Positions 1 to 64,000 of a stretch of 64,000 nt of DNA are shown one piece after another (position 1 is the first letter of the stretch; every line of letters starts with the position of its first letter). Where the stretch lies: assembly GCF_901933205.1 (NCBI RefSeq), contig NC_044574.1, positions 42,689,609-42,753,608 on the forward strand, given 5' to 3'. The position numbers were made by a program, and so were the translations under genes. The notes beneath the pieces were generated by a model that was not told the origin of the DNA, did not search any database, and worked only from the letters and a program-made list of their open reading frames with translations. Source of the DNA: Camarhynchus parvulus. Its lineage: Eukaryota; Chordata; Aves; Passeriformes; Thraupidae.

Positions 1-2347
1 TTTTTCGTTTGCTTTTAATTCCAGATCTTCCCTCTTCAGATCCAAGGTTCCATGGTGAGTGATTTAAAAAAGGACTACTAAGTGGGTAGAAATTGAATGG
101 ATGTGAGGTACTTGAACAGGGAGAAAGATTATATTTTTCTCAAAAAATGGATGCCACTTAGTTCTGCTGCCTGAAAGATGATTATAGTAATTTAAGTTGA
201 TCACAATTAGACCTTTAAATTTGCATAGCCTTGAACTGAAGCATTTTTATTTAAATTCATCACTCATTATGCCTTTACATGTACTGTTCAAAGTCTGAGG
301 ACTGCATAATTTGCAACAAAGAAAACAAGTCACCGAACGTAATGAGCTAAACTTCTAACAATACCCTCAAATTTCACCTGCAATTAATCACTCATGCTCA
401 GTTGCAGACAAAAATGTCAGCATTTACACATGTAACTGCATGTAGGCACAGTCAGACAGAACCTTTCAGTACTGTCACCCCTGTTGGATTTCAGGCAAAA
501 GAAATAAATTGAAATATTTTTCTTATAAGGGCCAAGGGAATTATTGTTCCATAACATTAGGGTGGTAGATTACTAAGAGCACACTAGACATATGTTCTGT
601 TCTTGTTTTTATGACAGAAATAACAAAGTACGAGGCTGGAGAAGCATGCATGTTGTAGACTTGATTTACATTCAGCTGTAAAGCATTTTTAGAACTGGAT
701 CTTTGTTTAGCTGTGTGTGATTGTGAGTTTTGCCTTTAAATTGCCCAGAACGAGTGGTTGGACCCAGGTCAGGAGTGGCCACGCGTTGCACCCTGCTGCA
801 GCTGTGGGATGCCAACTTGCCAGGGTGTGAAAAGGGCATGAAGGGCTCTGTGAGCACAGAGCCCCCCTAAAGGAGCTTTCTTTTGTGTGAACTCTGGTAT
901 GATGGCCTTTGGCATTGTGAAAAACCTTCCTATGGGAGGAAAAATGTAATGGAGCATGTGGTGCAGTCACAGTGGTACTTCTGAAATATAAAAAATCTTG
1001 AGCTTCCACGAAGAAGTGGAAAAGTCTGAAAAGCAAGCAGACAACAAACCACAACAAGCAAAAAATGATAATTGAAATAACACGTGTATCTTTTGGGCTG
1101 TCATTTTAAAATTCTGATTGATGTAGCTTCTCTAGAGTAAGTTTTAACTTCATGATTTGAGTTGGCACTTTTTATGTTGTTTCCTTTTCTCCACTTCCAT
1201 GCTTTCCAGGCTTCTCAAGACATATTTTGTTCATTTGGTTTTAATTCAGTCCCAGCTAAGTATCTCAGAGCCAAAACAATTCCTGTGTGGACAAAGAAGG
1301 GAGCTTGTGATGCAGGTGCTCAATGGTCTTTATGGCCACATTTGTTCTGTAGGAGCAGCAGCCAAAGGCTCTTCTGGGTCCCATGGCCAAATGACCTGGC
1401 ACAGCTTGTGTCCATACAACTAAATTAATTTATATCACCCAAACAGGGTGACTTAATCCAAACTTACTTCCAGGAATACTCTCTGGCCTGGACTGTTTAT
1501 TTTGAAACTCTACCTAAAACTGTGCCAGATGGTTTTCTGTACAGGCAGACACGTGCAGACCTCCACCTCTGCCCTGGCTTGATGGCTGTGGGTCTCACCT
1601 TATCAGCCTGTGTCAGGTGCAGGCATTGACTGGCACAGGTCTTCTCTGTGGCCTCCCACCAGTTCTAACTCTTGGGCTTTCTTAATGCATGCATAGTTTT
1701 CACTTAAGTTTACAAACATTTTGGTAGAAAATAATTTATAAAAATATCACAATGGAATGTGCCAAAGAAGAGCCAAACTCAGCACAAAACACTTATTATC
1801 AAAGATCTCAGGGGAATAAAATTGAAGGAGCAATGTACCAAACTTCTGTGTTTATCAAATACCACCTGTGGGTCAAAAAGCATGAGTGCCACCAAGCCCT
1901 CTTTCAAGTGAAAACTAAATTAAGATCTGGGGAGTCTTTTATAGAATACATTAGGTAAGGATGTCGTGCTGCGCTTTTCTGATCCATGTGTGACATAAGA
2001 GCTTTTTGATTTCTCGTAAGAGCTACCTCCACTGGTAAAAATAACATAATAAAGTTATAAAACTATTTTCCCTTTATTATGTTATTTTAAGGTATAGCCT
2101 ATGGACATGGCTGAAGAGCATGGCTTTTCCAGTCACAGGAAAGGAAGAGGATTGATATTTACACTGTCGGTAGCAGAGATATTTACGAACTGCTGGCAGC
2201 CAGCTTAGGTAGCAGAACATGTTTATATGTATTCTGTGTACGCACGTTTGCTTTTACAACACAAACAGGTTCAAAAATCACAGACACTTTGTTGTAATGA
2301 GTAATAGTTGCACTGGCTTCATTTTTATCTCTGTTGTCTCTTTGCAG
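1..2347 (+). other. intron, 3' part, upstream of first exon in window
   Basis: AT-rich intron that continues beyond the window. It ends with the acceptor ctctttgcag at 2338-2347. A small inverted repeat lies at 2038-2088. I see no repeat family or convincing exon. A short acceptor/donor-bounded stretch at 25-54 was considered and rejected. Confidence 0.75.
2038..2088. repeat. short perfect inverted repeat
   Basis: Arms of 17 bp (aaaataacataataaag at 2038-2054 and its exact reverse complement at 2072-2088) enclose a 17-nt loop. It is AT-rich and intronic, about 260 bp before the first exon in the window. Function unknown; it may be chance in AT-rich DNA or a remnant of a small element. Confidence 0.7.
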
Positions 2348-2539
2348 GTCAAAGCAACAGATGCAGATGCTGACCAGTTTGGAGAAATTGAGTATTCTCT
2401 TTACGATGGATTTAATTTTTATGAAAAATCCAAAGCTTTCCAGATTGACCCACACACTGGTCAGCTCTTCGTGTCTCAAGACATTGACAGAGAAGGAGAT
2501 CCAACCACTTATGATCTCTTAGTAAAAGCTACAGATGGG
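2348..2539 (+). CDS. DCHS2: DCHS2 exon (1st in window): cadherin repeat
   Basis: This segment of 64 codons is in phase 0 at both ends. It begins VKATDADADQFG, the middle of a cadherin repeat (the DAD block that helps bind calcium), continues through FQIDPHTGQLFVSQ and DIDRE, and ends at the KATDG strand. The acceptor is tttgcag and the donor GG|gtaagt at 2540. Human DCHS2 reads very similarly here by recall (an IEYSLYDGF block followed by a DIDRE block). The first half of this repeat must come from an exon upstream of the window, since the human reading just before it ends in CFLQ and nothing like that lies in bases 1-2347. Confidence 0.93.
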
Positions 2540-5500
2540 GTAAGTTTCACCTTTCTACACTGCCAGATTTGTGAATGCATTTGCAAATTTGGATGTCTGG
2601 TATACTTTTAAATGAGAATGTAGCAACTATGTAAAAATTGCATGAATTTGAATAAAATGTCTTGTCCTTAAAGAGAGCAGAAAATTATATTCATGAACTG
2701 TGAATTTTTACACAAACTAATACAATTGGCTGGGAAATACCCAATGACTCCTAAAAAAAGTTTGGAAAAATGTTTCTAGGATGTTATTCCTTGCTAATTT
2801 TCCTCCTCCTATTCGAACCAATGGACACCAAGTTACTTCTGCTCCCTGCTTTCAAGACCCCTGCAGCAGTAGTAAGACAGTACCCAGTACCATGGGCTAG
2901 AACTGCATGGCTGCTGTGGGTGACAGTGACTTTCCTGGGTAAGTTCCTTGTCCTTTCTAGGTGGCTGGTGCCATTGCTGTTGCTGTGGCTGGGTGCAGCC
3001 TCCCTGCAGCTGCATGTCTGCAAGTTTTCCAACTTCTCAAGATCTGGTGCTTGGAAGTGAGCATTCATGGTACAGCAGGGGCAGAGTAGTTGTATGTGTC
3101 TGAAATAGTCCATTGCAGCCCCTGGCAAGGAGGTGAGGAGACATTTGCTGTGGTGGGAACATGTTAAGATGTCTGGGGATGGACGCTTTGCCCACCTGAT
3201 GCCATGTAACAGAAGATTTTGCTAGTAAGCTCCAAAAAATAATGGAAGAAAACTATTCATTGTATTTCCATTATGAAATATTCATTTTGTGATTTGCAGT
3301 CTGAGGTCGTTTGCTTTGTAAGGCCCAGTTCGTACTTGTCTTTACCTTCTTCAGCTTAATGGTGAATTGTGAAGAAGCTGAAGAAAAAGGTTATTGGTTG
3401 CCTTCAAATGTTAAAATTAACATAAGGACACTTTTTGAAATGTTATTCAGGTCACATTTTGCAGTACAATTTGTCCTGAAAAACATTGAAATTCAATTAT
3501 TTCAGCCTAAGCAGTTTTTATTTCTTACTTTGAATATTAAAATTGCATTTAAGATAATGTCCTAAATGTATCTAATATAACTTTTTTTAAATGCAGTTGT
3601 GTTAGAAATGCTGTATTTTTCATTAAAATGCCTGTAGGTTTTTTTTGTTGTACACTGAAGAAACTTAGTGAACTATGATTTCTATACCTATGAGTAGATT
3701 AACTTAAACAGCTGCAGTTGATGGTTGTGTTAATTATTTCATTTTGAGAACGTAGCCATTGAGGGTATATCTGTTTTGTTGAATTCAGATATTTGTGTAA
3801 TAGTTAAACAATGTTTTTTCTTTAGCTGTCCCAATTCAGTGCTCATTTCAGAGGCTACAGAAATATTCTTTAATTAATATTGCCTTTAGCAGTGTGCTTT
3901 TTATTCCTCATAGATTTCTTTAGAGCAGAAAAAATTACATAAATATATTGGTAGATTTGTTTCCATACTCATCTGATTTTAATGTCTAATAACTTGACCC
4001 TGCTCATTACAGGGAGTTTGGACTTGACAGCCTTTGAAAGGTCTCTTCCTACTCAAAGCATTCTATGATTTTAATGTAAGGATAGAAGAGTGGGTTTTTC
4101 CAGGAAAGTGCCTGTAATGTCTATAGCAGAGGTAGTTCTATCTGACCATTTTGGAATTTCACTGTGATTTCTGCCTTCAAAATTTATACTTGAATATATA
4201 TAAAAACTTTGAGGAGTAAAGCAGTCTGTATTGAAATGTATAACAGCAGAAAATTAGGCATTCTGCTACACTTGATATTTTCATTTTTCCTATCATTCAC
4301 ATGTTTTGAAGATGTATAAATGTAAAGGACACATACACATGTCTGGAATATCAAGATTAATCATTAATAATGGTTATGTGAGAGCTCAACAATAGCAGTG
4401 AAATTCTGAAAAGCTTCTAAGATATTCAGTCAGGTACAGAAAATTATTTTGAAAATCTGAAAGAAAATGTTTGCATGAAAAAAAACTTGATGCCTTAATT
4501 TTTTTAGTTAAATTACTGCTCTATTGATAAATCTTACCTTAAATTTAAGGAAAATAGACAATGCTTTGAAACTATAGGGTATTTAATTTTTAAATTGCTC
4601 TATCATTTCTCTCTATTTATGGACCTTGTGTTTTCAGAAGTTCAGTAATGGGGAGAAAGGTTCAGGTTTTTATTGCCTTGTTTGTGACAGGTAAGGCTTG
4701 GTCTTTTTACTGGAGGTCAGCACTTTGTAGAAGTTTGCCTACCTGACACTTAAATACTAAAGTGCCTGAATTCAACATCAGCTTTTCAAAGTTTTTAGTG
4801 CACCTGAAATTGTGTTGAGCAACTCTCTACCTTTAAAGCAGAATTATAGTAGGTTATTTATCTTATTTCCTGATTTTCTGCTGCTGGTTTTGATGGATTA
4901 AAGATGTTAGGTATGGGGCTCAAAGTAGAGGCTGTGACTGGGGGAGAAATGTGCACAGAAAAGAGAGAGGAAGGATGAAAGGTCACTTGTGACAAAGAAA
5001 GGTAGAGACATGAAAAGGAAAGAAAATAACACAGCTAATTAGAAATGAGGAGGAAAATAAAGTATTTTCCAGGTGGTGTGCAGTTTATCTTACATCAAAA
5101 CTATCAGTTTCCTCCACCTGTTCCTGGCTACTCCATTACATGGCTTTAGAACTTGTCAGTCACGTCTCTAATGCATTGTGTAGAAAATGTAAGGAGTGAA
5201 CTTGAATTGCACACAAGAGCCCATGGAGAGGCAGGTGGGAAAGAGCTTCTGTTAAACTGGTTTTAAATAAACATCCTGTGAGAGCTTGTGGGAGCACTCT
5301 CACTGATTAAGCAAAGATGAAAAGAAGCATCCTTGTCTCTCCTGTATGAAATTGTAGGTCTTCAGTTTTTCAGCTTCTTCATCATCACTGAAAGGGTTCA
5401 GTACACCATCAACAGGCGTGTTAGTGACTCTCTTACTGCCTTTCTGCATAGAGACACTTTGTCTCTTGCTTTTTGGTAATCCACCCTGCCTATCCAATTT

Positions 5501-8500
5501 TATTTGTCTTTTACATTGGAGCAATTGAAACCTAGATATAAACACTTGACACTCACAGGCAAAGCTTCTGAAGAACTTAAGGCTTTTGAAATAATTGGAG
5601 ACATCTCTCCACTTTGACAGCATTACTTCAAGATGACATATCCTTTAGGTTTGAAAAAAAAAGCCTCTGTGTCAGAGATTCTGTATCTAACGGTTCAGTT
5701 TGGAACAAAAATTTGGCAGCATGGTTCACTGACAAAAACTTTGGAGGCTGTGATGAAAATCTTGATAGAGTTTTAAGCATTTTACAGCACCAAAAAAAAG
5801 AAATACAGCTGCTCAAAATAGCATAATTTCTACTTATTAAGACAAAAGAGTTTCCCCAAGAATAATATATATTTTTTAAGAATGATAAAGAGGTCTACTA
5901 ATAGTTTTAGCTATTCACACAGATTTGATCCTTTTGAAGTAATGAAAACATTAATTGCTGTTTGGACTTGATGGTAGTTTATGTCCCCTTTTTCTTCCAT
6001 GAGGGACACAACCCTCAGGACTCTGACAGCGAAGTCATTGTAATTGTGACTGTTGCACCAGAGAGTACAACAGTAGTTAAAAATACTTGAACATTTGAGA
6101 TAAGGGGTTTTAAAATGAACAGCTGTAGCTTTCTGCTCCTGTTAACACGTTTTGACAAATGTAATTTTCTGTCAGCAATAGATCTTATATAAGTCAGCCT
6201 TCATGTTTTGGAAGATAAATGTTTTGCTTGCTTCTGAGTAGATGAATTATATCCACATCATTAGAAGTAGAAGGAGCTTTAGTTCCTTCTCAATTGGAAT
6301 GATACGTTTTTCAGTTGTCAGAGCAAGAATTGGGCCACAACCAGTTAATATCATTAAGTTATTAAGTAAATATCATTCTTGGCATATGAAGGTATACACT
6401 GCTTCTTCAGGAAAAGAAGGTTCTGTGTCCATCATAAAATACGATGGTGAATTTACATAGAGAATAGGTTTCCCTATATACTTAATCAATTTCAAAAGAC
6501 TTTTCAGTCTTTACCTAACTCTGTAACACAAATACAAATTGGCTGAAGAATGGAGTTTGGGGATTTTTCATGTATGTTTAGCAATAATGAAGCTTGAAAG
6601 AAGCAGCTTAACACAAACTCTTATGAGCTTGGTTTCATGCTCTTCCAACCATTTTTTTTTCAAGATACTTTTTATTCTTGACCTCACTTCTTCCCTAGTC
6701 CTCTTCTCTTAAAAATACTTTTGATTTCTGTTCTAAAGTACTGAAAGCCATGGACACACAGAGCATATTCTGACAGTGAGTAGAGCACATTCCCTCCCCT
6801 TCCCCTGCCTTCCCTTTTTAGCTCCTGTGCAGGGATTTCCTTATCATGGAAATCAAGATACCATAGAAGGGGCTTGCCCTGAAGTGGGGGTGTTGGCATT
6901 GGGCTCACTGCCATCTCCATTTCTCCATATTGGCATGGGGTTTCATGGCAGTCCCAGTAATTTGTAGGCTGATTACTGTCCTTTAGAGTCCTGGTCTCCA
7001 GGCAAGAGTCCTGGCTGCTGGCTGCCTGTGCAGCAGCATGAGCCCTGGAAGCATGCCATGCCTTATTTTCTTCAGAAGCACATCAGGCGGATGTGGGATA
7101 GATCTCCCTGTTTGTGGGTGAAATACAGACACATGATGCATAAGATCATCTTAATTTTCCACTTACTTGAGCCTTTATGGGAATGTCACTTCACCCAATA
7201 GAAGTAACATTTACAACACAGAAAAAAAAAAAGCCAGGATAAAGCAAAAAATCACTATGAAAATGTGAAGGTAAATGCTGGTAATGTTTGGTTTTTTCCA
7301 AAAATAAGTCTGAACCTATGGACACGCTAAGCAAACACTCAAAAATAGTTTTGTGGGAGATTGTTATATGGCAGGCTAAGTCTCAAGGAATAATATCCAG
7401 TCTGAATCCTTGGATAGTTTAATGAAGGTCAGGTTTAAAAATAATTGATGTGAACAATTGGATCGCAGAATTATGCAGCATAGTTGGTTTTGGATTGGTG
7501 TGGTTTTTAGTGTATCACGGCTACTGTGACGGCAAAATGAAGTTTGCACTAGCTCAGCATTGTTTATGTGTGTGCATGAACATCTGATCTGTGTCAGCAG
7601 TTTCTCAAAGTGACTGCTACAAGCACAGCATGCTCAGTGGACTTTGAAGAGCTCAGGATTCTTCCTCCATCTGTATTTTAATGTACCACATAAAGCACAT
7701 GCACACTGTACGTGCTGTGCTGCCTCATGCCTCTGAGCATGCGAGTGCCCTAGAATTCACTGTTATCACTGCCACAGTGGACCTGCTTTCTTTTAAAAAT
7801 GCTTGTACTTCCTGTGGCTACAAAATAGTCTTGGAAAAATGAACCCCTCCAAACTCCTGGAGGGAGTCCTCTGAGAGTAAATTGCCACTAGTTTCACTCA
7901 GGTGCCTGTGGGGTCTATACTTCAGTACCCAGAGAATTGGGTTTTTTTGTAGATTGTCAGAAAATTCAGTGCTTTGTCATAGCAAAACAGTATTTTTCTG
8001 TAGCATGGTGTGATAAGCCAGCTTGTAGTCGCTCCTTTCTTCTCCAGTTTCACTCCAGAGCAAGGCTAAATGTGGTCCCATGTGATATTTTAGTGGGCTT
8101 TTGTAGGGCATCTGTCAGAAAATTGAGCATAGGTATTGTAGACAGCAGCTTGACAAGTCAGCTTTTGGCTGTCCTGCTTTTAGTTTGTGTCCCTGGTTGA
8201 AAAATCCTCATGTTCACTATTATGATGGTCATGCTTTTACATCTGAAAGTCTCATAGAGAGAAGTTATTTCTGCTTTACTGGAGCACCACAGTCACCTGA
8301 GGGACATGTCTTCCTGGACCATAAAGCCCTGACTTTTATCTGTGAAGGAATAAGTGGATTTTTGGAGATGTCAGCAGAAGCATGTGAGGTTAGACTAGCA
8401 AAGTTTTTTATGTGTGTTGCTCATTAACATTAACAAAACTGACTTTGTGTTCAGGCCTCGCTGTTGTAGAGAAGCTGAATTTCTTTATGCACTCCATCAG

Positions 8501-8710
8501 CCCTTGGTGCTGTGCTGAGCACATAGTTTACTTCTGTGCAGTGTTTTGGGGTATTGCAGATACTGTAATTTGCTTTTAATGGACATTTTCATTGATCAAT
8601 ATTGTTGCAGCATGCTCCATTTCCTAATGATGGACTGAAGCCAGCTGTGTACCATCCTATTTTAAAAGTTATCTTGATTTTTGTTCTTTTTTTTCTTATT
8701 TATCCAACAG
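2540..8710 (+). other. intron 1 of window (6.2 kb)
   Basis: AT-rich intron running from gtaagt to atccaacag. It holds one CR1 3'-end scrap (about 3993-4070) and an unassigned coding-like patch near 5300-5826 (see findings). I recognise nothing else. Confidence 0.85.
3993..4070 (+). mobile_element. CR1 LINE 3'-end scrap
   Basis: About 80 bases read as the 3' terminus of a CR1 retrotransposon: a CTGCTCATTACAGGGAGTTTGG-like block shortened at its ends, then 'gacagcctttgaaaggtctc', then 'ttctatgatt', the typical CR1 terminal octamer region. The element is 5'-truncated, as most CR1 copies are. Assigned by recalled consensus, not by search. Confidence 0.72.
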
Positions 8711-8942
8711 GGTGGTCTGAGTGCCCAAGCTTTTGTTCGCATCGAGATAGAAGATATTAATGACAATCAGCCTGTTTTTGAACAAGACACCTATGTGACA
8801 AGTATCAGCAGTCACACACAGCCAGGAACAGAAATCATCAATGTTGCTGCCACCGACAGAGATTCAGGAATATTTGGCATTGTCACATATGAACTGGTCC
8901 CAGGAGAATTTTCTTCTTTTTTCACAGTGGATTCATCCACAG
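8711..8942 (+). CDS. DCHS2: DCHS2 exon: cadherin linker DINDN and start of next repeat
   Basis: The segment starts GGLSAQAFVRIEIE (phase 0), contains the calcium-binding inter-repeat linker DINDNQPVF (from about 8753), then the next repeat up to FFTVDSSTG. It is 232 bases, so it leaves one base (G) for the following exon. The acceptor follows a long pyrimidine run (ttttttttcttatttatccaacag); the donor is ACAG|gtagtg at 8943. Joining it to the previous exon restores DGGGLSAQ as in human DCHS2. Reading on past the donor gives a stop within a few codons, which supports this end. Confidence 0.93.
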
Positions 8943-11900
8943 GTAGTGTATGTGTCTATGATTCAGAAAGGTTATAATTATACAATATATACATTCTCCT
9001 TGATTATGCTTTTTGTATTTGGAGTCATGTCACACGGGTGAAATTTAGATTCTGATGGAAAATAATTCTAGAGGTAGATGGAGGATTTAGGTTTAATGTG
9101 AAACCTTTGCATTCACTGGAATAAGCCGAAAAATGGAAAACATAGTACATGCCAGCCCAATGAAGGACAAGCAGCATGCCACTTATCCATTATTTTCAGC
9201 CCTAAATCTATAGATCTTTGTAAGAAATAATAAAGTATTGCTTTTTTACAAAAATATCTGCATTTCTTAAATTCTTACGGCTTACTCTTGAAGAGCAATA
9301 AAACACCCTTCATGATGTTCCTCCTTTCATTTTTTTTTCTGTTCTAATCTTCCTCTGTACTGTGCTAAATCCTCATTCTGCTCAGTCTTACAAGGCATAT
9401 TTGCCTCCCTGTTTGACTCAATGTTTAGCTTTCTAACTGTGCTTTTCAATAAGTGATGGGCTAAACTGAAATTGCCATTTTTCTTGAGGGCCAGCCCTTG
9501 CATGTGAATGTATCCTGATCAACAGATGGTCATGGCACATATTATTTTATATGTTTAAGATCTTTTTAGGCTCTAATACATGTGTGTATATATTAGGTCT
9601 TTGGCATTTAAAATCTTGCAGTGTTCTATTCTTTCTAATAGATGTCTGTTTTTACACAATTCCCAAACCATTCTGATGAACAGAAGAAACTAATCTTCTT
9701 AGGAAGTTAGGCTGCTTGTCTTGGCTATTTCAGAATTTATTTAACTGTGGACTTTTAACTACCTGTCAAGTCAGGTTCTCAGGGGCATAACTGATGTCAA
9801 AAATACGTAGGTCAGTCAATAATTAGGGAGCTGGATCTCCACAGGCATTTAACTGGTCATTTTAAAACTGTCCCATCAGGCTTGTTGAAGAGAGCCCCTG
9901 TGGATCACATTAGCAGCACTGGCTTTGCAGCAACCCTCTGCTGAAAGAAAGCCCTTTGAAAGGTTTCTTCCTTGGATTGTGACCTATTGGCCTCTCTTTC
10001 CAGTTTGGCACTTTGTATAGGAAAAATGTCATGCTTAATGATGAAGACTCTATAAGCTTGTAAGTTACTATTACCTCATGGATCTATCATGGTATTTTAT
10101 CAAAGGCAGACCAAATTCAGGGTGAAGTTGCTTGAGGTCATTACTGCTGACATTTCATGATGAGAAAAGCTCTTAGGTCAGACACTATTCCCAGCATTAT
10201 AGTGCTTGGAATCTGATTGCACTTAATCAGATCTCCTGGGTAATTCACAAGGTCAGACTGTGTCTAATTTTAACTTATTAATATTAATGCTCTGGGCTTT
10301 TTTTTTCTGAATACATTTTTTCCATTTATAATCTTCCATATCTATTGAAAATAGGGCTTATGTTCAGTCACTGGTGAGGTGAATTATTTTTAAACTATAA
10401 GGAAAAAAAAACCATTTTAAACAAAAAAAAAGCCCCCAAAAAAACCCCCGAAACATTAAAATTGCCAATATATCACACAGAAGTTCTGCAATCTTTGAGC
10501 TCGAAAACCTGTCCAGAGAGAGATGAAACAAGTGGTTCACTGTTAGGGCACAGAGATTTTGAGCTCTTCCTCCTTACTGCTTGTTACAACAGAGACAATT
10601 TCCAGTGTTCATTTCCAGACACGCTGTGCTATGTGTCTTCATATGCTCTGATATATGTGTGTCCTAGTTTGGCTGTGCCTCTCTGAAAGTTATGTGAGGG
10701 ACTTCATCTAGTTAGCTGGGCAGCATTTTGTGGACACAGGGCAACAGACAAATATGTGAAGGAATAGGCATTCCCCAGGAGATGGGTGCTCAAACAAAAA
10801 AGCGAAATGAGATGATATTACAGTTTGGTCTCTGTTTTTCTGACCTTATGGATGTGCAGTCTGTTTCTGTTGTGTTCTGCATTTTTTCCAATTTATGTAT
10901 GTATGGCATATTCTGCTTCATCTGCTCTTCTCATTATTAGAGGACCTGAACAGAAGGACAATGATGGTGTTGGAGAATTCTGTGGATTTGGCTGCCTGAT
11001 AAGTTTTATTTTTTAATTTTTTTTTTCTTGCTGATAGAGAATTTAGAAAGGAGAAATGAAAATCAGCGCATTAGTAATTTTGACTTACTATGTTCATTAC
11101 AGCCCTTAATATTTTATGTGGACAGAGATATTTTCAGTATTATGAGATTTAGAATAATTAGTGGCACATTTGCTATGATACATTAAAATAATATGCAAGA
11201 TGATACTATTGTTCATGATGTATGTAATTTTCCTTTTTTTTTTTGCATCTTCTCCTTTTCTTGGCAGGAAAATTTCTCACTGTAATTTTCTTCAGGGATG
11301 TTTGCTGAGTGCTGCTCCTAGAATACTCACTAAAAATTGACTTTTGAATTTTTGGAAGATAAATGGATAAAACAGTAAAATAACAACTGAAACCTGAATT
11401 CTTCATTACTGCGTCTTGCTTCTGGCCCTTGTTTGTTAAAGCTCTTAGTTTTTCTATGAGCTATGTTCAAAATATCCTACCAGTTGGTCAACTCCTCACT
11501 TTATAGAAAATAACAATACTGCTCTTGATACGTAGATATTAGGAGGTTGAGGCACATCCAGGCTCATTGAAGGGGCTCCATCTTTTGTTTTCAGTACTGG
11601 GACATGTGGATGTTGTAAATAGATAAATTCAGTGGGAGTGGGAAGGAACATGCTTTCATTGACCAGACAGACATTCCACTGAATTCTTTTTCAATTCTAA
11701 ACAAGATTTTATTAGTTATATTTGTTTGCTATTTTAGCTTTTAGACACTGCATTTGTTGTTTGTGATATGCTCTTGTCCTCATAAATAACATTTATTATG
11801 TTTCCATTTTTGAAAATGTTGAAATGTTTTTCATTTGGTTGATGATAGACTTTCCACAAGAAAAACCACTTTAAGAACTGTATAACTAGAAAAATGTATG

Positions 11901-14900
11901 GTTAGGAAACTGTAAACCAGCTCCTCTGCTGGTTCGTGACTCTTGCTATCGTTTGTTTCTAGTGTTGGTGTAAACAACATCTTGGCTTCATTATGTTGCC
12001 TTTTGTAGATATCTGATCCATGCATGATCTATGAACAGTACTGGTGAATTGATTAGAACAGGGCAAGTTGAAGAGCTCTTCTGGCTAAGAAACTGTTTGA
12101 GCTATGTTTGTTTATTTTCCCATTGTTACCTAACAAGCTATCTGAAAGACAGTGTATTTATAGTTATGGCTGAGCTGGTAATTAAAAATGTAAGTCACAG
12201 AATGCAATCATAAGTGTGGCAGAAAACCTATGCAGTGCTTGACTTTAAGACTTTAGGATTAACAACTGAAATAGTAAACTTGCATTACAATAACAGCATT
12301 AATACTTACCTTCACCCAAGGGCATGTAATTAATTTTACCATTGATCTTCGTGATGCCCTTTTCGAGATTGGTAAAAAGATGGTTATCATCATCACCATC
12401 ATTCTGGTTCAGAGAAGTTATTTCAAACCAATGAAACTGTAGTCCTTGAAAATTATTCTGGACCAGTGTGACTTTGTGTGTCAGTCTTCAGGTAAATAGT
12501 CTGTTCATAGTCTTAAAACAAATCCCCTTGCCTAGTCCCTGTGTGCAGAGAAAACTTCCATGGAGGCTAAGCAAAAGGCAGCAGCCATGGTTTGTCTTCA
12601 TATGAATGTATTTGTTATTTAAACCTAGCATGAAAACCATGTAGAGCAAGTATCATTCACTCGTTGTACGTTACAGCAGTGTAAGCATTTAATTTAGCTT
12701 CTGTTTCTTTCAATTCTATAAGATATTTAGGCTCGTGTTTCTGTGATTCCTACCTAAATTAGATGCCTAGAACAAAGGCTATGACCTTCCTTTTGTGCAT
12801 TTTATTAAGAACGTGTCTGTCAATATGGCTGATAGACCTGGGCTGGATGCCAGGTGCCCACCAAAGTCACTCTATTACTTCCCTCCTCAGTTGTGCAGGG
12901 GAAGAAAATGATGACAAAAGGCTTGTGGGTCAAGAGAAGTGCAGGGAGAAATCTCTCAGCAATTACTGTCACTGGCAAAAGAGACTCAATTTGAGGAAAT
13001 GACTTTAATTTATTGCCAATCAAATCAGAGGAGGGTAATGAGAAATAAAAACTACATCATAAAAGACATTACCCCTCATCCCTCCCTTTTCCTGCACTTA
13101 ACTTCACTGCCAATTTTCTCTATGTCCTCTGGCCCCAGCAGTGCAGGAGGATGGGGAATGGGAACTGTGCAGTTCATCACAGGTTCTCTGCTGCTCCTTC
13201 CTCCTCACACTCTTCTTCTGCTCCGGCACAGGACATTTCATCAGGGTTCAGTCCTTCAGGAACAGAATGATCCAGTGTGGGTTTCCTGTGGGGTCACAAG
13301 TCCTGCCAGCAAACCTGCACCAGTATGAGCTTCCCATGGGGTCACAACCAGCTTTGGGCATCCATCTGCTCCAGCAGGGGTCTTCCATGGGCTGAGGGTG
13401 GATCTCTGCTCCCCTGTGGACCTCCATAGGCTGCAGTGGGATAGCTGCCTCACCATGGTCTGCACCACAGAAGCCACTCCTGTAGTCCTGTAGCCCCCAC
13501 ATGGCCAAACCCTTGCCACATAAACACAGTACGCTGAGATACTTGGAGATCTCTCCATTGACTTGAAGATACTTGGATCACCCTTTTGTTACAATACTTT
13601 GTTACTTATTTACACCAAAAAACACATTTTGAGGAGAACAGACAAGCCTTATTGTGAGAGCTGGTTAGTAATTGAACATTTAAAAACATAAAAACATAGC
13701 ATAAAAAAATAATTCAGCACAGAAGTATAGCTCCTGCAAAATGAACATTCTTTTGTGGAAATTTTGACTTTAGGACTCTCCCTTTAAGACGCACTCTGAT
13801 TCCTTTTTAGATAAGGGCATCATGTGACTAAAATGTCCTGTAAATGATTTAGAACAGTCTAGGAGCTTAATCTGTTGGCAAAGAATAAATGGATGAATAG
13901 ACCTAAAGATCATACAAATTTAAGGATGTAAGAAGTACCTCATCCAAAAGCCAAATTCAATTCCAGCATCTTGTCACTTTAACAGTGCCTAGTAATGGAT
14001 ACAAGAAGAGGAGCTGTGTAGAGCTTGTACAGAACAGTGCCTCACTGGTATATATTTCTTATGGCAGTGTGTATTTTAGTGCTGTACTACTTTAATTACT
14101 GCACTATGGAATTGCACATATGTAAATGCAATTTAATGGCAAAATAACTTAAAATAAACTTTGATTTGGTTCAGAATAGATTCATTCCAGTTAAGGATGC
14201 TGAAAATTTTAGTTTTATTAAAAAATAGAACTGTTTTTTAACAGCTGCATCTTCAGAAATTTTAATTGCTTTATTTTTATTGCAATACAGGTTGAAAAGT
14301 AATATTGAAATACCAATATTTATTTTTATGGGGGGAAAAACCCCCAAAATTTTGCTTAACTCTGTGTATTATACATTGCTTAATATATAGCAGATCGTAT
14401 TAGGCATCAAAGTAAAATGGGGATGCACCCTTTCTAAAGCAAACAAGGCCCATATTTGTGATGATTGATGATGTTTTCATATGGTATTGTAGGAAAAAAA
14501 TACTTTATTTTTAAACTACTTTTGGCATTTTCCTACAGCATATAGTACATTTGCTAAACATATGAAAAGCTTCACATAAATAACATTTAAAATTAGGAGT
14601 GCTTTATTTTGGAACATTTTGAGGCCACTTCTTTTTTTAAACTGCAGTTTCTTCAATTACTGTCTTTCTGATCTGTCATATGATATTGATAGTGTATTTG
14701 GAATGCTGCAAATCGGCGGAATATGTCTGAGGCGTTGGTTTGGCACAGTAAGTTTTCACCTTTGAAGAATTTTGTTTGAGTTAAATCGAACAGGAAAAAT
14801 TAGTGGTCTCAGCTGAGTTATTGTGGGCATTTACCTTCACTGAGATTTTACCTGATGAGAAATTTACCATAAAGAATGCAGAAAATAGTATGTTGCCCTA

Positions 14901-17900
14901 GAAACACACAAAACTTGCTGTAGTAAGTGTAAGGGTGCAGATTTTGGCCCTGAAAGAAAGTTGTGTAGCAGAACAGCATGAAAAAACATCTATACTGCTA
15001 ATGTATCTGTTCTTTTCTTTTATGTATAAAATCCAATAGAATCAACCATCTACAAAGAGAAATAGTCCTACAAGCTATGTGCCATAAACTCAACAGTGCA
15101 ATAGTGGAGTGTATGTGAGATTATTTGTGCATGAAAGAATGCAAAGTATTAACAAAAATACTCTAGCCCATACTCCTATGTCCTAGTTAAGCCAATGCCA
15201 AACCTCAGAACATAAGAACCCACCAGAAGAGGCAAAGAGTGAACTTCCATGTCATTGCACAGATGATGTGGATTGATTTTTTAAAAAATGGTGAAAAGGA
15301 AAAAGTTATGCCCAAACCTCCCATTTTAGAGACGGTGAATAGTGTGATAATTATACAGTGAAATTCAGACAAGCAACCCTTTTCTTTGCTAGAGACTGCA
15401 TGGGTCTCAGAGCACAAGATATATTTACTGTGCTTTGTGTTCTTAGTTAACATAAAGAGAAGAACAAAGTGGCAGGTCACAACAAGGGAGGAGATAGCTG
15501 TGGTACCATATTAGAATGAATGTGGCAGGGAAGTGTGTGCAGCAGAAAATCAGTCCATGTAAATGAACGGCAGCATCTGGAATGTTTTGTAATGCTCTTA
15601 ATATAAGAACAGCAAATACAGCTTTTTTAGCTTATAGCAGGCTTCATTCTGTGTCTGTCCTGTTATCTTTTTCTTCAGTACCTTCAAAGAAATACTATCC
15701 CTGGTTACCATGGCAGTCGAGTTGTGTTACCAGGTTGTGCACTGAGCTATTTTTGGATCTAGAGGCTGGCAGCTTGATTGAAAAGGTCCTTGACTGAAAA
15801 GGTCATTGATTAAATAGACATTTTTGAAAAGCTTTGATAAGCTAAGCAAGGAAAGGTGACCTGTTGAGAAGGTGTGGCAGGGCTGGAGCTGTGCAGATTG
15901 TGGGGGAAGGTCTCTGCCTTTGTCTTTGAAAATGCAGCAATTCACCAGGCCAAAGTCCTGCCTGCTTACTGTGTAAGCTTTCATTTCTGGATGGACTCAT
16001 GCTTGTGTGAGAGTGTTCACTTTGTACACAATTAAACAGCAAACAACCTTTGAGTTACTATTAGGTCAGATTAAAGGAAATAAACCAGGGCAGAAACAAA
16101 GGAAATCTCCTTGTAACAGTGAATTGTATCTCTTCAGTTATCTGTTCTACTGAAAAAGTAGAAATTTTCAGAAGGGGTTTTTGTGGTGTTGCTTGTTTGT
16201 TTGTGGGTTTTTTAGGGAATAATTATTTAAATATGTAATAAAACAAAATAGAGTTAGGAGGCACCTGATCTTCTAAACTGGCAAACTGTAGTCTCTAGGG
16301 ACATAAAATTTTGCATCCCAAATTACAAGACTTTGTTTAAAAAGCACTTGTGTAAAAGAAAACAGCCTAGATGATACAAAACCATTCTAGTACTAAACTC
16401 ATGCCTTCTTTTGCTTGATATTAGAGGCTGATGCTCAGGTGGGTATTCTGTTTGTGACTAACGGAACTGCTGTAATTAGAAATTTGTATTTTATGTGTTG
16501 ATGAATACTTCTTAGCTCACTAAAACTCTCTGTAACCTGTAGTATTTGAAATAGTAGTGTCATGCTTCTGGGGGAGCTGCAGTGTTAAAACTGCTTATGT
16601 TAGTTTATAGATCCAGGTACTAGTTTGTTATGTGCAGACTCCATGACCAGACTTTCACATACTAAGCAAATTCTTGTGATTAAACACAGTGTGTTTATAT
16701 CATATTGGTTGTAGACACTAAGTTCTTTTATAGCTATTTCTCTTTCTAAGAAGAAAACTATGAATTGAGCACAAGAATTTGCTACAGTGGGGCCAGTGTT
16801 GAAAGCATCTGCAGTCCAAGGGTATGAGACCTGAAAAGTACAAATGTAGCTAGAAGATTGATATGGGTTCAATCAGTCATTTACTACAAAAACATTCAAA
16901 CACTGAATATTTTCAAACTGTAGAAGCCCTCTTCTTTGCTGAAATGCAAACCAGCATTTGTGCCATTAAAAGTAAGCTTTTTAAAGACTTTTCATGTGAG
17001 GTGAAGCTATGTGTATTACAGTAGGTAGATTGTAAATGACAGTTTAATTCCTTCCTTCCCCTGGCCGTTATTAAACCAGCTGTTCAGTGTATTTGGCAGT
17101 GTTTCTATGGTTACCATCAAGAATGCATCTTCACTAAAAAAGGTGCATTTTAAGTACAGGTGAAATGCTAAAGCTGGAACCTGTATGCAATGCCAAGATG
17201 ACAGCATAGGCAATGAGTTGGACAAATTTAAATAGAAATGTCAAGGAGAAACACTATCATTCTTCCTTAAAAAATGCTAATTTTAATGTTAATGAAAAAT
17301 GCACACCTCCTAACTGCATTGATCTTCTGGAAGATCACCCTGTCTGTGCTCATACTGAATTTTTTTTCTGACATATAAAAAGCAAAGTTGTGCAGGCACC
17401 CCTGTACTGGGAAGCTGCTGAGTTAGGGTGGGTGCTCTGGGCAGATCAGTGGGTCAGCTCTGACCTGCACAGTAGTGAACAGCAGGTGCGGTGGCCAGCT
17501 TTGAAGGTGAACTGGGGTGAGGAACCATTTGGACCTTTTGACCATCTGCTTGTTGTCTGAGCTGTGTCAGACAATGACAGCTGGCTCATCCTAGGTTATT
17601 TGCTGAAGAAATAGTGCCATCATTTAAAGTTTGTTAGGGTGTTTGGTTTCAAGGGCTTAGGTAAAACCGCCGGCAACTGTTGATTTGATTCCTCTTGCCA
17701 TGTTCTAAAGTTGTTTGTTTATTTCATGAACAATTATATAATATTAGGAGCTATTTAAGTATGCATACCTATGCAATCCAGACTTTGTTGCTGAAGTTAG
17801 TGCATCCTGATTTTTGTCTTTGCAGCACTTGACCAAATGTGGAAAACGTTTGGTTTACCTACAAATGCCTACAAATGTAGGGCTGATTTTTGTTCTGCTT

Positions 17901-20900
17901 ATGGGAGAACCCTGTGCAAAGCAGATTTTCAAAGTACTCAGATGGAGATGTGTGTGGAAATCCTGTTGGGTTTACCAGTATGAAATTTTCCCATTCAAAA
18001 ATTCTTTCGGTGAGTGAGCTTACTTTGGTGCTGGATGCTGTAGTAAGATTAGGACTGAACACAGGGTCATGAATATCATAAAAACATGTATTTTAAAAAA
18101 TCACTACATATGGATTCCAGTCTCCTGCCTTCAAATGTTGAGAAACAGCAGTTAACCCCCTCATGGAATAGGGTGCACCTCTACAAAAATAAGAACAACA
18201 AAATCCCATGAGAAATTTTGCCATTGCTAGAGGACAGGGGAGAGAGTCCTATCCTTCATTAGTGCATTTGCACTTTCTGGGCAAATAGGCACAAAGTGAA
18301 GAGCAAGACTTCTTGGAAGTTCCTGCCCTACCATGTACAGTGAGTGAGGAAGTATGAAGCAGGTGAAAGAGCTGGCAGTCATGATTTTGCCTTCAATAGT
18401 TCTAGTTCTCCCCATACATTCAGTGCTCCAAACCATGGTAATGATTTCTGCTAGCCCCTGAGTACACATTGTTCTGCAGCAAAACATCTGTGAATTCCAG
18501 CATGGCTGTGCTGACCTGCCTTGCAGCAGAGCTGTTCCCAGACCACAACCTGCAGTGGCAGTTGATGACATGCATCCAGAATTGCAGGTTCTGCCTGAAA
18601 TCTGTATCCAGATGATATCCAGGCAGCAGGCACTCTGTATGTCATGCTTTTGATTTATAAGGGTTGGGATCTGCAATCAGTTATGCCCATATGGATCTAG
18701 TAAAAAAAAATGAGATTGCCAAGGTGTGAATGAGGCTGGCTGTTAATGCTTCTTCCAGTGTGTAATTACAGGATTGTTCACCTGTGAAGCAGAATTGATT
18801 CCAGCTCTCTCTCATGCAGAATAAGGAATTAACCAGGGATAAAATCTTCAAAGCACTGCAGTGATATAAATATTAATTTGAAAAATGGAAATTAAATGTT
18901 TTTAAAGGCAGCAGATATTCATTTATATGGTGAGTCAAGCTGCAAGAAATATGTCCCTTTTCTTGAAGTTGACCCACTCTTTGTGGTCCCCCGTTGGGAG
19001 CTTTGGTAAAACATTCCTTGCAGAGGACCTGTCTCATTATTCCCTTTTCATTGTCAATGTTTATAGAAACTGTTTTTCATAATGGAAGAACATATTCTGT
19101 ACTAAAGCAACCTGATTGTCTTTTAAGTTCTCTGAAGCCTTGAATTGCAAGCTGCAAATGATTGTGGCAATAACAATAATAAACTCCAATTGTAATTACA
19201 AAATGAGGAAGAAAGGAAAACCATGGTTTATGTTCAGGTGGTTACTTAGTGAGACATGCCTCTGTTGAGTTTTGCACACTGAACCTGTGATTTTGACAGT
19301 TCCTGCTCCTTGAACTTTCCTCCATGTTTCTGCCTTTGCAGTGCAGTACTCAGGCACCTCCTGCACCATGCTGCAGCAGATGGAATGCACCCAGCCAGCC
19401 TGCTCTCAGGTGTGCTGGCAGCTGCTTTTGGCCCAAGTGGTCCTGACTGTCCATTTCAGTCACAGTCTGCTGTTTTACCTAATCATACAGAAAGCGAAAT
19501 CCCAAACGCTGCTTTCTTCCACAGCTTCTTTCCCATCATGTGGTGCCATAATAGAGCCTAATGAGGCATGTTCACTAACATATGGCTGAGCTATCTCAAA
19601 TGTCTCTATAGATTATGTATCACCAGATGCAAAGCTAATGCCCCGTCCTACAAATGCTGAAATAAAAAGAATGCACATAGTTAAAAGTCAAAATGGGTTA
19701 TTAAATTTCTGCATACTACAGTTTTTGAGGTTGGAGGGAACCATATGGAAAATACATACTTTTTACTTGGATTCTGCCCTTGTTCTTATGGTGTCCCTGG
19801 TCCTGCAAAAGGGAGCTGAGTTGGCAAGATGTACTTGCCTGTTCCCCTTTTTCCCTATGCACAGCAAAAGAATGAAGGAAAACAAAGTCTTTTATTAATT
19901 TTCTTTTTGCTTTCTGTGACTGAACTGGCATGGAGCATGCTGCAATGTGTCTAGGTCAGCAGAGAAGGAGCTTTGGTTCTGAAATATTTCTGTTCAACAG
20001 GTCTTCAGAGCTCCTGGAGTGGAGCTCTGTTTGCTCCACCCTTTCATAAAGGATGTTCTGAAGTCTTTAGTTACTGCTTTGAGAGTGAGATTTTCAGTTT
20101 GATCATTTTCTGTAGAAGTTTTCTAGTTCCCACATTCCTCTTGAAGTATCTAAAATCAGAAGGACATATTTATATCCTTGTCAATAGAAAATATCTAGTT
20201 GGAACATTAGTAACATATAGTCCATTTGATTGGTTTAAATTAATTGGACAGAAATTATGTTAAAAATCCATGTGTATATGTTTATCCTTTGGAGAAAAAT
20301 AGTTAAACCCATTTTTCCTTCAAGCTATAATTGCTCAGATTACCTCAGGAAATACCAAAAGTTTATGTCCTTGAAGGACTACTTTGTTGAGCTGCTGAAG
20401 TAATCATAAAACTCAACCATCAGAAGAAAAAAAAATTTTAAAAGCCAAAATAAGGTTGTTTCTTAGAATTGCATCAGTTGTTAGCAAAGAAGCTGAATCA
20501 GTACTGAATCCTGAATCTATCTGTATGTATCACTGTTGAGCTTTTAGTGTGATTTGTCACACTGGAATAAACTTCCCTTTTTGTTAGTGAAAAGTGTTTT
20601 CCCATGGTCCTGAAGACCCTTTTACTTCATTTTAAGCATGTCAAAACACAGTTTTTATAGTGTCCTAGCAGTATATTTGGAAAGTATACTGCATGCACAT
20701 TTGAATATTTATAAGAATTTTATTTATTTTCCATTACTCTGCTTAAAAATGGATTGTAGAAAGTTCACCCTAAATTCTGAGAAGATATATTCTCAATGAA
20801 TCATCCATTGATTCTCCTAAGGCACTTTGAGCTAACTCTAGTTTTACCCTGTCTAACCACTAAGTGTCCAACTTGAATGGCAGACATCATCCCTACTAAA

Positions 20901-21932
20901 CTTGTCTTGACAGCCAGGAGATTATAAAGGTAGCCCAAAGTTTAAAGGTTTGGTTTTACTGAACTGCCAGAGGTTCTGTGTCTTCACCAGCTTCTACGAA
21001 AAGCTAGGTGATTTCTTAAAAAATATCTATAGGTATGTAAAAGGTTGTCCCTGTTAGTTGAGTTACTTGAGTTTACTGCAATTTTACTACTTAAACACAC
21101 TGTGATTCTAGCATTTAGTGTGTATTTAGTTAAACATACTCATTGCTAAGAAAAATTTTCCTGCATTTGGTCACCTTTCATCTTCATTTTCATGTTGAAA
21201 ATTTTACTTCACAAATGGATTATCCTGAGGAATGTACTTCCAAAGCGCTATATTTTGGGACTGAACATTGTATTTTCTTTTCAAATAATTACTTCATAAA
21301 GTTCATATAAAATGTAATTGTTAGCAGCTTGCAAATTCAGTGGACCTTAGAATTCACTATTAAGGGGTATTTTGACAGAAACTTGTGATCAGACTGCAGG
21401 TGATTTCTTTCCAGATACTTTCCACAGAGATCCCTACTCCTAAGAAGTATATTTTGGAGCTTTGACTCCTTTTGTGTGTATATTTTATTTAATGAGTTAC
21501 TTAGACAAAATGTTTCTACAGCCTGTTTGAAATAACATTAACTTTACCATTTGTAGAGATAAATTAATCTTCTGAAACAGTACTTGTTTTCCACCCTGAT
21601 GCATTTCCAAATTGGTATCGACTAGTAGTAGTAGTAAAATTTAGCATTGTTAAAGATTTAACTAAATCTAAAATTAGATTTTCTAAAGTGTTTCTAAATT
21701 AGAATTCTGTTTTTAAACAGAACTTGCTGTCTTTCAGTGGCTTGGTGAATGGTAAAGATCACATAGTTTGAAAAGAACTTGGCTCTCAAAAATTGAATTG
21801 GGAGTGCTGATTTTTTTCCACATGGTCTGACCTTCTCTTAGAGTAGCGATACATGTTGAAACTCTTTTGACAGCCTGCTGAATTTTATCTTACATCTCTC
21901 TTAAGTGCTATTTTATTTCTGTGTACTCTCAG
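8943..21932 (+). other. intron 2 of window (13.0 kb)
   Basis: Longest intron in the window, running from gtagtg to actctcag. Mostly AT-rich unique-looking sequence with A-rich tracts near 10400-10455 and one GC-richer patch at about 13100-13560 that I cannot classify. No open frame here reads as a cadherin or as any protein I recognise. Its length would allow an unseen regulatory element, but nothing visible shows one. Confidence 0.8.
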
Positions 21933-22169
21933 GAATTATTTACCTGACCTCAGCTCTTGGCCACCTGGCACATTCTGCACTCTTCCTGACTGTTTCTGCA
22001 CGGGATGGGGGTGGCCTTCCCTCTGCCAGCAATGCAGCTGTCAAAGTAAACATCCTTCAGACTGTTTTGGTCCCTGCCATATTTGAGAGATCCCGGTATA
22101 GCTTTTCTGTTCCAGAAGATGCACCTGAAGACAGTGTGATTGGCACTGTAAAGGCCAGAGAGCCTCCAA
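21933..22169 (+). CDS. DCHS2: DCHS2 exon: cadherin repeat end with degenerate linker
   Basis: The carried G plus the first two bases give GIIYLTSALGHL, continuing the preceding STG. The segment includes the repeat-end strand LTVSARDGGGLPSASNAAVKV and then a linker NILQTVLVPAIF that lacks the DxNDN calcium motif, followed by the next repeat start (YSFSVPEDAPEDSVIGTVKA). It is 237 bases, phase 1 in and out; the donor is CCAA|gtaagt at 22170. The degenerate linker also exists in human DCHS2 by recall, so it is a family trait rather than decay. Confidence 0.92.
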
Positions 22170-23497
22170 GTAAGTAATTCTTAGTCAGAGATTATGTTGT
22201 ATTTTCGTTGTGACCATTAACTGGAAATAGCTGTTGATTTTTTTTTCCCGTGAACCTCTCTGTTATTCATTCAGTCTGTCAAGCATTAAATAGAATTTAC
22301 CTTTGGTATTTACAGCAGCTGGTGTAATGGCTGGTTTATCAGGATGCTCTTTAGAACAGTTGGAGATTTTTGGTACTCTCCTTGGTGGTACATGGAGATT
22401 GGCAATGGCCTCCATTTTCTTCCTGATGGATTTCTGCAATTGTAAATGAGGAGATAGGAAGCATGCTGTGAAAGTTTAAGTAAGTGTGACAGTCTGGCTC
22501 AAGTTAAAGCATTAACCATGCAAGGCATATCTCAGAGCAATACTTAAAATCAGAGAGTATTCAGAAGTTTCAGAGGATCTGCAAGAAGTGCTTCTGGCCA
22601 CCCCTCAAAAAACCAAACCAGAACCAACCGACCAAACAAAACCCCACATTGTCTCAAGTTAAGTGGAGAAGTCCAGATGAATGTTTGCAGGACCTTTGGA
22701 AAATATATTTAATCCATCTGGTTTTGTTATCATTTGTAAATGGAAATGGATTAGCTCCTGACAGTCCTTGGTCATAAAGAACCCTGTCCAGAGAGCCATA
22801 CATATTTGGTTCCTATGCAGAGCAGTGGGATCTGTGAGTCCACATAACAGCCTGATGATGCATCTGTAAGTGTAAGGTGGTAGATGGCAAGGTTTCATAC
22901 AAGCTTCATTAGTCAGGTCCTCCCATTTCCTTCTTTTGGGAAGAACAGTCCTCAGGGTGGAGATAGCACCCACTGTGTGGCCTTGGTAGAAAGCCTGAAT
23001 CTTTAGACAGCTTGTTCTTAAGCTAGCATCTGATGTATAAATGTTACAACAATGGTCACCCATGAACAGTAAGTTTATTAAAATACATTTTTTTTCAGAG
23101 AACTGCCACCTGTTTCATTCCTTGCTATAATGAATGCCTGTGTGTAGTGAAATTGCTCCCACAAGACTAATTTATAGGCATGTTTTTTCTGTATTTTAGA
23201 TCAGGGAGAAACAAGAGGCTATTATGTGATTTTTCTCTGTGGAGTTTTATAATACCAGTGTGATGAAAATCGAAGACTGCAGAAGTGAACAAACTGTATA
23301 GATTCATATTTTACTGAAGGGGCTCCAGGGATGGGAAGAAGGGACCATAAAAAGCCCAAGAATGTCAAACATCTGTGCAGCTTACATTTATTCCATTGAA
23401 TTTAACAGCATGCATTCTCCCCAGATGTTCTTGCCAATGTTTATGTTATCACTTCCATTTTTTTGGTTACACTTCTTGTTGTTGTTTCCATTTCTAG
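22170..23497 (+). other. intron 3 of window (1.3 kb)
   Basis: Intron from gtaagt to tttctag. A 134-codon minus-strand open frame spans 22659-23063, but it shows no recognisable domain. No repeat identified. Confidence 0.85.
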
Positions 23498-24517
23498 ATT
23501 CACTAGAAGTGGTTTCTTACAGAATTTGCTCCGGTGATCCGCATGGGAAGTTCTCTATCGACCCCCAGTTTGGCATTATCCGCACCAAGAAACAGCTTGA
23601 CCACGAAGCTCAGTCTGTTGTGGTGCTCACTGTTCAGTCACAGCTGGGTGACTCCCCCATCTACAGCAGCACTCAAGTCAACATATCTGTGACAGACATC
23701 AATGACAACCCTCCAGTGTTTCTTACCAAATCTGATAAAGTAACCATCTCACATACCCAGCCTCCTGGCACTGCTGTCTACATTGCTCATGCAGAAGACA
23801 AAGACAGTGGCCTAAATGGGGCAGTCAAATACAGCATTGCAAGCAAGCAGTCAGATGCATTTAGCATTGATCCAAGTCTCGGAGTGGTAAACCTTACCAG
23901 GACAGTGTTTGCGGAAAAGCAGCAGGAATATATTCTACATATAGCAGCCAAAGACTGTGGAAGTCCTCCTCTGACTTCTTTGTTGATGTTGACAGTGGTT
24001 ATTGAAGAGCAGAAGATGGGCCCTACTTTGGTTTTCCAAAGCTTGGTGTATCAAGTAGAAGTCAGTGAAGCTACTTCTCCAGGTGCCCAAATCCTTCAGG
24101 TTCAAGCCCACTCACTTGATCCACACAGCATTACCTCCAGCCTGATGTATTCCTTAGAGCCTAGCACTGATTCTGTTGCGTTTGGAATCAGCTCTGATAC
24201 TGGCTGGATTTATCTTCAGAAACATTTGAACTATGAATGCGCACAGATGCTGAGTTTTAGAGCCTTGGTCAGCATGTCTGAGGACGAAAACCTTAGGCAA
24301 AATGCAAGTACCTCTATAATAGTTAATGTCCTGGATGAAAATGATCATTCTCCCATGTTTTTGCGTGAGAGCTACTTCTTCGAAATTGAGGAAAATCTGA
24401 TTCCCAGTGGTGTGGTTGGCACGGTTACAGCTGTTGACAAAGACTCGGGAAGAAATGGACAGCTTTCCTATTTCCTCTTGTCTGATGGAAAGTATTTCAA
24501 GATGAATTCCAACACAG
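23498..24517 (+). CDS. DCHS2: DCHS2 large exon: about three cadherin repeats
   Basis: The 340-codon segment is phase 1 at both ends. The carried A plus AT gives NSLEVVSYRICSGD. It contains a repeat ending in the canonical linker DINDNPPVF (about 23696), a second ending in a non-canonical linker VVIEEQKMGPTLVF, a third ending in DENDHSPMF (about 24334), and the start of a fourth to MNSNTG. The donor is ACAG|gtagca at 24518. FSIDPQFGIIRTKKQLDHE and the following repeats match human DCHS2 in order. The weak middle linker would bind less calcium and may allow bending. Confidence 0.94.
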
Positions 24518-25886
24518 GTAGCATTTTATGATTTGTAATCTGCCTAATATTGCTTTTGGAAAGCAGCCTTCCCTAAGGGTACGGAAGTAAAGTATAAAGC
24601 TTCCAGAAATTGCTGTGAATCTTTTGGGTTGATATATGAACATTTTAACTTAGAGTGTCACTATTTGGGGAATGAAATAAATCCAATATATTTTCATGAA
24701 GAATGAACTAGCTCTTGGGATTTTTTTTTTTCATTACTTTGTTCAGGTCACTTGGTCATAAGTTTTGGTGTTTGGCTGAAACAAATTAAAAGGAAAAGTT
24801 TTAAGTTATAGCTTCAATAGTTCATGTGAGAAAAATTTTTGCCTGTGATCAAGTAGAGTTGAAAAGTACAAATCAGCCATAACTATAAAGGTACTTATGA
24901 AGTTAGACAAAGTGATTTAAAATACTTGTGAATGCTTCTGTAACTGATGTCAAAACTGAGTTCATGTTGTACACGGCATCAAAGAAGTCAAATTGGCTGA
25001 GAGAAATTTTTCACAGCATAGGGTGTACTCTGCAGTGAATCCCAAATGCCTCAAGTAATAGGGGTTATGTCTACACAGTATAACACCAGAGATCAGAGCA
25101 TGGAGAGCCTAAAGGAAGAGAATCCTTCAAGGGATACAGGCACCGTAAATAATCCAGTTTAGCAAAATTCCATGTAGGAAGCAATGATCTGCTGTTTAAA
25201 ATTCCTATTTCCAGATGTCCAGTCCCCATGGGGAGTGAATAGGCTTTCCCAGAATTTCTCTGTATGAAATTCCTAAATAAAAGCAGCTTTTGAGTACATT
25301 TATGGAACTTTATGGGCAAACAGATTACTAGGAGTTAACCAAGAAGGTTTTAAAAAACTATGTGGTTACCTGTGTGATGAGCTTTGGTCAACCGCAAATC
25401 TCCGCCTATATTGGGTATGGCTAAGCAGACAGGGAGAATATTGGTCAGATTTATTTGCTGGGTTTACCAGAATGTGTGGGAGACATAAGGGCTTATGATT
25501 AATGTACATAATTAATAAAGGCCCCTTGTCAGCACTTAAACCCCTATGCTCATGTGTTATCTGTCCTGGAGTGTGGTGAAGGCCAGATGGATTTCTTTGG
25601 AAGGTCAGCACTTTGGTTCATACTGTTTTATACCTTTGCTCTGGGGCACCCAGTGTACAGTAAAACAGGTCAATAGGGCACTAAAGTACACATGCAAAAC
25701 TGTGATTGACAGAATGCTTCTGCAGGATGGGGTTTGGAAAGCTGAGGTTTTCATGTCAGTGATCAGGTGTATCAGAGGGCATGTATTGTTATTTCACATT
25801 AAATTAAATGCATAATTGCATGCACCGAGTGCTAGCACACAATAAATGCCTAACTCCATTTCTCCCCCCTTTTCTTTGGCTGTCAG
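24518..25886 (+). other. intron 4 of window (1.4 kb)
   Basis: Intron from gtagca to the acceptor ggctgtcag, with a pyrimidine run tctcccccctttt before it. No repeat or exon recognised. Confidence 0.85.
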
Positions 25887-26062
25887 GTGAAATCATAAAC
25901 TGGGCGGCGCTGGACCGCGAGGAGCAGGCACACCATGAGCTGCGGGTGCTGGCGACGGACGCGGGGCAGCCCCAGCGCAGCGCCACAGCCACCGTGCACA
26001 TCGCCGTGCACGACCGCAATGACCACGCGCCGCGCTTCCTGCAGGGGGCGCTGCGCCGACAG
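25887..26062 (+). CDS. DCHS2: DCHS2 exon: GC-rich cadherin half-repeat with RNDHAP linker
   Basis: The carried G plus GT gives GEIINWAALDREEQ, then the strand LRVLATDAGQPQ, the linker HDRNDHAPRF and a short tail LQGALRRQ. It is 176 bases, phase 1 in and 0 out. I count G or C in 51 of 58 third codon positions, far above its AT-rich neighbours. The end is placed at CGACAG|gtgggg (26063) because the next exon starts in phase 0 with VLEGQ, as human DCHS2 does. The same 30-base exon tail and donor are then repeated several times downstream, so later donors at 26114, 26165, 26216, 26267 and 26318 are possible in the same frame, each adding 17 residues. Confidence 0.85.
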
Positions 26063-26390
26063 GTGGGGCGGGGCACTGCACTGCGCTTCCTGCAGGGGGT
26101 ACTGCACCAACAGGTGGGGCGGGGCACTGCACTGCGCTTCCTGCAGGGGGCGCTCCGCCAACAGGTGGGGCGGGGCACTGCACTGCGCTTCCTGCAGGGG
26201 GTACTGCACCAACAGGTGGGGCGGGGCACCGTGCAGTGCTTCCCGCAGGGGACGCTGCGCCGCCAGGTGGGGGGGGCACTGCACTGCCCTTCCCATAAAG
26301 GGGCGCTATGCCGACAGGTGGGGCGGGGCACCGTGCTTCCCACAGGGGGCGCTGTGCCAACAGGTGGGGTGGGACACCGTGCAGCACCGC
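26033..26390 (+). repeat. 51-bp minisatellite copying an exon end and its splice donor
   Basis: The 30 bases at the end of the preceding exon (26033-26062) are followed by units of gtggggcggggcactgca plus a copy of that exon tail: 26063-26113, 26114-26164, 26165-26215, 26216-26266 and 26267-26317 (all 51 bp), 26318-26363 (46 bp) and a decayed partial unit to about 26390. The first three differ at a few sites; later ones diverge more. Every full unit ends in CAG followed by gtgggg. Since 51 is 17 codons, the frame stays open through the array. The unit also carries runs of four and five G, suitable for G-quadruplex folding. Confidence 0.93.
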
Positions 26391-26740
26391 CCTGTGGCCA
26401 CACTGCTCACTGCAGGTCCTTCCGAACTGGGGAGCTGCACACAGCCAGATCTGAAGAATTGCACAAGACTAACTCTGTTCACGTGTGCGCTGGAATTCCT
26501 TTTGGTTTCTGACCTCTGACCATAGTAAAGATGTTCGAGTTAGTGCTCTATGCAGACTGTGACAGAGGATTGCTAGAACTCTGTTGTTTAACCATCTCCT
26601 GAAATGCTCATTGAACACTAAATATTACTGAAATGGAAAGTAGTGCAGCAGCTAAACTCTTGTGTTATGGCAAGGGATTTGTTTTAAGATGGGTTTATCC
26701 ACGTATAATTTCAAATCATTTATGAACTGCTTGGTGACAG
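26063..26740 (+). other. intron 5 of window (0.7 kb)
   Basis: The first half is the minisatellite; the rest is ordinary AT-rich sequence. The acceptor at 26740 (cttggtgacag) has a poor pyrimidine tract. An in-frame TGA at 26735-26737 means the exon cannot begin before 26738. Confidence 0.85.
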
Positions 26741-26840
26741 GTTTTGGAAGGGCAGCCATCAGGGACACTTGTTGCCACCATCTTTGCAAAAGACTTCGAT
26801 TCTGGAAACAACGGTGTTGTATTATATTCAATAGAATCAG
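26741..26840 (+). CDS. DCHS2: DCHS2 short exon: cadherin repeat start
   Basis: This 100-base segment encodes VLEGQPSGTLVATIFAKD followed by a DSGNNGVVLYSIES strand, the first half of a cadherin repeat with the calcium-binding D-S-G-N-N block. It is phase 0 in and 1 out; the donor is TCAG|gtaaga at 26841. Human DCHS2 reads VLEGQPVNMLVTTVFAKD here by recall. No open frame of more than about 35 codons covers it, so it is easily missed by ORF scans. Confidence 0.9.
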
Positions 26841-29800
26841 GTAAGAATTTCAAGGGTTAATTAATACAAAAAGGTACATTAAAATAACTAGCATTTTAGA
26901 AAAGCCATGTATCATGCAAGATTTTATGTTTATTTTGTGTCAGGTAGAATAAAGCTGCCTTTGTAAATAGGAATCAGCACCACCATGTGTCTTATGAAGT
27001 ATTTAATGAAGCGCAAGCAGCTGCCTTTCCTTCCTTTGCTCTCTGTCCCATCTTTCATGTGGTTTGGTTGCTTCTGTGGCTGGCCAGAGAGTGTTCAAAC
27101 AGCTCTCAGAAAGGACTAGGACCATGATCTTTTACTGTACAGTTTAGTATTTCAGTCAGTTTAACATCTTAAAGGAAAAATTAACTCCCTTTTCCCATGA
27201 CCAGTTGAAAATTTTCCTGCTAAAATAACAGTTTGTGACAGTCTGAGACAGGGATCAGAGGGATCAGCAGATAATCTGGGCAAACAATGAGGTTTGTGGG
27301 TTTTAGTTCAGGTTTCACCCTTTGTTTAATGTCAGTGTGTTAACCTGACATAGTGTGGCCCCTTAAAAACACTTCTCTTTAGTTTTCCCCATAATTCCTA
27401 CATGTAATAGTTCACTTCTGGGGTAAGTGGTAGGATCCAGTTTTGTTTGCAGTGAAATTAATAACAGAGCAGTCCCAAGTTAGAACATGAGTGGGACTGG
27501 GGCATTAATACTGGTAGGAGACATAGATGTGATGTCTGTATTTGCTGCGTACCACTTGCTATGCTTCCATAAAAGTGAGAACTCCATCGATAACCAGGAA
27601 GAAAAACAGGTCTTTTCTTCCTGCTTTCGTTCACTATTGCTTCAAAACAGTAAGAGTTCCCAGGAACAGGAGTATTTACTTTTTTGTTTGGTTTCTGTTC
27701 TATTCTACCAGTTTTATGTAATCAATACTTTTTAAGCTTGGGATTTGTAATCTATGGTAAGTTGCATATAGATCTTACAGTTTCATCAGAGCAAGAAAAC
27801 ATAATTCCCTTAATTTGAATATAAATGACTGCCTGTTCCAGAGGGAATTGGATGGTATCTTAGACTTCTGCATAGTGAGTAAGAATATTTTGCACAAAAA
27901 AGTTCCCCCTTGTTAAAAAGGGAACGACTAATGTGCAACCCTTTGTTTGAAGAGTGATAGCCAGGCAATACAGTAAGTGTTTTTCAGGGGTCTCTGCCTG
28001 TTCGTGTATCTAACTATATCCCCTTCCTTCAAACAGCACATTGGATTTTCTTACTGGCTTCACTGTAGAGCCCCCAGAGGGGAATAAGTAAGAGTTCAAA
28101 TTATAAAAATGACTAGCAACACAAAATATGACTAGTCTTGCAAAAGCCGTCTCTGGAAAGAACAAAAACATAAAAACAGCAGCAAACACACCCCCATCTC
28201 CCCCCATTTCAAATGCAAAAAAACCACTAAAAATCCCTCCCAGCCTTGGAACTAGATGTTTTCCTGATAAACAAATCCAGAAACAGCTGAGCTTCTCTGA
28301 TACTAATTTTTGTTGTTGTTAGTTGGCTCACAGCCTTTAACATCTGGTCTTCTGTTTCTTGGTGAAGTTTTTGCCTGGTTTATATTTTAAATAGTACTTT
28401 CTTGTTCTGGGACACTGTTTGGTACTTAAATATGAAGAAGAAACATGATCTGATTTACAGCTATATTTGTTAAACAGAGAGACAGCAGGTTAGTTGGAGA
28501 ACTCCATGCAGACCAGTGCTCCATTCTTCAGTCATGGGGCTGCCACAAGATGGAGAGCTGCAAGTGTCAGTGTCAGCTGTGAAGCTTATAAATGTTGCTG
28601 GGTAATTTTTAATGTTCTTGAGATCATAAAGAAATTTCAAGATAGGAGCAATATATTAAGCTATTAGGAATGTTAATGACAAATGCCAACAAAATACATG
28701 AGGGCAAATCTGTAAAAGAACTATGAGGTTTACACACTAGATGAATTTTAGGTTACAGGGAAGTGTTTCCTTCAAAACGCCCCTTCCTCTTCCTAGAAAA
28801 TCAAAGCAAACCATCCTTTAAAAATGTATATGCATGGAAGTGGGTGGTCTCATGACCCTACTTCCACTTCTGTGCTATCACTAATTCAGAGGGATTTAAT
28901 CCCAGTTGTGTGTACTGTTTATTCCTTAGTGATGCTGGCAGTCGGAAAGTGATTTGCCTGGTCTGCTTATTACTGTCAATAGGATATAGTATAGCATTTA
29001 TAACAGAAATTAGTATTTATAGGGCATCTGGAACTACTGCTTTGTGTGTTAAGTCTAGCATTGACAGAGGCTTTTGCAGTTATATTTGGAGCAATTACGT
29101 GAATGCAACATTAGCCCTTGACTACACAAGTGCCAAGAGAAGCCTAGTTACACTGCTAACATGGACAAATTGGGAAGTGCTGTCCATGTGTCTGTGAAGT
29201 CCTTGTTCTCCAGAATGGCCTGCAAGCAGTGTGTAGGGAGCATTTATAGACTTGCAAAGGGCTACATTTCTGCACAAGCCCTGATCATGTTCAGGTTCTT
29301 TGGGAACCATGGCCTTGCCTTCCTCCTTTCTGTTAAAGGGAGCAACTTTTCCATCATCTCAAAGGAGAAGGACATGGTCAGGGCACTAAGTATTTTAACG
29401 CCTAGGAAAGGAACAGTTGTTCAGGAAATTAGGTGAAAATACGTAGCTAACTATGACTGTGTGCTGAGGTCACTAATCTCTGAGAAATCTCTAGTGTTAT
29501 TTTCTGTCTGCTTTCTGGGCCATTTTGCCTAAATGACAGTTTCTGTAAGGCCTGAATGTTCAGCCAGCCAAAGTTCACAGTAACACATTGCTTGGTGTTT
29601 CTGAGGGCACCACTGGTTTTTTCTTTTTGGTTCTAAACTACAATTTCTCTGATCATCTTTGAGAGCACAGAGCTGAAAGAGTGTTTGAGTTTTGGGGAAC
29701 CTCATGTAAATGAAAGTCTGGCTGACAGTTGGACAAGACAGAGGTGAAAAATTTAATTGTAAAAACATGTATTTATTAGCAGGTTACTTCTGCAAGCTCA

Positions 29801-32186
29801 AGAAGAGACTGGGGCCCTTGGAGTCTAATTTATGAGACATTCAATTTTTTCTGTTCCATGCTTCATCTGCTTTTTCCAGTTTCCTTATTTCTTATCCATT
29901 TCTTCTATACTTTCTTCCTTTTCTCCTCAGATACAAAAGGACATATTTAGGGTGTTCGATATAAACAGCAGTTGTCTAATTCAGGTGACTTATGGAGATG
30001 AGAGCTAAGGAAATATTTCTGGAAGTGCAGTGAGCATGAGCTTTTAGACCAATGATTGTCATGCTGTGTAGGTGTTAAACTTTTTTCTCAGTGTAAAAGT
30101 TTTTTCTGAATTTCAATCAAATGGCTACAGTTGAAATACATTTTTAAAAATGCCAAAAAATCAGACATGGGGCATTTCACTTTTGACTGTCTTTATAATG
30201 TAGAATCAGATAAAAAAATGAAAATGTGAAACACTTAAAAAATGGAAGTCCCAAGGGGTTTTTCTTCTATACAATGTCTCTTTCCAATATTTTCAGACTT
30301 TTTTGCCACCAAAATATGCACAAAACTATTTCATGCAATACTTAGTGTAGCTGTAAGTGTAGGTTTTAGCAAAATACTGAAAATATATGCATGCAATTCA
30401 CATTGTGTTCTGTTTCTCATATCTCCTGTGACTTTTACTTAGCTGGGATTTTGTGTCATTAAACATTATATGGAACAAAATAGCAGATCTGTGACTGTAG
30501 CCATATTGTTGGGACCTACACCAGCAAAGTAAACCAAAAGCTATTTATGAAAAGAGTAATATAGCATTAATATTTTGAAACTACCATGAAAAATGCAAAA
30601 TGCAAGACTGTCGCATTCAATATAATTGTCTTTATCTATTGTTTCCTTTTGTTGGCAATTTCCTTGTTAGTGTTCCAGACAGCAAGACTCAACTCAGAAA
30701 GGACTGATGGAGAATTAGAAAGCTATACTCATGCAAAAAATAGCAGAACAATATTGAAAAAAACTCCTATTTGTTGGTTGCGAAAACTGGGTTAATTAGT
30801 TTGTTAAATGTTTTTTTCTTCAAATGTTGCAGGTGCAAATATTTTACTGTTGCAGATGATATAATTGGATACAAAAGTGAATATCTATATGTGCAGTTAA
30901 CTAATTTGAATGTGCAGAATTGGGGAACATAAACAGCTTCATGCTCACTTAGGTGCCTATGGAAATATAGTTGTTTATGTGTGTTTTGTGTGCTACATCT
31001 GCACTGAATTTAATTTTACCACAGTTGCTTACTGTAATAGTGGCTGTTATGCTGCAGGACTTTATTTAACCCGCTAGTGCACCTTATTGAAAATTCACAT
31101 AACAGAAAGCTGCTTAGTAAAGCTGGATAGTATTCTAAGAGAGAAGTACTTATAACAATTGCGATTTTCTCAGTGTCTAGTGATGTATACAGAGTAATAG
31201 ATACTTTCCCATTTTACTAAAATTTGAAAGTAATTTGTATTTTATTTCTTGAACATGGGGGAGCTATGTATCAGTCTCTTTTCCCATGGGAGCTTTAGAT
31301 TGGAAAAATTTCTTTACTTAATGGTTTGTCAAGCATTGGTACAGGCTGCCCAGGGAGGTGGTGGAGTCATCTTCCCCAGAGGTATTTAAAATGCTTGTAG
31401 ACATGGTACTTAGGCACATGGTTTTGGGAATTTGACAGTGTTGGGTTAAAGGTTCCATTTGATGATCTTAAGGATCTTTTCTTCAACTTAAATGATTCTC
31501 TAATTCTAAGTCAAGAAGAGCTATCTATTAATCTGTGGTAAAATTATTCTTTGCAACTCTCAAATAAATGATGTGGCTGCAAGTAATAACTTTAATTAAA
31601 AGCCACTTATTGTTAGAGTGCCACCAGTCCTCAGTGAAAGACATGAGCATATTTTCCAATATTCACATGCTGCTCTGCAACAGCTTACAGATTGTGTAAG
31701 ATTCTGTAAGATTGTGGCTACAATCTGGCTGCTGGTACAGAGCGCAGGGAGGGCAGGTGGCATGGCGGGCTAGGGGTCAGCAGTGCTCTTTGCTGGCCCC
31801 ATGATCTGCAAGTCACAGGAGATACTTTACCCTTCATGCCAGTTTGGAGACTAAGACTTAATTCTTTCTCTGGCCCTGTCTGCCAAGATTAGAAATAGGA
31901 GGACCAGTCCTGAGTTGTCACCCTCCTGATGCACACACCATTGGTGTGAGTAAAGTTGGTACAAAACTGGGCAGTTGGTTTAGTACTCTGTGGAGTTAAG
32001 TGGTTTATAATAAGTACTCAATGAAGGAAGAGGAGGTGAACCAAAAAAGCCAGAGACATCCAAATGAGTGCAGCAAGTCCCTTTCCTCCAGGTCCTGCTC
32101 TTTTTCACTGTTCATTACAATGTTCAGTACTATGTAGTCAAGCTATTACTGATTTGCAATAACACATACCCATTTTTACCCCACAG
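26841..32186 (+). other. intron 6 of window (5.3 kb)
   Basis: AT-rich intron from gtaaga to ttaccccacag. It contains one CR1 3' end (about 31290-31509). Other open frames are short and show no domain. Confidence 0.85.
31290..31509 (+). mobile_element. CR1 LINE 3' end
   Basis: About 220 bases match the recalled CR1 3' region: tcaagcattggtacaggctg, then cccagggaggtggtggagtc, a TTAAAATGCTTGTAGACATG-like stretch, 'cagtgttgggttaaaggttc', a GATGATCTTAAGGATC block and the terminal aatgattctctaattcta. The copy is 5'-truncated and oriented with the host gene. Confidence 0.85.
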
Positions 32187-32344
32187 AAGAAGATATAGGA
32201 TACTTCCAGATTGATGCTGTCAGTGGAGAGTTAAGAACATCCCGGCCTCTGTCACATGCTGAGAGATCTGACTACAGAATGATGGTGATAGCCAAGGATC
32301 AGGGGATGCCTTCGCTTCAAGGACGTACTGCTGTTTACATCCAG
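32187..32344 (+). CDS. DCHS2: DCHS2 exon: cadherin repeat second half
   Basis: The carried G plus AA gives EEDIGYFQIDAVSGELR, then the repeat-end strand DYRMMVIAKDQGMPSLQG and AVYIQ. It is 158 bases, phase 1 in and 0 out. The acceptor is ttaccccacag; the donor is CCAG|gtactt at 32345. The following linker is encoded across the next junction (YIQ|VIPLPNG) and lacks DxNDN, as in human DCHS2 by recall. Confidence 0.9.
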
Positions 32345-33439
32345 GTACTTATTTACCTTGTACAGATAGAACAATTATGTTAAATGCTTTGTTTCTTTGA
32401 AGAAAAAAAAACAATTTTGGAAGAAGGTTGGGAAATAAACTGAAAAAAGGAAGAAACTCAAAATTGTAAGCACCTTGTCTCATGGTAATTTAGCTTAGCT
32501 GTTTTTTTGTTAAGGGAGGAAATGAGGGCAGACTCGATTAGTTAAGAATGCACAACAGCATTCTGGATCATTTTGCAGATAGATGGTGCTTGTGCTTTAG
32601 GAGATAATTGGAAACACTGGGAAAGAGGAGGAAAACATCCAGGTAGGCAGAGAGAAAAATATCAAGTGGGACTGAAAGTGGGGAAGAGAGTAGACTTGTT
32701 TGTTTTCTCCACTAAGTTGCTCTCTTTTCTAAATTCTGTCTCTATAACCTTGTATAAGGATATCTTATTTCTTTGTGCTGATTTATACAAGGCTGCTCTT
32801 CATGGGAGTGTGAAATGCAGCATGTGCTCATTCCATAGCCAGCCACCTGCTGTTCATCGAGCCACAGTGGGGCTGCTTTGTCCAGGCCACCTGTGCACTC
32901 CTCTGTCAGAGGCTGAGTGTTATTGAAGCTGCTATGTTCAAGTCACCCCTAAGATGGTTAATTTTGAATAGTTTGTAGCTTCAGTTCGGGCAAGGCAAAT
33001 GCTGTTCCTACAATTAAAGAGAGTTAAAGGACTCCTCTCCCTGAGCAACGGGAGAAACACCAGGTGATGAACTGACTGTAAACCCCATTCCCCGTCTCCC
33101 TGCACCCCTGGAGGAGGAAGGAGGGGCTGGGAGGAAGGTGCGTTTTTAAGCTCTTTTGTACTTCTCATTACCCTGCTCTGATTTAGTTTGCAATAAGTTC
33201 AGTTAATATCTCTATTTCTAGTCTGTTTTGGCCGTGATGGTATTTGCTGAGTGATCTCTCCTGGTCCTTATCTCAGCTCATGACCTTTCATTATGTTTCC
33301 TGTCCCCTTTCCAGTGGCAGAGGGGAATGAGGAAGCAGCTTTGCTGGTACCTGGCATCCAGCCATGGTCAGCCCACTACACATTACACTGTTCATAATGA
33401 CAGTGGGAAAATATTGCAGTCTTTGTGTTTTGGTTGCAG
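32345..33439 (+). other. intron 7 of window (1.1 kb)
   Basis: Intron from gtactt to tttggttgcag. I see no repeats or exon-like sequence in it. Confidence 0.85.
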
Positions 33440-34274
33440 GTGATCCCACTTCCCAATGGGAGATCTGGCTTCTTTCAGAACTTCAAGCACTTTGTCGTAC
33501 CTGAAAATTTTAAACCTGCGCAAGTGTTGCATTCTCTGAAGGCATCGAGTAACCATCTAGAACTTACAAGGAACCTGCATTTCAGTATTGCTAAAGATGA
33601 TAATGTTCATTTTGAAATAGACAGCTTAACAGGAGACCTTTACCTTTCCAAGGAGCTTGACTATGAAACAGATTCACACTTTCTTTTGCAAGTTATTATA
33701 AAGGATTATAATAACCCCCCACAAAATAGCACTGTCTTCCTAAGTATTGATGTAGAAGATAAGAATGATCATTCTCCACATTTTCAAGATGACTTTGTAG
33801 TGATTGGCATAGAAGAAAACGTACCTGTTGGCACTTTGGTTTACACATTCAATGCAAAGGATGGAGATGGCGGTTTTCTGAACAGCAGAATAGAGTATTC
33901 CTTAGAAATAAGTAACACAGGTGAAAATCCATTTCTTATGCACCCTTTATATGGCACCTTGACCACAGCTTCTCCATTGGACAGGGAGATTACTCGTTCT
34001 GTGATCTTAACGGTGTTTGCAGAAGACCAGGCAATAAATCTGACTGATCGTCGGCTGGATTCCCTGGCTGTCAAAATTGTTATTTTAGATATCAATGACA
34101 ACAGTCCCAGTTTTATGTCTTCACCTCTTTCCTATGTCATGGAGGATGTGGAGGTGGGCTTCCTTGTACACCACATAGTTGCAAAGGATCCTGATGAGGG
34201 AAGAAATGGACAAGTTACATACCACATTCTTTCAGGCAATGAAAACAAAGCATTTGTACTGGATAAAATCACAG
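33440..34274 (+). CDS. DCHS2: DCHS2 large exon: nearly three cadherin repeats
   Basis: The segment opens VIPLPNGRSGFFQNFKHF (phase 0), a non-canonical linker into a repeat. It then has canonical linkers EDKNDHSPHF and LDINDNSPSF, repeat-start blocks such as IEENVPVGTLVYTFNAKDGD and VEVGFLVHHIVAKDPDEGRN, and ends at FVLDKITG. It is 835 bases and leaves one base (G); the donor is ACAG|gtacca at 34275. Reading beyond the donor soon reaches a stop. The repeat order agrees with human DCHS2. Confidence 0.94.
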
Positions 34275-35200
34275 GTACCATGACTTCTCTGGGGTTTCTT
34301 GTGTTGTGATTCTCACAGTAACTTTTGGGAGTGCATACCATACAATAGTGAAATACCACATTCATGTGGCACTCTGCTGAGGTGACTTATTGTCCTCAAG
34401 GGTGATTGCCTTGGGCAGAGCACCACGCAAGCAGAGCAGTGCAGAGCACAGTAGTTAAACACTGTGAGACTCAGCTCAAAAATTTTGGCATAACACTGTT
34501 ACTGTGTTGTGTAGGTGTACTGGGGCATCTTCCAATAATGTATTGAGGAAGGTGGGAAGAAAATGCAGGCAGTGAAATACTTTGTTCTGATTTTGGCATG
34601 ATGCATACTTAAAGCATGTGCACACGTGTATGTTATGATATGTGCACATGAGGAAAGGCAAAGTTGAGATCAGGAAGTCTGCATCACTCTGTGAATGGAA
34701 TGTGTTCAGTGGAGGCTCAAAGTGCTGATGAATTTCATTCTACAGCTCTCTGAAATTCTCTGCTTTCTAACTATTAGCTCTCACAAATGCTAATATCACT
34801 TTAATTGTTGTAATATTTTCTGGTTTTTATTCTGATTTTGAATCTATTAGGTGATGCAGCTGACACTGATTTGTGGAGCTCCTAACTGCATAACCTATGT
34901 GCAAAAGAAGACAAATATTTAAGTTAAATATAGTTAAAAAGTTAAACCCAAAGTTAAATAAAAAGCAATTTCTGAACTTCACTTGAATTTTCCATGAATC
35001 CCAATTTCCCTGGATACCAAAGGCAGTATTTCTGGGCCAATTAGCACTGTAGAGGGAATCACAGGTAATGAATGACTGCAAAGTCCAGAAGCCTTGCAGC
35101 AGTGGCATGGTGAAGCTACATTGGAGCTGTGAGTGCTGGAACAGCTGGGATCCTAACCTGGAGCAGAGTTCTTTTTTAAAACCTTTTTTCTTTAAACTAG
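34275..35200 (+). other. intron 8 of window (0.9 kb)
   Basis: Intron from gtacca to tctttaaactag. Nothing recognised inside. Confidence 0.85.
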
Positions 35201-35440
35201 GACTCTTAACTACAGCCCAGTTTCTAGACCGCGAGGTTCAGGAGCACTACAGTTTGACAGTCATGGCTCTTGATGATGGCAGCCCAGCTCTCTCTGCCAC
35301 ACAAGTTCTAACCATCATTGTTCTTGATGTGAATGATGAGGCCCCGGAATTCCTGAAGCAACTTTATGAGACTGCAGTTCCTGAAAACAGAGATCCAGGG
35401 GAGTTTGTCATAAGAGTGGAGGCTGTGGACCGAGATGCAG
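35201..35440 (+). CDS. DCHS2: DCHS2 exon: cadherin repeat end, NDEAP linker, next start
   Basis: The carried G plus GA gives GLLTTAQFLDREVQEHY, then LTVMALDDGSPALSATQ, the linker LDVNDEAPEF and the next repeat start up to VEAVDRDAG. It is 240 bases, phase 1 in and out; the donor is GCAG|gtaatt at 35441. In the linker the last asparagine of DxNDN is glutamate (DVNDE), as in human DCHS2 by recall. Confidence 0.93.
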
Positions 35441-38400
35441 GTAATTTGTGTCCTTTTCCTTGTAATATACTTGTGAACCATAGTAGACCAATCTGTTCTT
35501 GATGCCTTGTGTGTACAGCTGCTGTGCTTTTCCCAAGGTAATGTATGTCTTTCGAGTTTCAAAATATGAGTTTTGGTTCAGACTCTCAATCTTTAATTAG
35601 AGCTTGGAGCTATTCTGACTTGCACTTTGGGATAGCTTCAGCTCTGATGGGTATATTAAATGTAAAATGTGTTCTTGTGTGACACAGCATGTTGTAGGTT
35701 TCACATGAAGAAAGACAACGTTCTCTGGTTATAAATCAGCAAACAATATTCAACTCAAATTTTATATCTGAACGTTTTGTCCCTCTCAATCAGAACATTT
35801 TGGATAAAGCAGTTTTAAAGCAGTTCACTAGTCAAGAGTCCTGGTTTTGTAAGAGCTGGCAAATGTGCGCTTATCTCTTCTGACCAGAGAGGGGCACTGT
35901 CATCCAAGATTTTCAAGCTGGTTGAGCTGTGAAGGGATAGTGGAAGCTGCTCCGGGTTTTAAAGAGGCTTTTTCATGCTAAAGAGTGTTAATGCATTGCA
36001 TTTCGAAAACACACAGAATGGAGAAATAAGATGTGGGGATGGTTCATCTCCTCAGTGAATCACATGTGAGGACTAAACCTGAGAGAATCTGCTAAGCAAC
36101 AAAAAATTCCCTCCAGTTCTTCAACTACCTGCTCTTTTGAACTGTTTAAAATGCATAGCATACGATGTTACAGTTCATCCGTGTACTGAAGCACTTATAC
36201 AAGGTCTGTGTGATAAATAATAAAATCTGGAAAGAGAGTTAAATATTACAATACTGCCATCTTTGGCCCAAAGGTAGTCTCAGCTCTGTGAATGACTTCA
36301 TTTTTACTGTGGGTTCACTTTCTGTATTTCTTTAGAATTGTGTAAGATTGTGCTCTCTTAAAAACAGATAATGGAACTTGTTAGCAAAATAATCTTATGT
36401 ATTCAGTAAGATTTGTAATTTTAATGTAGAACACTTATTGATTACAAAAGGCTGATGTGGGCTCAGTAAGAGGTATCACATAGAAAAGACATTTCCCCAC
36501 GAGTATGTCAAGTATTTAGAAATTAGGAATGTGTAGGTATCCCAGTCTGTTTTGATTCCACAGCAGCTGAGCTGTACTGCAGTCTGCCTCTGTATCTCAC
36601 TCTTCCAAATATTTTCTTTTGTTTGTGGATCACAAAAAAGGTGGTACTTGAAGAAAGGTTTGGAAGATAAAGGAGGCAACTGAGAATTTGCTTGAATTCT
36701 TCTCCCTCCTTTTCCATCCCTTATATTTTTTTCACATCTTGTGGGAAATACAGCAGAAAGGAACTTTCCAGAGCAGTTAGTGGGAGGGAGTCAGGGTGGC
36801 TTGGCAGGGTGGAGAGGAAGGGCATTCCAAGTGTACTGTGTGGCACAGTGTGTGCCAGCCTGTGCAGACAGTTTGGGCTGGAGTACTGTTGTGGCTGATG
36901 GTTCCTTCCTGCTAGTTTTTAAAGTTCATTTTCCAGTAACCACAATCCTTCTGTTGGGTCTTTTTCTTACATTTGCATGACTTGGCCCCATGTCATGGGT
37001 GTGTCATACTATTGTGTCAAATTAATATTGAAGTGATGTTCATAATGTAAGAAAATTTGATTAATATAGGAGTCATATAAATAGAATGCTACTCACTTTT
37101 CTTATGTTTTTGGAACACAGTTTTGGAATAAAATTACTCCTGTCATGGTGTCCTCTTTTTTGTTTTTCCATCATATATTTTTTTTACACACTCTTTAAAT
37201 TGCAGTTCACATCCCATTAATAGTATCAGTGGAGGACGTTTTCCCATCACACTTTTTTGTTCACTTTGTATGTTCCCTGAGTGACCACTGGGAGGAACCA
37301 GTCATTATCAACTTTTTGTTTTATTTTCCTTTCTTCTTCTTCATTCTCTGTGACTGGAAGGAGATCTTTTTTTGGGGAAATCACAAGTAAAACTTCTGAC
37401 TTTGGAATGGTTTTCTTTCACATGAATATCCCTGAAAACTTTTGTTCAGCTACCTCCCTCCTTGACATTACAACACCCGCACTTACTGCATCTCTATGTG
37501 GCATGACTTTGGGAGCCTTAAGGGATCCCTCCATGCCCTCACCCCTACCCAGCTGACATCTGACAGCTCAACATCAGCAAATGCAAGTGTAAAAGACGGT
37601 AACATTGGAAAATATGCCTGTTGGAAAAATGTACATGGCAAAGCAAAGATACCAGCAGCATATTTAAGATAGGTGAGGGCTTTTTCTTGAGGTAGGTCTT
37701 TGCAGAAGACTAAACTAGCAAACCAAACTAGCATTTGGTAAGGTCTTCTTTTAATCTGATGTGCACCTCTGTGGTTCAATAGTTATGTCTGGAGCCTTAG
37801 GAAAAAAATCTTGAAAGGTTAATAGGAACCATTGACTTTGAGTTATGAGACAGGGCTTACTGCCATCCATTGGACATTATTGTAAAGTCCTATAAAGATG
37901 AAATTTGAATCTGGATTTGGGACAGGGAGGAAATTTTTTATTTCAGTTTGTAATTTCAGCTTCTAAAGTGTGACCAGTGCTACTGAATAATTAACCAGCA
38001 GGTTGGATTGAGTGCAAATGTACTAGCTGCTGTGCTGTGGTGTGTGCATGTGTAGAGTCAGCATGCTCCTCTCCTGGACAGGGTGTGCAGCTTTTTCCTA
38101 ATGCTACTTTACACTCCTAGCAGTTGGATATGGGAAAGAAGTCAGTAAATGATTGGTAAATAAATGTAATTAAGATGTCACATATCTGTGTTCTTTAAGG
38201 GTTAAAAGTTTTAATTTCAGCATTGTGTGAATAGTCAACTTGGATGGCACCCATGTTTTTTCAGCCCTGGTTGTGAATAGTGTCCATTGTGGAATCTGCT
38301 GGCGAAGGAACTGGGTTGAAGCAGCTCAATTGCAGGAGGCAAGAAGTTAATACTATCAGACCTGCAGCTTTGTGTCTCTTTTTTTTCATCTGTAGCGTAT

Positions 38401-39399
38401 TGGTGATAAAGGATAGATAAATGCAAGCAGAAGTGTGAATAGCTTTTAAAATTTATTTGAATTTTATCTGATATGGGCAGATCAGATAAATATATGTATG
38501 TAACCTGAGACTTTGAAGGCATTCACTTTGACTGTCCTCACTGATGTGGTTTTTCTTCCTTCTTCTGTAAAACTGAAAGGATTTCTGTAAGTCATTTTTC
38601 CTCCTGCTGTGTGTTGTATACATCCCTCCCTTGACTTAGTATAGGTGTGAATGCATTCACAGTAGTAATTCTCTTAATCAAATTTCAGTAGCACTGTCAA
38701 CCACTTAACAAAGCTATTTAAAGGCAAATTAGATTAACTATGTTAAAAACTGTACACTCTGTTTCTTCTCTCACATGGGTGTTTCTCCATCAACTCCAGT
38801 GCAGATTGTCTTGTGCTTGACTGCAGCAGATGAGAACAGGCAGGCAGTGTTTGCAAATGACTAGAAGTGTCATGTAATTTTTCAGGTGTACCAACTGTCC
38901 TTACCCTACTCAAGGACTAATTCTGGGTGGGAAAAACACAGAATGGTTGACTGGAATGTAAGAAAATATAAAAAAAAATAAGGGCACAGTAGTTAAATCC
39001 TTCAGGTATAATGTAGGATTAAACCCATTAAAGGTAATAATATAGGTGTGATGGAGATGACATTATACTTTCCTTGGGAGAATGTTTCAACTCGAAGAAA
39101 TATGAAAGTAATTATCTTACAATCATAATAGGTAAGAATGTTGAGTCTCATTTCCTGTTCAACTAAGGTGGGCAACTTTGAAAGAAAGGTTTCTAAAACC
39201 TTTAAAAGTTTTAGCCTATTTCCTAGAGAAAGATGGGAAGGCTAATATCCCTGCACTATATACAACTGGTAGGTCTGATCAGGAACTGTATGGAATTATC
39301 ATTCAGAAGAACCTGGAGGGGAAAGAAAGAGACAAATAAGTAGACCTGAATGTGAGAAGAGTTGCTGTGTTTTACTAAGATTTTCATTCTGTTTTAAAG
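35441..39399 (+). other. intron 9 of window (4.0 kb)
   Basis: AT-rich intron from gtaatt to gttttaaag. I see no repeat family or exon here. Confidence 0.82.
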
Positions 39400-39534
39400 G
39401 GCTGAATTCATTGCTTCAGTATGAAATCTTACCAGGAGCTGGTTATGAGAAATTCAAGATGACCTCAGACAGTGGAGAACTCGTAACAGCTGCATCACTG
39501 GACAGGGAAACCCAGGAGGTTTTCAGTATTAAAG
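39400..39534 (+). CDS. DCHS2: DCHS2 short exon: cadherin repeat middle
   Basis: The carried G plus GG gives GLNSLLQYEILPGAGYEKF, then SDSGELVTAASLDRETQEVF and SIK. It is 135 bases, phase 1 in and out; the donor is AAAG|gtagca at 39535. It supplies the middle of the repeat between DRDAG of the previous exon and VLVRDNG of the next, the same order as in human DCHS2. Confidence 0.9.
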
Positions 39535-39779
39535 GTAGCAGTGTGAAATATCTATGAATGCCTCTAAAGTGGGAAGTGAGAGTGAGCGAGGTGTTACTAT
39601 CAGCATTACTTTTTTCATGCCTTCTGAATTCAATGCACATAGTAAGATTTTCCAGTACAGAAGAGCATATGGCTTTTTGCATAGCATAAATAACTCTCCT
39701 ACTCTGATATTATTAAAGAACGTCTATTGTTGCAACCACAACCACTGAACGAAAATTGCTTTCTTTTTATTGATCTTAG

Positions 39780-39989
39780 TTTTGGTTCGAGACAATGGAA
39801 CTCCGTCGCTGTCGAGCACAGTGACAGTAATCTGCACAGTGCTGGATGAAAATGATCACTCTCCCACATTTCTTCTTCCTCCCTCTGAGATCTTTATTCC
39901 AGAGAACCAACAGCTTTCTGTTGTTTACATTATCCGGGCTGTAGATATGGATGCTGGCAATAATGGAGCTCTAAGATACAAAATAACTG
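39780..39989 (+). CDS. DCHS2: DCHS2 exon: NDHSP linker and next cadherin repeat start
   Basis: Only 245 bases of intron separate it from the previous exon. The carried G plus TT gives VLVRDNGTPSLSSTVTV, then the linker LDENDHSPTF, the next repeat start IFIPENQQL and VDMDAGNNGALRYKIT. It is 210 bases, phase 1 in and out; the acceptor is tgatcttag and the donor CTG|gtaagt at 39990. Confidence 0.93.
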
Positions 39990-41252
39990 GTAAGTTATAT
40001 TCCATCATTTTGTTAGTATAAATCAGGGAAATATTTATACAGCAGCATCCAAGTTTTAGGCTAGTCTTGATTTTACCAGGCCTCCTAAGCTCCCATCTTG
40101 TCCACATGCTTCTTTTATGTGGAAAAGAAAAGAGATCTTTCACCCTTTTGTAAGCACTAATAAGCACTTCCCAGGCATACTTTCATTCTGCGTTCTGGAT
40201 TTGAAATAGTGCAGAACAGAGAAACACAAAAAAAATACCAAATGCTGGAATGAGGCATTAATCATGAAGGCATAATTTTTGTCCATTTTGTTATAGTTTT
40301 AGAAGTCTGAATGTAAATATTCCCTTGAAAATATACCCAAGAAATAATTGAAATTTATTTATTTAATGCCATTTATTAAATTTTATTTTGTGAGAGCTTC
40401 TTTCACCCAGCAATTAGTAATGTCATACTTGGCTTCCATCTTGCCAAACTCTCCCTGTGTCCACTATGCCAATGTAAGCTCCACAACTGTTCAAAGCCTC
40501 CTGTAGTATCTTTGGACAAGTACAAGTTTGCAGTGCTTTCTTTGGGTTGTGGCTGTCAGCAATAGCTCAAATATGGGCAGAGAGCTACTGTGGTTAAAAC
40601 CAACACATTTTTATTTGAAGAAACAGTTATGAGTTCCTTTGTTTTCTTGGTTTTAATGTTGTGATCTCTATGACATTTAATTTAGTTACCTTTGGTCTTT
40701 CTGCATGTTATAAACTATGTAAGCCATTCACTGTTACTAAAAATGCTGGCTTTTCAGTTGATTGCTTCATATTTATTCCCAGTGCTCCCAAATCATGACC
40801 TTGCCCAGCTCTTGAATTCTAAGAGATAGGTTTGTAGAAGAGAACTAGGTGCAAGCAATTACAATTGTCAGCAATGCTTTATAGAGTTGTGGAATTTGTA
40901 ACTAAGGTTGTGGAATTTGTAACTAAGGTTGGGAAGAGGTCACTTCATGGAGCAGCGCAGACGCATGAGATTTTATAAGGTGGGCTGGTTTGGGAACAAA
41001 AGATATGCATCTGGCCAAAAGGCCAGTCTGTAAATTGTTATGACATTCTGCATTTCCTATCACTGCCACTCACTGATTTAAATGAAACACAGGTTTTAAT
41101 TTGTATGAGAAATATAATATGTGAAAGGCACACGAGCACACCAGCTCTATGAGCAATTGGACCTTGTTACTGCAATTAGCATAGAATATTCACAAGGGTT
41201 CTTTTTTAAAAGTAGTTTTTTGTGATCATTTCATTTTTTATGTGTTTGAAAG
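39990..41252 (+). other. intron 11 of window (1.3 kb)
   Basis: Intron from gtaagt to tgtttgaaag. Apart from a 21-bp direct duplication (40886-40927) I see nothing in it. Confidence 0.85.
40886..40927 (+). repeat. 21-bp tandem duplication
   Basis: Two exact adjacent copies of gttgtggaatttgtaactaa+g, at 40886-40906 and 40907-40927. Intronic; most likely a recent slippage duplication that could vary between individuals. Confidence 0.9.
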
Positions 41253-42110
41253 GTGGAAATGTTGGAGAATACTTCACACTAAATAACACGTCAGGCAAGC
41301 TGCTGGTCACTCGTAGCTTAGACAGAGAAGACATCGGCAATTTCACTCTTGTAATTGAATGCCATGACCTAGGCAGTCCCTCGAGAAGCTCCACTGCACA
41401 GCTCTATCTAACAGTCTTGGATGAAAATGATCACAACCCGTTGTTTGCAAAGACCCAGTATCAAATCTCAGTGACAGAAGACCTGGAGGAAGGCTCAGCC
41501 ATCCTGGACCTCTCTGCTTCTGATGAAGATGCTGGCCTGAATGGTGAAGTTATGTACTCCCTTATTGATGACACCTATGGAGCATTTGCCATCAATACTG
41601 TCACAGGATCCATCATTACTACAAAGGCACTGGACAGGGAGACCAAATCCCAGTACACTTTTAGGGCTGTGGCAAGTGACTGTAGCACCCATTTTCCGAG
41701 AAGCACCACTGTCAGTATTGTGGTGCACATTAATGATGTCAATGACAACGATCCTGGTTTTTTGCAGAATCCTATCAGGGTCTTTGTGCCTACTGAAACT
41801 GCTGTGAATGAGACAGTAGCCACTGTGAAAGCAGAGGATGTGGATCTGGGGTCAAATGGAGCTGTTGTTTTTAATTTGATGATGGCAGAAACTGTATTTC
41901 AGGTCAATGTGAAGACAGGTGACATCATTCTTCGGGAGCCCTTGGCTTCCGAGAACTTCAGTACCCAGCTGCTAGTGATGGCTTCAGATCAAGGCATCAC
42001 ACCTCGAACGGCCACAGCTGTGGTCATTATCTTTACAGAAGAGCAAGAGGAGGTGATCTCATTCAGCCACAGCCTCTATGAAGCAAGTGTGCCTGAGAAC
42101 AGTGCAGCAG
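41253..42110 (+). CDS. DCHS2: DCHS2 large exon: nearly three cadherin repeats
   Basis: The carried G plus GT gives GGNVGEYFTLNNTSGKLLV. Linkers in order are LDENDHNPLF, NDVNDNDPGF and the non-canonical FTEEQEEVISF. Repeat-start blocks include VTEDLEEGSAILDLSASDED and VNETVATVKAEDVDLGSNG. It ends at YEASVPENSAAG. The segment is 858 bases, phase 1 in and out; the donor is GCAG|gtgggc at 42111. The acceptor at 41252 (tgtttgaaag) is weak, but reading upstream does not add cadherin sequence. NDT and NFT motifs give candidate N-glycosylation sites. Confidence 0.93.
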
Positions 42111-45100
42111 GTGGGCATGAAATCCCTCTTCTTGTAGTTGACAATCTCCCCTCCTTTTGGAATTGAAATTGTAATGAATAGTATAGGGAAACCATTTTTT
42201 AATGTTCAGCAGCAGGGAAAAGTTAATGTGGATGTAGCCAATACCCCTTTGCTCCTTTCAAATGCACCAGCACGAAAAAGATGCAATAGGGGAGGGATAT
42301 CTAATCATCAGTGGGTTCATTCATTTAGCAAAATTACTATAATGATGGGTGGACAACATTTACTTGTTATTTCGCTGGGCAGTGCACACAAGCTCATATG
42401 AGTTGAGTGTTGGGACCCAGTTGCAACCTGGCATTTCTTGTTTTCACAAAACCCTTCACAGACTGTAGTAGCTTTCATAAATACCTTACTGAAGTTTTAG
42501 ACTTTGCAGAAGAAGGAGAAAGGGGAGTAGGATGGGGTAGAGAAGGTCAGACGCTATTGATGCATGGTCACTTGGGCATGCTTCTACAGTGTCTCTCTAG
42601 GTAGAGACTGTACTGTGGAATGCCACCTATTGACCAACCAGCTTCAGTCACAAGGTGCTTACAGATTTATTTGGATTTGTTCTGGATATTGATGAGAATT
42701 ACCGCTCTACTTTTTTATAATTCAAAGAACATTAATAGTTATCCCTCCAGCCAATTAGATGTGGTGTCTTCTCCTGCATCAGGGATTGGTCCTGATGAGG
42801 GGCAGAAAGGAATGGCTTTCACATATTTCTGTCCACAAATCTCACTATTTAATTGGCCAGATGTATTTAAAGATCTGACTTGCACTATATTCTCAATTAA
42901 AACAGCTCATGAGATTTGCCTTGAACAAGTAATTTCTCTTTTATAATTCAAACTTCTCTCAGTAAAACAAAAGCAATATTCCCTTATATCCTAAGGGTTT
43001 TGTGAGACTAATGGATTCCTAGCTCTTGAGTAACAGCCTGTATATTGGATTATGAATCAGTAAATAAGAAATGTGTTAGTAATTTTGGAAAACTAATCAA
43101 TATTCTTGGATGATTGCAAACAGAAGGGGTGAAGATGGCTGTTGCAGTAATTACTGCTGTGGTTATTCAGCCATTCCTTCCTCTGTGCTTGTTTGGGACT
43201 ACAAGCCAAATTTTTGAATTGTTACATTTAATGAAAGAAAATAAAGTTCAGAGCTTTATGGCAATAGATAAACTGCTCTGATCCTAGATTTTTTTAAGTG
43301 TAGATGTGTTCCTGGGTCAGGCTAAAAAGCCAGCCTGAAATTACAGAAATGCCCCAAGGAACTGTGGTATCAGAATGCCATTTTGTTCTCCCATTCAATC
43401 TATAGAAATATAATTAAGATTCAATTTAAGTTGTTTTGATTAAAGGAAATTTAGCAAAGCTTCAGGGTAAACAGGCGGGTTTGATCACAAAATGTTAGTT
43501 TGTGTTTAATAATACTTCTATTTGCTAAGAAGATCAAATTCTTCTAAGAATATAAGCGATTTTACCAAATACTAGTACTGTTTGTCTCTGTTTATACTAT
43601 TTCCTTTTTTCATAAGCATAAATAAATATCAAATATTTTACATTTCAGTGGGGAAGAAAAGCATGATTGTAATTAAAACTCCCATAGAAGTTAACTTATA
43701 GGATAGATGTGATCCTGGGACCCCTACAAACGTGAATGGTACCAGTGTATTCAGTCCAGGGAAGATTTACATTACATACTGATTATTTGTAGAACTGGTA
43801 TTAATAAATGTGGCTTCTCTTCATAATTTTATTTCTGCCTTAACTGATGGAGGGGAAAAATGCTACGTTTATTTTAAAAAGAATAAAAAATGTGAATAAT
43901 ATAAACAACAAAAAACCAAAGCCAAGGGTCCTTAGTTTTAATTTAGTCTGAACTCATCAAATGGGCAAGTGCCTCAAGAACTGGTCCTTGTGGTCACATT
44001 TTCTTTAAGTGTTTAAACTCCAAGTTTAATGACCTTTAGAAAACCCCACTTTTCTATTTTTTTTGTTTAATATTGAATATTTAATGTCTTTAAATACTAT
44101 AAACGGTTCTACAGCAGGCACTCAGAAGCTAATCAATAAATAATCAAGTGACTGTGCTCTTCAGGGGGTAAAAAACCTTTATTATTTACCTAACTTTTAG
44201 TTGAATGGTTGTTTGCATAACACTTGGAGACAGATTCACCAGTAAAACTTCTTGACTCCTCTATTTTGTTTTTCTATTAGATATCAAATATGTATCCCCT
44301 CATTCTTTAACACCCACGTCCCCTGAAAGCCCAGCAGTGAGCGCAATAGCCCCACCACACTAATAAGACAGGTCAAGGTATAGCCTATGGAAAGGAGGCA
44401 ATGGGCTACATTTTCTAAGTTAGAACATAACGGCAAAGGGGTATGAAACAACTCCTGGAAGGCAGATTTAGCAGTAAAGTGGGACAGTCAAAGAATCACA
44501 GAATGGGTGAGGTTGGGTTAGGGACCAAAAGGGTCATCTGGTCCTACCTCCCTGCTCAAGCAGGGTCATCATAGAGCACATGGCACAGGATTGTGTCCAG
44601 ACAGTTCTTGAATCATTATCTCCATGCTCAGCTTTTCATTTCATGGCAATTAAGAGGTCTGAAGAAATAATAGCAAGGGTGAACACAGGTTAGATGGCAG
44701 AGGACAGTGAAAAAAGACTACTATAATGAGGACTGAAGAAAGAAGAAAGTGCTACAGTGATACAGCTGCTCTGTGTGGTGCTGGTGTTAAGACATACATA
44801 TAAAAAACCCCCATATATATAAAACATATATGCCCTAACAAAGAATTCAGCAAGTGTTTTGGAGCTGATTTGGCCAGGTAGGCAAATGCTGTTCACTCTG
44901 CTGGATCTAGGCTGTATAGAACAGTTAGTCATACTTCCATATGCAGTCAGACTGTATGTGGAAAAAACCATTAAAAAACCCCTGAAAGAACCCCTGGATT
45001 TACATATTTTACATTACTCTTCATGCCTTCCTATATTTTCTACTAATTTATAGGTCAATTGCCTAGCATTTCAAGCTGATCTGACTGCTTTTGCTTTGAA

Positions 45101-46960
45101 CTTGATCTCCCTGCTGCCTTGCTCTATCTTCAGTGCTGAATGTGTTTTGCAGGGAGAAAGCTCCCTTTCACTGATTTTTCTCTATTAAGAGTTACATGAT
45201 GTGACCTCTGCTTGAGGCAATGTCTGAATTGGGTGTGACTGGAATGGCAAGTTCCAGCAGATGGACATTTTCTATTGCTCTTTATCTGTATAGAGCCTGT
45301 TTATGTCACAGCTGACCTCACACTTTGGTCATATTTTTTTGACAATGAACTGTAAAAATTCACTGGTGGGAGGAATTGTTTTCTGTGAAGGGTATCAGAA
45401 CAAGAGATTTGTGCTCTGCTGAAAAAGGAGTTGTAAACAATTCTATCTGCATGAAAAATGTGCAGCTTAAAGATTAGGATATGAGGACTCAGAAAAAGAG
45501 TTTATTAACCTAGCCTCTGAAAAACAGGGATTCAAGTAGAAATGCTGCTGCTTCCTTTATTTCTGGTAGTATTTCTTCTTAAACACACAAGCAAACAAAA
45601 AGATGCAGAGAGTGTTAAAAGATAAAGAGGTATATTCTTCAGACCTTGGGTATTTTTATCTCTAAATCTGCTCTGAGGATGGTGTGAATGATTGTCCTTG
45701 CAGCTTTCTGTAGTAAACCAAAGTTGCTTGGCAATGAAAATTCAACCTACAGCCCCTTATTTTAGTTCCTAAAGAACTCTAGGTCAGCATTCATATATCT
45801 CTCTTTACATATTGAACAGATAGATGTTGATTCCAGAGCTTTTCTAGTAAATATCTTACAAGTATATTGACAAGTACAGAAAATCACATGTCAAAATTGG
45901 CATACTTTTTCTTTTGGCAGACAGATTTTGAGAGCAAATAGTGAACCCTTAATAGAAAACTTCTGGTTTCTAAAACATAATATGTAACTGCGCAAATAAA
46001 AAAGTATCAGATCATTGTAATAGCAAGGTTTTCTCTTATTTTTTATACTAAAGTCTTTTTCTGTGGCATCCAGGACACTGACTATGACCTTTGTGATATC
46101 ATAAAATAATTAGTTGCCTCTAATGCTGTTTGAAAGAGCTCAGGTTGCCTCGTTCCATCACAACAGCATGGAAACAATTACAATTTAATTAAATAATTAA
46201 AAACATTAAAATCAATGGCCATATATGCTAGACAATTTTGTAAGTCACTTGAAAAGAATAATTATTTGGAGGTTGTGATAATGCCTTTTGAACTTACTAT
46301 ATTTTTGTTAAATGTGATGGTTCTGAGCCGGATAATTTATTGAGTTCCACATTTTCCCTTTTATTTTATTCCAAACAGGATTTCTATTTCATGTCTCCTA
46401 CATTTTATATTAAATCATTGGTCTTTTCATGGGATTTGGATTCTATGTGAATTGACACATAGCTATGCACATAGTTTCATCTTTTCTTTCCCTTTGTCAA
46501 AAGGTGACTGATTAAAATTCTGAGGGATATTTAATTTAAGATACTGTTCAAAAAGCCAAATTGAATCCTGATAAATGGAGAAAAAAAATAAACTCTTTCT
46601 GGTCATTTGTGGGTGACATGATGCACCAAAACCCAAAAAAAAATTAGATATGACTTCAGGTAAGAGAGAAGTCCAATGATTCCTGTGAGTTTGCAATTAG
46701 GAGAAGTTAAATCTCATAATTTTATTTAGGCAGGTAAAGTTGTTATCCGATGTATAATTTACTGAGGAAGGAGGTATAGACAGTGCTTTGTTGATGAATT
46801 TTTAATATAGGAAAAATAATGGAGAATTATTGTCTACTAAACTAATGAATGAGCACCTAACGTAGTATGTAGTTGTCTATTTCCTATTTATATCAATACT
46901 GTAAAATTAGAACAAAACCTTCTAGGTCAACATGATGAAAATGTCTTATTGCTTCCATAG
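42111..46960 (+). other. intron 12 of window (4.9 kb)
   Basis: AT-rich intron from gtgggc to gcttccatag. It carries one antisense CR1 end (about 44490-44622). Nothing else recognised. Confidence 0.83.
44490..44622 (-). mobile_element. CR1 LINE 3' end, antisense
   Basis: It starts with aaagaatcacagaatgggtg (the reverse of the CR1 terminus), then ggtcatctggtcctacctcc, 'ctgctcaagcagggtcatca' and a GTCCAGACAGTTCTTGAATC block. This matches the recalled complement of the CR1 3' region; the copy is 5'-truncated and about 130 bases long. Confidence 0.82.
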
Positions 46961-47068
46961 GTACATCGCTTCTCACAGTAGAAGCCTATGAACACAAATT
47001 TACAGGAGAACACATAAAATACAGCATCTTCAATGACCAGGAAATATTCTCCATACACCCTGTTACAG
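46961..47068 (+). CDS. DCHS2: DCHS2 short exon: cadherin repeat first half
   Basis: The carried G plus GT gives GTSLLTVEAYEHKF, then GEHIKYSIFNDQEIFSIHPV and TG. It is 108 bases, phase 1 in and out. The acceptor is gcttccatag and the donor ACAG|gtacat at 47069. This repeat lacks the usual D-x-D-x-G-x-N calcium block (it has EAYEHKFTGEH); human DCHS2 is also divergent here by recall. Confidence 0.88.
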
Positions 47069-49857
47069 GTACATCTTATAATTTTTTTCAAGTGTCTGTG
47101 TGTATTTTGGAGCATTAGCAAGTTCCTACCACAAGAGCAAGGGCTAGATATCTTAAGAGTACTACCTAGTAATAATTCTGTTACAATGAGCAGGTCATTA
47201 GTAAATCCAGGCACTGTCATAAACTCGCGGTAAAAAGAAATTGAGCACCAGTATACCTGTTTAAAACACTCAGTTCTGATTTACTGTTGATCACCAGGTG
47301 TTGGGAGTTGATAAACTACTGCTTTGTGATTCAAGCTGAGATTCCACCTTGTTTCTCATCATACAGTTTCCCAAAAACTTAATAAATAAAATTCTTCAAA
47401 ACACTTCTAAAGTAGAAGCATTAGACTTTTGTTGATTTAATGCTCTTTTTTTCAGGCAAGCATCAACATGTTTTAAAGTTAAGTCTGTTTAATTTTTTTG
47501 TGATTATACTTGTGTTCTGCAGCAGTTCTGCTTTCACCTGCTTTTTTTGTCAGGAATTCCAGGTGCAGGAGGGTGAGGTGTTCCCCATGTACATTTACAT
47601 TTTCTCCTCTAAGGCTCCTAAGAGAGCACAGCTACTCTGGTTACCTCTCAGGTCCTAAACATCTGCAATACATTTGGCTTCCAAATAGCTGCAGTCTCTT
47701 TTTTGGGATGGCATATAGACAGTGTAAGCAGTTTTCCTCAGAAACAGTGTAAATACTTGTACCCTTAATAAATAGCTTTATCCCTGAGTTTCTGAAGACT
47801 TTAACCTCTGATTATCATGATGTCTCCAGGCAACAAATTCCATTCCACTAAAATAATTTTTTTAGATGAGGGGTGCTTGAAGCGCATACTTTGATTTTCA
47901 AGTCCTTCTTATTTCACTGAAATAAAACTAGAGAGATTGGCCTTAAAGAACATCTTAGACCCAGACAGGTTTTTTACTGAGGAAGTGAATCTTTCCCAAT
48001 ATCACCTTAAAAAAAAGAAAATTCAAATGGTATTTTCTCCTTTTTTATCAAGCTAGGCTGAAAAATGGTTATGTGATGCTTTGAAGGGTCTCATTCCATT
48101 GTCTTCACAAACAGGAGTGGAATTTCTATAGCAGTGAATGTCACAAGCCTTCTTTTGGAGACATTTGATCCATTGTAGTTTCTTCTGTTTCCTTTCCTCT
48201 GAAGCCTCTCTTGTGTTTCTTAGAAAAAAATAATTGAAGTTCAACCTTTAAGGACTTTTGAAGAGCAGTGCTTATATTAGCATAATTTTGACACCAGTAA
48301 TTCTCTACCCCTTGCTTCTACAGCAGAAGTATTTTGAGCCGTACCAAAATTTTGCCCTGTCTGTAATTCATGTTCTGAACAGCCAAAGGTCTGCTCTACT
48401 TGCCTTTTCAAGCACTGATGGAAATTAACCACACTTTGGAGAGCACTTTATACCATTTTCAAATTTTTTATTATGCTGTAGAATTATAGAAAGAGTAGGA
48501 AGTGACTCAAAGACATGAACTAGTCTGTATCCCTGATGCAGGAAGGGAATCAATTGTGCCAAAGTATGACAGAAATTTGTACTGTCCTTAAAAACCATCA
48601 GGGACAGTGATTCTGTAAACCCTCTCAAAAGTCTCCAAAAGTCTTGGCAATTGGAAAGTTTTTATTCATATTTATCTGAATGTTTGCTGAAATGTTTTAA
48701 ACTTATTACTTCTTAACCTAGTAAGAGTAGACATAAGACAAAGGCAACCCCCCTATTATTTGCATATTTGAAGATTGTTACCCTGTTTTTTCTTCAAGTG
48801 CACTTCTGAAGAATGAGCAGCTCTGGTTCTTTCACATGTTCCTCCTAGGTGGTGTACCTCAAACTTGATTATTTGTTTCAGTCTTCAGCAGAGCCTTTCA
48901 GTTTGCTCTCTGTCATCTGGAAATGTATTTCTTCTGCCACTGTCTGGTTTCTCTGTAAATAGAATGTGATATTTTAAAGTGTTGTGCTGAAAATAAAACA
49001 CCTTTGAAATCCTTATGTTCAAGATGCAGGTCCATAAACAATAGTTAATGTTTGCTTATCCTAGAAAATAAAAAATAAAAAGCACTAGTTTGGGGAGCCA
49101 CAGTTGATGCATTCTTATGATAGCCCAAGTTTGGGATAACAAGATTCATGACATCATTACTGAAAAGTCCATGCAAAACTGAATTTGAATTCTAATGAAA
49201 ATTAATATACAAATCAAGTATGTTTTATGCTTAGATGTAACAAAGAATTATGAGTATGTTCCTAGAACATTAAAACAATGTCTATGGATTTTCAAGGACA
49301 TTTAATGTGGAGGTGACCAGTTGTCCTTATCATCTCAATAAGTCTCATTCTTTGTTTTTTTGGTGGAGTAACAGCGCAGGGGAAGGGGGCTCACTGTGTC
49401 AGAAGGAGTGAGTGTTTTGCCTGTGTGTCAGTCAGATACAGAAATTGCTACAGCTGTTGCCTGATGTGGATTTTGGTGGAGGGGAAGATGTAGCCACTGT
49501 CAGATGAAGGACAAGAGTCTCTTCCGACATGGCTGTCTCACTGTTGTGCGCTGAGGAGGAAACATCATGCAGACACTTTTTCTCTATTCCTCTGCTAGCA
49601 AATTGGCTTAGTTATTGGAAATTGCCAGTGTAGTGATGGTTGGAGAAAACTTAGCTATCCAAGATTTATTCAGTACCTAGTATGTTGGGGTGATGGTAGG
49701 TAGAAAAAGGACACAATGGCAAGCTTGCTGGAATTCTGCCATGTGTTCAATGGAGGTGACCATATACGTTTGGAATTTCATAACTGCATTTGTACACATT
49801 TTTTCCTGAATGAGTATGTCACATCTTGAGATTATTTTTTTTCTTGTAATAAACCAG
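47069..49857 (+). other. intron 13 of window (2.8 kb)
   Basis: Intron from gtacat to aataaaccag. It contains a diverged antisense CR1-like stretch (about 48480-48980). Confidence 0.83.
48480..48980 (-). mobile_element. old, diverged CR1-like LINE fragment, antisense
   Basis: Landmarks of the complement of an old CR1 3' region occur in order: tagaattatagaaagagtag, 'caggaagggaatcaattgtg', 'tgtccttaaaaaccatcagg', 'ggaaagtttttattcatatt', a tatttgaagattgttaccct block and 'gagcagctctggttctttca'. Similarity is patchy, so the subfamily and ends are uncertain. Confidence 0.55.
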
Positions 49858-50069
49858 GCACAGTCACAGTAAAAGATCCAAAGTACCTTGATTATGAAGA
49901 TAAGTGTAAAATACATCTTACAGTTGTGGCTGAAAATAGCTTCAATTCAGTGTTCTGTGGAGTGACAGTTTTGATTCAAGATGTGAATGACAATACACCT
50001 AAATTTGAGCAAAGCTATTACACAGCATCAATATGGGAAGGCCAGGGTCCTAAAACAGACATCATACAG
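49858..50069 (+). CDS. DCHS2: DCHS2 exon: cadherin repeat end and NDNTP linker
   Basis: The carried G plus GC gives GTVTVKDPKYLDYEDKC, then IHLTVVAENSFNSVFCGVTV, the canonical linker QDVNDNTPKF and the next repeat start SYYTASIWEG up to DIIQ. It is 212 bases, phase 1 in and 0 out; the donor is ACAG|gtaagt at 50070. Two cysteines sit in the last strands of the repeat; a cysteine pair is unusual but human DCHS2 has one nearby by recall. Confidence 0.92.
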
Positions 50070-51546
50070 GTAAGTGAAAGTATATCTTCCCAAGCGCAGT
50101 GCTGTAGTTCAAAAGAAGTTTGGCTGATCTGTTAATCACTACAATCCTGTTAGCTCTATCTTGGACCATTCTGTCCTAAAAACTGGGAGTAAGGTTCTTG
50201 GTGTTGCTACTAGTCTGCTTAGATATCTAAAATATTACATTATTCTTTCTTCTAGACCATTTTTAGATCAGATAATTCATTCAGGTCTGTTGAGCTGAAA
50301 GAGATTCTATATCTTCTGGGCAACTGTGCACCTGGAATTTAAATTCTCTTTTTAAAAAAAATTCTGTTTCTATCTTCAAGCAATTGAAAAATACCATTCA
50401 AATCTGTGGGTATGGTTACAATATAGGCTGGGTCCTGTATTAATGCCTCTACTGAAAGGACTATGGCAATAAAAATAATACTTTCTGCTCATCAGACTAG
50501 TAGAGTCAAACCCAAGTGTTCAATTTAAAATCTGCTGCCTAAAGAGCAGCTTGTCTTAATTTAAATGTGCAAACACTTCTTCCTCTGAATGGGTCCATTC
50601 TCCCAAAATGTTTCCATCTGGCTGTGTTAGAGCAAAAGAAGACATCAGTTGGACTAGAAGAACATATAATTTCCTCAGTACGTGTTCTTGCATTGCAAGT
50701 CAGGTCACGGTGAGGGTCATGTTAGGTACTAAAGATACTCCCTCTCTAGAGAATAAATAAATGAAAAGCTACAAATGCCTCCAGGGCAAAGTGATTAGAA
50801 ACTGATGGACATTCTATTTAGAGAAACATATGTCCAGGAATGGAGAAAAATCAAAAGACAGTCAAGCCAGATGTGTAATCAAAATTTTATGACAGAATAC
50901 ATTCTGTTTTCTTTATTCAATCTGACTGGTTGCCTCTGCTATGTTTTGGATCCCAGACTCATTATAATGCTTGTTCAGAAACAAAAAAATACAAAGATGA
51001 TTCTTCAAAGAGTAAGAAGACTCTTTGAGTAACCTGTTCGCTGCTGCTGAATGTTCCTTATTCTGTTGGCAAATCTTTACAGATTGCCTCTGCCCTTTTT
51101 ACATTTTCTGGTTGGTATTTTTAAAAGGTAATTATTGAACTATTCCATGAAATCTCTGAAAACATAGTAGTTTAATTATTTTATCCTTTGTCTGTTTGTA
51201 TAGCAGCAATACTTTAAAGGTCAGTCCTGTACCACTGAGAAAGTGGATTTTTATGTGCTCAACAGGGAGAGCATTCTAACAGCAACCTAATAGTAAAATG
51301 ATTGCATTCAGCCCTAATGCTTTATGTAGCTGAATTTCAAATTACTCATTCATGTGCAGTCCATTGCAGTTCACGAGCAGATTTTGTGACCTTACACAAC
51401 ACTCAAGCTGGGGACAAAGATGATTTATTTAAATACATGCAGTTGAAAGGAAAGTAATCAGAAATAACTGACTGTAGTATAAGGGTTTTCCTTCTGAAAT
51501 CATGTTCTACTGTTTTTAATTAAGCCTCAGGTTTGCTCACAAACAG
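50070..51546 (+). other. intron 14 of window (1.5 kb)
   Basis: Intron from gtaagt to ctcacaaacag. Nothing recognised. Confidence 0.85.
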
Positions 51547-51698
51547 GTATTTGCAACTGACCTTGACAGTGGGCTGAATGGAGAAACTGAATACTCAATT
51601 GTATCTGGTAATGAAAATGCAACATTTCTAATTGATTCAGCACGAGGAATTCTAGCAACTAATACAGGCCTAGATTATGAAAACGCTTCATCTTACAG
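51547..51698 (+). CDS. DCHS2: DCHS2 exon: cadherin repeat first half
   Basis: The segment begins VFATDLDSGLNGETEYSIVS (phase 0), a textbook cadherin calcium block, then FLIDSARGILATNTGLDYEN and ASSY. It is 152 bases and leaves two bases (AG); the donor is ACAG|gtttgt at 51699. The split arginine codon AG|G is completed by the next exon (YR|LVVQA), as expected from the human protein order. Confidence 0.91.
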
Positions 51699-53621
51699 GT
51701 TTGTATTTAAGGTTCCCATAAAAATGTATTCTTTTTATGTAGTCTAACTTGAGAATATTAATGTTACATATTTCATAGTTTCCTGTTAATATCCATTACC
51801 CACAGAACCTGGGTGCAAGCCAGACAGCACTGAGAACATTTCTAAAGCTGCCCATTTGTATTATAGATTCTTGTGTAGTTACCAAATTTAGAGAAAGAAA
51901 TATAGTCTAGTTTAATCAATGACAACACTTATTGATGTGTGATTACTCACTGTAGGAACAATGACAGTTCCTGGATTTTAGTTTATTGATAACTGTACAG
52001 CCATTCCCTCTCTGGAAATGTACTTTATAAAGACACAGTGAAAACAGTCAAATCAAATCCAAGAAACAGGGATATGTTCTCATTTTTATTTGGTAGAGAG
52101 TTAAAAGTTTCTACTCAATAATGTGGTAAAGACTCTTCTTAAACTGTTTCTATCTATTACCTGTCTTGCACTAAGTGTTCATTTTTTCCAGTTTTTCTGA
52201 AACTCTGAATAAATATGGCCAAGTGGACATGACAATTTTTCTTTATGGGTCGTGCCATAGTTGGAATTAGAAAGCAAATTATTAATGCCTAGAAGAGAAA
52301 ATATTACTATGAAGATGCATTAATAGACCCATTTTAAGTATTGCAGTCTCCACAAAAAGTAGTATTTCTGTGTATGTGTCAGTAGAAATTACTTTTTTTT
52401 TTTCCCATCTGGTTGTGGTATCAATTAAAATATTTGCACGTTTTCCTGTCCTGTGGGACCTCAAAGTTTTAAACTTCCAATTAGAATTCTTATGAATGAG
52501 AATAACTTGTAGAAAACCACATCCAAGAATATTGATAGAGTATGTGGGGCTTTTTTTAGTATCAGGCTGATTTGATAATAATGTCCCCACAATACTTTGT
52601 TTTAACTTAATACACAGGACACTTAATTTGGAGGATTTTTTTCAGTTTTTCACTAAATCAAAAACATAAATTCTGATTTTCAAAAACTTAAATAATACAT
52701 TTTATTTGTAACTAATACTTTAAAAGAACACCTGGAATTAGTCCTTCAAATGAAGGATGTTTGCTGGTGATGAAATGTTCAACATGGGAGCATAGTAATT
52801 CTCATATCTCACTTTAAATGGGAACCTGATTTATTTCCGTATCTATATTAAAATTCTAGACTTTCAATTTGGCAGTTTGTTCAGGGAATCTGTGGCTTCA
52901 TATTCCTTCTCTTTAAAACAAGTTATTCATCTGGATATTGTTAGGTGAAAAGTTAATAGCAAAAGAAGCTTTCAAAAGTATTTCCTGTTTGATGTCAAAA
53001 TGTTACTGTTGTTTTTTCCAATATGCAAGGAGTTGTTTATATATCTGAATTGAACATTTTCATCCCAGAAGTTCTAAGTCCCTTACAACAGGGTTTATAA
53101 TGAAAGTGTTGACAGAACCTTAATTTTAATGCCTTGGCTAAAATGTTTTTGAGAGGCTTTTTTTCCTGAAATCTTAGAAAGTGATTATTTTTAGTAAAAT
53201 ATTTCCATATGTATACCTTACCAATATTCATTCTAGAAAAAATACACTTTCTATATGGAATTAGGCACGGTCACTGATTGAATACTAGCCTGCAATTTAA
53301 GTTATCTTCTGTTGGATCAGAAACCACAAGGATACCCAGAGTAGCGGTGGTGTGGTCAAGGAATGAAAATGCTGTAAGCCACAACTTGAGTTACAGCCTT
53401 GGCATTCCATATTGTCAAGTGAACATTTAGGAAGTAAAATATCTATTTGACACTTTTAAACTGTTACTTAAAAGAAAGATGGAGAAATAAGATGTTTAAA
53501 AGATCTTTGGAGAGGCAAAAAAAAATGCGGTGCAACATGACAACAGTTGTTAGTACATATAACATTTAATTGAGATGCTCAACTTTGACCTGTATATTCT
53601 TTAGCCTAACTCGTTATTTTC

Positions 53622-53673
53622 TTTTTTTTTTTTTTTTTTTTTTTCAAGATCACCTGTTGAGTTAGATTTTATT
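53622..53673 (-). repeat. T23 tract with AATAAA on the minus strand (possible retrocopy tail)
   Basis: An uninterrupted run of 23 T (53622-53644) equals A23 on the minus strand. Read on that strand, AATAAA (TTTATT at 53668-53673) lies 23 bases upstream of the A run, the usual spacing of a polyadenylated mRNA end. The sequence at 53674-53930 would be the transcript body, but I recognise no gene in it and found no target-site duplication. A simple AT-rich coincidence is possible. Confidence 0.45.
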
Positions 53674-53981
53674 TTGAATTCATTTCTGGAATCTCCCCCA
53701 TTGGGAAGTGGTAGTCTACCAAAGAATCTCAGTTTATATTTGCTTTTTATTGTTCAGAAGCTGCTTCCCATAAAGAGTAAACCTTTTATCCATGTTTATC
53801 ATGGTGCTGCTCACCATTTTCTTTGCTCCATCGTTTGCGGAAAGGTTGTTTACAGAATTTACAACCCATCCTTATGCAGATGTGAAATGGAAGTTTAAAG
53901 TCAAAACTCTTCTAATCTGACAGCATGATTCTGATCCCACTAAAATCAGTGATAACTTTGTCAAATGGTGCACGTATTCAG

Positions 53982-54084
53982 ACAGAGTAGCCCTTCAATT
54001 ACATTATAAATGCAAGTGATAAAATGAAATATTTTATTTCATTTTATCACTTGCATTTATAATATAATTGAAGGGCTACTCTGT
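53982..54084. repeat. near-perfect 49-bp inverted repeat (hairpin)
   Basis: The left arm 53982-54030 starts acagagtagcccttcaatta; the right arm 54036-54084 is its reverse complement, with a single mismatch (54002 versus 54064). The loop is only five bases (atttt). Complementarity resumes weakly beyond the arms across a two-base bulge. Arms this long and this similar are not expected by chance. It could be a foldback element, a template-switch inversion or an assembly foldback. Confidence 0.92.
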
Positions 54085-54562
54085 GTCTGCAGGCATTCTG
54101 GCTGAATACCATTTTGGATTTTTTTGTATTTTGCAATTTCCACATCCCTTTTGTCCCTTTATAAACAATGAAGAGAGTCAAGTTGTTAATGATAATTTAG
54201 TACTGAGGTTTTAATTCCTGCTCTGAATTACCAATGGGAGAACTGTGTCTTATTTGAAAGAGTTGTTTAACCACTTACATTTGGTATGAAACTGGATTAA
54301 ATGAGTACAGACAAACACTTCCTTTTCTCTGTATGATTTTACTATTCTTTTGCCATGTAGAATCTCCTGGACGTTTTTCCTGCAAAACCAAAGAGTAAAA
54401 TGGTGCACAGTCAACCTTACATAAAGATGGAATTTAAGAGTTGCAATGAGGAACAGAAATGGCTACTCTTTTTGGGTTTAAAACTTCCCCTGCTTATAAT
54501 AGTGGTGCATAATTCAGTGATTTCTGATCAAAAGTGACAATTAATGCCTCCTTTAATTGTAG

Positions 54563-54693
54563 GTTGGTTGTACAAGCTGCTGATAAAGGAAACCCCAGAC
54601 TCTCTGCTACAACTATTGTGAGGATACAAGTGTTAGATGTTAATGACAACGTTCCAGTTGTCCAACCACTAGGTGAAGTGGAGGTCCCAGAAA
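54563..54693 (+). CDS. DCHS2: DCHS2 exon: cadherin repeat end and NDNVP linker
   Basis: AG from the previous exon plus G gives R, then LVVQAADKGNPRLSATTIV, the linker LDVNDNVPVV and LGEVEVPE. It is 131 bases, phase 2 in and 1 out. The acceptor is tttaattgtag and the donor GAAA|gtaagt at 54694. It lacks an ATG-started open frame of any length, so it is invisible to simple ORF calling. Confidence 0.91.
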
Positions 54694-56167
54694 GTAAGTG
54701 TTAAAGTACAGCTACGTTTCCTTCCTAATTCCTAAGGCTAGGAATTCAGATAATGATTTAGTGCTTTTGGTGATTTGTGTAACCAAACAACTGCAGTAAA
54801 AATTATAATGGGTAGTATTAAAGCTGAAATATGAAAGCAAATTTTGATCTGCTTTTATTCTCAGAGTCATTATTTTTAATCTTTATATATTGTGGATAGT
54901 TTGGAATAAAACCATAGGCTATTTAAAAGGAGGGAAAAATCTGCAGAAATACAACTTTAATCTGTTCATTTTCAGTATTGTACTCTTCATATGTCTTTGA
55001 TTTCTGCTGTTCTCCAATAAAAATATTTGGTGTTAAAACCAGCATTGCTAGAAATGAGACATTTTGAACTTCATTGTGTTGAAAGAAATACTTCCTATAA
55101 ATTTGAATGTAGTGTTACACAAGCTCTATAGCTAAGTCTAGTTGATGATTATTAAGAGAAGGACTCAGGACCTCCTGAGTTCTCAACCCAGCATGCATTT
55201 TGTGTGTTGTGTGACATTATCTCAACATCTGCACAGCTTGAGTCCTGGGCCTGTAATTTTCAAATTACAGACATCTTACATGTGAATGCATTAAGACACA
55301 CAGCAGAAAAATTATAAACACCAGTGCTCCTCTTAACAAAAGAGATCAAGTTTGTCTTTTCTGATATATTTTAGTCTTTCCTAAGTTTACCTGCTACTGG
55401 TAATGACAAGTACAGAACTCATAGATGCACAGCAGCTGTAAACTACAGGTTACTTAATTAATATTTTGTATTCCATTTAAGAACTTACTTTAGGACATGG
55501 CACAGTATTTTTGAGGCTTCATGCCCAAGGCATGTAAATGAGAAATGGTTTCGCTTCTGTTCGTTCCAGGCTTTGTGAAAAGATCACTAACAGGTTCAGT
55601 TTGCCATCTCTGGTACTGTCAAATTGGCCCATGACAAAAGCTGTCTGTATCCAGTTTCTCAGTCTCATAGGATTATACCTTGATCTCTTAATATTTTTGT
55701 GCCATGTAGGTCTGTTTGAAGGCCTTGTTTCTCTCTAGTGGCCTTTTCCTCATTTGGAAAAGCTCCAGAATTGCATTTGCTGGTTCTACGCAGATCAGCA
55801 TGTCTAAAGCATCAGTTAAATATTCTTGTGGCATTGTTCAGTAAATACATGTCACATAAATGCTTGTGGAAAACCGTGTAAGTTCCTGCTGCTGGTGAAG
55901 AAACTGTTGACTACACTGGATCTGGGAAAGTCTAAAGAAAAGCCAAATTAAAATTGGAATACAGCACATCCCTTTGAAGAAATACATTACTGTTTCCATA
56001 GCTTTTCTGGATATTGTGATTATTGTAATACACAAAGTTTGAACACACCAAAAGCTATACAGAAAGATTAAATATATCCAAGATCCAATATTACAAATTA
56101 GGCAAAATCTTGAGAAATTGTAACATTATCTTTTAACTCTGACTTATTCTCAAAATTATTGTTTCAG
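54694..56167 (+). other. intron 16 of window (1.5 kb)
   Basis: Intron from gtaagt to attgtttcag. Nothing recognised. Confidence 0.85.
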
Positions 56168-56454
56168 ATGCCCTGCCTGGTTTTATAGTGACTCAAGTGT
56201 CAGCAAGTGATGCTGACTCCAGGCCAGCACTTCAGTTTGGTTTTATTTATGATAAGAGTCCTGAAATGAAATTTGCCATCGATCAGCATACTGGTGTCAT
56301 CATACTGGTGGAACCATTAGATTTTGAAGAAACTGCTGTGTATACGCTGCATATCATAGTTTCAGATTCAGTGCATCAAACAGAAGCAGAACTCACCATC
56401 CTTGTTTTGGACACCAATGATAACCCTCCAGTGTTTACTCAAGACTTTTATCAG
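56168..56454 (+). CDS. DCHS2: DCHS2 exon: full cadherin repeat with NDNPP linker
   Basis: The carried A plus AT gives NALPGFIVTQVSASDADSRP, then FAIDQHTGVIILVEPLDFEE, the strand LHIIVSDSVHQTEAEL, the linker LDTNDNPPVF and QDFYQ. It is 287 bases, phase 1 in and 0 out; the donor is TCAG|gtggga at 56455. The human protein reads almost the same at FAIDQ-TGV and at QDFYQ by recall. Confidence 0.94.
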
Positions 56455-57190
56455 GTGGGAACACGGCAAATGAACAATCAGCATGTGGTTTCTTTCCATA
56501 TAGGGTGATAAATAGTAGGAGTGCTTGTTCATATTTGTCTTTGAATGCATGCGAACACTGAGAATAAAGGTCTCGGCAAACTATTACTGAGCAGAAACAG
56601 AGCAGAGCTCTTCTAGGGACCTCCAACCCCTTCCTAAGAATTCTGCTAGGACAGAGGAAACTGCTCACTTTCAGTGTTTGTGGTTTCTGTCTTCAGAAGG
56701 CAATTGGTGTGAATGCTAGCTCATAAACCATGCATTCATCACTAGGAGTTACTAGATACAATCCAATGCAGTTTGGGGAGCAGGGTCCAGTATTCAGAAC
56801 TTCTTTCTTCTGAGAGAATGCTAAACAAGTTGGTACCTTTATACTGGCCCAGTTACTATGGCAGGAATTCCTTCATTTTCAGTTACACAGCTCCACAGAG
56901 GTGTAGCAATTGCCCTTGAGGTAGATGATGCATGTAAAGTTTGCAATGTGTAATGCTGCCTTATGGCTATGCCACTCACCTAGGGAGTGAAGGATATGAG
57001 CTTTGACCTCCCCAACATCCCTTGACTGAGGAGGGTACAGAGCTCAGCTTTTGGACTCCTGGACAAGCATTTGAACTGGTACTGTTGTAGAAGTAAAGTT
57101 GTCCAACAGTGAAAGCAAATCTTCTTGTGACTATGGACAGCTATGGGCCATAAAGAAAAGTTGAGATTAAAGAAAGTGGAGCATATATAA

Positions 57191-57408
57191 AACAGAATCA
57201 TTGAGTTGTAGAATAGTTTGGCATGCATGGCATCTACAAACATTACCTAGTCCAACTGCCTGACCGCTTCAGGGCTGACCAAAAGCTAAAGCATGTTGTT
57301 AAGGGCATTGGCCAAATGCCTCTTAAACATGGACGGGCTTGGGGCACTGACCACCTCTTGAGGAAGCCTGTTCCTGTGCTTGACCACCCTCTACATAAAA
57401 AATGTTTC
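57191..57408 (-). mobile_element. CR1 LINE 3' end, antisense
   Basis: Starts aacagaatcattgagttgta, then an ACCTAGTCCAACTGCCTGAC block, 'gccaaatgcctcttaaacat', a gaggaagcctgttcctgtgc block and 'ttgaccaccctctacataaa'. This follows the complement of a CR1 3' region as I recall it. Ends are approximate. Confidence 0.82.
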
Positions 57409-57454
57409 AGCCTCAGGAGGAGGAGGCTTAGTCTTACCAATCTGTTTAAATACT

Positions 57455-57747
57455 AGTGTGGGCAAGTAAAGATAGGCAAACCAAAGTCTTTGTTGAAGGA
57501 CAGAAGTCAGTGGGCACAAATGGATATACAAGAAGTTCTGTTTAAACATCAGGAAACTTTTTTTTTCCCTTCAAACTCTAACAGTGACTAAGCATTGGCT
57601 CAGGTTGTCCAGAGAGGTGGGGCATCTCTGTCTCTGGAGATATTCAAAACTCAGCAGTATGTAGTCATGGGCATCCTGTTTTAGGTGACCCTACTCTGAC
57701 CAAGGATTACACCTTGTAGGTGCCCAACAACCCCAGCCATTCTGGAA
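57455..57747 (+). mobile_element. CR1 LINE 3' end, sense
   Basis: Landmarks in CR1 order: cagtgggcacaaatggatat, 'gttctgtttaaacatcagga', 'ctaagcattggctcaggttg', 'tccagagaggtggggcatct', 'ctggagatattcaaaactca' and a TGTTTTAGGTGACCCTACTC block. It is 5'-truncated, in sense with the gene, and only about 45 bases from the antisense copy upstream. Confidence 0.85.
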
Positions 57748-59135
57748 CTGAACTGTTTGACTTGGTGCTTTTTGTGTGTGGTAGATGTCTTCAGAGCCAA
57801 AAATATGAGGCACCACAGAAGACTTGGTTTTAATAATGCTCCATTTGTAAGTCTCAGACAGTTTTAGTAAAGAAATAAGTCTAAATATTTGGCCTAGTAA
57901 GGAATTTTCTACCTCTGAGCATTTGCAGGCACAGTAGTTTAGTCACTTAGATACCTCTGGGACAAACTGTAGACACGTGTGAAACTTTTGGATGCCTGAG
58001 TGGACAGAATTTGTGTAAATTTCCCACTAAAAATCATAAATCCACATTCTGGAAAAAATGCATTATTAATACTCAAGTGATTTTTAGACCTTTATTTTCC
58101 TCAATCCTCATATGTGTCTGATTTTGGAGAGTAGTTTAGGCAAGTACTTGCTTGTGCAAGTGCCAGAATTTTTTTTTGTAGGTTGGAGCAGACATTGTAG
58201 GGAGCATTATTAATTGATTCAAAACAGTGTAGCTTTATTTACTATTTTAATGTAAACTGCTGAGCTTCTCTTTCCACAGTCCTGATATTTTGATGTGTTG
58301 CTTGGCAAGTTAGATACACTGCTTCTTTTTTGGTTGATGATATGTATAATTCCCTATTCATCATCCTGTATTTTTACCCTTTTATTGTTCCTTTAAATGT
58401 TTTCATATTTATGCTCCTCATATGTAGCTTAATATATGTATGTGGTTATTATATACATATAATCTCTCTGTTTAAATTACTTAAACTAACTCTTCAAGTT
58501 ATGACAGAGGTAGCTGCTGTAGCATACTGTTCATTTGAAATTGGATTTATAAGGTGGAAGGAAACTTTGGTCACAAAAGTGCGGTATGAAACTTGAAACA
58601 ATGAAAATTCTTAAAAAGGGAATGGATTTTCTTGGTTTCCTAGAAGAAAAAAAGGGAAGCATTTTGAAAAGTCAAATTCTAGGAATAATCCAGTGGTGAT
58701 TAAGTGCCCTAGTGCTGGAGTTTTCAGGGTGCACATATTGGCTTTTTTAGCATTCAGTCATATACTCCAGACAGAGACTGCAGACTGTATTCCATGTATG
58801 GAAATGAAGGGGTTTTTGAAAGCAAAGGGAAAAGCCTTTAGTTGCAGTCCATAATTGTACTCTCAAAAAAAGTGATTCATTTTTTTTCTGAACTTGCTGT
58901 CATAATGAACTAGATGGATTTTACTACTGTTTAAAGCTTACTATGAATTTTGGCCATATTGAAGGCATAGTTTGCAATATCTCAACTCTTTCTGGTTTTG
59001 TCCCAGAAGAAAATGGGTAGGTAAAACTTTTTCCAAAGCTGGGAATTGTGTGGGTTTTACTGATAAGATCAAATAAAGGCAATTTTTTTGTATCTTAAAT
59101 CTTTTATTAAGCTCTATTTTTGCTTTATATGTCAG

Positions 59136-59274
59136 GTGAACTTGCCAGAGCTCATTCCTATGGATGCCACTGTTCTGACACTCTCTGCCATAGATAGGGA
59201 TTCTGAACATAATGGAATGATTTCCTACAAAATCCTCTCATCCTGTGAGGGATTTTCCATTGATCACAAGAATG
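59136..59274 (+). CDS. DCHS2: DCHS2 short exon: cadherin repeat first half
   Basis: Begins VNLPELIPMDATVLTLSAID (phase 0) followed by RDSEHNGMISYKIL and FSIDHKN. It is 139 bases and leaves one base (G); the donor is ATG|gtgagt at 59275. It follows QDFYQ of the previous exon exactly as the human repeat does (QDFYQVTVPE by recall). The calcium block is intact (DRDSEHNG). Confidence 0.92.
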
Positions 59275-59444
59275 GTGAGTCTGCATGGTTTATTATTTCA
59301 GCTTTTTAAGTATAAATCAAAGAGTCCTATTCCTTTCTCACCTGTTGCCAGTGATTACTTGACTTCTGGAAATTTGTGGTGGCCAAAGTCCACTGTGTTT
59401 TTGCTAAATCTGCCATTATCAGTGAGGAACCATCACATCAAAGA

Positions 59445-59486
59445 CTGGAGTTCTCAGTTTTTCCACTGGAGTTCTCAGTTTTTCCC
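59445..59486 (+). repeat. 21-bp tandem duplication
   Basis: Two adjacent copies of ctggagttctcagtttttcc plus one base, 59445-59465 and 59466-59486, differing only at the last base. Intronic. Confidence 0.9.
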
Positions 59487-59591
59487 TAGACCATGCATGT
59501 TTTTTCTGGTCTAAGTGCAGTATGTGTATTTGATACTGCATCACTGGGGGGAGGCCTTGCCTTCACAGCATCGCTATGATTTCTTAGCTTC

Positions 59592-60562
59592 ATTGAATAG
59601 CTTGGACATCATCTTTAATGGTCATCTAGTTCAACCCCCCTGCAATGAGCAGAGACATCTTCAGATAGGTCAGGTTGCTCAGTGTCCTGTCCAACCTGAC
59701 CTGGAATATTTCTGGGGATGAGGCATCTACCACCTTTCTAGGCAATGTGTTCCAGTGTTTCATCACCCTCATAGAAAATAATTGTTCCTCATATCTGATG
59801 TGAATTTACCCTCTTTTCGTTGAAAACCATTATCTCTTGTCCTATCATAAAAGGCCTTAATAAAATGTCTGTTCCCATCCTTATAAACCCCATTTAGGGC
59901 CAATATAAGGTCTCCCTGGAGCCTTTTCTGGGCTGAGCTATCTCAACCTTTTCTCAGGAGAGGAGCTCCAGTCCTCTGATCATTTTTATGGCTCTCCTCT
60001 GGACTTGCTCCAACAGGTCCATGTGTTTTCTTTGCTGAGAACTCCAGAGCTGGATGCAGCACTCCAGTTGGACTCTAATAAGAGCAAAGGGATTGAATCA
60101 TGTCCTCCTTCCTGCTGCCCACGCTGCTTTTGGTGCAGCCCAGGATACAATTGGCTTTCTGGGCTGTAAGTGCACATTGATGGGTCATGTCCAGTTTTCC
60201 ATCTACTGGTACCTTCAAGTCCTTGTCCACATGGCCACTCTCAATCCTTTCCTCCCCCACGCCGTGTCAATATCAAAACTTGCCCTGATTCATGTGCAGG
60301 ACCTTGCATTCATCTTTGTTAAACTTCATGAGGTTCATGGACCCTCTTCCACAGCTTGTCCAGGTCCGCCGGGATGGCATCCCATCCCTCAGGCATGTCA
60401 GCTGCAGCACTCAGCTTGGTGTCATCTGCAAACTTGCTGAGGGTGCACTCTATCCCACTGTCTGTGTCACTGGTATTCAACAGTGCTGGTCCCAAACCCC
60501 TGGGGGATGCCACTTGTCACTGGTGTTCATCCAGACATTGACCCACTACTCTCCAGATGCAA
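59592..60562 (-). mobile_element. CR1 LINE, about 1 kb, antisense, with reverse-transcriptase remnant
   Basis: The plus strand reads as the complement of CR1: gtcatctagttcaacccccc, 'gttgctcagtgtcctgtcca', 'ataaggtctccctggagcct', 'gctctcctctggacttgctc', 'gagctggatgcagcactcca' and 'caggaccttgcattcatctt'. On the minus strand, translated remnants include SKFADDTKLSAAADM (the FADD catalytic box of the reverse transcriptase, about 60400-60440) and DKDLKVPVDGKLDMTHQCAL. The reading is broken into several frames, so the copy is dead and 5'-truncated. It ends about 130 bases before the terminal exon. Confidence 0.95.
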
Positions 60563-60693
60563 GAGAGTAATTTTGTTGTGTACAGCCATTACAGCTGGGT
60601 CATTTTAAAATATGACTGTTTAGAATCAGCTTTTGGAATCACATTTATTTGCCTGTGAAGTGTGGGCTTTTGTTAATTCTGTTTTGTTTTCAG

Positions 60694-63312
60694 GTTCACT
60701 GTTTTTCATGGAACCAGTTATGCAGCTGAAAAATATTTCCATTATTCATCTCCTGATAGAGGCCACAGATGCTGGCAATCCCCCTCTGAGTGCAGTTGCC
60801 TCCATAGAGGTGCACATCGAAGATGTCAATAACTGTGCCCCTCGCTTCACAAAGGCTCTGTACAATCTCAGTGTGAGTGAGGATGCCTCAGTTGGAGAAA
60901 GCGTCCTCCTGTTCTCAGCCGTTGACTGCAACTGGATGCATGACAACACGTTTGTTGAATACTCCATTGTTGGTGGCAATGCAGAGAATTTATTCTCCGT
61001 AGAAACAAGTGTCATGGGGTCAGAAACATCCTACAAACTTGTCAGCAGTCTTGTTTTGAGCAGTGCTCTTGACAGGGAAACAGCTGCTTCTCACCAGTTG
61101 GTTCTCCTTGCCTCTGATCGTGAAACACCCTCCTTGAATTCAACTGCTACAGTGCTAATAACTGTGCTGGATGTTAATGATAACCCTCCAGTATTTAGCA
61201 GCCCAGAGTATCATGTTCATGTCAAAGAAAGCATCCCCATAGGCAGTCATATCACCGAAGTTTCAGCAAAAGACTGTGATGCAGGCACTAATTCAGAAAT
61301 CACTTATGCTATCATCTCTGGAAATGACAGAGGGTATTTTGGCTTGGATGGTAGAACAGGATCTGTAAATTTGACAAAAACGCTGGATTATGAGGATACC
61401 ATGAAATTCACTTTGGTTATCCAGGCCACAGATGGAGGAACTGATGTAAAAAATATGGCTTTTGCTGTTATTCTTGTTAGTGTCCTAGATGACAATGAGT
61501 ATGCCCCGCTTTTTTTGTTTCCCAGTCTGAGCTGCACTGTCAGTGAAAATCTGCCTACCTTTTCTTTTGTGTGTGCTGTTTGTGCATTGGATTTTGATAA
61601 AGGCTCCTATGGGCACCTTACCTACTCCATTCAGTCTTCATGTTTGACTCATCATGAAGCTGCTAGAGACCATGACATGTTCTTCATTGATCCTTTAACA
61701 GGAGATATTCATACAAAGCAAAGTGTTTGACTATGAAAGTCAAAATAGGTACTGTCTCATAATCCAAGCAAAAGACAAAGGTGATTCACTGGCTACCACT
61801 ACCGTTCAGGTAGATATTGAGGGGAGAGATGAATTTGATCCAGTGTTTACACAAGAACATTATTTCTTTAATCTTCCTGAGAAGAATGAAGCAGGCCAGT
61901 TGATTGGTAGAGTGACAGCATCAGACAGTGATGGTGGACTGGACGGAGTTGTTCATTACTCCCTTCTAAAACCTTCTCCATTCTTTTCTGTGAATCAATC
62001 CAGTGGCAATATTTATTTGACTCAGACTGTTCACAGAAGGAAAAATGGCATCAAAAGGAATGATGATACTCTGAAATTGTTGGTAAGAGCTCATAGCCCT
62101 AAAATTATGTCAAGGTTCACAGTATGCACTGTTTTTGTGAATGTTTCCAATTCTCCTGAGAGTGATCCCACAGTGTCAGCACACAGCCTGACAGTGAGTG
62201 TTTCCATCTCACTGATGGTATTTCTGCTGCTTGCCATCAGTCTTATCACACTTACTCTGAGACTTAAGCAGAAATATCTGATGAATGCTTGTGTGAAAAG
62301 AAATCCAGTATCCTCCTCAGCTGCTGATGTGAATTCAATAAGAGAAGACGAGGACTGCCAGAAAATCCAAAGTACGGAGAGCAGTATGCTTCCCATGGGT
62401 GCTATAGCAAAATGGCTGAGCCTAGCAGGGCTTGGAGAGAGGAAGGATGATGATGTCTCCTGCAGGCATTCAGACTCCAGTGGCCATGGTTCTGCTGAAG
62501 GAGAGACTGCAGAGGACGAGGAAATCAAACGGATCTATGAGTGTCCTTGCAGAAAAAGCATTGGCTCAGCACTGAGTGAGCACAGCTTGCAGATGCCAGA
62601 TTCAGGGATCCCAAGACAGTCTGATCAGTTCTCCTATCATTCTGGAGAAACAGCTACCATGCAAAGCATGGAGAATGTGCAGACCATTAAAGGAGAAAGC
62701 AGAGAAGAAGCCTGTGACACAGCCTATGCACACAAAATCTTGTCTCAAACACTTACAGAAATTGGAATAAAAGAGGAAGGCATGATGACAGACCTCACAA
62801 GAGACTATGTCCTGATGCCAGATGGGAAAGACTCTGGGTATGATTTGCTTGCAGTTGTTGGCACCTCAGATGAGGATCTCAGAGGTGGTTATAACTGGGA
62901 TTATGTGCTCAGCTGTGAACCCAGATTTCAACCTTTTGCCTCAGTGTTTAATGATATTGCAGAACTGAAAGATGAAAATGTTCACATTCACAGCTTCTCT
63001 CAGGAGAAGAAATCTCTTGTTTTCCCTCCTCCCTTGATAACATCAGTAGCACAGCCTGGCATAAGGACAGTGCCACCAAGAATGCCAAACATAACATCAG
63101 GGCAAGCTTTTAATAAATGTCCTTATGCTCCCATTATCCATTATCATGGATACCCTCCACCAACCATGACCCCCAGATTTTCTCCTACTCTCGCTTTGCT
63201 TACCATGCAGACACCTTCTGCTTCTCCAGTAGTGTCTGATGGGAAAATGATAGGAACATGTCTTATTGATCCAAGCTACGAACTTGCAACAGAAGAAGAA
63301 ATTCAGGTCTAG
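60694..63312 (+). CDS. DCHS2: DCHS2 terminal exon: last cadherin repeats, membrane segment, tail; one-base frame break
   Basis: The carried G plus GT gives GSLFFMEPVMQLKN. Linkers in order are EDVNNCAPRF, LDVNDNPPVF, LDDNEYAPLF and EGRDEFDPVF. The frame that enters ends at TGA 61728-61730 just after GDIHTKQSV. The homologous reading goes on in the +1 frame (VFDYESQNRYCLIIQAKDKG) for 529 codons to TAG 63310-63312. One surplus base near 61719-61723 explains it. Downstream are the last repeat, a hydrophobic helix (LTVSVSISLMVFLLLAISLI, about 62188-62259), a basic stop-transfer LRLKQKY, and tail blocks SSGHGSAEGETAEDEEI, NWDY...LKDEN (62893-62979) and FPPPLITSVAQPGIRTVPPR. The tail blocks match DCHS2. 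Whether the frame break is real is unresolved. Confidence 0.93.
61719..61730 (+). other. DCHS2: frame break in DCHS2 terminal exon
   Basis: The bases read CAA AGT GTT TGA in the incoming frame; dropping one A gives CAA GTG TTT GAC TAT GAA (QVFDYE), a usual cadherin strand that equals human length at this point. Alternatively a +1 slip at GTT TGA C would give QSVDYE, also of the right length. The downstream frame is fully open and conserved. Confidence 0.85.
62188..62259 (+). other. DCHS2: single transmembrane segment of DCHS2
   Basis: About 24 uncharged residues from SLTVSVSISLMVFLLL to ISLITLTL, followed by RLKQKY. The charge step from the extracellular side (SPESDPTVSAH) to the basic start of the tail predicts a type I orientation with the tail in the cytoplasm. 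Confidence 0.92.
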
Positions 63313-64000
63313 GTTATTAACTGACAGTATTTTATGGTAAAAAATATGGCTTAAAATGTATTTTTTTACTTTTTAACAGCAAAATATGCCTGTCAGAGCT
63401 GCATCACCAGTATTCTTTCTTTTCATGAGCCTAAAAAGTTAAAATATAAAGTAGTCAGAAATTTGGTAACTATACTTCTTGTTCTTCCCAGAATACACTG
63501 TGAGACCATGAGGCTTCTCTTCCACTTCACAACTGTGGTTTCTATGTAAAACACACAACCAAGTGCCTGATAACCAATTTGACCAATTTGACCATTTTTC
63601 TTATAAAATACATTAATAACAAACAAATGGAAGTAATTATTTATTGTGGAAAGCATTTGTTAGCATACTGGTGGGTTCTGACTGATTCTGTGGTGGTGTT
63701 AGAGGAGAATACTGGAGGGATGTGTAAGTACAGCAGGTGTGGGCGTGAACAAAGGATAACACTTGGGTTCCTACTGAGCTCTTTCTGTAGTGTTTACCCA
63801 GGTTTCCCACATCTCAGCCTCTGGGTCCCAACGATCTGTTTGGCCTGGTGTGGCACTGGCTCCTTAGTGGACTTTCTTAGCTATCATTGTGCTGTGGAAC
63901 CCAGGTTCTGTGCACCTTTTGTTTATCTCCTGGTTTAAAGCCAGCAAGTCACCATAATCTGAATAATGGATGACCTTTAGAAAACAGAATAATCAGCCAT
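63313..64000 (+). other. 3' untranslated region and flank
   Basis: The first bases after the stop are presumably 3' UTR. I find no AATAAA or ATTAAA in these 688 bases, so the polyadenylation site is either beyond the window or uses a weak variant (AATATA occurs near 63440). No other gene starts here. Confidence 0.6.

Follow-up and report, generated by a model that had tools for sequence, protein, structure and literature searches.

In Camarhynchus parvulus, the end of a coding exon of DCHS2 has been multiplied together with its splice donor in a 51-bp minisatellite that runs on into the following intron, and the exon concerned is the outlier among 20 exons of the gene for GC-favouring amino-acid change in oscines. 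This neighbourhood, the GC-shifted exon, is more telling than the array itself. In the account that we regard as probable, a focus of GC-biased recombination would have shaped the exon, the array would have arisen later as a by-product, and the first of the multiplied donors would still be the one mostly used. Coordinates refer to the window, the whole 64,000-nucleotide stretch of DNA that was analysed, and all exons, donors and repeat units described below lie on its + strand.

Dachsous-2 (DCHS2) is a giant adhesion protein. The cadherin exons of the window find their best match in bird protocadherin-23/DCHS2, judged from the top named rows among the matches listed in a protein search, and the bird matches listed are called protocadherin-23 wherever they are fully named. 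On this similarity we take the gene carrying the array to be passerine DCHS2 (protocadherin-23). It is set apart from its paralogue DCHS1 by the presence of a separate DCHS1-like locus on contig C1 (L002). In this latter gene, named by resemblance (L002:1-3076), an intron follows a linker whose last residue is Gln, at an equivalent position. The nearest protein among the matches listed, from Geospiza parvula (P0001), bears the record title 'uncharacterized protein' and shows 32 mismatches over 2269 exon-core residues; protocadherin-23 of Agelaius tricolor (P0002) shows 108 mismatches over 2234, both counts omitting exon 25887-26062.

This exon of 176 nt (25887..26062), placed by its reading frame and by protocadherin-23 homology, encodes GEIINWAALDREE...RNDHAPRFLQGALRRQ, the latter half of a cadherin repeat together with the first residues of the linker after it. 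An intron of 1369 nt (24518-25886) precedes it, following an upstream exon at 23497..24517 (its start estimated by tblastn, its donor at 24518), and an intron of 678 nt separates it from the next exon (VLEGQPSGTLVATIFAKDFDSGNNGVVLYSIES; 26741..26840), which is AT-rich (GC3 of 0.32, computed on 26741-26842). The acceptor of this next exon, at 26740, has few pyrimidines (8 in 17 positions), and there is thus room for unusual donor choice. The reading frame of exon 25887-26062 continues into the intron until a stop at 26510, so that a transcript keeping the whole intron would encode a truncated protein.

The minisatellite occupies 26032..26377, where Tandem Repeats Finder reports 6.9 copies of a 51-bp unit (score 424, 80% matches), and it starts inside the last 31 nt of the exon. 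Its units lie head to tail and fall within the size range of minisatellites, roughly 10-100 bp. The identity of segment 26033-26390 to itself at a lag of 51 is 0.704. In 300 dinucleotide shuffles of the same segment, with lags of 5 to 159 considered, the best identity did not exceed 0.443; the periodicity is far beyond chance. A first-pass annotation, made from the DNA letters, had described the unit as the final 30 nt of the exon with the 21 intronic nt that follow, and our analysis agrees, with the later units having drifted. The 17-residue pattern that it gave for the translated unit, VGRGTALRFLQGVLHQQ, is exact in units 1 and 3 (the exon copy being numbered unit 0), but unit 2 is slightly different and the later units have drifted away from it. 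When the exon plus array was searched against the genome, in a search that passes over simple repeats and words of very high frequency, the matches were the query locus itself and 76 bases of the DCHS1-like gene, with no further copies of the array. Two short 21-bp tandem repeats are found elsewhere in the window, at 40886-40935 (2.4 copies) and 59444-59485 (2.0 copies).

Each unit brings with it a copy of the exon's donor, CAG|GTGGGG. The first (26063..26068) closes the exon and is the predicted main site, giving the linker of eight residues found in 21 passerine models; the copies at 26114..26119, 26165..26170, 26216..26221, 26267..26272 and 26318..26323 are in frame with it and would add 17, 34, 51, 68 and 85 residues, respectively. 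The earlier claims of six donors in a single frame and of in-frame steps of 17 residues both hold, as the frame is open through all six and joining donors one to six to the next exon yields 0 to 85 added residues. A seventh identical donor, absent from the first-pass annotation, is present at 26364..26369, 46 nt past the sixth owing to a 5-nt loss; its use would add 301 nt and would therefore shift the frame of the next exon. All seven share the same nine bases. They score 8.24 on an approximate donor matrix, which ranks 8 of 18 other DCHS2 donor sites above them, and their computed U1 pairing of -10.8 kcal/mol is surpassed at 2 of these 18, the comparison sites being the best-scoring GTs near tblastn ends, a few of which are probably not the true donors.

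The linker, taken as the stretch between the NDxxPxF motif and the VLEGQ of the next exon, was looked for in 172 proteins from three protein searches, the first two of which gave the best 120 of 2387 and the best 120 of 203 matches. This cross-species comparison is one of protein models, mostly gene models whose support by transcripts is not known, clustered at 90% identity, and it is for this reason weak evidence on real transcripts. Ordinary linkers were read in 112 proteins, with 8 residues in 28 (21 passerines and seven lizards or snakes) and 12 residues in 84 (one passerine, P0010, together with the remaining birds and the turtles and mammals that could be read). Four models have longer linkers (P0018, P0041, P0064 and P0102), one is aberrant and lacks the motif (P0001), and 55 fell outside the search pattern, many of these being DCHS1 or other cadherins and a few DCHS2. 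The window's own linker, 26039-26062 when spliced at 26063, has eight residues, like those of other passerines.

No linker lengthened by a 17-residue step was seen among the 172 proteins, and the unit's peptides GTALRF, RFLQG, GVLHQQ and GALRQQ are absent from all of them. VGRGT closes a partial model from Cercotrichas, a robin-chat relative (P0161), that reads into the intron, and a fish cadherin (P0167) has it by chance; VGWGT is present in P0064 and DRWGG in P0001. In the tit Pseudopodoces humilis (P0010), VLEGQ is preceded by four additional residues, LSSR, for which neither end of the intron in the window offers a match. In the starling Lamprotornis superbus, a read-through model (P0064) carries 40 extra residues, equal to 120 nt, where the window has 119 nt from the last donor to 'NSVH' and 420 nt from the first; both ends of this insert match the window, and its middle aligns no better than shuffles do, 59 of 200 reaching the observed score. 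The length and the matching ends hint at a starling intron that lacks the array. The Geospiza parvula model P0001 contains GRYADRWGGAPCFPQGALCQQ, a run of 21 residues that 26301-26363 (units 5-6) encodes identically in another frame, and its exon ends at the equivalent of the seventh donor. It arrives there by way of a SATAT|gtgcac donor that scores -3.6 on the window's sequence and, given this entry donor, we take the exon end as a probable modelling artefact rather than as evidence that the seventh donor is used.

Consideration of how identical donors are resolved gives further insight into the likely behavior of the array. In a minigene study (PMC9225289), five minigenes with two identical donors, spliced by exon definition with flanking introns of 365 nt, used the upstream donor exclusively; weakening both donors led to skipping of the larger exons. 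The same study cites the reverse, a preference for the downstream donor, under intron definition. Given the upstream-only choice in these minigenes and flanking introns of 1369 and 678 nt in DCHS2, the donor at 26063 would be expected to dominate. Our analysis indicates that splicing most likely takes place mainly at this site, with the array donors serving at most as minor in-frame alternatives; such minor use may occur, considering that the seven donors are predicted to be equally strong, the downstream preference in intron definition and the repeat-unit donors of IFI6 discussed below. The earlier suggestion that the later donors could be used was not borne out, as the peptides of the unit occur in none of the 172 proteins and the minigene results for exon definition are upstream-only. 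Spelled out, this suggestion is that the copies produce a ladder of DCHS2 isoforms, with 17, 34, 51, 68 or 85 extra linker residues between two cadherin repeats, and that copy-number alleles alter the ladder. Seven identical donors of fair score and strong U1 pairing, five of them intronic, in frame and free of stops, speak for such a ladder; however, the missing peptides, even though the 90% clustering of the models may hide an array-bearing relative, the exclusively upstream resolution of identical donors reported for exon definition in PMC9225289, and the frame shift at the last donor make it distinctly unlikely in our judgement.

The first-pass annotation had further proposed that an acceptor-like cttcctgcag carried by the units could yield 18-base microexons. 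This motif is exact in the exon and in units 1-3, but the other three units have variants of it, and the stretch from its AG to the next donor measures 18 nt in six cases but 17 nt in one. The acceptor-like AGs of the array have 10-12 pyrimidines in 17 positions. The shortest distance from a donor to such an AG is 33 nt (26063-26095), and the next is 84 nt. Vertebrate introns are longer than 33 nt; microexons are thus unlikely, because the shortest internal intron would fall below this size, and we rejected them as probable products of the array.

A donor-bearing minisatellite has a precedent in IFI6, although the minisatellite unit of that gene is 12 bp, against 51 bp in DCHS2. In PMC4526556, two downstream repeat units of human IFI6 are described as splice donors, with three mRNA species. 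The multiplied exon end and donor of DCHS2 are real and resemble this case in that minisatellite units carry splice donors, here as seven identical copies of a consensus site. They differ from it in belonging to another gene and another vertebrate class and in adjoining a GC-shifted cadherin coding exon, and donor use in DCHS2 is predicted from the DNA. Within the partial texts covered, IFI6 was the sole earlier case of a donor-bearing minisatellite found, with no second case, and among papers joining DCHS2 and minisatellites, judged by title and the start of the abstract, none was on such an array. The gain of an intron by tandem duplication in potato RdRp (PMC4974935) also resembles DCHS2, in that the duplicated segment includes a donor and an acceptor-like AG; in DCHS2, however, it is the existing intron that has gained donor copies. 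Seven identical donors in one transcript constitute a natural test of identical-donor choice.

The exon and array together lie in a GC/CpG island (25901..26400) with a GC content of 0.728, 44 CpG and a CpG observed/expected ratio of 0.67, where 635 segments of 500 bp from the whole window have a mean GC of 0.385 (sd 0.052) and 2.6 CpG. The exon has a GC3 of 0.88 and a fourfold-site GC of 0.91, and GC3 in the 19 other exons is 0.20-0.47. The CpG ratio is about 0.5 in the intronic units (26100-26399), compared with about 0.8-1.0 in the exon; the lower value in these units fits methylation and decay rather than an island that is unmethylated throughout.

To follow this shift at the protein level we used the amino acids G, A, R and P (GARP) and F, Y, M, I, N and K (FYMINK) as a proxy for GC-directed substitution, so that the rise in GC of the exon is read from relatives' proteins plus one genome. 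Consensus sequences were made from sets hand-picked from the best 120 of 2387 matches: 16 from oscines, 4 from suboscines, 40 from birds other than passerines and 8 from turtles or crocodilians. Lizards and mammals were all left out, as were the passerine models P0001, P0018, P0021, P0064 and P0065 and certain non-passerine models that were partial or alternative. Going from the consensus of non-passerine birds to that of oscines, exon 25887-26062 changed at 18 of 64 residues (28%), with a gain of nine GARP and a loss of five FYMINK residues. The 19 other exons changed at 2-15% of residues with GARP shifts of -2 to +3, and a FYMINK loss of five was seen in only one of them, over 344 residues. 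The region of exon 25887-26062 ranks top of 324 sliding windows. The four suboscines are intermediate at this exon (+5 GARP, -3 FYMINK), and the shift is seen individually in every one of the 16 oscines (GARP +3 to +11, FYMINK -4 to -6), with the rest of each protein losing GARP. Between turtles plus crocodilians and non-passerine birds the exon is no outlier, with 27% of its residues changed (9-34% in the others) and a GARP gain of five (eight in another exon). The GC-directed change is present in 16 of 16 oscines and the ordinary 8-residue linker in 15 of 16, which suggests that the change precedes the array or is independent of it.

According to two studies (PMC4878770; PMC12047795), passerine recombination concentrates at CpG islands with a GC bias, and birds are without PRDM9. 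Because the GC-directed change in DCHS2 is confined to one exon and its border, and passerine recombination is of this kind, we propose a local focus of GC-biased gene conversion, and we think that this account probably holds as a whole, with recombination and gene conversion as the cause and with the order of events and donor choice that follow. The island of about 500 bp would act as a focus of recombination with GC-biased repair, and the exon would have gained GC-coded amino acids in oscines, to the point that nearly all of its silent sites are G or C here. Later, a stretch of 51 bp across the exon-intron border would have been tandemly duplicated by slippage or unequal exchange, in the lineage of Camarhynchus parvulus and, from one model, of Geospiza parvula. 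The RNA of the array folds with a z score of -4.54, none of 100 shuffles being as stable, and adjacent units pair; this strong self-pairing means that the unit comes close to being self-complementary. As DNA, such a unit would be prone to slippage, and its self-complementarity and its GC-richness may both have helped the duplication. The first donor, 26063, would remain the one mostly used, with exon definition resolving the identical donors towards the upstream 3' splice site.

Minisatellites are frequent in vertebrate introns, and the array could be an ordinary one, made by replication slippage and without any link to recombination, beside an exon that gained GC through relaxed constraint or as an internal CpG island. 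The CpG ratio of about 1.0 reached in the exon, as in an unmethylated regulatory island, agrees with this reading, and it is possible that the GC/CpG island is an internal promoter or enhancer. However, the array coincides exactly with the single outlier of 20 exons in both GC3 and amino-acid change, and relaxed constraint alone would not drive change towards GC-coded residues; we therefore hold the ordinary-minisatellite reading to be unlikely. That the repeat was collapsed or falsely expanded during assembly is hardly credible. The species is represented by one assembly, but the units differ from each other, the contig exceeds 42 Mb, and P0001 has the 21 residues identical to a reading of units 5-6; with 32 differences in 2269 core residues, P0001 comes from another bird. 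A GC-biased recombination focus, our preferred explanation, resembles the narrow, GC/CpG-rich passerine foci with GC-directed substitution in collared flycatcher (PMC4878770) and zebra finch (PMC12047795), and differs from them in that recombination at the DCHS2 site is deduced from composition only. A single GC-shifted exon beside an array offers a clean test of biased gene conversion versus selection in the fast protein change of songbirds.

The relations among the units bear on how the exon end and the array have influenced one another. Units 0, 1 and 2 differ pairwise at 2-4 positions, and units 5-6 differ from these three at 11-20; unit 5 has 16-20 differences from all others and unit 6 has 9-16. 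An age gradient along the array is imperfect, because unit 3 has 8 differences from the exon copy and unit 4, farther along, has 5. Unit 3 looks mosaic, its left part equalling unit 1 and its right end matching units 5 and 6 as far as those extend. A CTG (Leu) codon is common to units 0-3, and units 4-6 have CCG or CCA. In the exon this codon (26039-26041) is CTG, where 107 of 112 readable relatives have Pro and none has Leu; the remaining five, all lizards or snakes, have Ser, Ala or Thr. As the units on the exon side are the most alike, the last ten codons of the exon belong to the array, with which they have changes (P to L) in common. The alignment of the units places the exon end on the more uniform side of the array, with a change common to intronic copies; either the array may have converted the exon, or a changed exon may have seeded the array. 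A bolder reading is that of a living minisatellite at a hotspot, in which conversion between intron and exon rewrites the last ten codons, the P to L change having already happened, and copy-number alleles feed an in-frame donor ladder. We judge this to be very unlikely; if true, meiotic repair would directly tune a songbird adhesion protein, with the linker of Dachsous-2 growing in steps of 17 residues. Several of the differences from unit to unit look like changes of CpG to TpG or CpA.
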